A DNA stretch of 64,000 nt, taken from contig NZ_BDUD01000001.1 in NCBI RefSeq assembly GCF_003113895.1, forward strand, positions 1,525,821 to 1,589,820. The letters are read 5' to 3'. Shown here one piece after another: positions 1 to 64,000 of the stretch. The stretch is from Nostoc commune NIES-4072 (GTDB lineage: Bacteria; Cyanobacteriota; Cyanobacteriia; Cyanobacteriales; Nostocaceae). The position numbers and the translations under genes were made by a program. How positions within the stretch are numbered: the stretch's first letter is position 1; each line of letters begins with the position of its first letter. The notes beneath the pieces are model-generated. The model saw nothing but the letters and a program-made list of their open reading frames with translations, was not told where the DNA came from and searched no databases.

Positions 1-438
1 TAAGTCTTCTATTACTTCAACTGTGAATTTGGCAGCCATATCCCAATCAAAATTCTGCTTGGCTTTGCGATATTGAGAAATGGCAATTCCAGGAATACCG
101 TGCATTGCGGCTTCCCGCACAGCAGCCACTGTGCCAGAAATGTAGGAATCTACTCCCAAGTTGCCCCCAGCGTTGATACCTGAAACTACAAATTTGACAT
201 CTGCCGGAATTTGTGTTAGGGCAATTCTTACACAATCGGCGGGAGTGCCTGCGATCGCATACTCAGTCTCAGAACGTCGCTGGAGGTTGATGGCACGAGT
301 GGTGGTAACTTGATGTCCACAGCCAGATTGATGATCAGCAGGAGCAGCGATAATAGCATTTTTGCCGTTTACAGCTTTCAGGAGCGCTCGGATACCGGGG
401 GCATCAATGCCGTCGTCGTTAGTTAAAATTATGGTCAT
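1..438 (-). CDS. surE: 5'/3'-nucleotidase SurE, 3' part cut by window edge
   Basis: Translated from the ATG at 438, this gives 146 codons that stay open to the window edge. The N-terminus contains the SurE metal-binding signature TNDDGIDAPG (Asp8, Asp9), followed by a Ser/Asn block ending SGINAGGNLGVD. SurE enzymes are metal-dependent phosphatases acting on nucleoside 5'/3'-monophosphates and are usually 220-270 residues, so about 100 residues lie outside the window. The gene stands alone, and an STRR and a MITE lie upstream. The family call is firm; the substrate is inferred from the family. Confidence 0.93.
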   Translation of the reverse strand, partial: MTIILTNDDGIDAPGIRALLKAVNGKNAIIAAPADHQSGCGHQVTTTRAINLQRRSETEYAIAGTPADCVRIALTQIPADVKFVVSGINAGGNLGVDSYISGTVAAVREAAMHGIPGIAISQYRKAKQNFDWDMAAKFTVEVIEDL

Positions 439-479
439 GTATATAGGAATCGTATTTGATTTTTGAAATTATCTTTGTA

Positions 480-516
480 GGTGGGGAGTGGGGAGTGGGG
501 AGTAGGGAATTAGGGT
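480..516. repeat. short tandem repeat (GTGGGGA type)
   Basis: Several tandem copies of a GTGGGGA-like heptamer, degrading to GTAGGGA. Such STRRs are common in heterocystous cyanobacteria, and the same family recurs at about 4115-4305, 14900-15036, 43500-43630 and 51890-52035. Confidence 0.8.
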
Positions 517-567
517 TTTACCGAGCTTTTTCAGAAATCAAATATTAGTCCAATATATTATATAGAT

Positions 568-660
568 TAGGACTTACGCACACTCTACGAATTCTCGGCG
601 CTCTTGGCGTCTTGGCGGTTCGAGAAATTAAGCTTTTTAGCAATTTTTGCGTAAGTCCTA
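568..660. mobile_element. 93-bp MITE, copy 1
   Basis: The ends are 13-bp perfect inverted repeats (TAGGACTTACGCA at left, its complement at right). It is flanked by the direct repeat TAGAT at 563-567 and 661-665, read as a 5-bp target duplication. The sequence matches the copies at 24253 and 30020 and differs from the copy at 61929 by one base. There is no coding capacity, so it must be moved by a transposase encoded elsewhere. It lies in intergenic DNA. Confidence 0.93.
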
Positions 661-812
661 TAGATATAAATTTAGCTAAAATATCCGAAAAATGCAGATA
701 TCAACCCTTCAATGGGTACAGCAAGAAAAGCTACTTGCAGATATGAAAAAATATGCTTAATTCTGCCAAAAATATTGATCATACGATATCATCTTTAGAT
801 GGTTTGCAAATT

Positions 813-850
813 CCGCCCTAAGTTTTTGGGTTAATTCCCAAAATGGGCGG
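813..850 (+). promoter_or_regulatory. strong hairpin upstream of psb32
   Basis: CCGCCC at 813-818 pairs with GGGCGG at 845-850, with an inner stem TTTTGGG/CCCAAAA around a TTAATT loop. No U-run follows and no + strand gene lies upstream, so it is not an obvious terminator. It could be a 5' leader structure of psb32 about 180 nt before the start, or a palindromic repeat. The function is unknown. Confidence 0.5.
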
Positions 851-1033
851 TATTTCTTGTCAATTTAATGCTTGCAACCGCCCTCAGAACAAGTTTGTGC
901 AATCAAAAAATCCCGTAAAATATATCTTTGCTGGCAGTAGCAGAAACTTGATACTGGAGAAAACCGTGAACGAGGTGATTTTTGCAGTGGTTCTGTAGTA
1001 TTTTGGGTGCAAGTCTGTCTTAGGATTCATACG

Positions 1034-1771
1034 ATGAAACAGCTTTTCAAACAAGTATTTAATAGTCAAAAACACCTCATCCGGCTAATTCTGCCTTTGG
1101 TGACGGTTATTTTAGCAGCCTCGCTGTTTGCCGTACCTGCTTTTGCTACAGGTGTGAATCAAATACCCAACCTCACAGCAGGGAATAACACCTGGGTTTT
1201 AGATCAGGGTGAAGTTATTAGCCGTCTGAATGAAGGTAAGATTAACAGCGCTTTCGAGGATTTGGCAAAGCAAACAGGTAAGGAAGTTAGAATAGTTACT
1301 GTTCGTCGCCTCGATTATGGGGAAACACCAGAAAGCTTCACCAAAGAACTGTTTGAAAAATGGTTTCCCACAAAAGAAGCCCAAGCTAATGAAACCTTAT
1401 TGGTTATTGATACGGTTACTAATGGTACTGCCATTATAACTGGGGATCAAGTCAAGCCAATGCTTACTGACTCTATAGCCGAGAGTATAGCTACGGAAAC
1501 AGTCAGTGTGCCGTTACGCGATGGTAACAAATACAATCAGGCATTTCTAGATGCAAGCGATCGCCTTGTTGCTGTTCTCTCCGGCAAACCCGATCCAGGG
1601 CCACCCCAAATTGCTGACAATGTACAGGTAGAAGGCACATTCAAGAAAGCAGAAGAAACCAACCAAGGTAACGCTACGGCTTGGGTAGTAGGATTGTTAA
1701 TTGCCGCCACCGTTATCCCAATGGCGACTTACTATATCTATCAGATAAATCAGCCATCATCGAATGGGTAA
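1034..1771 (+). CDS. psb32: TPM-domain protein, Psb32-like photosystem II repair protein
   Basis: 245 residues from the ATG at 1034, which has AGGA 8 nt upstream; an ATG at 1007 in the same frame lacks a ribosome site and would only add residues before the signal peptide. Residues 1-38 form a signal peptide ending AVPAFA. A TPM domain follows (about 50-175), and a transmembrane helix lies near the C-terminus (about 212-232, WVVGLLIAATVIPMATYYIY). This layout of lumenal TPM domain with a C-terminal anchor matches cyanobacterial Psb32, which helps protect and repair photosystem II. The exact paralogue is inferred from architecture. Confidence 0.8.
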   Translation: MKQLFKQVFNSQKHLIRLILPLVTVILAASLFAVPAFATGVNQIPNLTAGNNTWVLDQGEVISRLNEGKINSAFEDLAKQTGKEVRIVTVRRLDYGETPESFTKELFEKWFPTKEAQANETLLVIDTVTNGTAIITGDQVKPMLTDSIAESIATETVSVPLRDGNKYNQAFLDASDRLVAVLSGKPDPGPPQIADNVQVEGTFKKAEETNQGNATAWVVGLLIAATVIPMATYYIYQINQPSSNG

Positions 1772-1774
1772 TGG

Positions 1775-1862
1775 AAGAGTTAGGAGTTTGGAGTGGGGAG
1801 TTTGGAGTTATAAATTTCTAACTCTTAGCTTTTAACTCTTAACTTTTAACTCCTCACTCCTA
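1775..1862. repeat. STRR between psb32 and the DUF4346 gene
   Basis: Repeated units of the AGTTTGGAGT and TAACTCTTAACTTTTAACTCC type fill the gap between convergent genes. No terminator with a U-run could be separated from the repeat. Confidence 0.6.
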
Positions 1863-1865
1863 ACT

Positions 1866-2255
1866 TTAATCTTGAACATACTCTTGCTCTGTAACTAAAG
1901 CCATCTCAGCCCGGACAAATTCTCGGCCTAAGTAAGCTGCATGATCTAATTGAGTTACAGGAGAGGGCTGAGTTTCCTCAAAGATTTTCACGCAAAGTTC
2001 TTTAGCCGTCCTCGCGCTAAAAACTGTAGTATGAGTTCGTTCTACCTTTTGTCGCGCTGGAATTACCTTTCCCGTTTCGGGATCGACAGCTAAACCGCGA
2101 TCGTCAATTACATTTGTAAAATGCTTGGCATAAATTAATCCTGCGTCTCGATCTAAGTAAATAATGAAATATCCACCGGGATCGAGGTCAATATGACGCT
2201 GGGAAAGTTTATCATCAATTGCGGCTAAATCTTCAACTATTAAATCCATAAGCAT
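1866..2255 (-). CDS. DUF4346 domain protein
   Basis: 129 residues. Conserved landmarks are HIDLDPGGYFIIYLDRDAGLIYA in the N-terminal half, an acidic VDPETGKVIP turn, and the C-terminal block LDHAAYLGREFVRAE ending EYVQD. I recognise these as DUF4346, a small domain of unknown function common in cyanobacteria. It is soluble with no signal peptide. A second in-frame ATG two codons downstream could be the true start. No partner is suggested by the neighbours. Confidence 0.8.
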   Translation of the reverse strand: MLMDLIVEDLAAIDDKLSQRHIDLDPGGYFIIYLDRDAGLIYAKHFTNVIDDRGLAVDPETGKVIPARQKVERTHTTVFSARTAKELCVKIFEETQPSPVTQLDHAAYLGREFVRAEMALVTEQEYVQD

Positions 2256-2388
2256 TATAAAAAGAAATTTTCTTTTTTCAGGGTTTTTACACTCTATATC
2301 AAGTGTAATTCCTATCTTCCTTAGTCTTCTTGATATCTTTCAGATATTTTTGATCGCTTTTACTTAAAAGAAAATTAGAGAATTAGAC

Positions 2389-2871
2389 TCAACTATTCCG
2401 AATAGTGCCATCTGGCATAATGGTGTTACGAAAATTAGTGCGATGCAGACTAGATCCTTCCAAATTGGCTCCAGTCAAGTTAGCTTCCCAGAAGTCGCAT
2501 CCCCCTAAATCAGTTCCGCTCAAGTTAGCCCCTGTTAAATTAGCCTTATAGAAGCTAGTGTTGTGAAATCTCGCTCCTCTAAGGTCGGCATAAGTCAAGT
2601 TAGCAACATTGATACTGGCACGTCGCAAGTCTGCTCCTCTAAGATCGGCTTCAGTCAAATCGGCACTATTCAGACAAACTTCAAACAATCTGGCATTAAC
2701 TAAACTAACTGCCTTCAAAATAGCACGAGCAAGATAGAACTCCTCCATATTATTCCCAGTCAAGTCAGTGCCACTCAGGTCAATCCCGTCCAAGGCAGGA
2801 TCGGAAAATTTAACTAGAGCGAAGTTACGTTCTCCAGCAGCATATCTTCTAATCAACTCATCACGATTCAT
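2389..2871 (-). CDS. pentapeptide-repeat protein
   Basis: 160 residues. From about residue 30 onward it is a run of A(D/N)LxxA-type pentapeptides (e.g. ADLTEADLRGADLRRA, ANLTGANLSGTDL), which fold into a right-handed quadrilateral beta-helix. The N-terminal 30 residues (MNRDELIRRYAAGERNF) form the usual capping helix of cyanobacterial members. There is no transmembrane segment or signal peptide. The function is unknown; such proteins often act as scaffolds or DNA mimics, but nothing here points to one role. Confidence 0.9.
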   Translation of the reverse strand: MNRDELIRRYAAGERNFALVKFSDPALDGIDLSGTDLTGNNMEEFYLARAILKAVSLVNARLFEVCLNSADLTEADLRGADLRRASINVANLTYADLRGARFHNTSFYKANLTGANLSGTDLGGCDFWEANLTGANLEGSSLHRTNFRNTIMPDGTIRNS

Positions 2872-2891
2872 AAATACTTTCCTAAACTTAT

Positions 2892-2904
2892 TAGGACTTA
2901 CGCA
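2892..2904. repeat. solo end of the TAGGACTTACGCA MITE family
   Basis: A perfect 13-bp copy of the MITE terminal repeat with no partner within 200 bp. It is either a decayed element or one whose other end was deleted. It lies between two genes read on the minus strand. Confidence 0.6.
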
Positions 2905-2932
2905 GTGATGTTACGAAAGTAGTTCCTTTTCC

Positions 2933-4111
2933 TTAAGCATTTTTCTCACTAAATGGCAACTCTGCATTAATTGCCTCAATCTGCTGCTGTTCGAGTTGAT
3001 TCACTTCCTTAATATAGGGACGAATAATTTGTCCTAAACGATTATTATAAAAGCGGTGCAGGCTGTGATTGGGCATAGCAGGGAAACCACGGCGTTTTTT
3101 GTGTCGCCCACCTGCGCCAGGGTCAAAAATTTGGATACCGTTAGCGATCGCCCACTCAATCGGCGCATAATAGCAAGCATCAAAATGTAAGCAATCTATT
3201 TCTTGAAAACTTCCCCAATAGCGTCCATAGAGTTTGTCACCTTTAAACAAACAAAAAGACATGCCTAAAGGATGAGAGTTATCTTGCTCACTATATGCAG
3301 CGATAAACAAGACTCGATGGCGATAATCGGCGTGTAGCTGCTCAAAAAACCTCCGTGTGAGATACTTGCTACCCCACCAGCCAAACTTATCACAGGTGTC
3401 AGCATAGAACTGGTACATCAAGGGAAACAAAGACTGAGGAATTTGATCCCCGCTTAGAGGTTGTAATCGTAAACCGGCTTTTTCCACTGCTTTGCGTTCC
3501 CGCTTGATGTTGCGGCGTTGATTAGCGTTGAAAACCTTCAAATAGTCATCAAAAGTTTTAAACCCAGCATTTTCCCACACGTAGCTGTGGTGCAGCCAAG
3601 TTGTAAAACCATGCCGTTCCAGCATCGGCCGCCATTGGGGATCAACGTAGAGAAAATGACACCCAGAAATTCGATTTTTGGCGCAAAAAGTGTCAATTTC
3701 ATGCACCATTAGCGCGGTGATTTCGTCTTCATCTTCTCCTGGCGCAATTAAGAAGCGATAGCCTTCTGCTGGGGTAAATGGTGTCATTCCCAGCAATTTT
3801 GGGTAATATTGAACTCCGATGCGATCGGCTAACTCTGCCCATTGGTGATCGAAAACAAATTCACCAGAACTATGTCCTTTAAGATAAAGTGGCGCAGCAG
3901 CAATCAGCGTTCTATCTCGCCACAATGTTAAGTGATTAGGCAACCAACCAGTTTTAGCCGTAGCACTATGAGAGGTTTCAATATTGTTTAGCCACTCCCA
4001 TTCTAAAAACGGTGTTTTGAGTGGCATTGCCAAAGCATTCCAGGCATTTTGGGGTACTTCAGCAATTTTGTTCGTCCAAATGACAGAATAGCGAGGCTTA
4101 AGTTGTTCCAC
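2933..4111 (-). CDS. FemAB-like acyltransferase (COG3146 family)
   Basis: 392 residues, near the usual length for the family. Landmarks are GCHFLYVDPQWRPMLERHGF in the centre, NQRRNIKRERKAVEKAG, the YGRYWGS block, and the C-terminal FDPGAGGRHKKRRGF motif. These match the FemAB-like GNAT-fold proteins annotated as peptidoglycan biosynthesis/recognition. It is cytoplasmic with no signal. The acyl donor and acceptor are unknown. An STRR immediately upstream separates it from the RibD-C gene. Confidence 0.85.
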   Translation of the reverse strand: MEQLKPRYSVIWTNKIAEVPQNAWNALAMPLKTPFLEWEWLNNIETSHSATAKTGWLPNHLTLWRDRTLIAAAPLYLKGHSSGEFVFDHQWAELADRIGVQYYPKLLGMTPFTPAEGYRFLIAPGEDEDEITALMVHEIDTFCAKNRISGCHFLYVDPQWRPMLERHGFTTWLHHSYVWENAGFKTFDDYLKVFNANQRRNIKRERKAVEKAGLRLQPLSGDQIPQSLFPLMYQFYADTCDKFGWWGSKYLTRRFFEQLHADYRHRVLFIAAYSEQDNSHPLGMSFCLFKGDKLYGRYWGSFQEIDCLHFDACYYAPIEWAIANGIQIFDPGAGGRHKKRRGFPAMPNHSLHRFYNNRLGQIIRPYIKEVNQLEQQQIEAINAELPFSEKNA

Positions 4112-4114
4112 TTT

Positions 4115-4305
4115 TTAGGGACTGGGGACTAGGGATTAGGGACTGGGGGACTGGGGGACTGGGGGACTGGGGGACTGGGGACTAGGGATTAGGGACTGGG
4201 GGACTGGGGACTAGGGACTAGGGGACTGCGGACTAGGGAGTAGGAGGATAAGGAAAATACCCAGTACCCAACCCCCAATCCCCAATCCCCAATCCCTTAT
4301 TTAGC
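4115..4305. repeat. long STRR (GGGGACT / GGGACTA units)
   Basis: At least a dozen tandem 7-8 bp units of GGGGACTG and GGGACTAG, followed by complementary-strand AATCCCC/CCCAAT units. It fills almost the whole gap between two minus-strand genes. Repeat number is probably variable between strains. Confidence 0.88.
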
Positions 4306-4310
4306 GTAAT

Positions 4311-5048
4311 CTAATCTGCTGGTTGTTGCAGGCGATAGTGCAAAAACACTTCTTGCTCAACTGTATGAACTTCTAGCAGTTGCAGCTTGGGAGCTAAATC
4401 AGGTAAAAATCCTTTCCCATCTACGGGAGTGGGTGCGGTATTACCACCTAAAATCAACGGACAAACAGTCAGCCATAATTCATCAATTAAATTTAATCTC
4501 AGCAAGGAAGCGACTAATTCACCTCCACCCAAAACCGCCAAGCGTGTTATATGTAAAGTGGCTAGATACTTTAAAGCTGCGGAAATGTCTATTTCTCGCG
4601 TTGGTGTTTCAAAAACCAGAATTTGCTCAAATTTTGGAGGACATTCCTTTGATCTAGTTCCCATTGAGGGAAGCGTCCTTAAACGTTCTTTCCATGAAGC
4701 TGCTCCTGTTGTTGTCGTGAGTAGCCAGCGTCTAACTGGTTGCTTAAAAAACTTAATTTCCGGATGAAAGTTTGCAGAGTGTGTAGTCACTATATGAACT
4801 GGCTGCGGAGACTTCCCTTCTTGCGCCCGAAGTTGCACTAGAGTTGGATCTGATATAGTAAGTGTTGTTCCGTAGGCCCGGAGAGTGCCAGCACCGAATA
4901 AAACCGCATCACAGGCAGCGATTTGTTTTTCTAAGTGTGCTTTATCAACCCTTGAGCCAAACCGAGCAGGCGATCGCCTAAAGTCTCCTATTTTACCATC
5001 TGCACTCATTGCTAAAACAACTGTAGTGTGAGGACGATGTTGCAACAT
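4311..5048 (-). CDS. RibD C-terminal domain reductase
   Basis: 245 residues. The opening TTVVLAMSADGKIGD matches the NADPH/substrate-binding strand of the RibD C-terminal (DHFR-like) domain. Other family marks are VLFGAGTLRAYGTTL, LAVLGGGELVASLLRLNLIDELWLTVCPLILGG and a GKGF segment near the end. No deaminase domain is present, so it is a stand-alone reductase-like protein. It could act in riboflavin synthesis (5-amino-6-ribosylaminouracil reduction) or on another pteridine-like substrate. Confidence 0.87.
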   Translation of the reverse strand: MLQHRPHTTVVLAMSADGKIGDFRRSPARFGSRVDKAHLEKQIAACDAVLFGAGTLRAYGTTLTISDPTLVQLRAQEGKSPQPVHIVTTHSANFHPEIKFFKQPVRRWLLTTTTGAASWKERLRTLPSMGTRSKECPPKFEQILVFETPTREIDISAALKYLATLHITRLAVLGGGELVASLLRLNLIDELWLTVCPLILGGNTAPTPVDGKGFLPDLAPKLQLLEVHTVEQEVFLHYRLQQPAD

Positions 5049-5343
5049 TAAATTGATTTGAGAATTTGAATATTTTCTTTGCTAGTGTGTAGATTTCCAA
5101 AAAAAATCCATGCCTACAACCTACTCTTTTACAACTTCACTACTGTATTTATATGCAACACAAACAGCTTCTGAATCTAGCATATCTTAATTTTGGTATA
5201 CCACGTTTCTTTTTGAATCATAGCAATTTGTTAATTTTAAACATTGAAAATAAAATTCTGATTATTTAATAAAATGTCTCATCTAGCTCATCTAATTACA
5301 TATCTTTGCTGTTGTGGTTTGCAGATGCAAAGTGAGACACTCG

Positions 5344-7470
5344 ATGACTAATTACCGCCAATCTTCCTTTCGTCGAATTTTAGTAACGAGAATACTGCTT
5401 CTGTTCGTTCCAGTTTTACTTATAGGCCAGATTATTGCCTTGAATAAGGCACGTTCTAGCATATTGGGAACTGCGCGTCAAAATTTAACAGAAAGCGCTA
5501 TCAGTAAAGGGGAGAGAATTAGAGATGCGATCGCTATCTTAAAAGCTAATTTGCTGACTGTAAGTAAAACAACGGTTATTCCGTCGGCGCCAATACAAGA
5601 GCAAGAAATTCTCACGCAGCTAAAGCAACAACTTCCAGCCAGTATTGAATGCATTCAATTAACGAATCTGTTAAGCCAGAAAATAGTTGCTAGTAGTTGT
5701 GGGGATCAAGCAATTGGAGAGTTAACATTACCTTTGCCTAGCGACGGAATTGATGTCAAAGCAATCTTTCCGCCAAAGGCAGGAATAACTGGAAAAAGAA
5801 ACACACAAAATCAATTGCAAGTAGTGTTATCTGCGCCAGTCTTCGATAGCCGAAAAAATTTGGTTTACAGCTTAAGTATTCAGTCTGCATTGTACCAAAA
5901 AACTAGAAATCCGCCGGGATCACTCACAGGCGCTATGGTAGTGATTGCTGAAGATGGCACAATTTTGGCACACCCATTCACAGACTGGGTGGGAACTAAT
6001 ATTAATCAGCACCCAAATGCTTCTCAACTCAAGAGCATAATTAAACATGCCATTGCAGGGCAAAACAATTCGATAAATTTGTCTTTTACACAGGGGAACG
6101 AATTAGTAGCTGGTTATACGGCTATTGCAAATCCACTTACCCAACAGCAACAGCAAAAATGGATAGTCTTAGCTGTTACTAGTGTTGAGAATGCACTTTT
6201 TGGTTTAGAGGAAATCAAACTCATTCTCATCGTTTTGACAGTTGGTTTGATTGGTGCAAGTTTGTTAGCATCTTTATATCTAGCTCCTTACTTGGCACGT
6301 CCTGTAGAAGAATTGCGAGACTACGCTCTAAATATTCACTCTCACCACGCCGCACAACCAGTTCCGCACAATTTTCAAATCCGGGAATTCAATCAACTGG
6401 CCCAAGCATTAGACCAAATGGTAGAACGGCTCAAAGCTGGCTCAGAAGAACTGGAAATAGCTTGGAAAGAAGCAAAAAATGCTAACCAGATTAAAAGCCA
6501 GTTTTTGGCTACGACTTCCCATGAATTGAGAAACCCATTACATACTATTATTAACTGCATTCGCCTGGTTGAAGAGGGGTTATGTGATAGCCGGGAAGAA
6601 GAAATGGAGTTTCTCAAACGTGCCGATGAAACAACGCTTCATTTGCTAAATATTATTAATGATTTACTCGACATTTCTAAAATCGAAGCAGGTAAGCTTT
6701 CTGTAGTCACCACACCTCTTGATCTCCGACAAATATTGTTAGAGGTGATTAATTTACAATCAGTTAATGTTCAACAAAAGGGCTTGCAATTAAAATGCGA
6801 GTTAGATTCTCAAGCAATACCAATTAAAGCAGATGCAGCAAAACTGAAGCAAGTGCTGATTAATGTTATCGGCAACGCCACTAAGTTTACTGACGCAGGA
6901 AGCATCACCATTGCTACAGAAATTCAACATAGTAATGGTAAATCTCAAGTGGTGGTAATAGTTAAAGATACAGGTATAGGGATTGATCCCACTCAACAGC
7001 ACAAACTATTTCGCCCCTTTGTGATGGTGAATGGCACAACCAGCCGCCAGTTTGAAGGGACTGGACTGGGACTAGCAATTTCACGGAACTTAATCGAACT
7101 CATGGGAGGCAGCATTACTCTTGAAAGTACGGGACTTCATCAAGGTACGACGTTGAAAATTACCTTACCTTTGATTGATATCTCGCTGTTACCTACTGCA
7201 AAGAAAGAAGAAAATGTAGGGGATCTTGGATTTTCCTCTATGAATGATGCGGCAAAAGTAGGCCACTACCCTAGCCTACAGGAGTCTGAGAGAAGTCCTT
7301 CCTTGAGTAGTAACAAATCTGTAAAAGCAGATGTAGACAAAGAGAAGTCCTCGAAGTTCCAGGTGTTACTTGGGAACGAGACTTACGAGATTAGTCTTTC
7401 GCCGCAGCAAACTCTCTTGGTAAGTCTTCCAAAAGGGGGAGTTTGTGCGGATATTCTTTTAAAGAGGTAA
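5344..7470 (+). CDS. membrane sensor histidine kinase (Cache-like, HAMP, HisKA, HATPase)
   Basis: 708 residues from the ATG at 5344; a GTG at 5314 in frame would add 10 residues. Two transmembrane helices (about 11-32 and 293-318) bracket a roughly 260-residue extracytoplasmic sensor region that looks like a double Cache domain. A HAMP linker follows, then HisKA with phospho-acceptor His393 in SHELRNP, an N box (VIGNATKFT), a G1 box DTGIGI and a G2 box GTGLGLAIS. After the catalytic domain comes a roughly 100-residue tail of unknown nature. No response regulator gene is adjacent, so its partner is elsewhere. The signal is unknown. Confidence 0.9.
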   Translation: MTNYRQSSFRRILVTRILLLFVPVLLIGQIIALNKARSSILGTARQNLTESAISKGERIRDAIAILKANLLTVSKTTVIPSAPIQEQEILTQLKQQLPASIECIQLTNLLSQKIVASSCGDQAIGELTLPLPSDGIDVKAIFPPKAGITGKRNTQNQLQVVLSAPVFDSRKNLVYSLSIQSALYQKTRNPPGSLTGAMVVIAEDGTILAHPFTDWVGTNINQHPNASQLKSIIKHAIAGQNNSINLSFTQGNELVAGYTAIANPLTQQQQQKWIVLAVTSVENALFGLEEIKLILIVLTVGLIGASLLASLYLAPYLARPVEELRDYALNIHSHHAAQPVPHNFQIREFNQLAQALDQMVERLKAGSEELEIAWKEAKNANQIKSQFLATTSHELRNPLHTIINCIRLVEEGLCDSREEEMEFLKRADETTLHLLNIINDLLDISKIEAGKLSVVTTPLDLRQILLEVINLQSVNVQQKGLQLKCELDSQAIPIKADAAKLKQVLINVIGNATKFTDAGSITIATEIQHSNGKSQVVVIVKDTGIGIDPTQQHKLFRPFVMVNGTTSRQFEGTGLGLAISRNLIELMGGSITLESTGLHQGTTLKITLPLIDISLLPTAKKEENVGDLGFSSMNDAAKVGHYPSLQESERSPSLSSNKSVKADVDKEKSSKFQVLLGNETYEISLSPQQTLLVSLPKGGVCADILLKR

Positions 7471-7494
7471 TTATTTAACAAGATTTGTTCTAGC

Positions 7495-7679
7495 TCATGG
7501 TTTGTAACCTACAGCTAGCACCACAGAAGCGGGAATTTCCACACCATTGTCCGTGGCATACTTTGATGCTCCGTCGATAATAGCATTCTCAATATTGCGC
7601 CGTTGCTCAAGGGTTTGCATTGCTAATATCGTGCCGAGACGCGCCGTACTCACAACAACCTTTGCCATCACATCTTCAG
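7495..7679 (-). pseudogene. class I SAM-dependent methyltransferase, 3' part (split gene)
   Basis: This segment encodes the C-terminal about 60 residues of a UbiE-type methyltransferase (EDVMAKVVV... NIENAIIDGASKY ... VEIPASVVLAVGYKP). The 5' part is at 12373-13015, separated by a 4.7-kb nested mobile element (7680-12372). Joining base 12373 to 7679 gives FSTP|EDVMAK in one frame and a 275-residue protein. An apparent ATG upstream of this part lies inside the group II intron and is not a real start. Confidence 0.85.
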
Positions 7680-7730
7680 TTGAGCCACTAGTAAACTCAA
7701 CGAGGTTGTCACCAACCCCGTTGGTCTTCA

Positions 7731-7764
7731 AAACCGGACGTGAGACTTTCACCTCATCCGGCTC
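7731..7764 (-). ncRNA. group II intron domain V (catalytic hairpin)
   Basis: A 34-nt hairpin: GAGCCGGATGAG, a GTGAAAGT internal and loop part, then CTCACGTCCGGTTTT. This is the most conserved part of bacterial group II introns and confirms orientation on the minus strand. Domain VI follows at about 7698-7725 (AACGGGGTTG, loop GTGA, CAACCTCGTT). Confidence 0.88.
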
Positions 7765-7783
7765 CTCAATGAATCGGCGCTTA

Positions 7784-9583
7784 TCATGCGTACTTCACAA
7801 CTGAACCATCTACAGTTGTCTTTTCATCGTGGCAGTGTCTGTGTAATATCTGGAGATTTTTATAATCGTCTTTACCTCCCAAACTTTTGGGGATTTTGTG
7901 GTCAATCTCCAGTACATCTTCCTCTCGAAAGTACATTCGGCAGTGGGTACACTTCCCTTTTTGTTTCTTTAAGAGTGTTGCTACTCTCGTAGTCGTTTCT
8001 GGGTGTTCTCCCATTCTTGAACTCCAGTAAATTAGGTTGCCATCATAAGGACTAGCTTCGCCTTTAACTTTCACATGCCGAATAATTTTTGTTTCCGCGT
8101 GTGACCGTAACCGCAACGGGTTTTTACCCTCTTGCCTGGTTGCGAATACCCAATTATCACCACCTATGGTTTGCCAATATTTCTTTGTTACCCATCCCCT
8201 GGATTTCTTGGGGTGGCGGTGTTGCGCCCAAGCCTTTAGCTTTGGATACATGAGATTATCTAGGTCAGCAAAGATAACCTTGCTTACTGATGTTGAATAG
8301 TAGTTAGACCATCCTGTTATTACCGGATTTAGTCGGCTGATTAACGCCATTTGTGGCGCTGCTTTATGGTCATCGATGATACTTGCTATTCGGTCGTAAT
8401 GTATCTTTTGCTTTTCCTTGCTTGGGGTGATGATTGTCTTGAAGCCTTGTTTTGAGTGGTATTTACCCACTTTCCACTGTCTTATGTTAAAACCAAGGAA
8501 GTTAAAACCTGGTTTTTCTGACCCATACTTATTTAAAGTGTGGGTTAGACGTGTTTTAGAAAGCTTCAATTCCAGACCCATGTCTATTAACCATTCAGAG
8601 ATTATCTCCCTGCATCTTTGGACAACGGTTATGTCTTTGTGGAGAATCACAAAGTCATCGGCATATCGGATAACTTGAGGGCTTCTGAACTTTGTACCTT
8701 TTTTGTGATACCAAGTTTCCCTCATGGTTTGAGACATTTCTGGGAATGCCTTATTTATCCGTTCTTCCATCCCGTGAAGGGCGATGTTAGCTAGTAGCGG
8801 AGAGATTACCCCACCCTGTGGCGTACCCTCAGATGTTGGAAACAACTGCTTACCATCCATTACCCCCGCTTTTAACCATGCTCGAATTTGTCGGCGGATG
8901 GTGGGAGATGTATTTAATTTTCTTAGCAGTGCTTCATGGTCGATGCGGTCGAAGCATTTTGCAATGTCGGCATCAAGCACAAATTTACTTTTCTGCACAA
9001 TTGCTTGGAATATTGCCTCTCTTGCATCATGACATGAGCGCCCAGGTCTGAACCCGTATGAGTTAGGCTCAAATCGTGCTTCCCATTCCGGCTCTAATGC
9101 CAGTTTGAACAGCGCTTGCAAGGCTCGGTCGTTCATTACGGGAATACCCAAAGGTCGTTTCTCATCCGTTCCTGGTTTGGGAATCCAAACCCGTCGTGTC
9201 GGTTTCACCTTTGACTTAGGTTTTATTTTTGTAACCAGTATCAAACGAGCTTCTGGGGATAGTGATTTAACACCGTCCACCCCTGCTGTCTTTTTGCCCT
9301 GGTTATCTTGTGTAACCCGACGAACCGATAGACACTTTGCTGCCCAGGAATTCATCAACGTCCTCTGGAGTCTGCGAAATGCTTTGACATCACCACGACG
9401 AGATGCTTTGTAAATTCGTTTTTGCAACTTAAAAACACGTCTTTCCAACTTACGCCAGTTGATGTGTTTCCATTCCACCATCGATTCATTACTCAAAACC
9501 GTTCTAATTGGGTTAGTCTTCAGGGGAAGAAAACCGTTTTTGTTAGGTTTAGGAGCAATTTGTCGTGTATTAGACTTTTGCAT
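7784..9583 (-). CDS. ltrA: group II intron-encoded protein (reverse transcriptase/maturase/HNH endonuclease)
   Basis: 599 residues, full length for the family. The order is an N-terminal RT-associated region, the reverse transcriptase with catalytic YADD (Tyr307-Asp310), maturase domain X, a basic linker, and a C-terminal HNH endonuclease. The HNH has a CTHC zinc knuckle and LEIDHKIPKSLGG near residues 535-590. It promotes splicing of its own intron and inserts it into DNA by target-primed reverse transcription. No frameshift or stop is visible, so it may be active. Confidence 0.95.
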   Translation of the reverse strand: MQKSNTRQIAPKPNKNGFLPLKTNPIRTVLSNESMVEWKHINWRKLERRVFKLQKRIYKASRRGDVKAFRRLQRTLMNSWAAKCLSVRRVTQDNQGKKTAGVDGVKSLSPEARLILVTKIKPKSKVKPTRRVWIPKPGTDEKRPLGIPVMNDRALQALFKLALEPEWEARFEPNSYGFRPGRSCHDAREAIFQAIVQKSKFVLDADIAKCFDRIDHEALLRKLNTSPTIRRQIRAWLKAGVMDGKQLFPTSEGTPQGGVISPLLANIALHGMEERINKAFPEMSQTMRETWYHKKGTKFRSPQVIRYADDFVILHKDITVVQRCREIISEWLIDMGLELKLSKTRLTHTLNKYGSEKPGFNFLGFNIRQWKVGKYHSKQGFKTIITPSKEKQKIHYDRIASIIDDHKAAPQMALISRLNPVITGWSNYYSTSVSKVIFADLDNLMYPKLKAWAQHRHPKKSRGWVTKKYWQTIGGDNWVFATRQEGKNPLRLRSHAETKIIRHVKVKGEASPYDGNLIYWSSRMGEHPETTTRVATLLKKQKGKCTHCRMYFREEDVLEIDHKIPKSLGGKDDYKNLQILHRHCHDEKTTVDGSVVKYA

Positions 9584-10203
9584 TGCTACTCATAACTTTA
9601 CACTCCAAATCACCGTAAGTCCGTCAGCATATCTCTGTCATTACAACAGAGCGTTCGCTTCTGACTAAATCTTTACTCTCGTTGCATACGGTTAGCACCT
9701 ACTCGGTTATCGACCTTACTGAGAGCAAACGAAAGGTTACTTCGTTCCGAATAACCATTGTTAGAACCTTTAGAATGATGCTATCCACCGGGTTTATTAG
9801 GAGTGCAACTGGTCAGGCGAGGAACTGCCAGCCCTTTATCCCTTACCTTTTGGCTCCAACGCATTAAGCCTTATTTCGCTGGTTCTTTATTACGATGGTT
9901 CGGCGCATCTTTGCTTTTGCTATTCATGGGTTCATGCTCGAAAGGGAACCAGCTTAGGCTGCCAGTTGTTCCTCCTTTTCATCCCGCTTTACGGATTGAT
10001 GGCTAGTCGCTACCGTAGGGATGATGCTGTTACCGTTGCACCTACGGAGAGGGACTTCTCCTTAATTTCTTTTGGAGTCACCCTCATGGTTATTCAGTTA
10101 TCATCTGAGAGAGATTAAAGTGCGAACTCAACCCAATGGGGTTATCTCTCAAATGTCACTCATCCCTGAATATTTCTATTCATTTCGAGTGAACGAATCG
10201 CAC

Positions 10204-10224
10204 CCGCGCACTAAAGTGACGCGG
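10204..10224 (-). ncRNA. IS right-end hairpin / putative omega-RNA 3' stem-loop
   Basis: On the minus strand CCGCG and CGCGG form the outer stem, with CAC/GTG inside and a TTTA loop. It begins 14 nt after the tnpB stop. In IS200/IS605 elements the right-end hairpin is recognised by the TnpA transposase, and the same region forms the 3' scaffold of the TnpB guide RNA. Only 12 nt of right end (TAGTGGCTCAA plus one base) lie beyond it, now displaced to 7679-7690 by the intron. Confidence 0.65.
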
Positions 10225-10237
10225 ATTCGGGCAAAGG

Positions 10238-11752
10238 TTATGATAACTTTTCGCGCTTTACCGCTATCTGGTTATCACTTTTGCCTTGTAAGTCGAACTG
10301 CTCTGAGGGTAAATGAGATAACCTACTTTCAGACGCGCTTACTTGTTCGCAGTTTATTCGATATTGCTGCCATGCCGACTTTAAGATTGACTCCAACCTT
10401 GGATACTCATATTGAGCATCCTGCAATGACAACTGATCCTCATTAACGTATCTACTCAGAAATGCACTAAAAATATCACGGTGCATAACAACTCCTGTCA
10501 CATCTCTATGAACCCGTTGGGATAGCGATTTTTTGATACGACTACCATCTAAATGAGTTTGAGAGAGTGCAGTTTTCTGAGTAGAAAAAGTTATGAATTG
10601 ACCACCAGCACTTTCAGCCTTGCGTTTCAATTCAGATTGTACAAATCCAGGTGATTTAGCAGAAATAGCCTTACCGTAGCGTTTCTGCCATCCTTTGACT
10701 GAGACTTTTTCCGTTTTAATTATGCTGCCATGCCTTAAAACCTCATTAACTACTTTACGGTTTTGAGACTTGGCATAAGAAGTTTTACGTCTTTCTAGTT
10801 CACGCTTCTTTTGAGCAACCTTTTTGTAGGATTTAGACTTGTTCCACCTGCGATTACCCTTTTTGACTTTGCCTTTTTTGGTAACTATTTTGCGTCCCTT
10901 TTTAGCTAAGAAATCTGGCTCATAATTGTCAGGATTATTAGCACGTTGGGAACGTTGCATTTTTTGTTGTAGTCTCGTTATCTCCTTCTGGAAGTTAGGG
11001 ACTTTATCAGCAAAGGGCAACAGTCCCGCTTGATTGTCACTTACAAAAGCGATGTTGGAGATATTAAGGTCTAAACCAATAGTACCTTCTAAAACATAAT
11101 TTTGTGGCTTTTGATGTGGTATCCCCTCGTTTATTATCTGGATAAACCAGCGACGTTTACCATTAATCTCTTTCCATAACAGACGAATGTATTTAACAGG
11201 TGAATTTAACCCATGCTGTATTACTGGATTAAATTTATCAATAATAGAGTTGAGTCTAAGTTTTCCCCAAACTACTTGATTATCTTTCCAGCGCAACCCT
11301 TGTTTGTTAGTCTTACCTTCAACAGACCTGAATCTATTAGAAGTTTTAAATCTAACTTTTTTGGCTAGTCCAAACAAAACTTTTTCACTAGCCCTAAAAG
11401 CGCGAGTGGCTATCGTCTGCTGAGTGTTTGAGTCTATTTTATCAGCAATCCATTTTGATTTATTACTAACTAACGTGGCATAAGCTTGTAATTCATAATC
11501 CGAATATCTATACAACTTTCTAGCTTCAGAGAACATATTAGAACGTTGTTTCTTTTGCTCTCTAGGTAACTTTCTAGCTGCTTGATAAATATCAGAATTT
11601 TTAACTAACTCCATCCTAGTCACCGCTTCATTTAGACAAGCATTGTATAGCTGTCTACTCGCTTGAAACCTAGCTAATAATTCTGATTCTTGCTTGCTGT
11701 CAACCACTAATGAAATTGTAGTTACGAAAGATGGAGTTTTGCTCTTAGCCAC
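10238..11752 (-). CDS. tnpB: RNA-guided endonuclease TnpB (IS200/IS605)
   Basis: 504 residues from a GTG at 11752, chosen because AGGAGGTG lies about 9 nt upstream; longer readings start inside the promoter region. RuvC-like catalytic residues are visible: Asp228 in GLDLN, Glu348 in TEKVS and Asp426 in MHRD. The usual four-cysteine zinc ribbon between the second and third residues is degenerate here (SQTHLDGSRIKKSLSQRVHRD, no CxxC pairs). TnpB uses an omega-RNA made from the element's right end to cut DNA at the donor joint. It is divergent from tnpA. Confidence 0.92.
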   Translation of the reverse strand: MAKSKTPSFVTTISLVVDSKQESELLARFQASRQLYNACLNEAVTRMELVKNSDIYQAARKLPREQKKQRSNMFSEARKLYRYSDYELQAYATLVSNKSKWIADKIDSNTQQTIATRAFRASEKVLFGLAKKVRFKTSNRFRSVEGKTNKQGLRWKDNQVVWGKLRLNSIIDKFNPVIQHGLNSPVKYIRLLWKEINGKRRWFIQIINEGIPHQKPQNYVLEGTIGLDLNISNIAFVSDNQAGLLPFADKVPNFQKEITRLQQKMQRSQRANNPDNYEPDFLAKKGRKIVTKKGKVKKGNRRWNKSKSYKKVAQKKRELERRKTSYAKSQNRKVVNEVLRHGSIIKTEKVSVKGWQKRYGKAISAKSPGFVQSELKRKAESAGGQFITFSTQKTALSQTHLDGSRIKKSLSQRVHRDVTGVVMHRDIFSAFLSRYVNEDQLSLQDAQYEYPRLESILKSAWQQYRINCEQVSASESRLSHLPSEQFDLQGKSDNQIAVKREKLS

Positions 11753-11842
11753 TGTTTTATCACCTCCTAAATTTTGTATAAGGCTCATTGCTATATACAA
11801 TACACTGTTGTAATATATCTGTCAACACAATCATGTAAGGTG

Positions 11843-12250
11843 ATGAAAAAATCTAGCAGGGAGTACAGGCATAACAATCATTCGGTAGGGTCTGCTACTG
11901 TGCATTTAATCTGGATACCCAAGAGAAGAAAACCCGTTTTAGTTGGAGACATTAAATTTCGTCTTAGCCAAATAATGACTGAGGTTGCAAATGAAAAAGG
12001 ATGGATAATTAAATGCTTAGAGATTGCACCTGACCATGTTCATGCTTTGGTGGAATATGACCCCAGCACACCAATTAATTCAATTGTTAAAGCTTTCAAA
12101 GGTCGCTCATCCAGATATTTAAGACAAGAGTTTCCACAATTACTTAAACTTCCTACTTTGTGGACTCACTCGTATTACTACGATTCAACGGGAAAAATTT
12201 CATCTGCAATTATTGAGAAATACATTAATGACCCACATCACTACAAATAA
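11843..12250 (+). CDS. tnpA: IS200-type Y1 transposase TnpA
   Basis: 135 residues from the ATG at 11843 with AAGGTG just upstream. The HUH motif is DHVHALVEY (His65, His67) and the probable nucleophile is Tyr127 in IEKYIND. Y1 transposases excise and insert single-stranded circles at hairpin-marked ends without target duplication. The start lies 90 bp from the divergent tnpB start, so the two share a promoter region. The ORF looks intact. Confidence 0.93.
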   Translation: MKKSSREYRHNNHSVGSATVHLIWIPKRRKPVLVGDIKFRLSQIMTEVANEKGWIIKCLEIAPDHVHALVEYDPSTPINSIVKAFKGRSSRYLRQEFPQLLKLPTLWTHSYYYDSTGKISSAIIEKYINDPHHYK

Positions 12251-12372
12251 CCACTGCGGATAAATCCGCATGAGTCAGGTTTCCGCCACGATATAAATAA
12301 CGTAGGTAGTTCAATTCATTTATTTTCTTGAACTACCTACTTCGTGGCTACCACCTTTCCCACGCTATTTAG
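12251..12372. repeat. IS left end with subterminal hairpins
   Basis: Three inverted repeats lie in a row: TGCGGA-TAAA-TCCGCA (12255-12270) right after the tnpA stop, a 13-bp perfect stem GTAGGTAGTTCAA/TTGAACTACCTAC (12302-12314 with 12328-12340), and a CGTGG/CCACG stem near the tip. The first may double as the tnpA terminator; the others are candidate TnpA recognition hairpins. Confidence 0.7.
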
Positions 12373-13015
12373 GTGTAGAGAAAGTCCACTTTATAGGCAA
12401 TTCAGTGACAGACACCTCAGTGAATCCCTCGGCGCTCAAGACCCTTTCACATTCGCCTCTTTCGCCGAAGCGGAACAAAGGCGGCCCCGAAGGTAGATCC
12501 AGATCCATGTTGCCATAAGTCTGCACCGAACCCAGTATAAGAGCCATAAACGGATTGCACGTTGGCGGTGTCCAACAGGTAAAGGCATATCGCCCTCCCG
12601 GTTTGAGTACGCGAAAGGATTCAGCGATCGCTCTTTCTGGGTTGGGGAAATGGAGGATGCTCAAGCTACAAACAACCGCCTCAAACTGGCCCGACTCAAA
12701 AGGAAGGTTCTCAGCATCTCCGTTATAAAATGATGCTTGAGGGCATCGCACTCTGGCAATAGCCACCATATTCTCTGCATAGTCCAATCCTGTTACTATG
12801 GCCTCCCGCTTTAATGCTGCGGCACTAAGCCAGCCAGTCCCGCAAGCTACATCGAGCAACCTCAAACCAGATGCTCCTACAGCATCCAATATGGCTTCAT
12901 CCACCTGAGAAGTTACAGTAGCGATCGCTTCATCATATTTTTGGGCTACGAGAGAAAATCTGTCACGCTCGAACTGTTTGAATGGATCATGAACACTGGT
13001 CGAGTCATCTGTCAT
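12373..13015 (-). pseudogene. class I SAM-dependent methyltransferase, 5' part (split gene)
   Basis: The 5' part encodes about 215 residues with the SAM-binding motif LLDVACGTGWLS (about residues 52-63), the acidic YAENM loop, NGDAENLPFESG and CSLSILHFPNPERA. It then runs into the IS element and stops at a TAG seven bases later. With 7495-7679 appended it becomes a complete UbiE-type enzyme. The ATG at 13015 lies 3 bp after the upstream oxidoreductase stop, so the two form an operon. Substrate unknown. Without the last 60 residues it is probably inactive. Confidence 0.87.
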
Positions 13016-13018
13016 TTG

Positions 13019-14101
13019 TTACTTTTGCTCCTTATCATTCAAAAAAACAGGTTGGCCGCCTTGCTTAAGAGATACTGTTAAAGCAGCAAGAATTTCTACT
13101 AACTGTGCGCCTACCCAGCCAGACGAAACCTCTGAGGGAGTATTGTTAAGAACAGAGACAACAAAGCAGGAGCAAACTCGCCCCAATGGTTCCCCTGGCT
13201 CTAATTCCAGCATCACCTGCTTTTGATTTAGAGGAATAAATTGATTCCCCTGCTGTTCAAACTCACCATGTAGTAGGGTGAGAGGTGATGATTGCGACAT
13301 TTCATCAAAAATCAAACTACCAAGGTTACCTACAATCGCCAGCCGTCGCTGCTTATCAGGATTTAGCCAGCATAAGTGAATATAAGCTTGAAAGTTATCT
13401 GGATATGTCAGTGTTAGCCATACTAGGTCAGCTAATCCTTGAGATGGGGAGTGGGTCATTTCCCTACTCCCTGCTCCCCACTCCCTACTCCCCTCTCCCT
13501 GTAGCCACACCGTACCCGTTGCTTGTACTTTCACAGGGGTCTGTCCCAGCCAAGCGTTAAAGATAGCAATATCGTGAATAGCTAAGTCCCACAGCGCATC
13601 AACATCTTGCCGAACAGGCCCCAAATGGGTGCGCGTCGCGTAGCCATAGCGTAAATCACCTAATTTCCCCGCTTGTACTACAGTTTTTCCTCGCTCAACT
13701 GCTGGGTGAAATAAATAAGTATGGTCAACCATGAGTATTAAATGATGCTGCTCTGCTAACTGGCAAAGTTCCCGACATTCTCCTGGGTTGAGAGTTAGAG
13801 GTTTTTCAGCTAAAACATGGTATCCCTGTTGGAGAGCGTCTTTAATTAAAACGTAGTGAGTGGTAGCTGGAGTTGCGATCGCCACCCCTGTCAACCCTGG
13901 AACTTTCTTTAAATCTTCCCATTGAGTTGTTAAGACTACATTATCATCTAAATTAAACTGCTGTTTTATCGCCGCTAATCGTTCTGGATGGGGGTCTATT
14001 ACAGCAACTACATCTACTTGAGGATGTGCTAAGAAATTCCGCAGCAAATGCACTCCCCAACGCCCAACTCCGATGACAGCAATTTTAATTTGGTTTGTCA
14101 T
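13019..14101 (-). CDS. Gfo/Idh/MocA family oxidoreductase
   Basis: 360 residues. The N-terminal Rossmann motif is VIGVGRWGVHLLRN, the family signature LAEKPLTLN is near residue 98, and HDIAIFN carries the usual catalytic-site histidine. Such enzymes oxidise or reduce sugars or related polyols with NAD(P). Residues about 201-221 (GEGSREWGAGSREMTHSPSQ) are encoded by an in-frame STRR at about 13441-13505 and interrupt the substrate domain. The gene is first in an operon with the split methyltransferase. Confidence 0.9.
   Translation of the reverse strand: MTNQIKIAVIGVGRWGVHLLRNFLAHPQVDVVAVIDPHPERLAAIKQQFNLDDNVVLTTQWEDLKKVPGLTGVAIATPATTHYVLIKDALQQGYHVLAEKPLTLNPGECRELCQLAEQHHLILMVDHTYLFHPAVERGKTVVQAGKLGDLRYGYATRTHLGPVRQDVDALWDLAIHDIAIFNAWLGQTPVKVQATGTVWLQGEGSREWGAGSREMTHSPSQGLADLVWLTLTYPDNFQAYIHLCWLNPDKQRRLAIVGNLGSLIFDEMSQSSPLTLLHGEFEQQGNQFIPLNQKQVMLELEPGEPLGRVCSCFVVSVLNNTPSEVSSGWVGAQLVEILAALTVSLKQGGQPVFLNDKEQK
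13441..13505. repeat. STRR inside the oxidoreductase coding sequence
   Basis: Tandem CCCTACT/CCCCACT heptamers, the same family as the intergenic repeats, lie in frame inside the Gfo/Idh gene. They add a Gly/Ser/Arg/Glu-rich loop and keep the frame. Confidence 0.8.
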
Positions 14102-14134
14102 TAGTCATTAGTCATTAGTCATTAGTCATTAGTA
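14101..14134. repeat. STRR TTAGTCA
   Basis: Four to five tandem copies of the heptamer TTAGTCA immediately upstream of the oxidoreductase start. The same unit recurs at about 17440-17470, 34205-34230 and 43600-43640. Confidence 0.85.
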
Positions 14135-14181
14135 TGCAAGGGACTAGGGACAAATGACCACTGACCAGCACTATTTTTGGT

Positions 14182-14901
14182 TTAGGGTATTTGCGGGTTA
14201 GGAATTGCTAAAAAGGCTACTTTAGCTGCGGCTTGTTCAGCAGTTTTGATTGATCGCCCTTTACCTTCTCCTAACTTGTTTCCGTGTAGCCAAACTTCAG
14301 CCACAAAACGTTCTTGATTGCGGTGCGGTTGAGTGACTTCCACAACCCGATACTCTGGTAAAACTTTAAATTGTGCCTGAGTCCATTCTTGGAGAGCAGC
14401 TTTGTAATTAAGTCTGGCAGGATCGAGGCGAATTTCTGTTGTTAGTTGTTGAAAGTGGGGATCTAGCCAAGAGCGGATCAGTTCCAGATTTTGAGTACTT
14501 AAGTAAAGCGCACCCAGAACTGCTTCAAAGGCATCTGCTAATCGTGACTCTTGACCAACTTTATCAGCAGTAGCACTACCAGCGACTAGTAAGTATAACT
14601 CCAAACCATAAACTCTTGCTAATTGAGCGAGGATGCGATCGCTCACCAACACCGAACGAATTGCCGCAAAATCCCCTACTGGACAATCAGGATAATTTTC
14701 CCATAACACAACAGCCGACACCAGCCGCACCACTGCATCGCCAACAAACTCTAGTTGTTCATAATTTGCCGACTCAGAGACAGTGGGATGAGTTAGCGCT
14801 AAATCTAGCAATTCCCACTTTATAGGTGCTTCTAGCGACAAACCTAATTTTTGGACTAAACTTTCGAGTTGCCGTTGACGGCGTGGATAGGCAAGGGGCA
14901 T
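14182..14901 (-). CDS. rnc: ribonuclease III
   Basis: 239 residues from the ATG at 14901. The longer reading to 15021 is rejected because its extra 40 residues (Pro/Cys-rich) are translated STRR. Catalytic motif NYEQLEFVGDAVV carries Glu51 and Asp55; the second acidic pair is Asp123 and Glu126 in LADAFEAVLG. A dsRNA-binding domain (about 160-235) ends the protein. It cleaves double-stranded RNA in rRNA and other processing. It is the next gene downstream of rnpB on the same strand. Confidence 0.95.
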   Translation of the reverse strand: MPLAYPRRQRQLESLVQKLGLSLEAPIKWELLDLALTHPTVSESANYEQLEFVGDAVVRLVSAVVLWENYPDCPVGDFAAIRSVLVSDRILAQLARVYGLELYLLVAGSATADKVGQESRLADAFEAVLGALYLSTQNLELIRSWLDPHFQQLTTEIRLDPARLNYKAALQEWTQAQFKVLPEYRVVEVTQPHRNQERFVAEVWLHGNKLGEGKGRSIKTAEQAAAKVAFLAIPNPQIP

Positions 14902-14902
14902 T

Positions 14903-15036
14903 ACGTGACAAGGGGCAGGGGGCAGGGAGCAGGGGGCAGGGGGCAGGGGGCAGGGGAGGCAGGGGGAGCAGGGGAAAAATACTAACTTCTGACTCCTAAC
15001 TCCTAACTCAGCACTCAGCACTCAGCACTCAGCACT
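14903..15036. repeat. STRR array upstream of rnc
   Basis: GGGGGCA-type, AACTCCT-type and AGCACTC-type heptamers follow each other between rnc and rnpB. The array can be read as an open frame extension of rnc, a likely cause of wrong start calls. Confidence 0.85.
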
Positions 15037-15044
15037 AAAAAGGG

Positions 15045-15474
15045 GGGAGAGAGCAGGACATAAGCCGGGTTCTGTTCTCTTGCGAGGGCAGTTATCTATC
15101 TGGGACGCTTGTTACCAAACGCCTCTAGCGGCTCTCATTGAGCGGAACTGGTAAAAGACCAACCGTAGTTCCTATCGCCTTGCTCCCAACCGGGGTTTAC
15201 CGAGCCAGCACCTCTCGATACTGCTGGTGCGCTCTTACCGCACCTTTGCACCCTTACCAAATTTAGTTAAGAGTTATGAGTGATGAGTTAAAAGTTAATA
15301 ATTCCTAACTCCTAACTTCTAACTCCTAACTTTTTTGGCGGTATCTTTCTGTGGCACTATCCTCACGATCGCTCGCACTGGACGTTATCCAGCAAGTTTG
15401 GTCTTTCGGGAGTCCGGACTTTCCTCAAACCAGTAACTATGACTGATCTGCAACCGCCTGCGCCTACTCTCTCC
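15045..15474 (-). ncRNA. rnpB: RNase P RNA with an internal STRR
   Basis: The minus strand carries the bacterial type A RNase P RNA signatures: the 5' region with GAGGAAAGTCCGGACTCCC and the 3' region ending AAACCCGGCTTATG (read as AGAACCCGGCTTATGTCCTG). The terminal GAGAG/CTCTC ends pair as P1. About 70 nt of AACTCCT-type tandem repeat (15263-15335) is inserted in a peripheral stem. Such STRRs in rnpB are a known trait of heterocystous cyanobacteria. Ends are placed by P1 pairing and are accurate to a few bases. Confidence 0.95.
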
Positions 15475-15520
15475 TTAGATCCAGTGTAATCTTTGGTTGA
15501 CGTAGTATGTTGACATGGCA

Positions 15521-16216
15521 TTACTTTTTTTTATTCCAAGGTAGAGCGTAAGTCCAAGGTAGTTTTCTGACTGTAAAAGGACAATTAATAATGCTAATGG
15601 GAGGAAAATCACGACCTGGAGCTAGACCTAAACGCACCTCAGATATCCGTAGCACCAGTTGCAGTGAAAAGTCTAACTCCTTTCTTCTGTTCATAAAGTC
15701 GTTGTACAATTTTTTTTGCCCTTTTTGCAGCCCGTTGATATCAATTAGTGGTTTTTTAGCTGAATAGGTTCCAGCTACTTGATCGCGCTCGAATACATCT
15801 TCTGCTGTCACCGTTTCAGAAAGTGTTTTTTTGGGAGCAATCAGGCTAGGACTTTGGGGTACTGCTAAGTCGCGGGTTAAGTCTGGTGATTTCCGAATTA
15901 CGCGGCGCGATTGCTTGCTATGTTCAACTACTAAAGAACTGTTGTCCCAATCAACGTATACAGCAATATTTTCAGATTTATTTTCAATGCTAATTCCTAA
16001 ATCTTTCAAATCATCAATTGGGTAGGAGGATTTGAGTTTAAAGGAAATTCCAATTTTGTCGTCGAGATTGTTTTCTTTGAGTTGCTCGTCAACGATTCCT
16101 TTTTTAAACTCAAACTTAATTTGATCATCGATGGATTCAACCATGCGGTTAAAAACGTATGAAACACCGATAATATAAATCGTTAAAACTACTAAATTCT
16201 GATCGCTGCTCCTCAT
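15521..16216 (-). CDS. conserved hypothetical protein
   Basis: 231 residues, not recognised. A hydrophobic stretch near the N-terminus (LVVLTIYIIGVSYVFNRMV) may anchor it in a membrane. The remainder is soluble and mixed charged, with a KSSYPIDDLKDLGISIENKSENIAVYVDWDNSSLVVEH segment that looks like a beta-sandwich and a basic tail. Codon use resembles its neighbours. It precedes corA on the other side of a 60-bp gap in the same orientation but has no evident link to it. Confidence 0.55.
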   Translation of the reverse strand: MRSSDQNLVVLTIYIIGVSYVFNRMVESIDDQIKFEFKKGIVDEQLKENNLDDKIGISFKLKSSYPIDDLKDLGISIENKSENIAVYVDWDNSSLVVEHSKQSRRVIRKSPDLTRDLAVPQSPSLIAPKKTLSETVTAEDVFERDQVAGTYSAKKPLIDINGLQKGQKKLYNDFMNRRKELDFSLQLVLRISEVRLGLAPGRDFPPISIINCPFTVRKLPWTYALPWNKKK

Positions 16217-16280
16217 AACTTATAATATTAACTCCCGGTGCTAATAAATGTATATTTGAGTCATTATCCATCTAATATTT

Positions 16281-17423
16281 TTAATTACGCTTGATTGTTA
16301 CAGAATTTTGCAGCCAGCCTCGTTGCCAAAAAAACAATAGTAATCCAACTGCGATCGCTAACATCACTGCCCAGCAAAGTGGATAACCCCAATACCAATT
16401 CAATTCAGGCATATTATATGGTGATTTTTCAGTATTGAAATTCATACCATATATTCCAGCCACAAAAGTTAGTGGAATAAAAATTGTTGAAACTATTGTT
16501 AGTACCTTCATGATTTCATTCATTTTATTACTCACCGCCGAAAGGTACACATCCATTAATCCAGATGCTAGTTCTCGGTAAGTTTCCACCATGTCCATCA
16601 CTTGCACCGTATGGTCATAACAATCTCGTAGGTAAATTCGTACTTCTTCACTAATTAAATCGGGATCATCACGAATTAAAGAATTAATTGCATCTCGCTG
16701 GGGCCAGATAGCACGACGCAGTTGCAGTAATTCTCGCCTAATTTGATAAATATTTTGTAGTGTTTGCGGAGTAGGTTTAATTATTACTTCTTCTTCTAAC
16801 TCTTCGATTCGCTCTCCATAAAGCTCCAGTACTGGGAAAAAGCCATCAATAATCGCATCTAACACAGCATAAGCTAAATAATCGGCTCCCTGTTTGCGAA
16901 TGATCCCTTTGTTTTTTTCAATTCGCGATCGCACCGCTTCAAAGCAATCATGTTCTGGTTCTTCTTGTACTGTCAGCAAATAACTTTTTCCTAATATCAA
17001 ACTCACTTGCTCGCTGTGAAAACCACATGTTCTTTCCTTTGGTACTACCATGCGGGCAATGAATAGCAATTGGTCTTCATAATCCTCTGTTTTAGGGCGT
17101 TCCGGTACATTGACTACATCTTCTAAAACTAGAGGATGTAACTCAAAAACCTTACCTAATCGTTGTAATATGTCTTGACTGCCTAAACCTTGTACGTCTA
17201 CCCAAGAAATCGATTCCCTCTCCAGATATGGAATAGATTCTTCTGGAGTTGCTATTTGCTCACGGATGAAATTGGTTTGGTTATAGTCAATCAAGAAAAT
17301 TATCGGTGGTGGAGCATCTGCATCAATAAAAATGGTTCCAGGTACAGTCCCTGGTTGGTGATAAAACTCATCTTCATATGACTTGGTGATGATTTTGGGA
17401 AGGCGACTCAGTTTTCGTGCCAT
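16281..17423 (-). CDS. corA: CorA-type magnesium/cobalt transporter
   Basis: 380 residues. The family signature GMN is at 326-328 in FVAGIYGMNFN, at the end of the first of two C-terminal transmembrane helices; the second is about 345-367. The large N-terminal cytoplasmic domain includes WVDVQGLG and LEDVVNVPERPKTEDYEDQL. CorA proteins form pentameric divalent-cation channels in the inner membrane. No riboswitch was recognised upstream. Confidence 0.95.
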   Translation of the reverse strand: MARKLSRLPKIITKSYEDEFYHQPGTVPGTIFIDADAPPPIIFLIDYNQTNFIREQIATPEESIPYLERESISWVDVQGLGSQDILQRLGKVFELHPLVLEDVVNVPERPKTEDYEDQLLFIARMVVPKERTCGFHSEQVSLILGKSYLLTVQEEPEHDCFEAVRSRIEKNKGIIRKQGADYLAYAVLDAIIDGFFPVLELYGERIEELEEEVIIKPTPQTLQNIYQIRRELLQLRRAIWPQRDAINSLIRDDPDLISEEVRIYLRDCYDHTVQVMDMVETYRELASGLMDVYLSAVSNKMNEIMKVLTIVSTIFIPLTFVAGIYGMNFNTEKSPYNMPELNWYWGYPLCWAVMLAIAVGLLLFFWQRGWLQNSVTIKRN

Positions 17424-17787
17424 GCAATATTACCTAATAGTTATTAGTTATTTGTCATTAGTCATTAGTAAAAATAATTGACTATTGGCTAATAATCTGT
17501 TAAATTTAATTTAACAAAAACTAATACAAATACGGCAATTTTTAGATTAAGTAATTATTTAGGTTGCTAACTTGATTATCAGCATTTTGTTGGTTGTGAG
17601 TTGTAATTAGAACTAATCACTGAAAAAAATTTCATAATTACAGCTATTTTTAGTTCTAAGGGCACAGCAATGCTGTGCCCCTAAGATATGTGTGGTTTAA
17701 GTACATGAAAACTGTTGTAAGTTTATTTGGCTTCAGTGAGTTACCAGCAATAGAGATAACATATTGCTTCTGAATCAGCAATGCTAT
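17424..17787. other. intergenic region between corA and groEL
   Basis: It holds TTAGTCA-type repeats close to corA and a palindrome GGGCACAGC/GCTGTGCCC at about 17658-17685. The remainder is AT-rich with no credible ORF. corA reads away from groEL's end, so its promoter should be in this gap. Confidence 0.6.
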
Positions 17788-17820
17788 AAAAAAACAGTTT
17801 GCCTTAGTTAAGACAAACTG
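17788..17820 (-). terminator. rho-independent terminator of groEL
   Basis: On the minus strand CAGTTTG and CAAACTG form the stem (with CTTA/TAAG inside), followed by a run of seven T. It begins about 30 bp after the groEL stop. Confidence 0.85.
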
Positions 17821-17850
17821 CTGAAAAATATTTATCTAGGTGAGCAGAAG

Positions 17851-19566
<1,716 letters not shown>

Positions 19567-19595
19567 TTATTTCTCTAGCGCTTCCATTAGACAAT

Positions 19596-19622
19596 TTAGC
19601 ACTCACAGCGCCAGAGTGCTAA
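19596..19622. promoter_or_regulatory. CIRCE operator (HrcA binding site)
   Basis: A perfect match to TTAGCACTC, 9-bp spacer (ACAGCGCCA), GAGTGCTAA. It is positioned to overlap the leader of groEL, so HrcA-type heat-shock repression is expected. Confidence 0.95.
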
Positions 19623-19720
19623 TATCCCAAGCGGCTCAAATTACAAATGGAAATAAAAAAATTGATTAATATACAGGTGATGCTCATATTACATACAGGC
19701 AGTAATGCTTGAATTGGGAG

Positions 19721-20803
19721 ATGAATCTATACAACTCCCTTAAGTCTCTCGGTATCGCCGACCCTAGCGGCACCGGCTGGTTGGCGGTAGTATTTACGTT
19801 TCTTTTGGCTTGCCTTGTAACGTGGCGTTTAATTCCGACAGTACGCAAATTCGCCTTGCGGGTAGGTTGGGCTGACCAACCCAATGCCCGGCGGCTCAAC
19901 CGAGAACCTTTGCCCAATGCAGGGGGTTTGGCTATCTACGCGGGTGTGATTGCCGCACTGATATTAGCTAGCCTTTTACGACCTATCGAACTCCAAAACG
20001 TATTAGCTCAGGTTCTCACTATTCTGTTGGGGGGTTCGATATTAGTCCTTGTGGGCTTTATCGACGATCAGTTCGGCTTGCCGCCCTCTGTTCGTTTGTG
20101 GGCGCAAATTCTTACGGCACTGTTACTAGTAGCTAATGGTATCAGCATTCATGTTATGTTCGGTACTCCCATAGACTCGCTCCTGTCTATGTCGTTAACA
20201 GTACTTTGGGTAGTAGGAATTACCAATGCCATTAACTTGATGGATGGTATGGATGGTTTAGCGGGAGGAATTAGCTTTATTACCGCCATGAGTTTGTTGG
20301 GCGTTGCAGCCCAGTTTAACAATCGTGCAGCAGCAATCTTGGTATTAGCAGCCTTGGCAGGTGCTGCACTGGGTTTTTTACGTCACAACTTTCACCCCTC
20401 GCGGATCATTATGGGTGATGCGGGAGCATACTTTTTCGGCTATGTATTAGCAGCAACTAGTATTTTAGGTAGGTTGCAACAAAACACAGTTTATGCACTA
20501 ATTCCCACGGTTTTATTTCTGCTATTGCCAGTACTAGACACCACTCAAGTATTTGTGCGACGGCTATTAGCAGGAAATAACCCTCTCAGTACTCCTGGTA
20601 AAGATCACCTGCACCACCGCTTACTTGCTTGGGGACTATCACAGCGCCATGCTGCGTTCACACTTTGGTCAATTACCTTAGTTTTCAACTTGCTGGCTAT
20701 GAGAATACAAGGCATGAGTTTGGCTGTGATGCTGGCTACCGCCAGTAGCATTATCATTCTTTTAGGCTTTACTATCTGGCAAAGAATACACCAACAGCCT
20801 TAG
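19721..20803 (+). CDS. WecA/MraY-type glycosyl-1-phosphate transferase
   Basis: 360 residues from the ATG at 19721; a TTG four codons upstream is also open. About ten transmembrane helices. Family motifs are GGLAIYAG, the Asp pair in GFIDDQFGLPP, NLMDGMDGLAGG, MGDAGAYFFGY and the histidine motif KDHLHHRLLAWG. Such enzymes transfer a sugar-1-phosphate from a UDP-sugar to undecaprenyl phosphate. The HLHHR form points to the WecA/TagO group rather than MraY, so cell-wall-linked or surface polysaccharide synthesis is likely. Confidence 0.9.
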   Translation: MNLYNSLKSLGIADPSGTGWLAVVFTFLLACLVTWRLIPTVRKFALRVGWADQPNARRLNREPLPNAGGLAIYAGVIAALILASLLRPIELQNVLAQVLTILLGGSILVLVGFIDDQFGLPPSVRLWAQILTALLLVANGISIHVMFGTPIDSLLSMSLTVLWVVGITNAINLMDGMDGLAGGISFITAMSLLGVAAQFNNRAAAILVLAALAGAALGFLRHNFHPSRIIMGDAGAYFFGYVLAATSILGRLQQNTVYALIPTVLFLLLPVLDTTQVFVRRLLAGNNPLSTPGKDHLHHRLLAWGLSQRHAAFTLWSITLVFNLLAMRIQGMSLAVMLATASSIIILLGFTIWQRIHQQP

Positions 20804-20811
20804 TTGCTTGT

Positions 20812-20843
20812 AGGGTGAGCATTGCAATGCTAGCCCTACTATG
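20812..20843. terminator. palindromic repeat after the WecA-type gene
   Basis: GTAGGGTGAGCATTG pairs imperfectly with CAATGCTAGCCCTAC. It resembles the palindrome at 23459 (GTAGGGCTACAGCTAGC) and sits between convergent genes. It may work as a terminator, though no U-run follows. Confidence 0.5.
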
Positions 20844-20865
20844 GTTTATTCTGTCCACAAAAAAT

Positions 20866-21747
20866 TCAAGTTTGAGTTAAATTGTCTTGCAGCCAAACAA
20901 CTAAATCTCCTTCTGTGGAAAAATCTAACAGTGCTTCGGCTAGATTTTCAAGCTGTTCAATAGATAACTGACTGATGCGCTCTGACAATTGCTGACTCAA
21001 ATTACCAAGGCGTCGTCGTAACTGACGCATGACCACTTCTAGAGTCTGTTCTTGCCTCACTTCATCACGGACTTCCTCATAAACTTCATCATGGACTTCC
21101 TCATAAATTCTGGTAGTTTTGATATCAAAATCACCGAGTCCAAACATTTTTATCAACTCCTGACGACTGATACGCGGTAGTTTGTAAACTACAATTGTTT
21201 CTATTAAATCTAGCACTTTTTGTTGAAGTGCTTTATCACTCACTTCCGAACGTGTCTTTGTAATCAAACTTTTGACTAATAGGGGAGTTTGTTTTTTATT
21301 TACAACTACTAATTTGATGATACCGACTCCCAAGGAATGTTCAGTTACTTCTCCAAGCTCGTTTAGATATAGCCTTGTTACAAGTTGGCTTTCAAGTAAG
21401 ACTCGATAAGGTTGTATTTGGGTTGGTTCAAGGCTGCGACGAGGGAATATAACTACTGCTCGCCAATCTGTAGTAGGTGCGTAAAGTCGCAAATACAGAA
21501 ATATTTCTGAAAATAAACGAGCGTAAAATTCGTTATCTTTTTGAAATTGAACCTCCACAAAATAAATCGGCTGACTACTAGTATCAGCAACAGGAAGAAA
21601 GACTCCATCAATGCGAAATGCTGTTTGCTTTAATTCTACTGAAGCGAAATTATATGCATTTGCTTCTGATGCTTGCAGATTAATTAATTCAAAAAAAGCA
21701 CTGGGAAAAGTTTGAAATAAACGATAAAAAATGGAGTCGGTTTTCAT
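20866..21747 (-). CDS. DUF2887 (Rpn-like, PD-(D/E)xK) protein with DUF4351-like tail
   Basis: 293 residues. The N-terminus MKTDSIFYRLFQTFPSAFFEL and the active-site-like RIDGVFLP...YFVEVQFQ match DUF2887, a cyanobacterial group related to Rpn/transposase_31 nucleases (Asp and Glu-x-Gln in place of Glu-x-Lys). A charged repeat YEEVHDEVYEEVRDEVRQE forms a coiled coil, and the C-terminal 55 residues (RQLRRRLGNLSQQLSERISQL) match DUF4351. Multicopy in cyanobacteria, function unproven; possibly recombination-related or a remnant of mobile elements. Confidence 0.85.
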   Translation of the reverse strand: MKTDSIFYRLFQTFPSAFFELINLQASEANAYNFASVELKQTAFRIDGVFLPVADTSSQPIYFVEVQFQKDNEFYARLFSEIFLYLRLYAPTTDWRAVVIFPRRSLEPTQIQPYRVLLESQLVTRLYLNELGEVTEHSLGVGIIKLVVVNKKQTPLLVKSLITKTRSEVSDKALQQKVLDLIETIVVYKLPRISRQELIKMFGLGDFDIKTTRIYEEVHDEVYEEVRDEVRQEQTLEVVMRQLRRRLGNLSQQLSERISQLSIEQLENLAEALLDFSTEGDLVVWLQDNLTQT

Positions 21748-21775
21748 AATTAGTCTGTCATATTTTATTTAATAA

Positions 21776-21817
21776 GTTCGTAGTTGGCGCTTTAGCGCTA
21801 AAGCGTCAACTACGAAC
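21776..21817. terminator. long palindrome downstream of fabG
   Basis: GTTCGTAGTTG, then CGCTTTAGCG, CTAAAGCG, and CAACTACGAAC form an almost perfect 42-bp palindrome. It lies between two minus-strand genes. A shorter relative (GTAGTGAGCGCTGAAGCGC) is at 63970. It may be a terminator or an extragenic palindromic repeat. Confidence 0.6.
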
Positions 21818-21850
21818 AATCGCTACTCCTCAATTATTTAGCTCAACTAT

Positions 21851-22597
21851 TTAGGCCATTACCATGCCGCCATCAACGTTAAAGACTTGTCCGGTGATGT
21901 AGTTGGCGGCAGGATCGGCGGCTAGGAAGCGCACCATCCCAGCGATTTCTTCGGGTTGACCAAAGCGGCCAAGTGGGATGTATTTCAGAATATCTTCGGG
22001 GTTGTTGAGGTCGCTAGTCATATCGGTGGTGATGAATCCAGGGGCGACAGCGTTAACGGTGATGCCGCGAGTCGCTAGTTCTTTAGCAACACTTTTGGTA
22101 AAGCCGATTACACCTGCTTTGGCGGCGCTGTAGTTTGACTGACCTGGGTTGCCCATTTGCCCAGCAACGGAAGTAATGTTGATAATCCGTCCCGATCGCT
22201 GCTTTAGCATGATTTTACTTACAGCACGTGTACATAAGAAAACACCAGTTAGATTAAGGTCTATCACAGCTTGCCAATCTTCTGGCTTCAAACGCAAAAG
22301 CAGTGTGTCACGCGTAATACCTGCATTGTTGACTAAGATATCCACACGGCTGAACTTTTCCATGACGGTATTAACTAGTGCGTCTACTTGATCGCCTTTA
22401 GAAACGTCTGCTTGGATAGCGATCGCTTGACCTCCCGCATCTGTAATTTCTGTAACAACTGCCTCAGCAGCAGCACTGGAACTGGCATAATTGACAACTG
22501 CGATCGCTCCCTGTGTAGCTAATTCAATTGCGATCGCTCGTCCAATCCCTCGTGATGCACCTGTGACAATTGCGACTTTATCTTGTAATAGTGTCAT
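21851..22597 (-). CDS. fabG: 3-oxoacyl-[ACP] reductase FabG
   Basis: 248 residues, typical of FabG. The NADPH-binding TGASRGIG spans residues 12-19, NNAG is 90-93, and the catalytic Ser143, Tyr156 and Lys160 are all present. The C-terminal GGMVMA ends as in other FabG proteins. It reduces 3-oxoacyl-ACP in each round of fatty-acid elongation. The gene is monocistronic. A closely related PHB-type reductase cannot be excluded from sequence alone. Confidence 0.93.
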   Translation of the reverse strand: MTLLQDKVAIVTGASRGIGRAIAIELATQGAIAVVNYASSSAAAEAVVTEITDAGGQAIAIQADVSKGDQVDALVNTVMEKFSRVDILVNNAGITRDTLLLRLKPEDWQAVIDLNLTGVFLCTRAVSKIMLKQRSGRIINITSVAGQMGNPGQSNYSAAKAGVIGFTKSVAKELATRGITVNAVAPGFITTDMTSDLNNPEDILKYIPLGRFGQPEEIAGMVRFLAADPAANYITGQVFNVDGGMVMA

Positions 22598-23081
22598 TTA
22601 ATGTTCCTCAATCTTAGAAATACCGCGCTAATTATCTTATGGTGATTTAGGGAACATCTGAATATTGTCTGGATAATTAAATATCTATAGTTATTTCTCA
22701 CTTAATAGATGAATAACTTGAAGCAATATATTGTTGATTTAATTTATAGCTGTGACGCCCAATAACCCATCGTAGACATCACCCAATTGGATACACTAGA
22801 AAGCGTTGCAGCTACCAGCGTCGTAGACATCACTTTCCTGAATGCCTATGTAGTTAGTTAGTTATTTGCTTGGTTAGGATAAGTTTAAATACATATTTAA
22901 TCCAAATGCACAAACAACAATAATATACGAATTTTATTATAATTATTTAAGATTTTTTGCTGGCAAATCATTCTATATTGACTAATTTAATCCTTTCCCA
23001 ACAAAAACCCATAAACCTATACCGCTTTTATTTTCTAAGAATTACTATTGAAACAAACAATTGAAAATCGGTGTGTATCAC
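22598..23081. other. intergenic region between divergent fabG and thioredoxin genes
   Basis: Two copies of a CGTCGTAGACATCAC/CATCGTAGACATCAC motif (about 22760-22835) belong to the extragenic palindrome family also seen at 27484 and 58115. The remainder is AT-rich with no ORF of note. Both promoters must lie here but none is clear. Confidence 0.55.
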
Positions 23082-23399
23082 ATGGCAACTAAAAAGCAAT
23101 TTAACAGCTTTGAAGAGATGCTGTCTGCTTCTGATGTACCTGTATTAGTAGATTTTTATGCTGACTGGTGTGGCCCATGCCAGATGATGGTGCCAATTTT
23201 AGAGCAAGTCAATGCCCAACTTAAGGATCGCCTGCGGATTGTCAAAATCGACACGGAAAAATATACAGATTTAGCTACTCAGTATAAAATTGCCGCTCTA
23301 CCAACCTTAGTACTATTTAAGCAGGGTCAGCCTGTGGATCGGATAGAGGGAGTGATGCAAGCACCGCAGTTGGTGCAATATCTACAAACAAAGGTTTAA
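23082..23399 (+). CDS. trxA: thioredoxin
   Basis: 105 residues from the ATG at 23082; a TTG seven codons upstream is less likely. The redox-active WCGPC has Cys30 and Cys33, and the cis-proline loop is AALPTLVLF. It reduces disulfides in target proteins in the cytoplasm. Compared with m-type thioredoxins it lacks an N-terminal extension, so the exact isoform is uncertain. Expressed singly, with a palindrome after the stop. Confidence 0.93.
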   Translation: MATKKQFNSFEEMLSASDVPVLVDFYADWCGPCQMMVPILEQVNAQLKDRLRIVKIDTEKYTDLATQYKIAALPTLVLFKQGQPVDRIEGVMQAPQLVQYLQTKV

Positions 23400-23457
23400 G
23401 CTAATACTTAAATTTTGGATTTTAGCTACTAGAGGCGCGGAATATCGCGTCTTTTTT

Positions 23458-23488
23458 AGTAGGGCTACAGCTAGCTGTAGCCCTACGA
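23458..23488. terminator. perfect palindrome downstream of thioredoxin
   Basis: GTAGGGCTACAGC directly adjoins its complement TAGCTGTAGCCCTAC. It lies about 60 bp after the stop and may be a terminator or an extragenic repeat. Confidence 0.6.
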
Positions 23489-23614
23489 ATCAACATGTAA
23501 AACCTTAAGTAAATATTAAGCATATCTACTTATACGTCTAAAGAAAGTAGTTTAGAAATTGAGGCGGCTATATTGTGTAGATATAACAAAATATCTTGAC
23601 AAGTAAAGCAGTAT

Positions 23615-23779
23615 ATGAATAACAAGCAGGAAAGACCTGACAAAGCCTATATTTGGGTAAATATTGATTTTGATAAGGTTAAATATAGAATAGATGCGGT
23701 GACTTGCCAAATTGAGCGGGTTATACAAAAGCACCAACTTTCAAATCAAACCGATAAATCAGGCAAAAGAAATAATTAG
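23615..23779 (+). CDS. small hypothetical protein
   Basis: A 54-codon ORF (MNNKQERPDKAYIWVNIDFD...). It is rich in charged residues, with an amphipathic segment YRIDAVTCQIERVIQKHQ. Not recognised. There is no convincing ribosome site and it lies in a region with other decayed genes, so it may be a fragment rather than a functional gene. Confidence 0.3.
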   Translation: MNNKQERPDKAYIWVNIDFDKVKYRIDAVTCQIERVIQKHQLSNQTDKSGKRNN

Positions 23780-23980
23780 CTTATCTGTAGGGCGATGTCT
23801 ATGATGAGCTACACCTGCACAAGTTATTTTTAGTGTAGTGTAGGCGTATCTCAAGGTAGGCAAAGTTTTGCACAACAGATTTTAGGCAAAGCAACTATAT
23901 TTTTCTCAAACACTAAATAATATTATTTTATAATCTTCCACCGAATTTATACCTATTTATTAGCCATTATTTTATCCTCG

Positions 23981-24007
23981 ACACTCCTGAAAAGGAGTGT
24001 TATTTTT
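23981..24007 (+). terminator. rho-independent terminator
   Basis: ACACTCCT-GAAA-AGGAGTGT followed by TATTTTT. The form is textbook, but the only gene upstream on this strand is the 54-residue ORF ending 200 bp earlier. It may end that transcript or an undetected small RNA. Confidence 0.75.
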
Positions 24008-24109
24008 GTGAGGATATCTGCTTACTAATTATGCTGTGAAAGGATGTGGATAAATGATGGGATGGCTATTTGGAGGTCTTGTTAAACATCTGGTATTGAT
24101 TACAGAAAA

Positions 24110-24627
24110 TTGCAAGAATTCTTAGCAGAACAAAAATGGCAGGAAGCTGATAAAGAAACCTACTCTACTATGCTCAAAATATGTGAGCGTGAAGAAGAAG
24201 GCTGGTTAGATGATGGAGAAATTAAAAGATTTCCTCGTCATGACCTTTATATTAGGACTTACGCACACTCTACGAATTCTCGGCGCTCTTGGCGTCTTGG
24301 CGGTTCGAGAAATTAAGCTTTTTAGCAATTTTTGCGTAAGTCCTATATATTATTAATAAGCTCTGGGTTCAATATAGTGAAGGCAGATTTGGTTTTAGCG
24401 TTCAACAACGTATTTGGCAAGCCAAGAAAGATTGTAAGCGCTTTGCTTATAAAGTTGGATGGCTAGCAAGTCTTGCCAATAATGAATGGGTTAAATATGA
24501 AGAATATACTTTCAGCTTGGACGTACCTAAAGGACACTTTCCATCTATATCTAGGTTAGTGGGTTTAGATTCTACAAACCTTGGTGGGGTTCAGCATCGA
24601 TTAAAGATTTTTTTGTCACGATACTAG
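24110..24627 (+). pseudogene. GUN4-domain protein, interrupted by a MITE
   Basis: Read with the 93-bp MITE (24253-24345) and one copy of its TATAT duplication removed, the frame runs from YRKLQEFLAEQKWQEADKET through EEEGWLDDGEIKRFPRHDLYI|INKLWVQYSEGRFGF to KIFLSRY. That is one full GUN4 domain. GUN4 domains bind porphyrins and stimulate Mg-chelatase, and also occur in signalling fusions. A TAA 18 bp before the TTG at 24110 cuts off any upstream domain, so the gene is probably dead even without the MITE. Confidence 0.88.
24253..24345. mobile_element. 93-bp MITE, copy 2, inside the GUN4 gene
   Basis: Identical to copy 1. The 5-bp duplication TATAT lies at 24248-24252 and 24346-24350. In this frame the MITE encodes RTYAHSTNSRRSWRLGG.. 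and then a stop, truncating the host protein. The same tail appears in the NB-ARC gene. Confidence 0.95.
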
Positions 24628-24680
24628 TGAGACAGGGCAATATTGTTATTACTGTGAACTTTGTTATCCAATCTCTAAAT

Positions 24681-24698
24681 CCCCCAATTTATTGGGGG
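24681..24698. terminator. hairpin between GUN4 relic and porin
   Basis: CCCCCAAT-TT-ATTGGGGG, located between convergent reading frames and 26 bp beyond the porin stop. Probably a bidirectional terminator. Confidence 0.6.
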
Positions 24699-24723
24699 AC
24701 TTTGACTCCCTACTGCCAATCTC

Positions 24724-26625
24724 TTAAAAGGTAAAAGTAGTCCGAAGTACACCTACAGTCGTAGTGTCATTGTTGCTGTTACCTTCTGGGTTAAAGAGAA
24801 TAAACGCACCAGGGGTAATGCTGATATTATCGCTAACTTGAAGGCGGTAATAGGCTTCCAAATGGTAAGGAGTCGCCCGATTCTCGCCTGTGGGGGTAAG
24901 TTGAGCAGAACCACCAGTATCACTACGGAAAAGCGGCTGACCAAAAATAATCCCAGCAGTGTTCCCTGACTTGAATAAATCTCTGAAGTGAACTCCCGCC
25001 ATCCAACTTGTAAAGGTGGTGGAAGCATTCACGCTATTTGAAGCAGCATCAACAAATAGTGCTGCACCGTAGCCAGATAAGGCTATCTTGGGAGACAATC
25101 GCCATGTTAGCGTACCCCCAACAGAGTTGAGTGTGACCGGTGTTCCAGTTCCAGTTGCAACCCCTGCTAAAGCATCGATATCACTACTAACTAATCCAGT
25201 GCCCAAAATATTGATTTCGTGATAACTGTGGGCATAGTTTAAACCAATATCCAGAGCGGCACTTGGCTTGAAGGTTAACTGTGTGGCAATAACACTACTA
25301 CCACTAAATAAACCTGCTCCCAAAGGTGTATTATCAGATTTTTGGGTTAAATTGGCATTTGGATTGCCATATAAAGCTCTTAAATCCAAATTTGGCGAAA
25401 TGTTAAAAATAAATCCTGCCGCCGATGCTAAACCAGTACCCGAAGTTCCACCAGAAATCCGTACCACAGGATTCAAGTTGCCAAAACGAGAAATTGACTC
25501 TTGTCCTTCACCATAAAAAGGCGTAATTGCTGGGAAAGCATCTGATGTTTCTGCCGCAGTTCCCGCAAACAAAGTTAATTTATTAGCGACGGGAAAGATA
25601 TACAACAATTTGTAAATCTGAACACTGTTTGCACCAACACTCGAAAAAGTATTGACATTTAACCCCGGAAATTGTGGCTCAAAACTGGTACGAGCGCTAC
25701 TTGCACTTAAAATCCGCGAAGCTAATCCTAAACTTTGTTGTAAGCTACCCTGTCCATTGTCTCCACCCAAAAAGTTATAGGCTTGCAATCCAGTAATTAA
25801 TAAATCTTTACCAGTAAAGCTAGTGGTGAGATTTAACCGCACTCTATTGACTAAGATGATGTTCGAGTCGCTGTTATTAGGAGCGCCGCCGCTAGCACCA
25901 ACACCAGCAATAATTACCTCTCCATTGAGTTTGGTAGTTGTAGAAAACTGATTTGCTTCTAGTTCTGCTGTGCGAGCTTCTACAGCATCTACTCGACCCC
26001 GCAATGTTGCCAATTCGGCCGCAAATTGTTCTTGTAGTTTCTGTAATGTGGCTAAATCTTCCTTCTTGACCAAATCACCAGTTGCAGTCGCAATCAGTTC
26101 GTTGATTCGGTCTAAACAAGCATTTAAACCAGCAGCAAATTCATAGCGAGTTATCGCCCGATTACCGCGATAAGTTTGATTGGGATAACCTGCGATACAA
26201 CCATAGCGCTCAACTAAAGATTGGAGTGCCTGAAAAGCCCAATCGGTCGGCTGTACATCAGACAATTGGGATACGGATGTTACTTGTGCAAGTTTGTATG
26301 AGGTTGGAGATGAACTTGCAGATTGTGGTGTGATTGCCTGCCACAAGTTAACAGCAGAATTTACTTCTAAATCTTGATTTTTTGGCTCTTGATTGACTGA
26401 GGATAAATTTTTTTGACTCTCATTAGCTATCAACAATTTACTGGAGATATTTTTTGTTAAATTGCTTTGATGAGAATCATTTTTTTGATAGCTGCCATCA
26501 TCTTGATTAACAGCTACGTTTTGATCTGTAATTTCTAAACTAGGAAGGGCTTGCACAGGTGATAACCCGGCAATTAAACATAAAAATCCCATCCCACTAG
26601 CAGAAGCTAGTAGATATTTTGCCAT
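24724..26625 (-). CDS. iron-uptake-type porin (SLH plus OprB)
   Basis: 633 residues from the second ATG at 26625, which has GGGGAG 5 nt upstream. A signal peptide (about 1-28) precedes a low-complexity linker. An SLH domain (about 120-180, DVQPTDWAFQALQSLVERYG) is followed by a coiled coil (TLQKLQEQFAAELATLRGRVDAVEART) and a long OprB-like beta-barrel ending TTVGVLRTTFTF with C-terminal Phe. This is the standard design of cyanobacterial outer-membrane porins, where the SLH domain binds the cell wall. Substrate specificity (iron or small organics) is inferred. Confidence 0.92.
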   Translation of the reverse strand: MAKYLLASASGMGFLCLIAGLSPVQALPSLEITDQNVAVNQDDGSYQKNDSHQSNLTKNISSKLLIANESQKNLSSVNQEPKNQDLEVNSAVNLWQAITPQSASSSPTSYKLAQVTSVSQLSDVQPTDWAFQALQSLVERYGCIAGYPNQTYRGNRAITRYEFAAGLNACLDRINELIATATGDLVKKEDLATLQKLQEQFAAELATLRGRVDAVEARTAELEANQFSTTTKLNGEVIIAGVGASGGAPNNSDSNIILVNRVRLNLTTSFTGKDLLITGLQAYNFLGGDNGQGSLQQSLGLASRILSASSARTSFEPQFPGLNVNTFSSVGANSVQIYKLLYIFPVANKLTLFAGTAAETSDAFPAITPFYGEGQESISRFGNLNPVVRISGGTSGTGLASAAGFIFNISPNLDLRALYGNPNANLTQKSDNTPLGAGLFSGSSVIATQLTFKPSAALDIGLNYAHSYHEINILGTGLVSSDIDALAGVATGTGTPVTLNSVGGTLTWRLSPKIALSGYGAALFVDAASNSVNASTTFTSWMAGVHFRDLFKSGNTAGIIFGQPLFRSDTGGSAQLTPTGENRATPYHLEAYYRLQVSDNISITPGAFILFNPEGNSNNDTTTVGVLRTTFTF

Positions 26626-27489
26626 CATAACTCCCCACACCTAATAAAATACTGCAAAAATTAATTGCGATTTCAAAATGGATTGATAAGTAAATTTAAA
26701 GTAAATTTAGCAAGAGAATCTTGTTAAATTTAAATTTTTTATTTCAGGATTTTTTCTGAATTTACTTATCATGGACATCAACTTATATCGCAAGTATTAA
26801 ATTATAGTAAATACTATTTTTGGAAAGAATTAACAATAAATTATATTGATAGTTTCTATGGTTACTATAGACAATACTCAATGGTTTGTGAACAGTAATT
26901 TCTGTAGGATGCCTAATTCATAAGCCTTCCCAATTTTCTCTGTTCAAAAATAAAAACAGATTGCTATATTTACAAAACAATAATTACATAAGTCTCATTT
27001 TGTGATAGTAGATATAAATAGTGAGCCAAGGATTTCGGCTCAATACCTACCAGAGAATAATTTACTCAAAAAAAATCAAGAGATTGCGATCGCTGATCGA
27101 TTTGGGTGCAGGTAAAATCAGCAAGAAAACAATGGAAATAATTTCTCCTGCGGTTGTAGCCTACTATAGACCTCACAATAGTCTCGTATATCACATTTTA
27201 GAAAAATAAACAATGCCTGACAGTAAGTAATATTTTTAACAAAACATTTGTAACTACCCTTGCAGTTTATTTACCCAACGCCTGCTATTCTTATAGTTAC
27301 TTCGGTCTGTCATAGCAGATAGATTATCCTCAATAATGTTTCATTTATTAGCGCTCATGTACCATCGTGGTAATGTGGGTGCTTTTATTTTATTGCTCAT
27401 GGCAACAATCTGGTTTGATTTTGAGGCGATGTCTGGGTTTGGTAGACTAAGCTGACACTGAAGCTTTAACTTGACCAAAACGGCGATGT
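26626..27489. other. AT-rich intergenic region upstream of the porin gene
   Basis: 864 bp without a convincing gene. A 62-codon GTG ORF at 27021-27209 has no ribosome site and no recognisable motif. A copy of the GCGATGTCTACGACGGGCTA extragenic palindrome lies at about 27484-27512. The porin promoter is expected just upstream of 26640. Confidence 0.55.
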
Positions 27490-28155
27490 CTACGACGGGC
27501 TACGCCTACGCGACTTCGGTTCCTCTAGAACATCCTGGAGTGCGCCAGTGGTATGAGCCATCAACCAAATATAAAGACAGGTAGCACCGTATTCTGTGGC
27601 AATGCGGTGTAAGCCGTGGCGATATAAGTCTTCGTTGGCGTCATCTGTGGGGAGATAGCCTCTAACAGTCCGAAGTTTTGGGGTAATTTTCTCGCCTGTT
27701 AATTGGGTGTAGATTTTAATTAATGCTGGTGTGTGCTGACGTTCTTCCTTTTCCCACAAACCAAGTTCCAGCAATTCGCCATTTTCACCAACAGTTCCAC
27801 CAACAAACCGAGCCATTTGAGGATGCAATCTTTCTAAATACTGACGACTGGTTTGGGTATAGCCGCGAATGGGAGCTTCTGTATCCATCGCACCTATTAA
27901 TATAGATAAAAATACCTCTGCGTCTAAGCCGATAATTTGATTGCGATTAATTGTTTGCCAATCGATGGGTTTCCAGGGACGCGGTTGAGGATTGGTAAAC
28001 TGTATCGGTAAATCTTGCAGACGTTCATGTAGTTTTTCGACTGCAATATATTTGTCTATGAGTGAACGAATGCGGCGCTGTGTTTGCAAGTAATGAGGAC
28101 TGGGATAGTTTTGACCTGCTAAGTCTTCTGCGAGTGGGCTGAGGGAATTAAGCAT
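27490..28155 (-). CDS. ferritin-like/diiron-type protein with repeat-derived C-terminus
   Basis: 221 residues, mostly helical. The motif EKEERQHTPALIKIY and a later HGLHRIATEYGATCLYIWLMAHT, together with upstream AEVFLSILIGAMDTEAPIRG, suggest a ferritin-like or acyl-ACP-desaturase-like diiron helix bundle. I do not recognise the exact family. The last residues (EPKSRRRSPS) are translated from the GCGATGTCTACGACGGG palindrome at 27484-27512, so the natural C-terminus seems replaced by repeat DNA. Confidence 0.55.
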   Translation of the reverse strand: MLNSLSPLAEDLAGQNYPSPHYLQTQRRIRSLIDKYIAVEKLHERLQDLPIQFTNPQPRPWKPIDWQTINRNQIIGLDAEVFLSILIGAMDTEAPIRGYTQTSRQYLERLHPQMARFVGGTVGENGELLELGLWEKEERQHTPALIKIYTQLTGEKITPKLRTVRGYLPTDDANEDLYRHGLHRIATEYGATCLYIWLMAHTTGALQDVLEEPKSRRRSPS

Positions 28156-28324
28156 ATTTTTATACTTAAGTTTTTATCTCTATGCCCAATAGCCTAAGCG
28201 ATCGCACTTCGTTCTGTCAGTCGGCTGAAGTCGGCAGTTTTATGTGATAGGGTTGCAAAAGTCGGGGAAAAAGTTGGTTATAGAAAATTTTGGTTTAAAA
28301 TTTTGTCCTTTTAAGAAATTAGCC

Positions 28325-29026
28325 TTACGCTTCTGGCAGTTGCCCAAATTGCTGACGATAACGCTCAAGTTGTTGTTGTACTAATTCAAGTTGCTGGCGA
28401 GTTTGCTGTTCAGCTTCTTCTGGAGTTTGATAGCGCTTTCCTTGTTGGTCATACCAATACAAAACCTGACGCTGGATATTACCAGATATATATTGCGATC
28501 GCCCAATTCCCAAACCAATTTCTGGCATCCAAAAGGGTTCACCAATTTGCAGTTGATAGCTACCATCTACTAAGCGATAAACTTCAAAAGGTTGATGGCG
28601 ATCGCGTTGCCAATACTCTGGATTATAAATAATGTAGTACAGTACCCCTAACTTGGCATAAGTATCTAATTTTTTGTCATATTCTCCACCCGGAGTTAAG
28701 GAAACAATTTCCAAAGCCAAGATAGGCACAATGTTGTTTTCTTCCCAAACAACATAACTTTTACGAGATTTATCTGCCTTGCGGCGTTCTACACCTAAGC
28801 TCAAAAATCCGTCTGGTACAATTGGCACAAGTGGACTAACCCCTGTGGTATGGTAAACGCCCATATCCACGGTGAAAAACCAGTCATTACGGTTTGCCCA
28901 AATATATTGCAATAAAAAGAGAAGCAGGTTGGGAATAAAGTTCTGGTCTTCGTTATCCACAGGGGTATCGTCTGAACAAGGAAGTTCAGCACTGCTAGGC
29001 AATTGACGGGGGTCTGATTTCACCAT
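28325..29026 (-). CDS. Uma2 family endonuclease (DUF820)
   Basis: 233 residues. Motifs VPDGFLSLGV, PILALEIVSLTPGGEYDKKLDTYAKLGVLYYIIYNPE and FEVYRLVDGSYQL are typical of Uma2 (PD-(D/E)xK fold; Asp and Glu of the active site visible, with Lys in EYDKK). The C-terminal 45 residues form a Gln-rich coiled coil. These proteins are multicopy in cyanobacteria with no settled role. No partner gene is adjacent; the next gene is divergent. Confidence 0.9.
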   Translation of the reverse strand: MVKSDPRQLPSSAELPCSDDTPVDNEDQNFIPNLLLFLLQYIWANRNDWFFTVDMGVYHTTGVSPLVPIVPDGFLSLGVERRKADKSRKSYVVWEENNIVPILALEIVSLTPGGEYDKKLDTYAKLGVLYYIIYNPEYWQRDRHQPFEVYRLVDGSYQLQIGEPFWMPEIGLGIGRSQYISGNIQRQVLYWYDQQGKRYQTPEEAEQQTRQQLELVQQQLERYRQQFGQLPEA

Positions 29027-29204
29027 AAGTAATGATGGTGCTGAGATGACCTAATGACCTTTATTTTATTAGATGAGAAAGGTTTATTCGGAAAAGTCGG
29101 GAAAAAAGTCGGATTTACAGAATCTTATCCGAAAACTCCAGCAACATAACTGTAAAGTGATTTATAGTTGTCCCTAAAATCTGAACTACCCTTGTCGTTA
29201 CACA

Positions 29205-30697
29205 ATGGACGCTGAAGCAGCATTAGCATGGTTAGACGCCATAATTCCTCCTCAGACTGGGGAACGGTTGAGCGATTTGCAAAAAGTGATTCTTGTGCAA
29301 GTTTGGTTGGGTAGAAAATACTTGGATATCGCTCATGCTTACGGTTGTACGGAAGGACACGCTAAGGATGCTGGTTCTCAGTTATGGAAGCTGCTTTCTA
29401 AAGTATTGCGAGAAAAGATTACCAAAAGTAATTGTCGCGCTACTTTGGAACGGGTTCTGAGAAAAACTACTGCGATATCATCCAGTCTGATTGATTACTC
29501 GCGATCGCCCCAACCCACCCCAAAATTAGAGGATACCAATTTTATTGGACGAACAGAAGCGATCGCTCACTTGAATACTTTGGTAAATCAGGGATCGAAA
29601 GTCATTGTCATCCAAGGTGAGGGAGGTTTAGGCAAAACAACTCTAGCGCAGCAATATCTTCATCAGGGGTTTGAGTTCGTTTTGGAACTGCTGATGGCGA
29701 AGGAAACTCAAAACATTACCCCCGCCGAACGAGTTGTAGAGGAATGGCTCAAACAAGACTTTGCTCAAGAACCTGGGGTAGAATTTGGGGTGACATTGGG
29801 ACGACTCAAGCGCCAACTCCACAATCGGCGCATTGGGCTGTTAATTGACAATCTGGAACCTGCATTGGATCAACAAGGTAGGTTAATTGCTTCTCACCGC
29901 AACTATGTAGAACTATTGCGGGTTTTGACTGATGCTAGGGTGCAATCTGTTACCTTGATTACTAGCCGCGATCGCCTTTGTGAACCTGGGTTAAATGTGA
30001 GTCACTATCGGCTTCCTGGTAGGACTTACGCACACTCTACGAATTCTCGGCGCTCTTGGCGTCTTGGCGGTTCGAGAAATTAAGCTTTTTAGCAATTTTT
30101 GCGTAAGTCCTACCTGGTTTGGATCAAACTGCATGGCAACATTTTTTTAGCAACCGTGGGTTAAGCATCGACTCACCAACCTTGCAAATCATGCATCGCA
30201 CTTATGGCGGTAATGCTAAAGCAATGGGAATTCTCTGTGGTTCGATTCAGGAGGATTTTGACGGTGATATGGTTCTTTATTGGCAAGAAAATCATGCCGA
30301 TCCGTTAGCAGCAACCGACTTAAAAAATTTAGCGGTTAGTCAAATCAATCGTCTACAAGTCCTTGATCCCCAAGCATATCGCCTACTTTGCCGTTTGGGA
30401 TGTTATCGTTACCAGGATATACCCACCATTCCATCTCAAGGATTGTTTTGTTTACTTTGGGATGTCTCATCTGATCAACATCGCCAAATTATCGCCTCGT
30501 TGAGAAATCGGTCTTTGGTGGAGTGCGATAAAGGTGAATACTGGTTGCATCCGGTGATTCGGAAAGAAGCGATCGCGCGTTTACGCCTCAGCAATGAATG
30601 GCAATTTGCCAACCACAAAGCCGCAGAATTTTGGACAACTAATGTTAAACAAATTGAAACCTTTAAGGATGCTTTGCAAGCTTTAGAAGCTTGTTGA
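29205..30697 (+). pseudogene. vMAP-like/NB-ARC STAND ATPase, interrupted by a MITE
   Basis: Removing 30020-30112 and one CCTGG copy joins YRLPG to LDQTAWQHFF in frame and gives 464 residues. The N-terminal helical DNA-binding-like region (about 1-90: ALAWLDAIIPPQTGERLSDLQ...YLDIAHAYGCTEGHAKDAG) matches vMAP-type conflict proteins. It is followed by IGRTEAIAHLNTL and a P-loop GEGGLGKTTLA (about 145), then NB-ARC motifs LLIDNLEP and TSRDR. The end at EAC is abrupt and any C-terminal TPR/WD repeats are missing, so decay is wider than the MITE. Confidence 0.87.
30020..30112. mobile_element. 93-bp MITE, copy 3, inside the NB-ARC gene
   Basis: Identical to copy 1. The 5-bp duplication CCTGG lies at 30015-30019 and 30113-30117. 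Assuming a TA duplication instead would not restore the frame, so the 5-bp reading is supported. It adds the same RTYAHSTNSRRSWRLGG.. tail as copy 2. Confidence 0.95.
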
Positions 30698-31132
30698 GTG
30701 GATATCCCTGCTTTCTGGTGCTGACCTATACGTAGACGTTAAACTAAAGCATATTGCTAACACGCATCAATAAATTGTGCCGTAGGCGAATGCCTACGGC
30801 ACGCTACGCGAACGCTATTGACTTGAGTGGAAATTATTTTAAGCGATCGCGCATCCAGGGCAAAGAGCAATATCTGACGACAAGCCGAGGAAGAGTCTAC
30901 AGTTTCGCAATTTTTTAGACAAATGCTATCACCTACGGTGGGAGAAACAGCGCCATAGCTCACCTCATCTTCCTATATCAACTAATTATGGGGTTATCTG
31001 ATTGCCAAACTTTTATATGCACTAAATTTTAAATTTGTCAATATCTACTGTTTACAGCTAAAGTCTAATGTTAGAATTAAGTCTTCAGTTAAACTAGATA
31101 CTATACAAACCATTGCTAATTACTAGTATAAT
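30698..31132. other. intergenic region after the NB-ARC relic
   Basis: It holds a perfect GCCGTAGGC-GAAT-GCCTACGGC palindrome followed by a TACGCGAACGC motif (about 30779-30816), both from the extragenic repeat families of this genome. The remainder shows no credible gene and no trace of TPR repeats. Confidence 0.55.
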
Positions 31133-31270
31133 ATGGCGGAAGTTTGCCTACCCTTAACAAGGGGCAAAATCCTCTTATTAGTCTGGTTAATTGAGATGGT
31201 ACTTGGATTTACGCCGTGCTTTACTGTTGCTATGTCTTTCGCTCTCGAAGGAAATCTGGTCAAATGGTAA
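31133..31270 (+). CDS. small hydrophobic ORF
   Basis: A 45-residue ORF with one likely membrane helix (ILLLVWLIEMVLGFTPCFTVAM). A TATAAT-like box lies immediately before the ATG and leaves no room for a ribosome site. Not recognised. It may be chance. Confidence 0.2.
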   Translation: MAEVCLPLTRGKILLLVWLIEMVLGFTPCFTVAMSFALEGNLVKW

Positions 31271-31440
31271 AAATAATTCACGACTCTAGTGCGTCTGTCA
31301 GGTCAACTAATACTACAAAAATGGCTTAATACTTTAGGGATTGTGACACTTAGTTAGTCTGTTTGCCCATAATAATAAAAGTAATCCTTCAGCAATTTAC
31401 TGTTGTACTCTATTAATAAATCATAACTATATTTTTAACT

Positions 31441-32097
31441 ATGACTACGCAGACACTACCTCCAGCAGAAGTTTATCAAGGTCAGTTTGGGGAATTTACA
31501 ATTACTCAGAGCGATCGCACTGGCGTAATTATCTACCGCGCTGGGTTAATGGTAGCAGCACTAAGCTTTGCCATAGGCAGTGCTTTGGTTTTGCTCAATA
31601 ATAACCCGGCTATTTTTACCGCACTTACACCTCTATATACTTGTTTTAGTGTCGCTCTTGGTGTAAGTTTATTTACCATTCATATTTATATGGCATCACT
31701 GCACCGAATATTGCAAATTTTTTGGGCGATCGGTACTATAGCATCAGTGATTCTGGCAATCACTAGTAGTGAACCTTTAGCTCTCACTGTTTACAATCAC
31801 CCTCTTACCTTATTTGGAGTTGGTTTTATCTTTGTTGCTTTGACAGGTATTTACTTTAAAGAGGCTTTTTGCTTCAATCGCCTGGAAACCAAAGTATTAA
31901 CCCTAATAGTACCGCTACTATTGTTAGGACATTTGGTGGGAATTTTACCAACTCAGGGAGAAAGTGTTTTATTAGGGATTTGGGCAACGTTGTTTTTGGT
32001 GTTTGCCCTGCGAAAGACAGTGCAAGCAATTCCTGCTGATATCGGAGATAAATCTGTATTTACTTACTTGAAAGAACAACGTTTAGCTAAGGCTTAA
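31441..32097 (+). CDS. DUF2301 integral membrane protein
   Basis: 218 residues with about six transmembrane helices. The N-terminal motif EVYQGQFGEFTITQSDRTGVIIYRAGLM and the central GIYFKEAFCFNR mark DUF2301, a membrane family found in cyanobacteria and plants. Function unknown. The stop overlaps the start of the next gene (TAATG), so the two are translationally coupled. Confidence 0.85.
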   Translation: MTTQTLPPAEVYQGQFGEFTITQSDRTGVIIYRAGLMVAALSFAIGSALVLLNNNPAIFTALTPLYTCFSVALGVSLFTIHIYMASLHRILQIFWAIGTIASVILAITSSEPLALTVYNHPLTLFGVGFIFVALTGIYFKEAFCFNRLETKVLTLIVPLLLLGHLVGILPTQGESVLLGIWATLFLVFALRKTVQAIPADIGDKSVFTYLKEQRLAKA

Positions 32098-32786
32098 TGC
32101 AGACAAAAAATCGTCGGTGTCGAAAATTTCCAACAATTAAACTAATAAAACGCCAAGAAATGTGGACACTTACGGCTCAGGGGTGGGCGATTGCAATCGC
32201 TACGATTACTTATTTAATATTTTTCACTATTACTCATGTACACTCATTTCTCGCCGTGACTTCCCCGATCAAATCAGCAGAAGTATTAGTTGTTGAAGGA
32301 TGGCTACCAGATTATGCCATACAACAAGCTTTGACTGAATTTAAAAACGGTTCTTATAGTCTAGTAATTACCACGGGAGGCTCAATAGAAAAAGGAAATT
32401 ATCTTAGTGAATATAAGAATTTTGCAGAAGTGTCAGCCGCCACTTTCAAAAAACTCGGTTTAGAATCAGAGAAGGTGGTAGCTGTGCCGACACCTGTAGT
32501 AATCAAGGATCGTAGTTATGCATCTGCTGCCGAATTTCATCGTTGGCTATCCGATTCCAATTTAAAGCTACAATCAATTAATGTTTTTTCTTTGGATGTT
32601 CACACCCGTAGGAGTTGGTTGCTGTTCAAAAAACTACTTAGCCCTAATATAAAAGTTGGTGCGATCGCTGCAAAAACACAAGATTATGATCCAAACAAAT
32701 GGTGGGATTATAGCCAAGGTGTACGGACAATTATTGATGAAGGCATAGCTTATATTTATGCGCGGTTTTTGAATTGGAAATCCTAA
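32097..32786 (+). CDS. YdcF/ElyC-type DUF218 protein
   Basis: 229 residues. An N-terminal transmembrane helix (WAIAIATITYLIFFTITHVHSF) precedes a DUF218 domain with SAEVLVVEGWLPDYAIQ, LVITTGG and VKDRSYASAAEF-like motifs (here VIKDRSYASAAEFHRW) and a late VHTRRSWLLFKKL. Members act in envelope metabolism (E. coli ElyC, SanA). Coupled to the DUF2301 gene by a one-base overlap, which suggests a joint membrane or envelope role. An internal ATG at 32161 is an alternative start. Confidence 0.85.
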   Translation: MQTKNRRCRKFPTIKLIKRQEMWTLTAQGWAIAIATITYLIFFTITHVHSFLAVTSPIKSAEVLVVEGWLPDYAIQQALTEFKNGSYSLVITTGGSIEKGNYLSEYKNFAEVSAATFKKLGLESEKVVAVPTPVVIKDRSYASAAEFHRWLSDSNLKLQSINVFSLDVHTRRSWLLFKKLLSPNIKVGAIAAKTQDYDPNKWWDYSQGVRTIIDEGIAYIYARFLNWKS

Positions 32787-33009
32787 AAGTAATAATTTGT
32801 AATTCGTAATTTTGAGTTACGAACTACGAATTATGTTATGTAGATTTTCCTAATTAAATGAGCTAGATCAGAGCAAGCGACGAGCTTGTTCTTAAGGAAT
32901 TAGAGGTGGGGTTCAGTACCTACTCAACTGAAAACTGAGAACCGTTGTATAAAATGTAAGTTTGGTAGGTTAGGGTGCTTTTACTATATGCAATTATACA
33001 GACATCATA

Positions 33010-34146
33010 TTACTTTTGCAGAAGTTGTAATAATGCTTGTCGGTAAATTTTTAGGCCCTCTGAGTTTAGATGATCACCATCGCTCGATAAATTCTCTTTA
33101 AGAACATTATTCTCATACAATGGTGCTACTTCTGTTGCTGCAACTGGCACTTTTTCTATTTCAGCAACTTTATTAATCAAAGCATTAATTTGTTCAACTC
33201 TAGAATTTGGGGCTGATATAGTTGGATCTGAGCTTGCTGCAACTGTTGAATAAAAAGCCGGAATGAGAAAAATCTCTTTATTTCCCATTGTGCGGACAAG
33301 TGCGATCGCCTCTTGCAGATTTTTGCTAAACAACTCATCACTAATTCCATACCAAGCATCATTTCCACCTACAGCAATAATAGCTTTTTCGCATGTAACC
33401 TTGGTAGGAATTAAACTTTTCAGTTGTTCTAGTAATGAGATTGTACTCAAGCCATTTAACCCGAAATTAAAAGTACCATTCCCAAGAGTATTACCAAGTT
33501 CAGCCGAAACAGAATCACCAAATAAGCAACCTGAAAACTGTTTATTTTGGGCGGCAAGTATTTGATATTGCAGTGCAATTTTTCCAAAGGGTGAAGAACT
33601 CACATTGTCCTTTGGAGGCGCATCAGCAGAACCAGAAGAGGAATTTGCCATGCCAACTAGCTTAGAAATTTTTGACACATCAATAACTAATTGATTACTG
33701 GGATAGGCTGCTAGAAAGCTGACTAATCCTAGACCTTCTGGTGATTTTGCTCCTATGATAATGGCAGATCGTAGGGCTTGTATACTGGCTTGATCGCGAC
33801 GGGCGATCGCTTGGGATGCAAAAGATAAAATTTGCTTGCCCATTCCTGTATTTATCAGCTTATCTAAAGCCACAATATCAAGAGACATTTTTACCTGAAG
33901 GGCATCCTGGAATTTCTGTTTCTCCTTCGCGCTGAGATAATCTAGGAAAGATTGCAGATCGGCAGAAGCCTTTTGATTCTCGCCATAGTTGCGTATATCT
34001 GCCACAGGGATTGATCGCTCAAACAATCCGTATCTGACAGTAACTTTTTCAGCAGCCAAACTAGGCAATGAACCAAGTCCACTGTGCAACAGTAAAAATA
34101 TTAAGCACCCAGATAGGCTTATTAAAAGACGATAGAAATATTTCAT
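33010..34146 (-). CDS. secreted SGNH hydrolase with N-terminal DUF1400-like region
   Basis: 378 residues from the ATG at 34146 (a TTG at 34170 is less likely). Signal peptide about 1-33 ending SLAAEK. The first third (VTVRYGLFERSIPVADIRNYGE...) resembles DUF1400, usually found ahead of alpha/beta hydrolases. The second half is an SGNH/GDSL esterase with FGDSVSAELG (nucleophile Ser), GGNDAW and DGDHLNSEG (catalytic Asp/His). It likely acts on an ester or acetylated glycan in the periplasm. The combination is uncommon but known in cyanobacteria. Confidence 0.82.
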   Translation of the reverse strand: MKYFYRLLISLSGCLIFLLLHSGLGSLPSLAAEKVTVRYGLFERSIPVADIRNYGENQKASADLQSFLDYLSAKEKQKFQDALQVKMSLDIVALDKLINTGMGKQILSFASQAIARRDQASIQALRSAIIIGAKSPEGLGLVSFLAAYPSNQLVIDVSKISKLVGMANSSSGSADAPPKDNVSSSPFGKIALQYQILAAQNKQFSGCLFGDSVSAELGNTLGNGTFNFGLNGLSTISLLEQLKSLIPTKVTCEKAIIAVGGNDAWYGISDELFSKNLQEAIALVRTMGNKEIFLIPAFYSTVAASSDPTISAPNSRVEQINALINKVAEIEKVPVAATEVAPLYENNVLKENLSSDGDHLNSEGLKIYRQALLQLLQK

Positions 34147-34179
34147 CACACAAAATAAAAAGATAGTCAATAGTTAATA

Positions 34180-34285
34180 CTCAAGAGTCAAGAGTCAAAA
34201 GTCAAGGGGTTAGTCATTAGTCATTAGTCAAGAGTTACTCTCCCCTGCTTCCCGTGCTTCCCCTGCTCTCCCTACTCCCCCTTAA
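34180..34285. repeat. mixed STRR between SGNH gene and dprA
   Basis: TTAGTCA, AGAGTCA and CCCCTGCT-type units lie in tandem between the divergent starts of the SGNH gene and dprA. Confidence 0.75.
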
Positions 34286-34340
34286 TATCAACATCCAACC
34301 CCAATTTGGGAATACTTAATTCAGTAGTGAGGATGAAACC

Positions 34341-35459
34341 GTGGTAGAAGAAGGCGCATATTGGCTAGCTTGGGCGCAAATTTCGGGAATTGGCCCGGTA
34401 TTACTGCGGCGGCTGGAACAGCATTTTGGCACGTTAGCAACAGCTTGGAACGCTAGCAAGGTACAGTTGGGAGAAGTAGAGGGTTTTGGTTTTCAAACAC
34501 TAGAAAAAGTAGTACAACAGCGATCGCGTTTACACCCAGAACAACTATTTACCAAGCACCAGCAAGAAAATTCTCATTTCTGGACACCAGCAGATGCAGA
34601 TTATCCCCGCTTACTCCTGGAAACTCCGAGTCCACCGCCGATTTTGTACTATCGCGGTGAAGTTGAACTCCAAGAAAATCTCGGACAAAAACCGATGGTT
34701 GGAATTGTCGGAACCCGCCAACCCTCAGAATACGGTATCCGTTGGACTCGCCAAATTAGTACAGCTTTGGCTAAAAATGGCTTTACAGTTGTTTCTGGGA
34801 TGGCAGAGGGAATTGACACAGAAAGCCACAGCGCCGCGATGAAAGCAGGTGGACGAACAATCGCAGTTTTGGGAACCGGTGTGGATGTCATCTATCCGCA
34901 TAAAAATCGAGATTTGTACAAGCAGATTTTGACGGCTGGCTTAGTTGTGAGTGAGTACCCCACAAAAACCCCACCAGATCGCACCCACTTTCCCCGCCGT
35001 AACCGGATTATTGCGGGTTTAAGCCGCGCCATCCTCGTAATGGAAGCGCCTTTAAAATCTGGTGCTTTAATTACAGCTACTTATGCCAATGAATTTGGTA
35101 GAGATGTCTATGCACTGCCTGGTAGGGTAGACGATCATCCATCCCAAGGGTGCTTAAAGTTACTCAGTCAAGGAGCTTCTTTCATCCTCAAAGAATTAGA
35201 TGAACTGTTAACAATGCTAGGAGCAATACCACAAATTGATGGAGTCGAGGCTTCTACAGTACCAGAACAGTTAAGCTTGCCAACTTTATCGCCAGAATTG
35301 CAAACAGTAATGGATGCGATCGCAAGTGAAGCTTTACCCTTCGATTTTCTTGTCCAACAAACCGGCATGGCTGCTGGTTCAGTTTCCGGTGCGTTGTTAC
35401 AGCTGGAACTTATGGGTTTGGTTTCGCAACTACCAGGAATGCGGTATCAAAAAAGTTAA
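34341..35459 (+). CDS. dprA: DNA-processing protein DprA (Smf)
   Basis: 372 residues from a GTG at 34341. An N-terminal helix-hairpin-helix region (YWLAWAQISGIGPVLLRRLEQHFG) is followed by the Rossmann-like DprA domain with VGIVGTRQPSEYG, VVSGMAEGIDTESHSAA and AVLGTGVDVIYPHKN. A small winged-helix domain ends the protein. DprA loads RecA on incoming single-stranded DNA during natural transformation, so the organism may be competent. Together with comM at 54403 the window holds two competence-linked genes. Confidence 0.95.
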   Translation: MVEEGAYWLAWAQISGIGPVLLRRLEQHFGTLATAWNASKVQLGEVEGFGFQTLEKVVQQRSRLHPEQLFTKHQQENSHFWTPADADYPRLLLETPSPPPILYYRGEVELQENLGQKPMVGIVGTRQPSEYGIRWTRQISTALAKNGFTVVSGMAEGIDTESHSAAMKAGGRTIAVLGTGVDVIYPHKNRDLYKQILTAGLVVSEYPTKTPPDRTHFPRRNRIIAGLSRAILVMEAPLKSGALITATYANEFGRDVYALPGRVDDHPSQGCLKLLSQGASFILKELDELLTMLGAIPQIDGVEASTVPEQLSLPTLSPELQTVMDAIASEALPFDFLVQQTGMAAGSVSGALLQLELMGLVSQLPGMRYQKS

Positions 35460-35567
35460 TAATTAAAAAATAATACTATAGTTTAGCTTTGTGTTTAGCA
35501 ATTTAATCATCAGATTTATGGCAATATAAAAATACAATTTTTATATAAAAACAAACTAATCAAAATA

Positions 35568-36503
35568 ATGAACCAGTGGGCTTTTGAATACCAAGTAGAA
35601 AATATAGGTAAATCTGTTATTTTGCACGCAGACTGTTTCGAGTGGCTGAGTAGAATACCAGAAAATAGTATTCATGCAGTAGTTACAGATCCACCTTATG
35701 GGGTGAAAGAATATGATTTTGACCAATTGCTAAAAAGAGCAAATGGAAACGGAGGTATTTGGAGAATTCCACCATCATTTGATGGACATCAACGCGCACC
35801 TCTACCACGATTTACCGCACTTAGCCCCAAAGAACGTCTAGTTTTAAAAAATTTCTTTGTAGAATGGGCAAAACTAGTAGTACGTGTACTTCGCCCTGGT
35901 GGCCATGTTTTTATTGCAAGTAATGCATTTCTTTCCCAGTTAGTTTTCTCTGCTTTAGTTGAGGGCGGTTTAGAGTTTCGTGGAGAATTGATTCGCCTGG
36001 TGAGAACACTTCGTGGTGGCGATCGCCCAAAAAATGCCGAAGATGAATTTCCTCATGTGTCTTCCATGCTCAGAGGATGTTATGAGCCGTGGGGTATTTT
36101 ACGAAAACCAATACCAGTAGGAATGAAACTCAGTGAATGTTTGCGAGAATTTCAAACTGGAGGGTTAAGACGCAACAGAGATGGTACACCTTTGGGTGAT
36201 GTTATTGCCAGTGAGAGGACACCTCAGAAGGAACGAGCTATTGCAAATCACCCAAGCCTTAAACCACAGTCTTTTTTACGTCAGGTAGTTTATGCTGCAC
36301 TGCCTTTAGGTGAAGGTATAATTGCTGATACTTTTATGGGTTCTGGTTCGACAGTTGCAGCCGCGGAGGCTGTAGATGTTTGCTGCATTGGTATTGAGCG
36401 TAATTTAGATTATTACGAGATGAGTTGCACCGCTATTCCTAACTTGATAACTTTAGAAACCCCTTCCCAGAATATTACAGACTTGCAATTAACGCTATGG
36501 TAG
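35568..36503 (+). CDS. DNA methyltransferase of DPPY type (beta-class order)
   Basis: 311 residues. Catalytic motif IV is DPPYG at 41-45; the SAM-binding motif FMGSGST (256-262) comes after it, giving the beta-class order. DPPY implies N6-adenine or N4-cytosine methylation. The target is unknown. The 3' end overlaps the convergent gene at 36495 by 9 bp. That neighbour has a PD...ExK signature, so the two look like a type II restriction-modification pair. Confidence 0.88.
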   Translation: MNQWAFEYQVENIGKSVILHADCFEWLSRIPENSIHAVVTDPPYGVKEYDFDQLLKRANGNGGIWRIPPSFDGHQRAPLPRFTALSPKERLVLKNFFVEWAKLVVRVLRPGGHVFIASNAFLSQLVFSALVEGGLEFRGELIRLVRTLRGGDRPKNAEDEFPHVSSMLRGCYEPWGILRKPIPVGMKLSECLREFQTGGLRRNRDGTPLGDVIASERTPQKERAIANHPSLKPQSFLRQVVYAALPLGEGIIADTFMGSGSTVAAAEAVDVCCIGIERNLDYYEMSCTAIPNLITLETPSQNITDLQLTLW

Positions 36504-37139
36504 ATTGGGAATTTGATAAATCCAATTGGACATCATTTTTTGATATCCAGATTTAGTAACACTGGCAGTTATTGTTCTGCGACTAATTTCTGAACGTCCA
36601 GAGAATGACCAATCATTTTTCGTGAGGCTGGCACCAACAACCTTAATAAAACGAAAGGGCTTTGGCTGAATACCTCGAACAGCGTCACTAGGACGGTTAC
36701 TATCAAAAACAAATATCATCAGCCAAGTATCTTCAGGATTATGACCCTGCCATCCACTCTGATAACGAGAAGCTTTTACTTCAATACCAATATGAGAATG
36801 CTGTACAGAGTTTTTCAGAAACATCCCAGCAGGAATTAAGTCAGGATGTCCGTTATGATATTGATTTTTAACCAGGCTAGAGCAGTATTTCGGAATATTT
36901 GAAATCATGAATTCTCCAACCATACTGCTAAAGTTGGCTGGCATCAGCATTACCTCAAGACGCTCCATTTCTTTACTGTAAAGCTGTTGATTGATAAAGC
37001 CTAAAAACTCTACAAAATTATTCATTGCCAAAACGATGTGTTCCATTTTACAGTCGTATGGCAAAGCCGCATTAAGATTAAAACCATTACTCTCAAGAGG
37101 GTGAGGTTGGCAAGCAATCAGCTCTAGTTCGCTGCTCAT
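36495..37139 (-). CDS. candidate restriction endonuclease (PD-ExK)
   Basis: 214 residues, no family recognised by name. Pro99-Asp100 (HPD) and Glu120-Val-Lys122 (IGIEVK) are spaced 19 residues apart, as in PD-(D/E)xK nucleases. The following SRYQSGWQGHNPEDTWLMIFVFD is of the kind found after the ExK strand in type II enzymes. It is convergent and overlapping with a DPPY methyltransferase. Function is inferred from motif plus context. Confidence 0.65.
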   Translation of the reverse strand: MSSELELIACQPHPLESNGFNLNAALPYDCKMEHIVLAMNNFVEFLGFINQQLYSKEMERLEVMLMPANFSSMVGEFMISNIPKYCSSLVKNQYHNGHPDLIPAGMFLKNSVQHSHIGIEVKASRYQSGWQGHNPEDTWLMIFVFDSNRPSDAVRGIQPKPFRFIKVVGASLTKNDWSFSGRSEISRRTITASVTKSGYQKMMSNWIYQIPNLP

Positions 37140-37204
37140 TTATGAGGCGGTGATGGATGTCATAAACAATACAAAATAATACAAATTCAACAATCCCAGA
37201 TTAA

Positions 37205-38770
37205 TTATCTTGGGGGATAATACTGCGGATTCATAACTGGAGATTGATAACCATTTGGGGGTACTGTACTTCCCATACTGTTGGGTACAGGATTCACAAC
37301 AGAGGGCTGATAAACGCTCATAGGTACAGTGCCCGTTGTATTGTTAGTTAAACCAGGACTTACAACAGGAGGCTGATAACCATTTACGGGTATTATGCTT
37401 GTGGTACTGTTGGGTGTGACAGAATTTTGGCTAAATTCTTGGTAGCTAACACTAGAAATTGAGCTAATCAATTTTTCGGCGCGAGGGTCATTATTGGGGC
37501 GTTGTACCATGACAGAGGCTATGTAGCGTTTGCCAGTTGGAACAATAATTAAACCTGCATCTGCCAGCATAGTACCAATATCGCCCGTTTTGTGGTATAC
37601 TCTCGCGCCTGTTCCCAAACCGGATGGTAGCAAAGTGTCTCTCTGGGTGCGACGCAAGATATCGAGCATGAGATCCCGTGATGGCATACTCACTAAATTT
37701 CCCTGACTCACAATCGCCATCAAATTCCCCAATTCCCTCGGAGTAGTGGTGTTTGTCCCTTGCAAATCCGGGAGTTGATTACGAATTGTTGTGGTTGTTA
37801 ATCCCCAAGTGCGGAAACGCTGGTTTAAAGCGTCTATTCCTCCCAGTCGTGCAATCAGCATATTTGTCGCCGTGTTATCACTGACGGTAATCATTTTTGT
37901 AGCGACTTCCAGAGCGGCGTACTGGGTTCCGGCTGGTTGGCGTTGCAGAGTTCCCGAACCGCCAGCAACCATATCCTGTTGCATGGTCAGCATTTCATCA
38001 AGGCGAATTTTCCCCGCGTCTACATCCTGGAAAAAGGCAATCAAAATCGGCACTTTAATTGTGCTAGCTGCCGGAAAACTGGTAGAGGCATTGATATCTA
38101 CATAATTACCAGTATCTAAATCTAATAAGAAAACTCCGGGTGTAAGATTTGGGTTGGTCGCCGCCAAATTTTGCACAGCACTTTTCAAAGAGCTAATTTC
38201 CTGGGATAAGTATAGACTTGAAGCTGCAACTGTGGGAGTTTGGGTAGGTTGTGGCTGCGATCGCACTACATTACTATTAGATTGCGGCGCAGAAGTTGTG
38301 CTGATGCGATTAGCGGGGTCTAATACTGACAATGCTGTGCCAACAATTGCACCCATGCCAACACCCACAATCAACAACCGTACAATATATAACAAGGTTT
38401 TGGCCATTGGCTTTAACTGCGTCTTCCTTGATGAACGCAGGCCTCTTTTTGGCTTTTCCATCCGCACTGTTTTCACCATTACAGCACCTGGTCGAAAGGG
38501 AGGAATTTTGCCCTTCACACTAGGTATTGGTTTTACTGCCGTTGGCATGACTAACCCCGATTTTACCCTACGTGTAGCACCAGGGATTGGGGGAGGACTG
38601 CTCGGATTTTTTGGGCGTGTTAGCGCCGCTTCTCGTCCATTGGCAGCTTGTTGCTGGCTGTTAGCTTTAACTTTCTTCTTTACCACTTTTTGAACTTTTT
38701 GTGGCGGTTGGCGGCGATTTAAGGGTTGACGCCGCGAGAAAGCTGTTAGTTCGTCACTTGACTCTGACAC
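37205..38770 (-). CDS. membrane-anchored class A beta-lactamase-like serine hydrolase
   Basis: 521 residues. A basic, proline-rich cytoplasmic part (about 1-120) is followed by one transmembrane helix (LLYIVRLLIVGVGMGAIVG). The hydrolase domain has SxxK as STIK (Ser236, Lys239), SDN in VSDNTATN and KTG in VYHKTGD, all three active-site motifs. A C-terminal repeat region has three NGYQPP/VYQPSV-type units. The order suits a PBP-like or beta-lactamase-fold enzyme facing the periplasm. Real lactamase activity is not implied. Confidence 0.88.
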   Translation of the reverse strand: MSESSDELTAFSRRQPLNRRQPPQKVQKVVKKKVKANSQQQAANGREAALTRPKNPSSPPPIPGATRRVKSGLVMPTAVKPIPSVKGKIPPFRPGAVMVKTVRMEKPKRGLRSSRKTQLKPMAKTLLYIVRLLIVGVGMGAIVGTALSVLDPANRISTTSAPQSNSNVVRSQPQPTQTPTVAASSLYLSQEISSLKSAVQNLAATNPNLTPGVFLLDLDTGNYVDINASTSFPAASTIKVPILIAFFQDVDAGKIRLDEMLTMQQDMVAGGSGTLQRQPAGTQYAALEVATKMITVSDNTATNMLIARLGGIDALNQRFRTWGLTTTTIRNQLPDLQGTNTTTPRELGNLMAIVSQGNLVSMPSRDLMLDILRRTQRDTLLPSGLGTGARVYHKTGDIGTMLADAGLIIVPTGKRYIASVMVQRPNNDPRAEKLISSISSVSYQEFSQNSVTPNSTTSIIPVNGYQPPVVSPGLTNNTTGTVPMSVYQPSVVNPVPNSMGSTVPPNGYQSPVMNPQYYPPR

Positions 38771-38948
38771 AGTTACTCCTTGTGACCCACTTGGCTGTTT
38801 TCTTGCAGACTCCTAACCCCAAACTTAATCTTTAAGCAAATAATATTAATACTCAAATTACACTTTGCCACTAAGTAGCATTTTTGTGTTTAGTTTAAGC
38901 CATATTAAATATTTTAGGGGGATAATTGCGTATATATTAAACAAATAA

Positions 38949-39689
38949 TTACAAGTTTTCACCATCCCTCTGGTTTTTAAGGGCCCATTCTACTTGCTGC
39001 AAAATTCCACGCAGCATGTATACTTCTCCTGTTTTGAGATGAGCGCGATTATATATTTGGCGAAATTTTGCCATGCGACTAGCTGCCGTATGGGGATATA
39101 CATAACCAATTTTTAATAATAATGATTCTAATTGCTGATAGTATCCTTCCACAACATCTAAGGGGGCGAGTTCAGTTTGGGTTAAGGTTTTAATGTCAGG
39201 TTGCTGGGTACATTGTGACAATTCATAACAGCAAATTGCTACGGCGGTAGCCAAGTTTAGGGCTACATAATCTGGACTCGTAGGAATGGCAACAAATCTT
39301 TGTGCATAATTTAATTCTTCATTGCTTAATCCCCGGTCTTCCCTGCCAAAAATCAGTGCTGCGGGTTTTTCTGGTTCCTCCAGTAACCAGGGTAGTGCAG
39401 TGCGCGGGTTTTCTAAGGGTGTTTCCCAACTGCGAACGCGACCAGTAGTAGCGATCGCCCGTACACATCCATGCAATGCTTCTGGTAAAGTCGGCACTGA
39501 TACCGCAGATTCGATAATTTCCTGAGCATGAACAGCCATCATCAAAGCTTCCGTCGATAACGGATCGCATTGGGGGTTCACTAATACTAAATTATATAGC
39601 CCGAAATTTTTCATTACCCTGGCGATCGCTCCGATATTTATCGGCCCAGCTGGCTCTACCAACACAATTCTTAATCCAGCCAAGCTCAT
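38949..39689 (-). CDS. SpoU/TrmH-family RNA methyltransferase (TrmJ-like)
   Basis: 246 residues. The SPOUT knot motifs are present: VLVEPAGPINIGAIARVMKNFG near the N-terminus, ALIFGREDRGLSNEEL in the centre, and PTSPDYVALNLATAVAICCYEL. The N-terminal NIGAIAR and the length match TrmJ, which 2'-O-methylates position 32 of some tRNAs. Subgroup is likely but not certain. No operon partner. Confidence 0.88.
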   Translation of the reverse strand: MSLAGLRIVLVEPAGPINIGAIARVMKNFGLYNLVLVNPQCDPLSTEALMMAVHAQEIIESAVSVPTLPEALHGCVRAIATTGRVRSWETPLENPRTALPWLLEEPEKPAALIFGREDRGLSNEELNYAQRFVAIPTSPDYVALNLATAVAICCYELSQCTQQPDIKTLTQTELAPLDVVEGYYQQLESLLLKIGYVYPHTAASRMAKFRQIYNRAHLKTGEVYMLRGILQQVEWALKNQRDGENL

Positions 39690-39860
39690 TTTTTGCCTCC
39701 TGCGATCGCACCATAAGATATTTTTAGGCTAATTCTCAGCATTGTTATGTTCTGCTAAAAAGTTTCCTTGACATCATTCTAAACTTTGCAGGTAAATGCC
39801 TACGCGTCTAATCCACTCAGACTAGAATTAGAATGGACGTGACGTTCTCTAGTAGCTAAA

Positions 39861-41705
39861 GTGCCAGACTCTTTGCCATTGCGCGATCGCTATCTTGCCT
39901 TAATCGATGAAATTGTCGAAACCACCCTCAAGGGCAAAATTAGCTCTGTTGAGATGGTATACCAAATGCTGCTTAAAGGAATTACTTCCGGTACAGGGGA
40001 AGTTTTTGAGCTAGCTTTGAGCGATCGCTTGAATGCTCTCCAAAATCAAGTCGATAGTGAAAAAGACGAACTCAAAAAAGCTAAGGCTACTCGCAGTTTG
40101 AGAGCCATTAAAACTATTCAAAGTCAATGGCAACGCTGGCAAGAGCAAAACAAAACCACAGAAGCGATCGCCTCCGCAGTTACAGAAATTACCACAGCTC
40201 CTGCTGACGAGCGCCTGGCGGTATTTTTACGGGTTACTGATCCCAATCAGAAGTATCCGCTAAATTTGCAACAGCTACAGCAATTATCAAAAGCATTACA
40301 GCAATTTGCCCAGGCAGATGCTGATTTACAACAATTTTCCGAAGGGATTACCCGTGGTTTAGCTTCTTGGCAGCGATTACAAGACAACTTGCTCAGTTGG
40401 ATGTACGAGCAAAAAGAATCTTTGGGATTTGGCGGCGTACCGGGAGAACGTGGCCCTTGGGCAAGTTGGGCGAAACAACTTAACAGTGAGTTACCCCAAG
40501 CACTGCTTCGCACCTTAGCTATGGAAGAATCTGCAATAGAGTTTGCCGAGCGACAACGGGGGATCACCCTTAGAGATTGGGTGGAAATGGCATTGATTTT
40601 ACAGTACTTGCAACGGGGACTAATTAGTTGGTTTGACCAACAAGCTTACGATATTAAGGCCGGGCCAAAGTTGTCCATTTCCACCTTTTTGACCTTTGCA
40701 GTGATTTGGAGTCAGCTAGCAAGTGGTTTTGGGAGTATTGGGAAAGTATACAGCGATGCCTGTTCTCAAATCATGCTCCAGATTTTGCGAACCTTTGCCC
40801 AGCGTCCATATTTTCCCTTTTACGGCGGGATTTTTGCCTCTTTTACAGGCACTTATTTGCGAGATGCTTTAGATTATTTGGATGAACCATTGCGACGAGG
40901 CGAGGGAACCCAAGAAAAGGCACGGATTTTGACACTTTTAGGCTATTCTCAGCGTGCTTTGGGACAATACCAGCGTTCTATTGATTTTCATCAGCAGGCA
41001 TTAGAGATAGCCAGAAATGCAGGCGATCGCGCCTGTGAAATTGCCAATCTCAACCACCTCAGCCGTACATACGTGCAACAGCAAAATTATACTGAGGCAA
41101 TTAACTACAGTCAACGAGCATTGATATTGAGTCGGCAAGCAGGCGATCGCACAGGAGAAGCAAACGCGCTGGTCAATTTAGGTTACAGCGAAGTCATGCA
41201 AGCTCAGGAATTGGAAAACTTAGAACCAGAAACATACCAAGCTGCAATTAACTATTTGGAACAAGGTTTAAAATTATCAGAAAAATTAGGCGATATTCAA
41301 AGTAAAGCCTTATGTGTCAGTAGCTTAGGAATTGCCTATCTAGTAATTGGAGAACACCAAAGTGCAATTAAATATCTTGAAGATGGCTTTAAAACAGCGC
41401 AAGTTTCCGGTGATTTGTATCTCCAAGGGCGTAACTTAGCTTATTTAGCAGAAGCTTATTATCATCTACAAAACTCTGAAAAAACTGTTTATACAGGCTG
41501 TTTGGGAATGTATCTTTTGGAGCAAATTGCTTCTAGTGAGTGGCGTCAACCAGCAGGGTTGCTAACAATTTTACAAGGACAAATAGGGGCAGAAGCTTTC
41601 CAAAAGTTTTTACAGCAACATCGCCCAAAAATGATTGCAGTTATCGGTGTAGATGGATATGATCACATTCCGCAATTATTAGAAGAATATAAACAAGATA
41701 TCTAA
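39861..41705 (+). CDS. TPR-repeat protein
   Basis: 614 residues from a GTG at 39861. The N-terminal 300 residues are helical and not recognised (a GERGPWASWAKQLNSELPQALLRTL segment is distinctive). From about residue 345 there are five or more tetratricopeptide repeats (e.g. ILTLLGYSQRALGQYQRSIDFHQQALEIARNAGDRACEIANL, written here only in part). Such TPR blocks bind partners. It is cytoplasmic with no enzyme motif, divergent from the RNA methyltransferase gene. Confidence 0.85.
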   Translation: MPDSLPLRDRYLALIDEIVETTLKGKISSVEMVYQMLLKGITSGTGEVFELALSDRLNALQNQVDSEKDELKKAKATRSLRAIKTIQSQWQRWQEQNKTTEAIASAVTEITTAPADERLAVFLRVTDPNQKYPLNLQQLQQLSKALQQFAQADADLQQFSEGITRGLASWQRLQDNLLSWMYEQKESLGFGGVPGERGPWASWAKQLNSELPQALLRTLAMEESAIEFAERQRGITLRDWVEMALILQYLQRGLISWFDQQAYDIKAGPKLSISTFLTFAVIWSQLASGFGSIGKVYSDACSQIMLQILRTFAQRPYFPFYGGIFASFTGTYLRDALDYLDEPLRRGEGTQEKARILTLLGYSQRALGQYQRSIDFHQQALEIARNAGDRACEIANLNHLSRTYVQQQNYTEAINYSQRALILSRQAGDRTGEANALVNLGYSEVMQAQELENLEPETYQAAINYLEQGLKLSEKLGDIQSKALCVSSLGIAYLVIGEHQSAIKYLEDGFKTAQVSGDLYLQGRNLAYLAEAYYHLQNSEKTVYTGCLGMYLLEQIASSEWRQPAGLLTILQGQIGAEAFQKFLQQHRPKMIAVIGVDGYDHIPQLLEEYKQDI

Positions 41706-42017
41706 TAAAGTAATTTGATCATTAGGATAGCGAAATCAAACTGAATATAAACCTTTGGGACAAAAAGTATCAACTGCAATCACGCAAACTCCTTCAAATA
41801 TTTTTGACTAAACTTTAAGCATTATTACTTATTGATAAATAGTTAATAATTTCTATCAGTTCTGGGTACGGAGGTACGCTGAACAAAACATAAATAAAAA
41901 CACTGATGTGGATTTTTTAGTCTACATACTATCTTTGTTGAAACACTTAATAGAAATACAAATAAGCTGAGATTTGCATTGTTAAGTAGTTGAAGACAAT
42001 GTTATTGCAAGTGCAAC
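41706..42017. other. intergenic region, nothing recognised
   Basis: 312 bp of AT-rich DNA between convergent genes. No repeat family member, hairpin with a U-run, or ORF was found. Confidence 0.6.
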
Positions 42018-43370
42018 TTAAAGAAGTCCTGCTGATTCATATAATCGTTTGAGCATTGCTGAAATCTTCGTACCATAATCCAAATCTGCTGACCACCGCC
42101 CTGATAGCTGATCAATTAATGGCGCAATTCCCCGCGTGACAAAGCGAAACCTGGGATCTACTACTTCTTGTACCAAAGGTTCTAAACTGGCGTAAGCTTT
42201 CAAATGTTGGACGTGTGCCCTCACTCCAATTCTGGCACTTGGAAAAGATGCAGCCTCCGAACCACCACCGATCGCACCTAAGCCTGCAAAGTTATTTTGC
42301 TCAGGCTTAATATCGCCACCAAACCGTAAAAATCCAGTTTCTACACACATTTGACAAAAGGCAATGTCATAGTTCACTCCCTCTATACCTGCTTCTTCTC
42401 GATAAAGTTTTGGGATATCAGGAAAGCTTACTAAAGCATTTTCATTATTGTTTCTCAGAAATAATTGTAACTGGACTTCAGAAGTATTACCGTTCGACAT
42501 CACCCGCGAAAATTGACCAGGGCAAACTGCCAAATTTGAGCGCAAACTAACAGTGCGCGTTGCAGCATCCCAAGTGACTGCAACATTAAAATCTCGCAGT
42601 TCGATCGCTTTGACATAAACTACTTTGCGATAGGTAATTCTGTTGACATTAGCCGTTTTTGAAAGGTCAATCCGCAAACGGTCTACTAAATCAATGGGAA
42701 TGTAAGCATTACCATTAACTAAAACTCCTTGTTCTGAGTATTTTTGTCCATTAATATTAATATTAATTGGCGGATAATTTGCTTCCGTCGGAGTTCCAGG
42801 AGTAGGGTCAATTATCCGACTCCAAATTACTAATCCATCGACAATTCCCAAAGCAAAATCGCGGCGACGACTTTGTAGCAAAGCCCGATCCTCTGGATTG
42901 CTGAGAAATGCCACTTGCATCACCAAAGCTGGAAGCGTTGTCTGGCGACAGAATGCTAAACTACCCAATCCACTATCTGTATCTGGCTTGACTCCCCGAT
43001 TCGGCAATTGGGGTACGCGGCGCAACAACCCCACTAGCAATTGTTCAGCATTACTCTTGCGATCGCTATTATTAGCAATATAAAAAACGCCAGCCCCACG
43101 CACAGAAGGGCTATTAGCCGCATTAGATTCAATTTCTAGGGCGACATCACCTCGGCGACCACGAGAATTGATCCAGGTGATAGTTTGGGCGGCACTCAAG
43201 TCATCAGGGACTGCCAAAATTTCGACATTCCGCGCCCTCAGTTCCGTAACAATCAAATCCCGCAGCAGAATCATTTCTTTAGCTTCAGTTGTACCACCTG
43301 CGATCGCACCTGGATCTATCCCTCTAGCTTCCTTACCTCCGTGAGCCGCCGAAATAAAAATACGCCCCAT
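42018..43370 (-). CDS. N-acetylmuramoyl-L-alanine amidase with C-terminal glucosaminidase-like domain
   Basis: 450 residues from the ATG at 43370 with GAGGAA about 9 nt upstream; the longer reading adds 16 residues without support. Residues 1-190 form an Amidase_3 domain (ISAAHGGKEARGIDPGA with the metal-binding His, and later VMQVAFLSNPEDRALL with the Glu/Ser region). A central copper-amine-oxidase-like N-domain follows. The C-terminal 130 residues (YDIAFCQMCVETGFLRFGGD...NNFAGLGAIGGG) look like a glucosaminidase. It probably remodels peptidoglycan; no clear signal peptide is seen. Confidence 0.85.
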   Translation of the reverse strand: MGRIFISAAHGGKEARGIDPGAIAGGTTEAKEMILLRDLIVTELRARNVEILAVPDDLSAAQTITWINSRGRRGDVALEIESNAANSPSVRGAGVFYIANNSDRKSNAEQLLVGLLRRVPQLPNRGVKPDTDSGLGSLAFCRQTTLPALVMQVAFLSNPEDRALLQSRRRDFALGIVDGLVIWSRIIDPTPGTPTEANYPPINININGQKYSEQGVLVNGNAYIPIDLVDRLRIDLSKTANVNRITYRKVVYVKAIELRDFNVAVTWDAATRTVSLRSNLAVCPGQFSRVMSNGNTSEVQLQLFLRNNNENALVSFPDIPKLYREEAGIEGVNYDIAFCQMCVETGFLRFGGDIKPEQNNFAGLGAIGGGSEAASFPSARIGVRAHVQHLKAYASLEPLVQEVVDPRFRFVTRGIAPLIDQLSGRWSADLDYGTKISAMLKRLYESAGLL

Positions 43371-43499
43371 TTTAAGTAATTCCTCTGATAAAATTAAATG
43401 TAAAATTATATAGATCATTCTTGGTCTAACAACAAGAATATAATAGCCATCAGAAGTCTAAAGTCATTTATCCTTTGTTATTTCTCCAAAGTTAATCTC

Positions 43500-43640
43500 C
43501 AGGGAGTGGGGAGTGGGGGAGATGAGGGAGATGAGGAAGCAGGGTAGAAGAATTATTAATTATTGTCCAATGTCCAATGCCCAATGCCCAATGCCCAATG
43601 ACCAATGACTAATGACCAATGACCAATGACTAATGACTAA
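43500..43640. repeat. STRR leader of dnaG
   Basis: GGAGTGG and GAGATGA units, then at least seven tandem CAATGCC/CAATGAC heptamers run almost to the dnaG start. The dnaG ribosome site must lie within or next to the repeat. Confidence 0.85.
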
Positions 43641-43642
43641 AT

Positions 43643-45622
43643 ATGCAAATCCCCCGCTTGCACCCAGACACAATTGAGGAAGTTAAACTACGGGCTGATA
43701 TTGTAGATGTCGTCTCGGAATACGTAGTTTTACGCAAACGTGGGAAAGATTTCGTCGGTTTGTGTCCTTTCCACGATGAGAAATCTCCCAGTTTCACCGT
43801 CAGCCAGACTAAGCAAATGTACTATTGCTTCGGCTGTCAAGCCGGAGGAAATGCCATTAAGTTTGTCATGGAATTGGGGAAACGTTCGTTTGCTGATGTG
43901 GTACTGGATTTAGCACGGCGTTACCAAGTACCTGTACAAACACTCTTACCCGAACAACGCCAAGAATTACAGCGTCAGCTATCTTTGCGTGAGCAGTTAT
44001 ATGAAGTTCTAGCTTCCTCAGCCCAATTTTATCAACACGCCCTCAGACAATCACAAGGGCAAAAGGCACTTGAATATTTGCAATCTAACCGCCAATTTAA
44101 AGAAGAAACAATACAGCAATTTGGTTTAGGTTATGCCCCCGCAGGTTGGGAAACTCTTTATCGTTATCTAGTGGAAGATAAACATTACCCAGTACAAATA
44201 CTAGAAAAAGCGGGACTGATTAAGCCACGGCGGGAAGGAGGCGGTTATTATGATGTATTCCGCGATCGCTTGATGATTCCCATCCGTGATGTCCAAGGGC
44301 GGGTAATTGCCTTTGGTGGTAGAACCCTAACCGATGAACAGCCCAAATATCTGAATTCACCAGAAACCGAACTTTTTAGTAAAGGTAAAACATTATTTGC
44401 CCTCGATCAAGCCAAAGGTGGGATTTCTCAACTCGATCAAGCCGTGGTAGTAGAGGGATATTTTGATGCGATCGCTCTCCATGCTGCTGGTATTAATAAC
44501 GCTGTCGCCTCACTCGGTACAGCCTTAAGCTTAGAACAAGTGCGGTTAATATTACGGTACACCGAATCCAAACAATTAGTACTCAACTTTGATGCTGATA
44601 AAGCTGGAATGAATGCTGCCGAACGGGCGATCGGTGAAATTGCCGAATTAGCATACAAAGGGGAAGTTCAGCTAAAAATTCTCAATTTACCCGATGGTAA
44701 AGATGCTGATGAATATTTGCATAGCCACACCCCAGAAGATTATGGAGAACTGCTAAAAAATGCGCCACTTTGGCTAGACTGGCAGATTCAGCAAATTATT
44801 CAAGACCGTAATTTGAAACAGGCTACTGATTTTCAGCAAGTAACTCAGCAATTAGTCAAATTACTTAAAAATATAGCTAACAGCGATACACGCAACTATT
44901 ACGTTTCCTACTGTGCAGAAATACTCAGCTTAGGAGATACCAGACTGATACCCCTACGAGTTGAAAATCTGTTAACTCAAATTGCTCCTCCTCCGGCTAC
45001 ATACTCTAAACCTGTGTCAGCCAGAAAAGCATGGGGAAGTAGCAAATCCCCACTCCCTAGTACAGACGCGATTAATCGCGTCTCTCCCCATTCCCCACTC
45101 CCCACAGAACGGAGCCTTTTAGAACACGCAGAGGCATTATTACTGCGAATTTACTTGCATTGTCCCGAACAGCGTCAAGTGATTATTGACGAACTAGAGG
45201 AGCGAGATTTGCAATTTAGCCTTTCCCACCACCGATTTTTATGGCAACAGATTTTAGAAATTTCATCCGTTGATGGAGAGACAAGAAATTTTGCGTCTCC
45301 ACCAGATTTAATTTCCCGTTTGCAAGACCAGTTTTTAGAATTTGGCAGCGAGATGGGGTTGATTTCCCATTTGTTTCATGTGGATGAAAAAAACCAAAAA
45401 GAAATACTTCGGACTCCGCAAGTGGTTCAAGCTGCGATCGCTTGTATGGATTTAGTGATGCTTGAAAAACGCTATCGCCACTTTTTGGAACTATGGCAAC
45501 AAACCGATCCCGAAGCTGAACCAGAGCGGTATCAATCTTATTATCAAGCTTTCTACGCTGAAAAAATCAAGCTGCAACAAATAGACCGACAACGGTTATT
45601 TTCCATCACAGAGTTATTGTAG
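43643..45622 (+). CDS. dnaG: DNA primase DnaG
   Basis: 659 residues. The CHC2 zinc finger has Cys41, His44, Cys62 and Cys65. The TOPRIM domain shows VVVEGYFDAIAL and LNFDADKAGMNAAERA. The C-terminal part that binds the replicative helicase is present. The linker at about residues 464-492 (SKSPLPSTDAINRVSPHSPLPTE) is encoded by STRR DNA and an ACGCGATTAATCGCGT palindrome, inserted in frame. It makes RNA primers for replication. The gene stands alone. Confidence 0.95.
   Translation: MQIPRLHPDTIEEVKLRADIVDVVSEYVVLRKRGKDFVGLCPFHDEKSPSFTVSQTKQMYYCFGCQAGGNAIKFVMELGKRSFADVVLDLARRYQVPVQTLLPEQRQELQRQLSLREQLYEVLASSAQFYQHALRQSQGQKALEYLQSNRQFKEETIQQFGLGYAPAGWETLYRYLVEDKHYPVQILEKAGLIKPRREGGGYYDVFRDRLMIPIRDVQGRVIAFGGRTLTDEQPKYLNSPETELFSKGKTLFALDQAKGGISQLDQAVVVEGYFDAIALHAAGINNAVASLGTALSLEQVRLILRYTESKQLVLNFDADKAGMNAAERAIGEIAELAYKGEVQLKILNLPDGKDADEYLHSHTPEDYGELLKNAPLWLDWQIQQIIQDRNLKQATDFQQVTQQLVKLLKNIANSDTRNYYVSYCAEILSLGDTRLIPLRVENLLTQIAPPPATYSKPVSARKAWGSSKSPLPSTDAINRVSPHSPLPTERSLLEHAEALLLRIYLHCPEQRQVIIDELEERDLQFSLSHHRFLWQQILEISSVDGETRNFASPPDLISRLQDQFLEFGSEMGLISHLFHVDEKNQKEILRTPQVVQAAIACMDLVMLEKRYRHFLELWQQTDPEAEPERYQSYYQAFYAEKIKLQQIDRQRLFSITELL
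45040..45112. repeat. STRR and palindrome inside dnaG
   Basis: CCCCACTCCC-type units flank AGACGCGATT/AATCGCGTCT. The palindrome resembles the inner arm of the 135-bp MITE at 45735. The insertion keeps the reading frame in the inter-domain linker. Confidence 0.75.
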
Positions 45623-45734
45623 TTTCGGTTTACGCAGTCAAAATAGGGGAAAAATTTATGTCTTGCACGCTTTTCATAATAGACCTTTTGCAATAGCTGA
45701 ATTTTATCGAGAACTTCTGTAACTCCTGTGGCTC

Positions 45735-45869
45735 CAATACGGTTCGGTTAAGGCAAGAGACGCGATAAATCGCCGTCTCTACAGAGGACTGATTCTTGTA
45801 AAGACGGCGATTTATCGCGTCTTTGCGATTAGCGGCGTGTCATCAAAAAACCTTATCCGAACCGTATTG
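45735..45869. mobile_element. 135-bp MITE of a second family
   Basis: Outer inverted repeats CAATACGGTTCGGTTAAGG and CCTTATCCGAACCGTATTG (one mismatch) are flanked by a perfect 10-bp direct repeat CCTGTGGCTC (45725-45734 and 45870-45879). An inner 21-bp inverted repeat (45758-45778 with 45802-45822) adds a long hairpin. No coding capacity. The 10-bp duplication separates it from the 5-bp family. Confidence 0.88.
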
Positions 45870-45884
45870 CCTGTGGCTCTTGCT

Positions 45885-46262
45885 TTAATCAACTAGCCAC
45901 TGCATTAATAAGTAAATTATCGAGGTCAACATAAAAGTACCAAATAACATCGTCCATGTTACTGTCATAGTTATGAAACTTATCCACTTATTATTTTGAT
46001 CAAATCGCCGCCATTGCCAGATAATAAGTGTGAGATTTGTAGAAAGAGAAAACGCGATTATATTAGCTAATAATAACCAATGGTCTTCTCTTACGCCTTG
46101 CATCCAAGGTATTAACGAACCTCCATTTGCACTATTGGGCTGAAAAGTCGGATCTCTTAACGGTGAAACTTGATAGGCAAAAAGACTAGTAGCTATCGTT
46201 AAAAACAGCAAAAATACCAAACTTAAAATAGAAAAGTGTCGAATCCGTTGAAAACTTGTCAT
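45885..46262 (-). CDS. hypothetical membrane protein
   Basis: 125 residues with three probable transmembrane helices (about 10-30, 62-82, 93-118). The middle segment SLIPWMQGVREDHWLLLANI is periplasmic or amphipathic. I do not recognise the family. It stands alone and is not linked to dnaG, which is convergent. Confidence 0.6.
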   Translation of the reverse strand: MTSFQRIRHFSILSLVFLLFLTIATSLFAYQVSPLRDPTFQPNSANGGSLIPWMQGVREDHWLLLANIIAFSLSTNLTLIIWQWRRFDQNNKWISFITMTVTWTMLFGTFMLTSIIYLLMQWLVD

Positions 46263-46376
46263 ACAATCTCCTAAAATTTCAGCTAGTGATCGCCTGATGA
46301 TTAGAACTAAAGCTGCTATTAAGAGCTATGATATTGGTTATTTGGTTCATTTAATTTCTTAAGACCGGATCTAATT

Positions 46377-46589
46377 CTAAAAGGTTTCAAAACTATTTAT
46401 ACAAGTTCTTGCTTGAAGGCTAGGGAGTAAAAGACTACAGCTAGATTTTAAACCTGCCTTGATATTATTAGTACTGCTGCCATATAAGTAAATACTTGAG
46501 GCTGTAGATGCGATCGCCAGCAACAAGGCAGATATCAAAGCCACTGTAACCAAAATTAACCATTTTTTGGGAATTTTGTAATTGAGCAT
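46377..46589 (-). CDS. small membrane or secreted protein
   Basis: 70 residues with one hydrophobic segment near the N-terminus (WLILVTVALISALLLAIAS) and two C-terminal cysteines. Not recognised. It is in the same orientation as the preceding membrane protein gene, 114 bp away. Could be a true small protein or chance. Confidence 0.45.
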   Translation of the reverse strand: MLNYKIPKKWLILVTVALISALLLAIASTASSIYLYGSSTNNIKAGLKSSCSLLLPSLQARTCINSFETF

Positions 46590-46665
46590 GGGGCGTTGTG
46601 CTATTTTTCATTCTTAGTTTCAATATCTAAGCTAAGTGCGTAAGTCCTAACAGTAGTGTCGCTAT

Positions 46666-46780
46666 TAGGACTTACGCACTCGTGACGAAAAACCAAGCCT
46701 TGGCGATTACTTCGCTTCTCTACGAGACGCTCCGCGAACGCTCGTAATGACGTAAAATCATAGTTTGTGCGTAAGTCCTG
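46666..46780. mobile_element. 115-bp MITE sharing the TAGGACTTACGCA ends
   Basis: The left end TAGGACTTACGCAC and the complement of the right end (CAGGACTTACGCAC) are inverted. The flanking direct repeat GCTAT (46661-46665 and 46781-46785) is the 5-bp duplication. The interior differs from the 93-bp copies and contains the CTACGAGACGCTCCGCGAAC palindrome. A third, solo end sits at 46635-46648 in opposite orientation. Confidence 0.88.
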
Positions 46781-46866
46781 GCTATAAAGTCAAGTTCAAG
46801 AGCAGGTTGAAAGTGAATTTAACCGCTTAGGGGTGTTGCTGAAAGATTAATCCTTAAGAACGAAGA

Positions 46867-48210
46867 TTAGCGATCGCGTTTAGCAGAACGGCGCGATGCC
46901 GACGAACGAGCACCAGGCTTATCGCCATTCGTCACCGGTGGCGCTACCTTACGTTTAGCCGATGTCTGTGGTAAGGGTTTAGCAGTACGAGCCGGACGCT
47001 TGTCACGTTCGGGTTTAGCTCTGTGTTGCCGTCCATTTGGGATTGGTTCGGGGTTGATATCGGGGTTGAGCGCAAAACCAGCCACCACTTCCCTTGGCAA
47101 GCGCTGCTCAATCAGTTTTTCAATATCTTTCAATAGAGGGTATTCATCGACGGACACCAGCGATACCGCTTCACCTGACGCGCCAGCGCGGCCAGTGCGC
47201 CCAATGCGGTGAACGTAATCCTCTGGTACATTGGGTAGATCGAAGTTAACTACATGAGGCAGTTCGCTGATATCAAGACCCCTAGCAGCAATATCTGTCG
47301 CCACCAATACCTGTAAGCTACCATTTTTGAACTTTGCCAGAGCATTAGTACGCACCGGCTGGCTCTTATTCCCGTGGATTGCCAGTGCTTGAATGCGGTC
47401 TTCGCCCAACTGCTTAACCAAACGGTCAGCACCATACTTAGTGCGGGTAAACACTAGCACTTGATACCAATTATCTCGGCGAATCAGGTGAGCAAGTAAT
47501 TGGCGTTTCTTGTCACGGTCTACGTGGTAAATTTTTTGTGCGATCGTCTCGGCGGTAACGTTGCGGCGTGCTACCTCAATCATCGTCGGGTTATTCAGCA
47601 GTCCGGCGGCGAGTGTCTTAATTTTGTCCGAAAAAGTAGCGAAGAATAGCAAATTTTGTCGCTTTTTGGGTAATAGTGAGAGGATGCGGCGGATGTCATG
47701 AATAAAGCCCATGTCTAGCATCCGATCTGCTTCATCTAGCACCAAAACCTCAATATGCGACAGGTTCAGCGTCCCTTGCTGTACATGGTCTAACAGTCGC
47801 CCTGGAGTAGCCACTAGAATATCCACTCGGTTCTTCAAACGCTGCTTTTGCAGATTAATACCGACTCCACCGAACATTACCATTGAGTTTAACTGCAAGT
47901 ACTTGCCGTACTCGCGCACGCTTTCTTCTACCTGTGCGGCGAGTTCACGAGTCGGGGTAAGAATCAGCGCCCGGATTGGGGGGTATCCCTTATATGTACC
48001 TTTGATGCTCTTATCAGACGACAACCGATGCAGAAGCGGTAGGGTAAAACTAGCGGTCTTTCCAGTACCAGTTTGTGCCCCAGCTAGCAAATCCCTACCC
48101 GACAATACAGCAGGAATCGCCTGTATTTGAATTGGCGTGGGTTCGGTGTACCCGCGTTCGGTAACCGCACGGATAATTTCATTGGACAAGCCGAGATTAG
48201 AAAAAGACAT
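46867..48210 (-). CDS. DEAD-box RNA helicase (RhlE-like)
   Basis: 447 residues from the ATG at 48210, where MSFSNLGLS matches the family start; the 42 extra codons to 48336 are unsupported. Q motif [10 protein letters not shown], Walker A AQTGTGKT (45-52), DEAD, SAT-like FFATFS, and [10 protein letters not shown] are all present. The third residue of the SAT motif is kept as ATF. The C-terminal 75 residues are basic, as in RhlE. It unwinds RNA; cyanobacterial relatives are cold- or redox-responsive. Confidence 0.93.
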
Positions 48211-48446
48211 AAAACTCCAAAAATAACATCGGCCTGTCGCCAATGGCGGCGTCAGTCTTAGGCGGACGGATAAAAAAGCGTTGAAAGGCTGATGGGCAAT
48301 AGCGCAAAGACTGAAGAGCGAGTGCCGCAATTCCACATTTTAACAGATTGTAGTCGATTGTGTCGTTAAAGTTGCTCTAATTCAGCGTTGTGTTAAATTA
48401 GCATTACTTGGAATGTAAAATGTTGAACAATTAGGAGAAATTCGTT

Positions 48447-48935
48447 ATCGCAATCCAAAAGCAACTGATTAATTCACAAATCAAGTCACCTAGTGTCTTC
48501 TTGATTGACCATGAGAATAACAATCGTGGTCTGATCGACACCAATGAGGCGCTACAGCTAGCCGAGAGCTTAGAGCTTGACTTAGTTGTAGTCTCCCAAG
48601 GTAAGGAGGCTCCAATCGCCAAGATTCTCAACTATGGCAAGCTTCAGTATCAAAAGAAAAAACGTCAGAGCCAGAGTGCTAGACCCACGGTAAAGGAAGT
48701 TCGATTTGGCCTAAACGTGGGCGTGGCTGATTACAATTTACGCATCCAACAAGCAGGTGAATGGTTGAGTAAAGGCGATTCAGTCAAGTTTGCCATCCGT
48801 TTACGAGGCCGAGAACATCAATATCGTGACAAAGCAGGAGAACTGCTAGACCGAATTGCAAATGATCTTAGTCAAGTAGGTAAAATCCAATCGCTGGATA
48901 AACGCGCACTAGTTGTTCAAGTGATTCCTGCCTAG
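48447..48935 (+). CDS. infC: translation initiation factor IF-3, apparent AUC start
   Basis: 162 residues if it begins at ATC 48447. IF-3 homology (INSQIKSPSVFLID...) extends well upstream of the first usual start (TTG at 48501). An in-frame TAG at 48432-48434 leaves no ATG, GTG or TTG in between. AGGAG at 48433-48437 lies 9 nt before the ATC. The rest matches IF-3 N and C domains (NEALQLAESLELDLV, VKEVRF). In E. coli infC starts with AUU and is self-regulated. This looks like a divergent second IF-3 form rather than the common cyanobacterial one; that is an impression. Confidence 0.88.
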   Translation: MAIQKQLINSQIKSPSVFLIDHENNNRGLIDTNEALQLAESLELDLVVVSQGKEAPIAKILNYGKLQYQKKKRQSQSARPTVKEVRFGLNVGVADYNLRIQQAGEWLSKGDSVKFAIRLRGREHQYRDKAGELLDRIANDLSQVGKIQSLDKRALVVQVIPA

Positions 48936-49305
48936 TTAATCTTGCGATCGCTAGAGGATATATTGGTGAGAGCTTGTTAACGGAACAAAAAAAGCTGGAG
49001 GCAACACTGTAGCTTCTATGGAAAAAACATTGAGATTCTCCCCACTGAAGACAGCAAGGGGATTTTTTCGCTGGGCATCCACTCGCGCTTGCACACGGCT
49101 ACACTGGAGATGAGGATGGAACCTTAAACCAGTAGGGGATGCCATAACCCCAAGTACTGGGACATCGAAACATCTCAGATCCTTTGTACGAATATTGATT
49201 TCTGCAAGCCGCGCTAACATTTAAAAGTGCGGCTTTTGGATTTATCTAATGCGCTTTACGTATAAAAGAGGCATTGGGAGATTGAAAATTTTCTTCATTT
49301 TATCG
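48936..49305. other. intergenic region after infC
   Basis: An 89-codon ORF on the minus strand (48951-49220) has no recognisable motif and begins with no ribosome site, so I do not call it. No terminator with a clear U-run was found for infC. Confidence 0.5.
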
Positions 49306-49449
49306 CTAGTTAGAAAACCGTTCCACAATATCCTTTACTGTCTTATAACTTAGATGAAACTGCTGGGCGATCTGGCGACTAGAATACCCCTCTCTGCTCA
49401 TAGTTAAGACTTGAAAGGCATACTTATCTAATTGTTTTAAATCATCCAT
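49306..49449 (-). CDS. 47-residue helix-turn-helix protein
   Basis: MDDLKQLDKYAFQVLTMSRE, then GYSSRQIAQQFHLSYKTVKDIVERF. The latter is a clear HTH (LuxR/Trfp-like or transposase-type DNA-binding helix pair). The product is short enough to be a complete small regulator or the N-terminal remnant of a transposase, but no further transposase sequence follows. Not in a recognised operon. Confidence 0.55.
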   Translation of the reverse strand: MDDLKQLDKYAFQVLTMSREGYSSRQIAQQFHLSYKTVKDIVERFSN

Positions 49450-49546
49450 ATAATTTTTAGACCTTTTGTATAGGGTTGGATAAAAATCCGTATTATTTAG
49501 ATGGAGGAATTATTGTAAAACAAGCTCTTACAGTTGGCTTCTGACT

Positions 49547-49671
49547 TAATACTGTTCGGTTAAGCATTTTTAACTTGGAATTGGGTTTTGGGTAAAGGTT
49601 AAAGGGTAAAGGTTAAAGGTTTTTCTTTCTCCTTTTCCCCTTCCCCTTTCCCCCTTAACCGAAAAGTATTG
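49547..49671. mobile_element. about 125-bp MITE related to the 45735 element
   Basis: TAATACTGTTCGGTTAAG at the left is the inverted form of CTTAACCGAAAAGTATTG at the right. The flanks GCTTCTGACT and CCTTATGACT agree at 8 of 10 positions, probably a decayed 10-bp duplication. The interior is GGTTAAAGG/CCTTTTCC STRR. Confidence 0.65.
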
Positions 49672-49706
49672 CCTTATGACTGAACAAGCGCCGGGAAATA
49701 GCCAGT

Positions 49707-50321
49707 TTAATCGGCGCATTTATTGATTAAGTGTGTCAAGGCATCAATCAGGCGATCGCTTTCCATTGGTATAATGTCCTCTCCATGCATTACATTTTGA
49801 GTAATATGAAAATGCACCAACGCTCCTATAAGAATTCTCGCTGTTGCCTCTGGGTCAGGTATGTTTAGTTCTGGGGCTGCCAAGTAGTGAGTAAGAGTTT
49901 CTGCTACTGGCTTAATCAGCGCCTGAACACAAATTTGAGCTAACTCAGGAAAACGCCCAGATTCTCCAATTAGTACTCGCATAAATGCACTATGTTCTTT
50001 GTCGTTAAGCATTTGCTCTAATGCTTTAGTTATTACCTGGTGCAGTATGGCGGCTGGTTCTCCCTCAATAGGTTCTGTGCCAAAAATAGAACTGTTCTTT
50101 TTGCTTGCCAGTTGCTCTAACAGTACTTTAAAAAGTCCTTCTTTATCTTGAAAGTGGCTGTAGACTGTCGCTTTAGAAACGCCTGCTGCTACTGCTACCC
50201 GATCCATGCTTGTGCCAGCATAGCCATGTTGAAGGAATTCTTGCATTGCCCCTTGCAGAATTTGCTCCACTTTATCAACGGAATTGTCTCGATCAACTTC
50301 GTCAGCTTTGATGCGTACCAT
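49707..50321 (-). CDS. TetR-family regulator of the devBCA-like operon
   Basis: 204 residues. The N-terminal TetR HTH is AMQEFLQHGYAGTSMDRVAVAAGVSKATVYSHFQDKEGLFKVL (given here only by its key parts GYAGTSMDRVA and SKATVYSHF). The remaining all-helical domain binds a ligand. It is divergent from the exporter genes, and a palindrome ACTAAAC-N6-GTTTAGT lies between. The usual TetR logic, a repressor lifted by an exported compound, is expected. Ligand unknown. Confidence 0.9.
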   Translation of the reverse strand: MVRIKADEVDRDNSVDKVEQILQGAMQEFLQHGYAGTSMDRVAVAAGVSKATVYSHFQDKEGLFKVLLEQLASKKNSSIFGTEPIEGEPAAILHQVITKALEQMLNDKEHSAFMRVLIGESGRFPELAQICVQALIKPVAETLTHYLAAPELNIPDPEATARILIGALVHFHITQNVMHGEDIIPMESDRLIDALTHLINKCAD

Positions 50322-50489
50322 TTATTAATTATCCTTTCTTATAAACAATATTAATAGATGCTGCAAAATGCCCCAGCACAAAATGGCGAAAATAAATATA
50401 CCTTCGTTGAAGGAGGCAGGGGGCAGGAATAGCATTTCGCTGCATAATGCCTTTGCAAATTGATTGACAAGTTTAGTTGTATCATATTG

Positions 50490-50509
50490 ACTAAACTAGT
50501 CCGTTTAGT
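50490..50509. promoter_or_regulatory. candidate TetR operator
   Basis: The perfect inverted repeat ACTAAAC-TAGTCC-GTTTAGT, with further GTTTAG copies at 50471 and 50531. It sits 61 bp before the devB-like start and 168 bp before the tetR start, so a repressor there could block both. Confidence 0.65.
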
Positions 50510-50570
50510 TTAGCATGAATTGAACTGGACAGTTTAGTACAAATTGCTACTGGTGGTAAGGGAAAATAGT

Positions 50571-51881
50571 ATGGAGCAAAACAGGAATTCAGAGGGCTTA
50601 AGGTCTTCTCATAATCTTGTGCGATCGCCTGTTCTACTTGCAATAATTACAGCTCTAGCAATAGGCGGAATCAGTGTTTATGCGGTGATGAAGTTCCAGG
50701 CTACAGCTAATGAAAAACAAAAAACACCAGTAGCAGTTCAGCCTGTAATAAAAACAGTAACAGCATTAGGGCGGTTGGAACCAAAGGGAGAGGTAATAAA
50801 ACTGTCAGCGCCTTCTTCAAATGGTGAAGGAAATCGGGTAGAGCAACTATTGGTGAAAGAAGGCGATCGCGTCAAAGCTGGGCAGGTAGTTGCGATTATG
50901 GATAACCGCGATCGTCTACAAGCTAGTTTGATTGAAGCACAAAAACAAGTTCAAGTTGCCAAAACCCGCCTTAACCAGGTAAAAGCTGGAGCCAAACAGG
51001 GAGAAATTGGAGCGCGTCAAGCTACTGTGAATCGTTTGCAAGTAGAACTAGAAGGAAATATTAAAACTCAGCAAGCGACAATTAATCGTATAGAAGCAGA
51101 ACTCCTTGGGCAACAACGCAGCTTGCAAGCAACAGTGGCTCGCGTAGAAGCCGAGCGACGTAATGCTCAAGCTGACATGCAGCGCTACGAGACTTTATAT
51201 AAAGCAGGAGCAATTTCTAGCCAGGAAGTTGATAGCAGACGCTTAAACGCCGAAACTTCCACTCAAGCGTTAATTGAAAGCCAAGCCACCCAGACAAGAA
51301 CTGTCGCAACCCTACAACAGCAGCTTAACGAAGCAAAAGCCAACCAGAATCAAACCCTCGCCAGCTTGCAACAGCAGATTAACGAAGCAAAAGCTAACTT
51401 AAATCAAACTGCGGAAGTCCGTCCAACAGATATAGCAAACGCACAAGCAGAGGTAGACAGCGCTCAAGCCACGGCGGATAAAATTAGAGTAGAACTGGCG
51501 CAGGCTTATGTTGTGGCTCCTAAAGCTGGTCGAATTTTGGAGATTAATACACGAGCCGGAGAAACTGTTGGCAATGAAGGAATTGTGGCTCTAGGGCAAA
51601 CCGACCAGATGTATGCAGTGGTAGAAGTCTACCAAAGTGATATCAAGAAAGTGCGTCCGGGACAGGATGTGCGGGTAAGTAGTGATTCCCTACGCAATGA
51701 ATTAGAGGGAAGAGTGGATTGGATTGGTATGCAGGTAAAGCGGCAAAATTTAATCAACTCTGATCCCTCTAGCAATATTGATGCCAGAGTAGTGGAAGTC
51801 CATGTGCAACTGAATAAACTATCTAGCCAAAATGCTTCTAGCTTCACTAATTTGCAAGTGAAGGCGGTAATTGAAATTTAA
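50571..51881 (+). CDS. devB: DevB-like membrane fusion protein (HlyD family)
   Basis: 436 residues from the ATG at 50571, which has AAGGG 8 nt upstream; the longer reading adds nine weak codons. One transmembrane helix (about 27-45), a biotinyl-lipoyl-like part (VKEGDRVKAGQVVAIMDN), and a very long coiled coil built of two near-identical repeats (LQQQLNEAKANQNQT, LQQQINEAKANLNQT). The lipoyl half and beta-barrel close the protein. Heads a three-gene operon. DevB paralogues export glycolipids or other compounds; the cargo here is unknown. Confidence 0.9.
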   Translation: MEQNRNSEGLRSSHNLVRSPVLLAIITALAIGGISVYAVMKFQATANEKQKTPVAVQPVIKTVTALGRLEPKGEVIKLSAPSSNGEGNRVEQLLVKEGDRVKAGQVVAIMDNRDRLQASLIEAQKQVQVAKTRLNQVKAGAKQGEIGARQATVNRLQVELEGNIKTQQATINRIEAELLGQQRSLQATVARVEAERRNAQADMQRYETLYKAGAISSQEVDSRRLNAETSTQALIESQATQTRTVATLQQQLNEAKANQNQTLASLQQQINEAKANLNQTAEVRPTDIANAQAEVDSAQATADKIRVELAQAYVVAPKAGRILEINTRAGETVGNEGIVALGQTDQMYAVVEVYQSDIKKVRPGQDVRVSSDSLRNELEGRVDWIGMQVKRQNLINSDPSSNIDARVVEVHVQLNKLSSQNASSFTNLQVKAVIEI

Positions 51882-51885
51882 AGGG

Positions 51886-52035
51886 AATTGGGCATTGGGC
51901 ATTGGGCATTGGTCAATAATTAATAGTTATTATTTCCCTGCTTCCCCTGCTCTCCCTGCTCCCCCTGCTTCCTCTGCTTCCCCTGCTCCCCCTGCCTCCC
52001 CTGCCTCCCCTGCTCCCTTAACTCCCCACTCCCTC
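51886..52035. repeat. STRR between devB-like and devC-like genes
   Basis: TTGGGCA units followed by about 15 CCCCTGCT/CTCCCTG units fill the gap. It lies within a transcript and could fold or bind, but no purpose is evident. Confidence 0.82.
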
Positions 52036-52037
52036 TT

Positions 52038-53210
52038 ATGAAATTAATCGAACAACTGCGGCGGCGAACGCCTTTAGGATGGCTGCAACTAAGTCATGAA
52101 AAAGGCCGTCTTTTGGTAGCATTGTCAGGTATTGCCTTTGCCGATGTTCTGATGTTCATGCAGCTAGGGTTTCAGAATGCCCTGTTTGAAAGTAACACAA
52201 TGCTGCATCGCAGTATGCAGGCTGATATGTTTGTCATCAGCCCCCAAGCACGTAACCTAGCATATATGTCTAGCTTTACGCGGCGGCGATTGTATCAGGC
52301 AATGGATGTACCAGGTGTAAAGTCGGCAGAAGGAATGTATGTCAACATTGTTGATTGGAAAAATCCCCAAACACATAAGAAGACGACAATATTAGTTATG
52401 GGGTTCAATCCCGATCGGCAAATGTTGAACTTAGCGGATGTGAATCGCCAGATAGATGCTATTAAGCTACCAGATACGGTTCTATTTGATCGCGCCTCTA
52501 GAGGAGATTACAATGAAGCGATCGCCAAAATTGAACAAGGTAAAACTGTCACAACCGAAATAGAACGGAGGACAATTACCATTAGCGGCTTATTTTCAGT
52601 CGGGGCTTCCTTCATAGCCGATGGTACTTTGATCACCAGCGACCAGAACTTTCTGCGACTATTTCCCAGACAAGAAGCAAGTAGTGTCAGTCTCGGTTTA
52701 GTGCAGCTGCAACCAGGTTATGATCCAAAACAGATGAAAGCAGCTTTAGAATCTCATTTAGATAATGATGTTAAAGTTTTAACCAAAGCAGAATTTCTCG
52801 AATTTGAAATAAATTACTGGAAAACAAATACGGCGATCGGGTTTATCTTCAGCCTGGGTGTAGCAATGGGGTTTTTGGTGGGCGTGATTATCGTCTATCA
52901 AGTTCTTTCTACAGATGTGAATTCCCATATCAAAGAATACGCCACTTTTAAAGCAATGGGATATAACAATCTTTACTTATTAGGTGTAGTGTTTGAAGAG
53001 GCGATAATTTTGGCGATTTTGGGCTTTATCCCAGGAGCGATCGCACCTTTAGGACTTTATCATTTAACTCGTAATGCCACCAATTTGCCAGTTTACATGA
53101 CCGTAGCACGGGCCTTGACGGTACTAACACTAACTATGATTATGTGTATAATTTCTGGTGCGATCGCTACCCGTAAATTACAGTCCGCCGACCCCGCAGA
53201 TATGTTTTAA
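52038..53210 (+). CDS. devC: DevC-like ABC transporter permease (FtsX/MacB type)
   Basis: 390 residues. A first transmembrane helix (about 25-45, LLVALSGIAFADVLMFMQLG) is followed by a large periplasmic domain and three C-terminal helices (about 270-292, 320-345, 360-380). This is the FtsX arrangement of MacB/DevC exporters. The motif FKAMGYNN before the third helix fits. With DevB and DevA it forms an inner-membrane exporter coupled to an outer-membrane TolC. Confidence 0.92.
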   Translation: MKLIEQLRRRTPLGWLQLSHEKGRLLVALSGIAFADVLMFMQLGFQNALFESNTMLHRSMQADMFVISPQARNLAYMSSFTRRRLYQAMDVPGVKSAEGMYVNIVDWKNPQTHKKTTILVMGFNPDRQMLNLADVNRQIDAIKLPDTVLFDRASRGDYNEAIAKIEQGKTVTTEIERRTITISGLFSVGASFIADGTLITSDQNFLRLFPRQEASSVSLGLVQLQPGYDPKQMKAALESHLDNDVKVLTKAEFLEFEINYWKTNTAIGFIFSLGVAMGFLVGVIIVYQVLSTDVNSHIKEYATFKAMGYNNLYLLGVVFEEAIILAILGFIPGAIAPLGLYHLTRNATNLPVYMTVARALTVLTLTMIMCIISGAIATRKLQSADPADMF

Positions 53211-53284
53211 ATTTGTCATTTGTCATTGGTCATTTGTCATTTGCAAAGGACAAATGACGAGCATCACGAGTAATCAAGCTATTT

Positions 53285-53989
53285 ATGAGTAGTCAACCTG
53301 TAATCTCTGTGAAAAATCTCGACCACTATTTTGGTCATGGTCAACTCCGTAAGCAAGTTCTTTTTGATATCAACCTGGATATTAACGCTGGCGAAATTAT
53401 TATTATGACTGGGCCTTCTGGTTCTGGTAAAACTACACTTCTCACCTTAGTCGGCGGCTTGCGTTCTGCCCAATCTGGTAGTTTGCAAATATTGGAACAA
53501 GAACTGTGTGGTGCTAACAAAAGACAACTTACTCAAGCGCGACGCAGTAACGGTTATATTTTCCAAGCGCACAATCTGCACGGTAGCCTGACAGCACTCC
53601 AGAACGTCAGAATGGGCTTAGAAGTGCATAATAATATTTCCCCAGCAGAAATGAAAACCCGTTCAACCCAAATGTTAGAGGAAGTAGGATTAGGAAATCG
53701 CCTGAATTATTATCCTGATGATTTATCTGGGGGACAAAAACAAAGAGTTGCGATCGCTCGTGCTTTAGTTGGTCGTCCTAAAATTGTCTTAGCGGATGAA
53801 CCCACCGCCGCCCTTGACAGTAAATCGGGACGAGATGTGGTCAACCTGATGCAAACCCTAGCTAAAGAACAGCATTGTACTATTCTTTTGGTTACTCATG
53901 ACAACCGCATTCTAGATATTGCCGATCGCATCGTCTACATGGAAGATGGCAAGTTAGTAAATGATGGTGCTGTTGTTGCAGCCGGGTAA
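53285..53989 (+). CDS. devA: DevA-like ABC transporter ATP-binding protein
   Basis: 234 residues. Walker A GPSGSGKTTLL, Q-loop FQAHNLHGSLT, signature LSGGQKQRVAIARAL, Walker B IVLADEPTAALD and an H-loop TILLVTHDN are complete. The last gene of the devBCA-like operon. It drives the permease. In Anabaena one such set exports heterocyst glycolipids; the TetR context suggests this is an inducible paralogue. Confidence 0.93.
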   Translation: MSSQPVISVKNLDHYFGHGQLRKQVLFDINLDINAGEIIIMTGPSGSGKTTLLTLVGGLRSAQSGSLQILEQELCGANKRQLTQARRSNGYIFQAHNLHGSLTALQNVRMGLEVHNNISPAEMKTRSTQMLEEVGLGNRLNYYPDDLSGGQKQRVAIARALVGRPKIVLADEPTAALDSKSGRDVVNLMQTLAKEQHCTILLVTHDNRILDIADRIVYMEDGKLVNDGAVVAAG

Positions 53990-54402
53990 AGAAAAACGAA
54001 CCACAGAGGGTGCAGAGAAGCCAGTGCGCCCTTGCGGTTCCCCGACTTGTACCGCTAAAGCGGAACCCGCAGGGTAGCAACTGGCGCGACACGGAGGAAT
54101 AAGAGTTTGAGAGGGTTTTTGCGTAAGTCCTAATATTTAGTCATCTTCAGATGACTTTCGCTATTAGCAAGGAACTTCAGTTCCTTGCGGGACATAGCTT
54201 TCACGTTAAGTTGACACCAATGGGCATTGCGCCTTGCTCCAAAAGAGCATATTTCATTAAAGTGAAATGGTATTACAGTGTGGTCTATTTACCTGAAAAT
54301 TCGTGTAACTACTTTGCTCAGGAAATCATCTCTGTAATTTTACTAATGCCAATGTAGCAACTCATCTGCTAGAGATTTGAAAGGTTTACTTTTATATAAT
54401 CA
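53990..54402. other. repeat-rich gap with paired hairpins
   Basis: It contains a CCACAGAGGGTGCAGAGA-type dispersed repeat, a solo MITE end (TGCGTAAGTCCTA, 54119-54131), and two perfect hairpins: AGTCATC-TTCA-GATGACT (54139-54156) and CAAGGAACT-TC-AGTTCCTTG (54168-54187). A 68-codon ORF over the hairpins is not credible. The hairpin pair is like the end structures of IS200/IS605-type elements and may be a non-autonomous remnant. Confidence 0.55.
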
Positions 54403-55932
54403 ATGCTTGCCAGAGTTTGGAGTGCATCAATTGTAGGCATCGATGCCGTCAAAGTCGGCGTAGAAGTCGATGTGTCAGGGGGATTACCGGGAATTGTTGT
54501 CTTGGGATTGCCAGATTCGGCAATTCAAGAATCACGAGAAAGAGTCAAAGCAACGTTGAAGAATGCAGGTTTCGCTTTTCCCATGCGGAAAATCGTGATC
54601 AATTTGACTCCGGCAGATTTACGGAAAGAAGGCCCCTGTTTCGATTTGCCTATTAGTGTGGGAATTTTGGCGGCTTCTGAGCAAGTTAGCGCTGATTTAT
54701 TGGGAGATTATCTATTTTTGGGCGAAGTCTCGCTAGATGGCAGTTTGCGTCCGGTGGCTGGTGTTTTACCGATCGCAGCAGCAGCCCAAAAGATGGGAAT
54801 TACAGGTTTAGTTATCCCTGCTGATAATGCCCAAGAAGCAGCAGTGGTTCAAGACTTGGCTGTTTACGCTTGCAAACATCTGTCTGATGTGGTGGATTTT
54901 TTAAATAATCCGGGGCGTTACAAACCTGTGCAAATTGATCATACAACGGAGATAGCAACAGTATCTTACCCTGGCGCAGATTTGCATGATGTAAAAGGAC
55001 AAGCTCATGCGCGTCGTGCTTTAGAAATTGCGGCAGCTGGTGGACACAATCTAATTTTTGTTGGGCCGCCTGGTAGTGGAAAAACCATGTTAGCAAGGCG
55101 CTTACCAGGTATTTTACCACCCCTAAGTTTTGCCGAATCTTTAGAAGTGACTCGTATCCATTCGGTAGCTGGTTTATTGAAAAATCGCGGTTCGTTGGTA
55201 CGCGATCGCCCTTTTCGCAGTCCCCATCACTCAGCATCCGGGCCTTCTCTCGTTGGTGGTGGTAGCTTCCCTCGTCCTGGGGAAATCTCATTATCTCACA
55301 GGGGCGTGCTGTTCTTGGACGAATTAACTGAGTTTAAACGTGATGTATTAGAATTTCTGCGCCAACCTTTAGAAGATGGCTATGTGACAATTTCCCGCAC
55401 CAAACTATCAGTAATGTTTCCCGCGCAGTTTACTTTGGTGGCGAGTACCAATCCCTGTCCTTGCGGTTATTATGGCGATACCATCCAACAATGTACTTGT
55501 TCTCCCCGTCAACGCGAGCAATATTGGGCAAAGCTTTCTGGGCCGTTAATGGATCGAATTGATTTACAAGTTGCGGTGAATCGCTTGAAACCAGAGGAGA
55601 TTACCCAACAACCTACCGGAGAAGCATCAACATCAGTACGCGAACGGGTGCAACAAGCAAGCGATCGCGCAATTACCCGCTTCCAAGGAGAAGCAAATCT
55701 GCGTTGCAATGCTCACATGCAGAGTCGTCATCTCCAGAAATGGTGCAAGCTAGATGATGCTAGCCGGAATTTATTAGAAGCAGCAATTAGAAAATTAGGT
55801 TTATCGGCAAGAGCAAGCGATCGCATTCTCAAAGTAGCACGAACTATTGCAGATTTAGCGGCAGAAGATGAGTTAAAAACCAATCATGTAGCGGAAGCGA
55901 TTCAGTATCGTACAATCGATAGAATGCAGTAA
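54403..55932 (+). CDS. comM: YifB/ComM family Mg-chelatase-like AAA+ ATPase
   Basis: 509 residues. The N-terminal domain (AFVGIDAVKVGVEVDVSGGLPGI-type, here SIVGIDAVKVGVEVDVSGGLPG) is followed by a Mg-chelatase-like AAA+ core with Walker A GPPGSGKTML and a sensor FLDELTEF. A zinc knuckle CPCGYYGD and the C-terminal YifB domain follow. ComM homologues are branch-migration helicases that aid integration of transformed DNA, fitting with dprA in the same window. Confidence 0.94.
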   Translation: MLARVWSASIVGIDAVKVGVEVDVSGGLPGIVVLGLPDSAIQESRERVKATLKNAGFAFPMRKIVINLTPADLRKEGPCFDLPISVGILAASEQVSADLLGDYLFLGEVSLDGSLRPVAGVLPIAAAAQKMGITGLVIPADNAQEAAVVQDLAVYACKHLSDVVDFLNNPGRYKPVQIDHTTEIATVSYPGADLHDVKGQAHARRALEIAAAGGHNLIFVGPPGSGKTMLARRLPGILPPLSFAESLEVTRIHSVAGLLKNRGSLVRDRPFRSPHHSASGPSLVGGGSFPRPGEISLSHRGVLFLDELTEFKRDVLEFLRQPLEDGYVTISRTKLSVMFPAQFTLVASTNPCPCGYYGDTIQQCTCSPRQREQYWAKLSGPLMDRIDLQVAVNRLKPEEITQQPTGEASTSVRERVQQASDRAITRFQGEANLRCNAHMQSRHLQKWCKLDDASRNLLEAAIRKLGLSARASDRILKVARTIADLAAEDELKTNHVAEAIQYRTIDRMQ

Positions 55933-56454
55933 GAATCTGGTGATGATGGCTTAAGTGTGTTAAGGGTTGACGCAAATAGTTCGTGTTCCCAGCAGCTAGA
56001 ACAGTAAGGCTAAAGCTGTGATTCTAATAAATGAGTCAGAGTCTAAACTTTATCAGAATTACAGACCGCAAATTTAAAAGTCAATATTTTGCTGAAAAAT
56101 AGAGAATATGATAGCGCGATCGCAATGACATATTAAATTTTATTATTTAATCGAATAATAAAAACTGGGATGCACCCTTTTGGAACTTCTACAGTATCGT
56201 GTTGAAGCTAACACTTAAGAGTGGGTTAAGTAGGAAAAGTAGGATGTTTTCTATAAAGCATTAAATAAACTTTTCTTTAAGTTCATTCTTGAAAGATTCG
56301 GCTTACTTTTTTTAAAAAATTAATTTTTTCTTAACCTGTAAAAATTGATTTAAGTGTAATCTGTAGTAATCAGTAAACTTTAACCATTAATCCTTTTTTA
56401 AAAGGATAATTCGTTGCTGAATCAAAATCAGAAATTATTATTTTGGGGTGTAGG
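55933..56454. other. intergenic region, AT-rich
   Basis: 522 bp with no repeat family member or ORF of note. The DUF4394 promoter must be near its end. No clear transcription terminator after comM was seen. Confidence 0.55.
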
Positions 56455-57309
56455 ATGAAAGGCTTTATCACACGTAAAATTGCTCTTGTAATTACTGTAG
56501 TCACTGCAAGTCTTGGCTTGAGTGCTAACAAAATTTTAGCTGACGTTGGGATCATCAAAATAGGTGATATCCTTCAAATCAATGTTACAGGCAAATGGTC
56601 TCATTTAAGATTCATTGGTTTAACCTCAAATAATACTCTTGTAAATATAGATCCGAGTGGATTTGCTTTCACAATTCAAGTCAAAGGAATTGACGGCAAC
56701 TTACAAGGTATTGACTTCCGTCCAGCAAACGGTCTGCTTTATGGTGTCACAGATACTGACAACATATACACGATAAATTATAGAACTGGTCAGGCTACGT
56801 TTGTGAGCAAACTATCTAGCAGCTTTAATGGAGGATTTCAGTCAGGGTTTGACTTCAATCCCGTACCAGACCGCTTACGGATAGTAGGTAGCAATGACCA
56901 AAATTTTCGTACCAATGTAGATACTGGTGCAGTCACTGTCGATACAATCCTAGCGTATGCTACTGATGATGTTAACGCCACAGTTAACCCCAACATTACC
57001 GGTGCCGCTTACACAAATTCAGTTGCTGGAGCCACATCAACTCAACTTTTTGGCATCGATTACGATCTTGACGTGTTAGTACTGCAAAACCCACCCAATG
57101 ATGGTACTCTTAGAACAATCGGCAAGCTTGGTGTTAACTTTGCACCGATAAGCGGGTTCGACATCTTTACAAATGCACAAGGCAAAAATACTGGCTATGC
57201 ACTGTCTGGTTCAGTTCTTTACACTATTGACCTATCTACTGGCACTGCAACTAAAATCGCCGATGTACCTAAAGGTAACTTCATTGGTTTAGCCGTTACA
57301 TCTAAGTAG
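56455..57309 (+). CDS. secreted DUF4394 protein
   Basis: 284 residues from the ATG at 56455. Signal peptide about 1-30 (ALVITVVTASLGLSANKILA). The body is a DUF4394 beta-structure with GIDFRPANGLLYGVTDTDNIYTIN, GFDFNPVPDRLRIVGSNDQNFR and GFDIFTNAQGKNTGYAL. It probably folds like a beta-propeller. There is no PEP-CTERM anchor. Function unknown; extracellular or periplasmic by its signal. Confidence 0.87.
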   Translation: MKGFITRKIALVITVVTASLGLSANKILADVGIIKIGDILQINVTGKWSHLRFIGLTSNNTLVNIDPSGFAFTIQVKGIDGNLQGIDFRPANGLLYGVTDTDNIYTINYRTGQATFVSKLSSSFNGGFQSGFDFNPVPDRLRIVGSNDQNFRTNVDTGAVTVDTILAYATDDVNATVNPNITGAAYTNSVAGATSTQLFGIDYDLDVLVLQNPPNDGTLRTIGKLGVNFAPISGFDIFTNAQGKNTGYALSGSVLYTIDLSTGTATKIADVPKGNFIGLAVTSK

Positions 57310-57360
57310 GTATCGTCAAGTTCGACTTGATTTATTGGTTAAAAGCGTAAACGCGTATGC

Positions 57361-57398
57361 TCTGCTCTTGATTGTTAAGATATTCAATCGAGAGCAGA
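57361..57398 (+). terminator. hairpin downstream of the DUF4394 gene
   Basis: TCTGCTCT and GATTG pair with CAATC and AGAGCAGA around a 10-nt loop, 50 bp after the stop. It lacks a U-run. Confidence 0.5.
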
Positions 57399-57432
57399 CT
57401 AGGCGCTTCAGAAACTCTCACGAACTCCTTAT

Positions 57433-57477
57433 AAACACATCACGAACTATGCTTGAAAAGTTCGTGATTTGTGTTTT
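57433..57477 (+). terminator. second hairpin with U-run
   Basis: AAACACA-TCACGAACT pairs with AGTTCGTGATTTGTGTTT (two-base bulge) and is followed by TTTT. Of the two hairpins this is the better candidate terminator for the DUF4394 gene. Confidence 0.6.
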
Positions 57478-57557
57478 CCATGCTAAAAGAAGATTCGCTC
57501 TTTTCCAGAGAATAAATTTAGAAATTATTCGTTGCCTAAACATTATTGTAGCTCCTT

Positions 57558-57756
57558 TAGGACTTACGCACTGTACAAAATAACTATCTTGTGCATCAAC
57601 CTAAATACGTTGTTTCGGGCTTTTATCAATCACCTTTGATTGAGTGCGTAGGCGTAGCCCGCCGCAGGCATCGCTAAAATCTCATTGAAAAATCTAGCTA
57701 TCAGCCTTGAAAACTCTACCTGTTATTTTGGCTTTTCTGTCAATGCGTAAGTTCTA
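57558..57756. mobile_element. 199-bp MITE sharing the TAGGACTTACGCA ends
   Basis: The left end TAGGACTTACGCACTG and the complement of the right end (TAGAACTTACGCATTG) are inverted. The 5-bp duplication TCCTT lies at 57553-57557 and 57757-57761. The interior differs from the other copies and contains a TAGGCGTAGCCCGCCGCAGG palindrome. Confidence 0.88.
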
Positions 57757-57865
57757 TCCTTTTAAATCTTCCTTCAAAAGGGGGACTTTGATTCCGATTC
57801 CCCCTTCAGCAACTGGCGTGGGTTCCGGGGGATCTTTATACAACTTGATACTTTTCAAACAACCT

Positions 57866-58141
57866 TTAAGACGCAGGAGAAATTAACTGACCAATACGCT
57901 TGAGAATTTGCAAAACGGTGTACAGTTCTCTCGCAGATGCAAACGGAGCAAAAATCCTTGACAAATCGTACTGTGGTGTATTTGTTTGCGTCACTTTGAC
58001 AAATAAAATATCGTCTCCATTAGTCACCATCCCAAACACAGGTTTACTGGAGTTGGGGTTAGCCATCATATAAGCTAGGGCTTGCGGTACAGCCGCCCAA
58101 ACTGACATCGCCAATTGGCAGGCGCAGCCCGTCGTAGACAT
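57866..58141 (-). pseudogene. C-terminal fragment of a cyanobacterial nuclease-like family
   Basis: About 75 residues (VWAAVPQALAYMM ... KPVFGMVTNGDDILFVKVTQ ... YDLSRIFAPF) match the end of proteins annotated in cyanobacteria as restriction endonuclease subunits. The apparent N-terminus (MSTTGCACQLA) is translated from an extragenic palindrome (GCGCAGCCCGTCGTAGACAT, about 58117-58140), so the gene has lost its 5' part. The family name is from memory and not proven. Confidence 0.5.
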
Positions 58142-58249
58142 CGTATTTTCAAACTAGCACGGACTATTACAGATTTAGTAATAAAGTGTTGCTCTAGAGG
58201 AGACTGCTTATACTGAACTAAAGTGCAAGCTACTAAAGTCTAATTTTTG

Positions 58250-58879
58250 ATTATATTTAAATCAGATTTTTACTAACGCCTATATGCTTGCTACTGGCTT
58301 CCTTGCCACAATTACACCCAAGCCGATCAGCTACATCTGGTATATTCAGTAGATCACAAACTTTTCCAGAAGCCTTACCAGCCGTTCATTTGAGTTTAGG
58401 AACATAATCTACCGGAATCCTATTGGAGTCTGCTTTTCAAGGAACGGGCATTGTTGGTGGGTTAAGAGTGCAGTGCAAGCGATCGCGATCGTCAACCCCA
58501 AAACGTCGGCTGAAACCCTGATTATTTCGTCAACTTCCAAAAGTTTTCGATCTACTGATATTGTTAGTTGTGCTGCTTACGCAGCAATTTTCTACTTATT
58601 AGTGAAACCCTACCGAATCGAGGCAGAACGCAAACATCCCAGATCCAAGCATTCCGCAAGCTGGTAACTGTGCATCTGGTGCTGTGGACACTTTATCCAA
58701 TTGTATGGATTCTTAGTCCAGAATGTTTTAACGCTTTTGGTCAAGGTGGGGAAACAATGAGTTATACGCTACTAGATATTGCCTCTAAAATCGGGTTTGG
58801 TTTTCTATCGTTAAACACCCTACGTAATTTAGAACAGGCGGGAGAATCGGTTAATGAATCGGAAGCGTTATATAAGTAA
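58250..58879 (+). pseudogene. microbial rhodopsin, broken by an inserted element and a frameshift
   Basis: Helix D-like NAYMLATGFLATIT, then KPISYIWYI joins VSCAAYAAIFYLLVKPYRIEAERKHP after removal of the 211-bp element (58347-58557). A frameshift near 58640 leads into QAFRKLVTVHLVLWTLYPIVWILSPE (helix F) and DIASKIGFGFLSL (helix G, with the retinal-binding Lys). Helices A-C are missing. Anabaena sensory rhodopsin shares KLVT..TVLW..YPIVWI. It is a relic of a light-driven pump or sensor. Confidence 0.85.
58347..58557. mobile_element. 211-bp inverted-repeat element inside the rhodopsin relic
   Basis: The left end CAGTAGATCACAAACTTTTC and the complement of the right end (CAGTAGATCGAAAACTTTTG) form imperfect inverted repeats of about 25 bp. 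It is flanked by ATATT at 58342-58346 and 58558-58562, a 5-bp duplication. Its removal restores YIWYIVSCAAY. The interior may be a transposase remnant. It is unlike the TAGGACTTACGCA family. Confidence 0.88.
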
Positions 58880-59168
58880 GTAATAAATTTTCAGTCAAAG
58901 GCAATAGAATAGCTAACCGAATTAGGGGAATCAATAAGGGATTATGCGATCGCTGCCACTGCATTTTATATGCTAAAGCGATCGCACTACATTAATTGTC
59001 TACTAAAAAGCAAATTATTTATAGATATTTCCATTAAGGAAATTATCGATTCTGCTAAATTCCTCCCCAAGGATGCTGCACAAACCCCCTTGGGGGGATG
59101 CCTCTACTTATGAAATCAGTATCCAATATATCAGGAAGTAACCGATACCGCTTAAGGAGACTGATTGG
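58880..59168. other. gap before the BrkB gene
   Basis: It contains two HIP1 sites and a hairpin CCCCAAGG / CCTTGGGG at about 59066-59097. AAGGAG for the next gene is at 59154-59159. Confidence 0.55.
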
Positions 59169-60185
59169 ATGAATTTGCAGGCGATTTGGAAGTTATTACA
59201 AGAGACATTCAAAGAATGGAGTGAGGATAAAGCCTCACGGTTAGCGGCGGCGCTAGCTTATTACACAATTTTTTCTATTGCACCGTTGTTAATTATTGTA
59301 ATTGCGATCGCAGGGGCAGTATTTGGAGAAGAAGCGGCAAGGGGCCAAATCGTTGGACAAATTCAAGGTTTAGTCGGCCGAGATGGCGCAGCATTTATCC
59401 AAACAGCCATTCAGAATGCTAACAAACCACAGACAGGAGCAATGGCTTCTATCATTAGTATTGGAGTTTTGCTCTTAGGTGCTACTGGTTTATTTACCGA
59501 GTTGCAAGATTCCCTCAACACAATTTGGGAAGTGAAACCAAAACCCGGACGCAGTGTAACTAACATGATTCGCTTACGCGTTTTATCTTTTGCAATGGTG
59601 ATCGGTATTGGCTTTTTACTTTTAGTTTCTCTGGTGATTAGTACGGCATTAGCAGCATTATTAACATACTTTAGTAACTTAGTACCAGGTGTAGATTTTC
59701 TCTGGCAGATTATCAACTTTATCCTTTCTTTTGCCATCACTACGTTCCTGTTCGGACTCATTTTTAAAGTTCTACCAGATGTCGAAATTGGTTGGAGTGA
59801 TGTTTTAATTGGAGCTATGCTCACTTCCTTTTTGTTTTCTATTGGTAGATTTTTGTTAGGACAATATTTAGGTAATGGCAGTTTTGGTTCAGCCTATGGT
59901 GCAGCTGGTTCACTAGTGGTAATCTTAGCTTGGGTTAACTATGCCGCGCAGATTCTTTTCTTCGGTGCGGAGTTTACCCAAGTTTATGCCAGAAGGTACG
60001 GTAGTGGCATAACCCCATCTAAACATGCCATACCTTTATCTGATAACAGGGAATACAATGGTAAGGCTCCAACAAGTCAATCGTCCACTAATAAAAAGCC
60101 TCCTTCTAATTTTATTAATCGCTTGTTCCAGTCTTTTAAGAAGCCCAAGCGCTTAAAACAGAGAAGGAAAAATGAGCGATTTTAA
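59169..60185 (+). CDS. YihY/BrkB family membrane protein
   Basis: 338 residues with six transmembrane helices. Family marks are DKASRLAAALAYYTIFSIAPLL near the N-terminus, GATGLFTELQDSLNTIWEVKP in the middle, and YGAAGSLVVILAWVNYAAQILFFGAEFTQVY near the last helix. A basic C-terminal tail follows. AAGGAG lies 9 nt before the ATG. Function unsettled; once thought to be RNase BN, now regarded as a transporter-like inner-membrane protein. Confidence 0.93.
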   Translation: MNLQAIWKLLQETFKEWSEDKASRLAAALAYYTIFSIAPLLIIVIAIAGAVFGEEAARGQIVGQIQGLVGRDGAAFIQTAIQNANKPQTGAMASIISIGVLLLGATGLFTELQDSLNTIWEVKPKPGRSVTNMIRLRVLSFAMVIGIGFLLLVSLVISTALAALLTYFSNLVPGVDFLWQIINFILSFAITTFLFGLIFKVLPDVEIGWSDVLIGAMLTSFLFSIGRFLLGQYLGNGSFGSAYGAAGSLVVILAWVNYAAQILFFGAEFTQVYARRYGSGITPSKHAIPLSDNREYNGKAPTSQSSTNKKPPSNFINRLFQSFKKPKRLKQRRKNERF

Positions 60186-60335
60186 TTCCTGATTGTTAGG
60201 AATGTAAGTTTATAAATCTGATAGATTTTGAAGTATTTAACCTCTAATAAAAGTATAGTTTTATGAAATGAAACCACAGATAAATAACCTATACTGGATT
60301 TTTTCCAGAAGTCTATCCAGAAAGGAACAAAATCA

Positions 60336-60677
60336 GTGCTAATGGAAAAATGGTTTTTTATCGATTGGCAGGCAATCTTTGTTCCTAGCATCAGCGTTTT
60401 TGAGTTAATTATCCGTGGTTCGCTAGTTTATTTAGCACTGTTCTCAGTGTTACGCGTGCTTCCTAGCCGACAATTAGGAACACTAGGAATTACTGATTTA
60501 CTCGTAGTTGTGCTATTTGCTGAAGCTGCCCAAAACGCTATGGCAAGTAATTATACATCAATTACCGAAGGCGCTATCTTGGTAGGAACTGTGATTTTCT
60601 GGAGTTACTTACTAAACTGGTTAGGCTACAAAATCCCCCAGTTCCAACGTTTTATGAATCAGCCGCCATTGCTACTA
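60336..60677 (+). pseudogene. DUF421 (YetF-type) membrane protein, 5' part (split gene)
   Basis: 114 codons with three transmembrane helices (ELIIRGSLVYLALFSVLRVLP, ITDLLVVVLFAEAAQNAMA, ILVGTVIFWSYLLNWL) ending NQPPLLL. The 3' part is at 62406-62621. Removing the IS at 60678-62405 gives PPLLLVKNGRMIERHL in frame, a 185-residue protein with the typical DUF421 LVKNGR segment. A GTG with AAGGA upstream begins it. The IS gives it an IS-derived tail (TSPRAEATG...) in the present form. Confidence 0.9.
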
Positions 60678-60710
60678 TTGACCTCTCCCCGCGCTGAAGC
60701 GACGGGGATT

Positions 60711-62107
60711 CTAAACTGTTGCTACGAGGGAGGCTGAAGCCGTCCCTCTCCGCTTTTTAGTTTTGGTTTCCCAGATACGAAATCTGGTAGCAAGGGTCAA
60801 AACTTGCCTACAGACCTTGACTAGGCTTAAACCTAATTGTGTCTCTACTTTTCGCATTATATTTGCGGCTCCATTCAAATCAGCGTTGATTAGAATGCCT
60901 TTGCTAGTCCGATACATTCCGCGTTTTACTCGCCTTCCGCTTGGTGTCCACCCTTCAGGTTTTGCGCCGAAAATAGGTAGAAAATCACTATCTAGAAAAC
61001 TAGCCTTACTGGTATAAGATTCTTCTGTTTCAACAAAATTGATGTTGTAGTATTCGCACAGTTGCTTAACTCGTTCTTTTAGTTTAGCTGTTGGTATTTG
61101 TACAAAAGATTGCGTTGTCTTGCCTAATCGAGCCTCTTGTCTTTGTCCTTGATTCCATCCAAAAATAACTGTACCAATTTGATGCTCAATACAATGGTTA
61201 ACCACCAACTTAGCCGCTTTATTCACAGCATCCCGCATCTGTCTATTACGTTTTTCTGTGATATGAGCTAACTGATCATCCCAGTATCCTTGCGGTTTAC
61301 CCTCCTTAATTGTGGAGACACGTTTGTTATACCACTGATTGAGAGATTTAACTTTACGCCCATCAATAATAAAGCTGGTTTCAATATTAGAAACACAACT
61401 TAACCAGTTATTAATACCTGGATCGATAGCTAATGCGTATTCTGGATTTAGCCCTAGCTCTTGTGCGGATTCTTGCTCATAGACAAACTCAGCATAAAAG
61501 CATTGGTTTCTTGGTAGTATTCTTAGCTCTTTGATATCTACGAATCTCAGGTTAGAAGGCATTGGTATCAAGAAACTATCAAGCTTAAACCAACGTTTAA
61601 CGGTATTGCCCAAGGGTATCTTTATATTGTTACCAACAAGCTTCAGCGCAAGCTTTGGATAAGTCACAAGTGCATAACCGCTACCTTTACGATACTTGGG
61701 CAACTTGGGTCTGAAGTGCAGTTCACTTTTACTGTAGTTTTTGTCTAGTTCCTTAAAAGATTTGAATGACTCGGCAACAGACCTGAGTATTTGTTGTGCT
61801 GCTTGCGAATGCAAAACTTGATAATGTTTATTAGTTTTGTACTCTTTCTCAAGGTCATACTTACCGATTAATTTACCAGTTTTGAAATATAACTGACGCG
61901 CATAATAGATGCCACAATTTGTTAACTTTAGGACTTACGCACACTCTACGAATTCTTGGCGCTCTTGGCGTCTTGGCGGTTCGAGAAATTAAGCTTTTTA
62001 GCAATTTTTGCGTAAGTCCTAAACTTATGGGACTCAGAGCAAATAAACTCAAGTACTGCTCTAAGTTCATTATTTGGATTAACTAGATTTTGCTGACAAC
62101 CATACAT
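60711..62107 (-). pseudogene. tnpB: TnpB, interrupted by a MITE
   Basis: The frame starts at the ATG at 62107 with GGAGG 8 nt upstream and passes into the MITE at SHKF. With the MITE and one AACTT copy removed it continues SHKLTNCGIYYARQLYFKTG, the typical TnpB N-terminus, and runs to 60711. RuvC residues AIDPG, the Glu in TEESYTSK and the Asp in NADLNGAANI are present. As in its subgroup there is no zinc-ribbon cysteine set. The visible ORF from 61814 is an internal part. Probably inactive now. Confidence 0.92.
61929..62021. mobile_element. 93-bp MITE, copy 4, inside tnpB
   Basis: One base differs from copies 1-3 (TTCTTGG for TTCTCGG). The 5-bp duplication AACTT lies at 61924-61928 and 62022-62026. 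It is nested in an IS that is itself nested in the DUF421 gene, so it is the youngest of the three layers. Confidence 0.95.
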
Positions 62108-62162
62108 TGTTTTTACCTCCTTAAGATATACTAACACTAAATACTAACAATGTATGTGCAAC

Positions 62163-62309
62163 ATGAAAACAAAAACATTAACAATACGTTTATCTGAGCG
62201 TAGAAGAAATAAGCTCTATTTATATGCTGCTCAAAAAGATAGAACTATCACTGCTTTAATAGAAGATTGGATTGATAGCCTAAAACTTGAAGGAGATACG
62301 GCAGGTTAA
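62163..62309 (+). CDS. small ribbon-helix-helix protein carried by the IS
   Basis: 48 residues, MKTKTLTIRLSERRRNKLYL... with TITALIEDWIDSLKLE, a typical Arc/CopG-type RHH fold. It is divergent from tnpB (55 bp between starts) and lies inside the element. Probably it regulates the tnpB promoter, since RHH proteins bind DNA as dimers. It is too short to be seen by most gene callers. The stop overlaps the left-end palindrome at 62300-62317. Confidence 0.75.
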   Translation: MKTKTLTIRLSERRRNKLYLYAAQKDRTITALIEDWIDSLKLEGDTAG

Positions 62310-62405
62310 AACCTGCCGAGTCGCGTTTCATCCCCGCATCTGTTGCACGAAGGACGCAACTACGTTGCTACTTCTCAGGGGCTTTCACGCTCCCGCTAAG
62401 TTCTT

Positions 62406-62621
62406 GTAAAAAATGGTCGGATGATTGAGCGTCATTTACAACGAGAGTTAATTACAGACGATGAATTGATGAGCAAGTTACGCCAGCAAGGTGTGAAATT
62501 TTTAGCAGATGTGAAGTTTGCATATATGGAGGCTGACGGCAGGATTAGTATCATCACCTTCGACTCCAAAAGTAGTACTGTCCCTGAGCAAAAAGCAGTA
62601 CTAAAAAGCGATCTACATTAA
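62406..62621 (+). pseudogene. DUF421 membrane protein, 3' part (split gene)
   Basis: Encodes VKNGRMIERHLQRELITDDELMSKLRQQGVKFLADVKFAYMEADGRISII, the C-terminal domain of DUF421 proteins (given here in part). An ATG at 62421 could start a truncated product, but without the membrane part it is unlikely to work. The 5' part is at 60336-60677. Confidence 0.88.
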
Positions 62622-62661
62622 TTAAACTGTAAAATATGACGGTTGTATTCTGTGCCGAACT

Positions 62662-63957
62662 GTGATTGAGCGTTATACTTTACCCGAAATGGCTAATCTG
62701 TGGAGTGAAGCCTATAAGCTAAAAACTTGGCTGCAAGTTGAAATTGCTGTTTGCGAGGCTCAAGCTGAACTAGGTTACATTCCATCTGAGGCGGTTGAGG
62801 AAATTAAGGCCAAGGCAGATTTTGATCCAAAGCGAGTGTTGGAAATTGAGGCTGTAGTCCGCCACGATGTTATTGCTTTCTTGACAAATGTCAACGAATA
62901 TGTTGGTGATGCAGGACGCTACATTCACCTGGGTTTAACTAGTTCGGATGTTTTGGATACAGCTTTAGCACTGCAATTGGTTGCCAGCCTGGATATATTA
63001 TTGCAACGTCTGGAAGATTTAATTCAGGTAATTCGCGAAAAAGCACGGGAACATCGTCATACAGTGATGGCTGGCCGATCGCATGGTATTCATGCTGAAC
63101 CGATCACTTTTGGTTTCAAGCTAGCTGGCTGGTTAGCTGAAGTGTTGCGTCATCAAGAACGCCTGAAAATTCTCCACGAAACGATCGCTGTGGGTAAGAT
63201 TTCTGGTGCGGTGGGAACTTATGCGAATGTTGAACCGCGTGTAGAAGCGATCGCTTGCCAAAAACTCGGACTCAAACCTGATACGGCCTCAACGCAAGTT
63301 ATTTCCCGCGATCGCCATGCCGACTATGTGCAACAATTAGCTTTGGTAGCAGCATCCATCGAACGTTTTGCTGTAGAAATTCGCAATCTGCAAAAAACAG
63401 ACGTTTTGGAAGTTGAAGAATTTTTCTCCAAAGGTCAAAAAGGCTCCTCGGCAATGCCACACAAGCGCAATCCCATCCGTTCGGAACGGCTGACGGGAAT
63501 GGCGCGACTTGTCAGAAGCCATGCTGGTGCAGCTTTGGAAAACGTCGCACTTTGGCATGAAAGGGATATTTCCCATAGTTCTGTAGAACGGGTAATTTTG
63601 CCAGATGCTTGCACTTTGACGCACTTTATGCTTTTAGAAATAACCGACTTGGTGAAAAACCTGTTGGTCTATCCTGAAAACATGAAACGAAATCTCAACT
63701 GCTACGGCGGCGTTGTGTTCAGCCAAAAAGTCCTGCTAGCCTTGATAGACAAGGGAAGCAGCCGAGAAGAAGCGTATGCGATCGTTCAAGAAAGCGCTCA
63801 CGCCGCTTGGAACAAGCCAGAAGGTAATTTCCAGGACTTGATTAGCAAAGATCCTCGCGTTACCGAAAAATTGTCCCCAGCAGAACTAGAAGTCTGTTTT
63901 GACCCCCAGCAGCATCTGAACCATTTAGAAGAGATTTACCGACGACTGGGAATTTAG
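62662..63957 (+). CDS. purB: adenylosuccinate lyase
   Basis: 431 residues from a GTG at 62662, where IERYTLPEMANLWSEAYKLKTW matches the family start. Signature GSSAMPHKRNP is present, with the catalytic His/Ser loop (TSSDVLDTALALQL early, HIHLGLTSSD-type). It performs two beta-eliminations in AMP/IMP synthesis. A 430-residue size is normal. No operon partner. Confidence 0.96.
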   Translation: MIERYTLPEMANLWSEAYKLKTWLQVEIAVCEAQAELGYIPSEAVEEIKAKADFDPKRVLEIEAVVRHDVIAFLTNVNEYVGDAGRYIHLGLTSSDVLDTALALQLVASLDILLQRLEDLIQVIREKAREHRHTVMAGRSHGIHAEPITFGFKLAGWLAEVLRHQERLKILHETIAVGKISGAVGTYANVEPRVEAIACQKLGLKPDTASTQVISRDRHADYVQQLALVAASIERFAVEIRNLQKTDVLEVEEFFSKGQKGSSAMPHKRNPIRSERLTGMARLVRSHAGAALENVALWHERDISHSSVERVILPDACTLTHFMLLEITDLVKNLLVYPENMKRNLNCYGGVVFSQKVLLALIDKGSSREEAYAIVQESAHAAWNKPEGNFQDLISKDPRVTEKLSPAELEVCFDPQQHLNHLEEIYRRLGI

Positions 63958-63967
63958 GATTAATTTA

Positions 63968-63997
63968 CTTGTAGTGAGCGCTGAAGCGCTTACTACT
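63968..63997. terminator. palindrome after purB
   Basis: GTAGTGAGCGCT and AGCGCTTACTAC form an imperfect stem. It resembles the palindrome at 21776. It is a likely terminator or extragenic repeat. Confidence 0.55.
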
Positions 63998-64000
63998 AAC

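Follow-up and report, generated by a model that had tools for sequence, protein, structure and literature searches.

A group II intron lineage of Nostoc at the end hairpins of IS200/IS605 elements, with one copy at the predicted scaffold-guide boundary of a TnpB omega-RNA

The window, that is, the whole stretch of 64,000 nucleotides of Nostoc commune NIES-4072 DNA that was analysed (contig NZ_BDUD01000001.1, positions 1,525,821 to 1,589,820), carries a methyltransferase gene interrupted by an IS200/IS605 element, and the right end of this element is in turn split by a group II intron. The features are given below in window coordinates, following the minus strand.

12373-13015, minus strand: interrupted methyltransferase gene, 5' part
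7680-12372, minus strand: whole IS200/IS605 (IS605-type) element including the intron, in the methyltransferase gene (limits from the intact alleles of relatives)
11774-12250, plus strand: tnpA, Y1 HUH transposase, 158 aa (PF01797; NF033573 131.3 bits, cut-off 55)
10238-11800, minus strand: tnpB, 520 aa from TTG, start uncertain (NF040570 88 bits, cut-off 100)
10225-10228, minus strand: GAAT directly 5' of the right-end hairpin, with the letters and place of the IS608 right guide G_R
10204-10224, minus strand: right-end hairpin CCGCGTCACTTTAGTGCGCGG, terminal stem-loop of the predicted omega-RNA
10212-10216, minus strand: IBS2, the hairpin loop region
10204-10209, minus strand: IBS1, the hairpin 3' arm
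7690-10203, minus strand: group II intron, 2514 nt, GTGCG...GTTTACT (from Rfam D5/D6, common ends, intron-free right ends and reading frames)
9885-9889, minus strand: EBS2 TAAAG, intron position 315-319 (covariation with 5' exon -13 to -9)
9817-9822, minus strand: EBS1 CCTCGC, intron position 382-387 (covariation with 5' exon -6 to -1)
7784-9583, minus strand: intron-encoded protein (IEP), 599 aa, with RT, maturase (X) and HNH endonuclease
7680-7689, minus strand: far side of the right end, AGTGGCTCAA, ending TCAA, the letters of IS608 C_R
7660-7679, minus strand: predicted guide CTGAAGATGTGATGGCAAAG, host gene sequence, by the rule that the guide follows the right end
7495-7679, minus strand: interrupted methyltransferase gene, 3' part

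The limits of the element, 7680-12372, had been proposed in a preliminary description made from the sequence alone, and the uninterrupted loci of relatives agree with them. The methyltransferase comparison matched 17 other genomes, and the gene is unbroken in all 11 loci that were examined. Seven of these read CTCTACAC followed directly by CTGA with nothing between, and the other four are unbroken too, but with diverged bases at the joint. The exact joint in seven relatives indicates that the element was inserted without target duplication and that TCAA is its end. The element measures 4693 bp with the intron and 2179 bp without it, and a second full-length copy was not found in the Nostoc commune NIES-4072 genome.

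The Y1 HUH TnpA, the subterminal hairpin, the TCAA end and the lack of a target duplication place the element in the IS200/IS605 family. For IS608, the tetranucleotides that serve in cleavage and as guides have been described as TTAC, TCAA, AAAG and GAAT (PMC5934647). The left-end hairpin of the window element was read by eye. tnpA and tnpB are oppositely oriented. Both genes had been called intact; this is confirmed for tnpA, which passes its model, and is probable, not certain, for tnpB, where residues 28-446 of the protein align to positions 2-383 of the 389 in NF040570 with a score below the cut-off, and where two invariant Asp are present in a four-row alignment. The scaffold of an omega-RNA has been described as ending at the right end of the element, with the guide coming next (PMC10278001). 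The last 128 nt up to 10203 fold with a z of -3.04, and the putative TnpB target named for the window element is CTGAAGATG.

On the minus strand the order of parts is tnpB, GAAT, the hairpin (10224-10204), the intron, which begins with GTGCG at 10203, the ten bases AGTGGCTCAA (7689-7680) and the host gene, so the intron lies in tnpB sense. This order, without the GAAT, had been proposed before and is borne out by the minus-strand reading together with two Rfam matches to D5/D6, RF00029 at 7691-7766 (53.9 bits, gathering 40) and RF04357 at 7727-7767 (62.4 bits, gathering 53). The consensus of the 5' end of group II introns is GUGYG. The intron ORF matches TIGR04416 with 324.6 bits (cut-off 300) and contains RVT_1, GIIM and HNH domains. 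A mobile group II intron is thus recognised by D5/D6, the 5' end, exact ends shared between copies, a protein with RT/maturase and endonuclease, and both EBS1-IBS1 and EBS2-IBS2 pairing.

The intron had first been placed at 7691-10203, of which the 5' boundary stands and the 3' end is one base off. Nostoc right ends that lack the intron read hairpin and then AGTGTCAA, with no extra T, and at three insertions in reading frames, at L001 in the same genome, in Nostoc mirabile CHAB 5784 and in Nostoc KVJ20, the frame stays uninterrupted over the joint only if this T is assigned to the intron. For these two reasons the 3' end is put at 7690, and therefore 10 nt of the right end, not 12 as had been thought, lie beyond the intron. 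The intron parts the terminal omega-RNA hairpin from the right-end tail and the guide in sense orientation, as was originally noted, and its removal leaves an exact native right end.

Five copies of the intron are present in the genome over the whole 2513-nt query, each shown as 100% identity with one slightly lower-scoring, and they have their end bases in common. Four of the copies are situated behind an IS200/IS605 end hairpin and the fifth at a look-alike target in a reading frame. The four hairpin copies are the window copy and three mini-units, in which the intron is found behind one other end hairpin and is followed by AGTGTCAA. Each mini-unit consists of TTAC, an identical 45 nt (left-end foot and hairpin CCCTGTCTCTTTAGAGCAGGG), the intron and AGTGTCAA, and then the flanks differ. 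The letters before the hairpin are AAAG in the mini-units and GAAT in the window, in Nostoc 210A and in CHAB 5715; judged by eye, GAAT also stands there in 24 of 37 intron-free rows. Apart from two differences, the 45 nt match the left end of an element in another genome (G069) that has a TnpB-like ORF of 394 aa. Pre-insertion alleles exist for two of the mini-units: a bare CAATATCTTAC followed by GCAAACC, with TTAC, in the genome G076, and AATTAG followed by TTCTGGG in two relatives, G059 and G004. An intron-free copy of the mini-unit was not found in the same genome with two patterns, and the mini-units may either have moved with the intron or have been filled afterwards. By eye, a possible intron-free unit of the single-hairpin kind is present elsewhere (L223).

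In one other strain, G019, an identical unit of 2067 nt is found at two places with different flanks. It starts with TCAT and a left-end-like hairpin, continues with a 913-nt intron without an ORF and with what looks by eye like the remainder of a tnpB, and closes with a right end and TCAA. Judging from these two copies, the G019 intron has moved inside an IS200/IS605-type unit. An 86-nt intron fragment in KVJ20 is likewise found at two places behind a hairpin with the left-end letters TTAC and AAAG upstream. Such units raise the alternative that the intron spreads mainly by being carried passively in units that TnpA mobilises, as a group II version of the IStron, with retrohoming in a minor role. 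The three mini-units with their different flanks, the bare TTAC allele of one of them, the lack of an intron-free mini-unit with the two patterns and the movement of the G019 unit as a whole all fit this explanation. It leaves unexplained the EBS/IBS covariation, the insertions in reading frames and the presence of the intron in right ends whose TnpB elements are distantly related, and we consider it unlikely as the main explanation.

A search for the same intron at like hairpins in other IS copies, as proposed in the preliminary description, found it in several strains. An exact scan of genome_contigs with the first 30 bases of the intron, a query that contained no exon, gave 17 matches. They fall in 15 loci, each of which has Nostoc or Desmonostoc in its title. 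In ten of the 17 exact-end matches the intron comes straight after a hairpin with a stem of 6 bp or more whose end is at -1 or -2; the other seven lack one. The intron also interrupts a TnpB element at its right end in Nostoc CHAB 5715 (TnpB of 461 aa, 158.7 bits, cut-off 100) and in Nostoc 210A (TnpB of 412 aa, 262.6 bits, cut-off 100), and in both it is followed by AGTGTCAA. These TnpBs share 18% (CHAB 5715) and 26% (210A) identity with the window TnpB, and in both strains the tnpB stop codon lies within the hairpin loop, 7 nt ahead of the intron. In 210A three introns stand in tandem. A right end without an intron, with the hairpin letters of 210A, occurs at L203, where an ORF of 403 codons stops 34 nt ahead. 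In Desmonostoc HA4340-LM1 the ORFs upstream of the intron resemble a broken TnpB (by eye).

Distinct sites of the intron lineage number 21 in the retrieved regions, from 25 places, and a hairpin ending at -1 or -2 is at least 6 bp long in 13 of them and at least 7 bp in 11. The corresponding count for hairpins of at least 7 bp is 2 of 38 at the sites of introns that are more distant or gave a short match (Fisher p 6e-5), a contrast drawn on a non-random sample of 40 + 40 regions hand-picked from longer lists; the stem lengths of the lineage and the other sites also differ (Mann-Whitney p 0.0018). One of the 38, L120, is by eye a right end that the stem finder scored low. Taken singly the hairpins are weakly unusual against shuffled sequence, with p 0.003-0.196 over the 13 hairpin sites and 0.063 in the window, and for this reason the case against chance rests on the recurrence and on the EBS/IBS covariation. 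The eight lineage sites without a hairpin of at least 6 bp comprise two protein frames, the RT gene of another intron, two tandem junctions and three others. The sites in KVJ20, G019 and XA010 have left-end or other hairpins, and the target is therefore taken to be IS end hairpins and not omega-RNA genes as such.

The covariation was assessed on 64 junctions, of which 15 were set aside (intron shorter than 700 nt, or first base replaced, L059) to give 49; L110, L055, L056 and L103, with D1 deleted or absent, were then dropped, which gave 15 + 30 rows prior to the merging of identical ones. EBS1 was located by a scan over 48 introns (0 of 2000 permutations) and EBS2 by eye, so that both were located and tested on the same data. 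In the lineage, EBS1 and IBS1 form 57 of 72 pairs compared with 45.0 +- 3.1 when shuffled, a value reached in 1 of 5000 shuffles; with one base of slack the figures are 61 and 55.0 +- 2.1 (13 of 5000). EBS2 and IBS2 form 45 of 50 pairs, with 30.9 +- 3.5 expected from shuffling (1 of 5000), and EBS2 windows placed one to two bases off give no signal (p 0.62-0.97). The other introns show the same tendency for EBS1 (107 of 162 pairs) and EBS2 (77 of 130), each reached in 0 of 5000 shuffles. Examples of matched changes are CCUCGC/GCGGGG in 210A, CCUCGG/CCGGGG in Desmonostoc, ACCCAG/CUGGGU in XA010 and CUCAG/CUGAG in CHAB 5715. Two tandem junctions in 210A pair poorly and look like recombination products. 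Within the Nostoc commune genome, three kinds of filled site, with the three mini-units counted as one kind, pair at 10 of 11 positions and 13 empty right ends (one pattern) at 7-9 of 11, a small margin.

These observations also bear on an alternative in which an intron that retrohomes to an ordinary target fell into an IS by accident and TnpB elements are nothing special to it. Group II introns are indeed known from other mobile DNA, such as RmInt1 in ISRm2011-2 (PMC4238363), one of the copies in the Nostoc commune genome sits in an ordinary reading frame, and the hairpin is missing at 8 of the 21 lineage sites. Against this stands the fact that insertion at IS end hairpins has recurred across several strains that differ in TnpB and in hairpin, with EBS changes to match, and chance is in our view very improbable.

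The arrangement is, as far as seen, a local phenomenon. A pattern for filled right ends, which misses hairpins having different loops, was found in 2 of 386 cyanobacterial genomes, both of the same genus (6 genomes of the genus sampled), and its control gave 0. The pattern for intron-free right ends occurs in 50 of 53 genomes of the genus, where the reversed-pattern control gave about 13 matches and some of the matches are not IS ends.

The explanation that we regard as likely is that a retrohoming group II intron lineage homes to the end hairpins of IS200/IS605 elements, and hence to omega-RNA genes, that it is also carried as cargo, and that splicing would restore the interrupted junction. 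The end hairpins would serve the Nostoc lineage as a multi-copy homing site. The hairpin would offer its 3' arm to EBS1 and its loop to EBS2 for pairing, and reverse splicing would take place directly behind it, so that at right ends the intron would enter ahead of the terminal AGTGTCAA. In elements that bear tnpB this point would coincide with the scaffold-guide boundary of the omega-RNA, where both the TnpA and TnpB proteins would be spared and the guide RNA would be split. Introns behind left-end hairpins would travel with the moving element, as the sequences of one strain suggest.

Judging from intron-free right ends, splicing would rejoin the native scaffold-guide junction exactly, and TnpB activity from the window locus therefore probably needs splicing. 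With the intron between the terminal stem-loop and the last bases, an unspliced RNA should not hold the host guide in a working position. From this anatomy, gating of TnpB by splicing is plausible, and the chances that such a dependence is both real and strong appear evenly balanced. In ISDra2, the last bases of the omega-RNA pair with the scaffold (PMC10097598). A corresponding scaffold pseudoknot across the intron was looked for as a 5-nt complement of the right-end tail, and none of the 20 right ends tested has one 70-220 nt upstream; the chance of such a complement is about 0.09 per end, and a pseudoknot with this length of pairing is not supported.

The preliminary description had also suggested that the mobility of TnpA may depend on splicing. 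This does not follow, because the hairpin and TCAA stay apart in the DNA: tnpA is uninterrupted and on the other strand, transposition acts on DNA, and the two parts are 2.5 kb from each other whether or not the RNA is spliced. The element DNA is probably not cut normally at the right end while the intron is present, and immobilisation of the intron-bearing element is more likely than a splicing-controlled mobility. The mini-units, if they moved together with the intron, would count against immobilisation.

The restoration of the junction is where the favoured explanation parts from one in which the intron is a pure inactivator that breaks the right end and the omega-RNA, splices inefficiently and gates nothing. 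The two differ in the splicing step alone and are not mutually exclusive. RmInt1 has been reported to splice poorly and to limit the spread of its host IS (PMC4238363), and in the Nostoc intron IBS1 and IBS2 are buried in the hairpin. The exactly restorable junction, the retained EBS1/IBS1 and EBS2/IBS2 pairings and the open reading frames of the IEP and tnpA, and probably of tnpB, speak against inactivation, and they would also fit a recent insertion; pure inactivation is a serious possibility that falls somewhat short of an even chance. A hairpin bearing IBS1 and IBS2 could in itself hinder splicing.

Several known systems resemble this arrangement in part. RmInt1 of Sinorhizobium meliloti is likewise a mobile group II intron inside an IS, ISRm2011-2, with its splicing tied to the IS, and it interrupts the transposase gene of an IS630-Tc1 IS (PMC4238363). 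Unlike RmInt1, the Nostoc intron is outside all proteins, at the scaffold-guide boundary of a TnpB omega-RNA, and has the end hairpin as its target. IStrons, CdISt1 among them, also join a self-splicing intron to an IS200/IS605 element with tnpA/tnpB; in their case the intron is of group I, located at the 5' end and fused with the IS (PMC4227781). In contrast, the Nostoc intron is a group II retroelement inside the right end, and splicing would remove the intron alone and not the element. The window element was considered as an IStron and this assignment was rejected: the intron has group II D5/D6 and an RT, no group I family is among the three Rfam matches at gathering threshold in the window, and the intron ends inside the right end with tnpA and tnpB outside it.

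Group IIC introns are not known to use EBS2 or to have an endonuclease domain. The lineage is similar to the group IIC introns behind terminators and attC sites in its insertion directly behind a hairpin (at least 6 bp in 13 of the 21 lineage sites), but it differs in the use of both EBS1 and EBS2 (45 of 50 pairs for EBS2), in an IEP with HNH and in a hairpin that is an IS200/IS605 end. For group IIC introns, a stem-loop upstream of the insertion site has been described (PMC7923331). In Pseudomonas putida, 2 of 9 group II introns are at REPs (PMC1525189); these too are group II introns at short palindromes, but TnpB and omega-RNA are not involved there. Among the matches listed in a literature search, which left most subscription literature outside, no paper was recognised that describes group II introns at the end hairpins of IS200/IS605 elements.

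A two-way partnership may also be envisaged, in which introns specialised on omega-RNA use the TnpB transposon as a vehicle and as a multi-copy home, TnpB is armed only after splicing, and nuclease activity, element retention and intron copy number are coupled. We hold this to be doubtful; if it were true, unspliced RNA would show the intron's own 5' end as guide. In a 2024 study of group I IStrons, the intron and the guide RNA reportedly compete for one transcript. With the Nostoc sites it becomes directly testable in what way one transcript serves both an intron and the guide RNA of a transposon.

Two RNA-based mobile systems meet here at the point where the programmable part of a guide RNA begins. 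The sites in three strains, with distantly related TnpBs, are natural cases of a guide RNA as a split gene. They also point to an intron targeted by base pairing whose natural target would be an end hairpin expected to be necessary for TnpA, as DNA, and for TnpB, as RNA.

The hairpin ACCCAGACATTTAATCTGGGT of XA010 (loci L104 and L092), to which no IS could be matched, is followed by a group II intron of the same lineage as the one in the window, and both EBS1 and EBS2, the intron segments that pair with the 5' exon, match this hairpin. In genome G019, two identical copies of a 2067-nt unit (L055 and L056) each contain an intron without an ORF, placed behind the left-end-like hairpin of a TnpB-like element. 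A left-end-like single-hairpin sequence directly abuts AGTGTCAA, with no intron between them, at locus L223 of genome G065.

At locus L039 (3576-10871; G003:C1:953575-960869), a single right-end hairpin is followed by three introns head to tail, the middle copy being truncated at 2264, and the EBS pairing is not matched at the inner junctions. Loci L083/L110 and L107 show inverted intron 5' ends. In NIES-2108, a 48-nt intron 5' end lies behind a hairpin and runs straight into the opening bases of the intron again, this time in inverted orientation; inverted intron 5' ends are also present in genome G075. In Nostoc strain KVJ20 (L042/L090), a related intron is inserted within the apparent RT gene of a different group II intron, with the reading in frame across the joint.

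Elsewhere in the window, at 15046-15470, lies a class A bacterial RNase P RNA, with a score of 249.8 bits.
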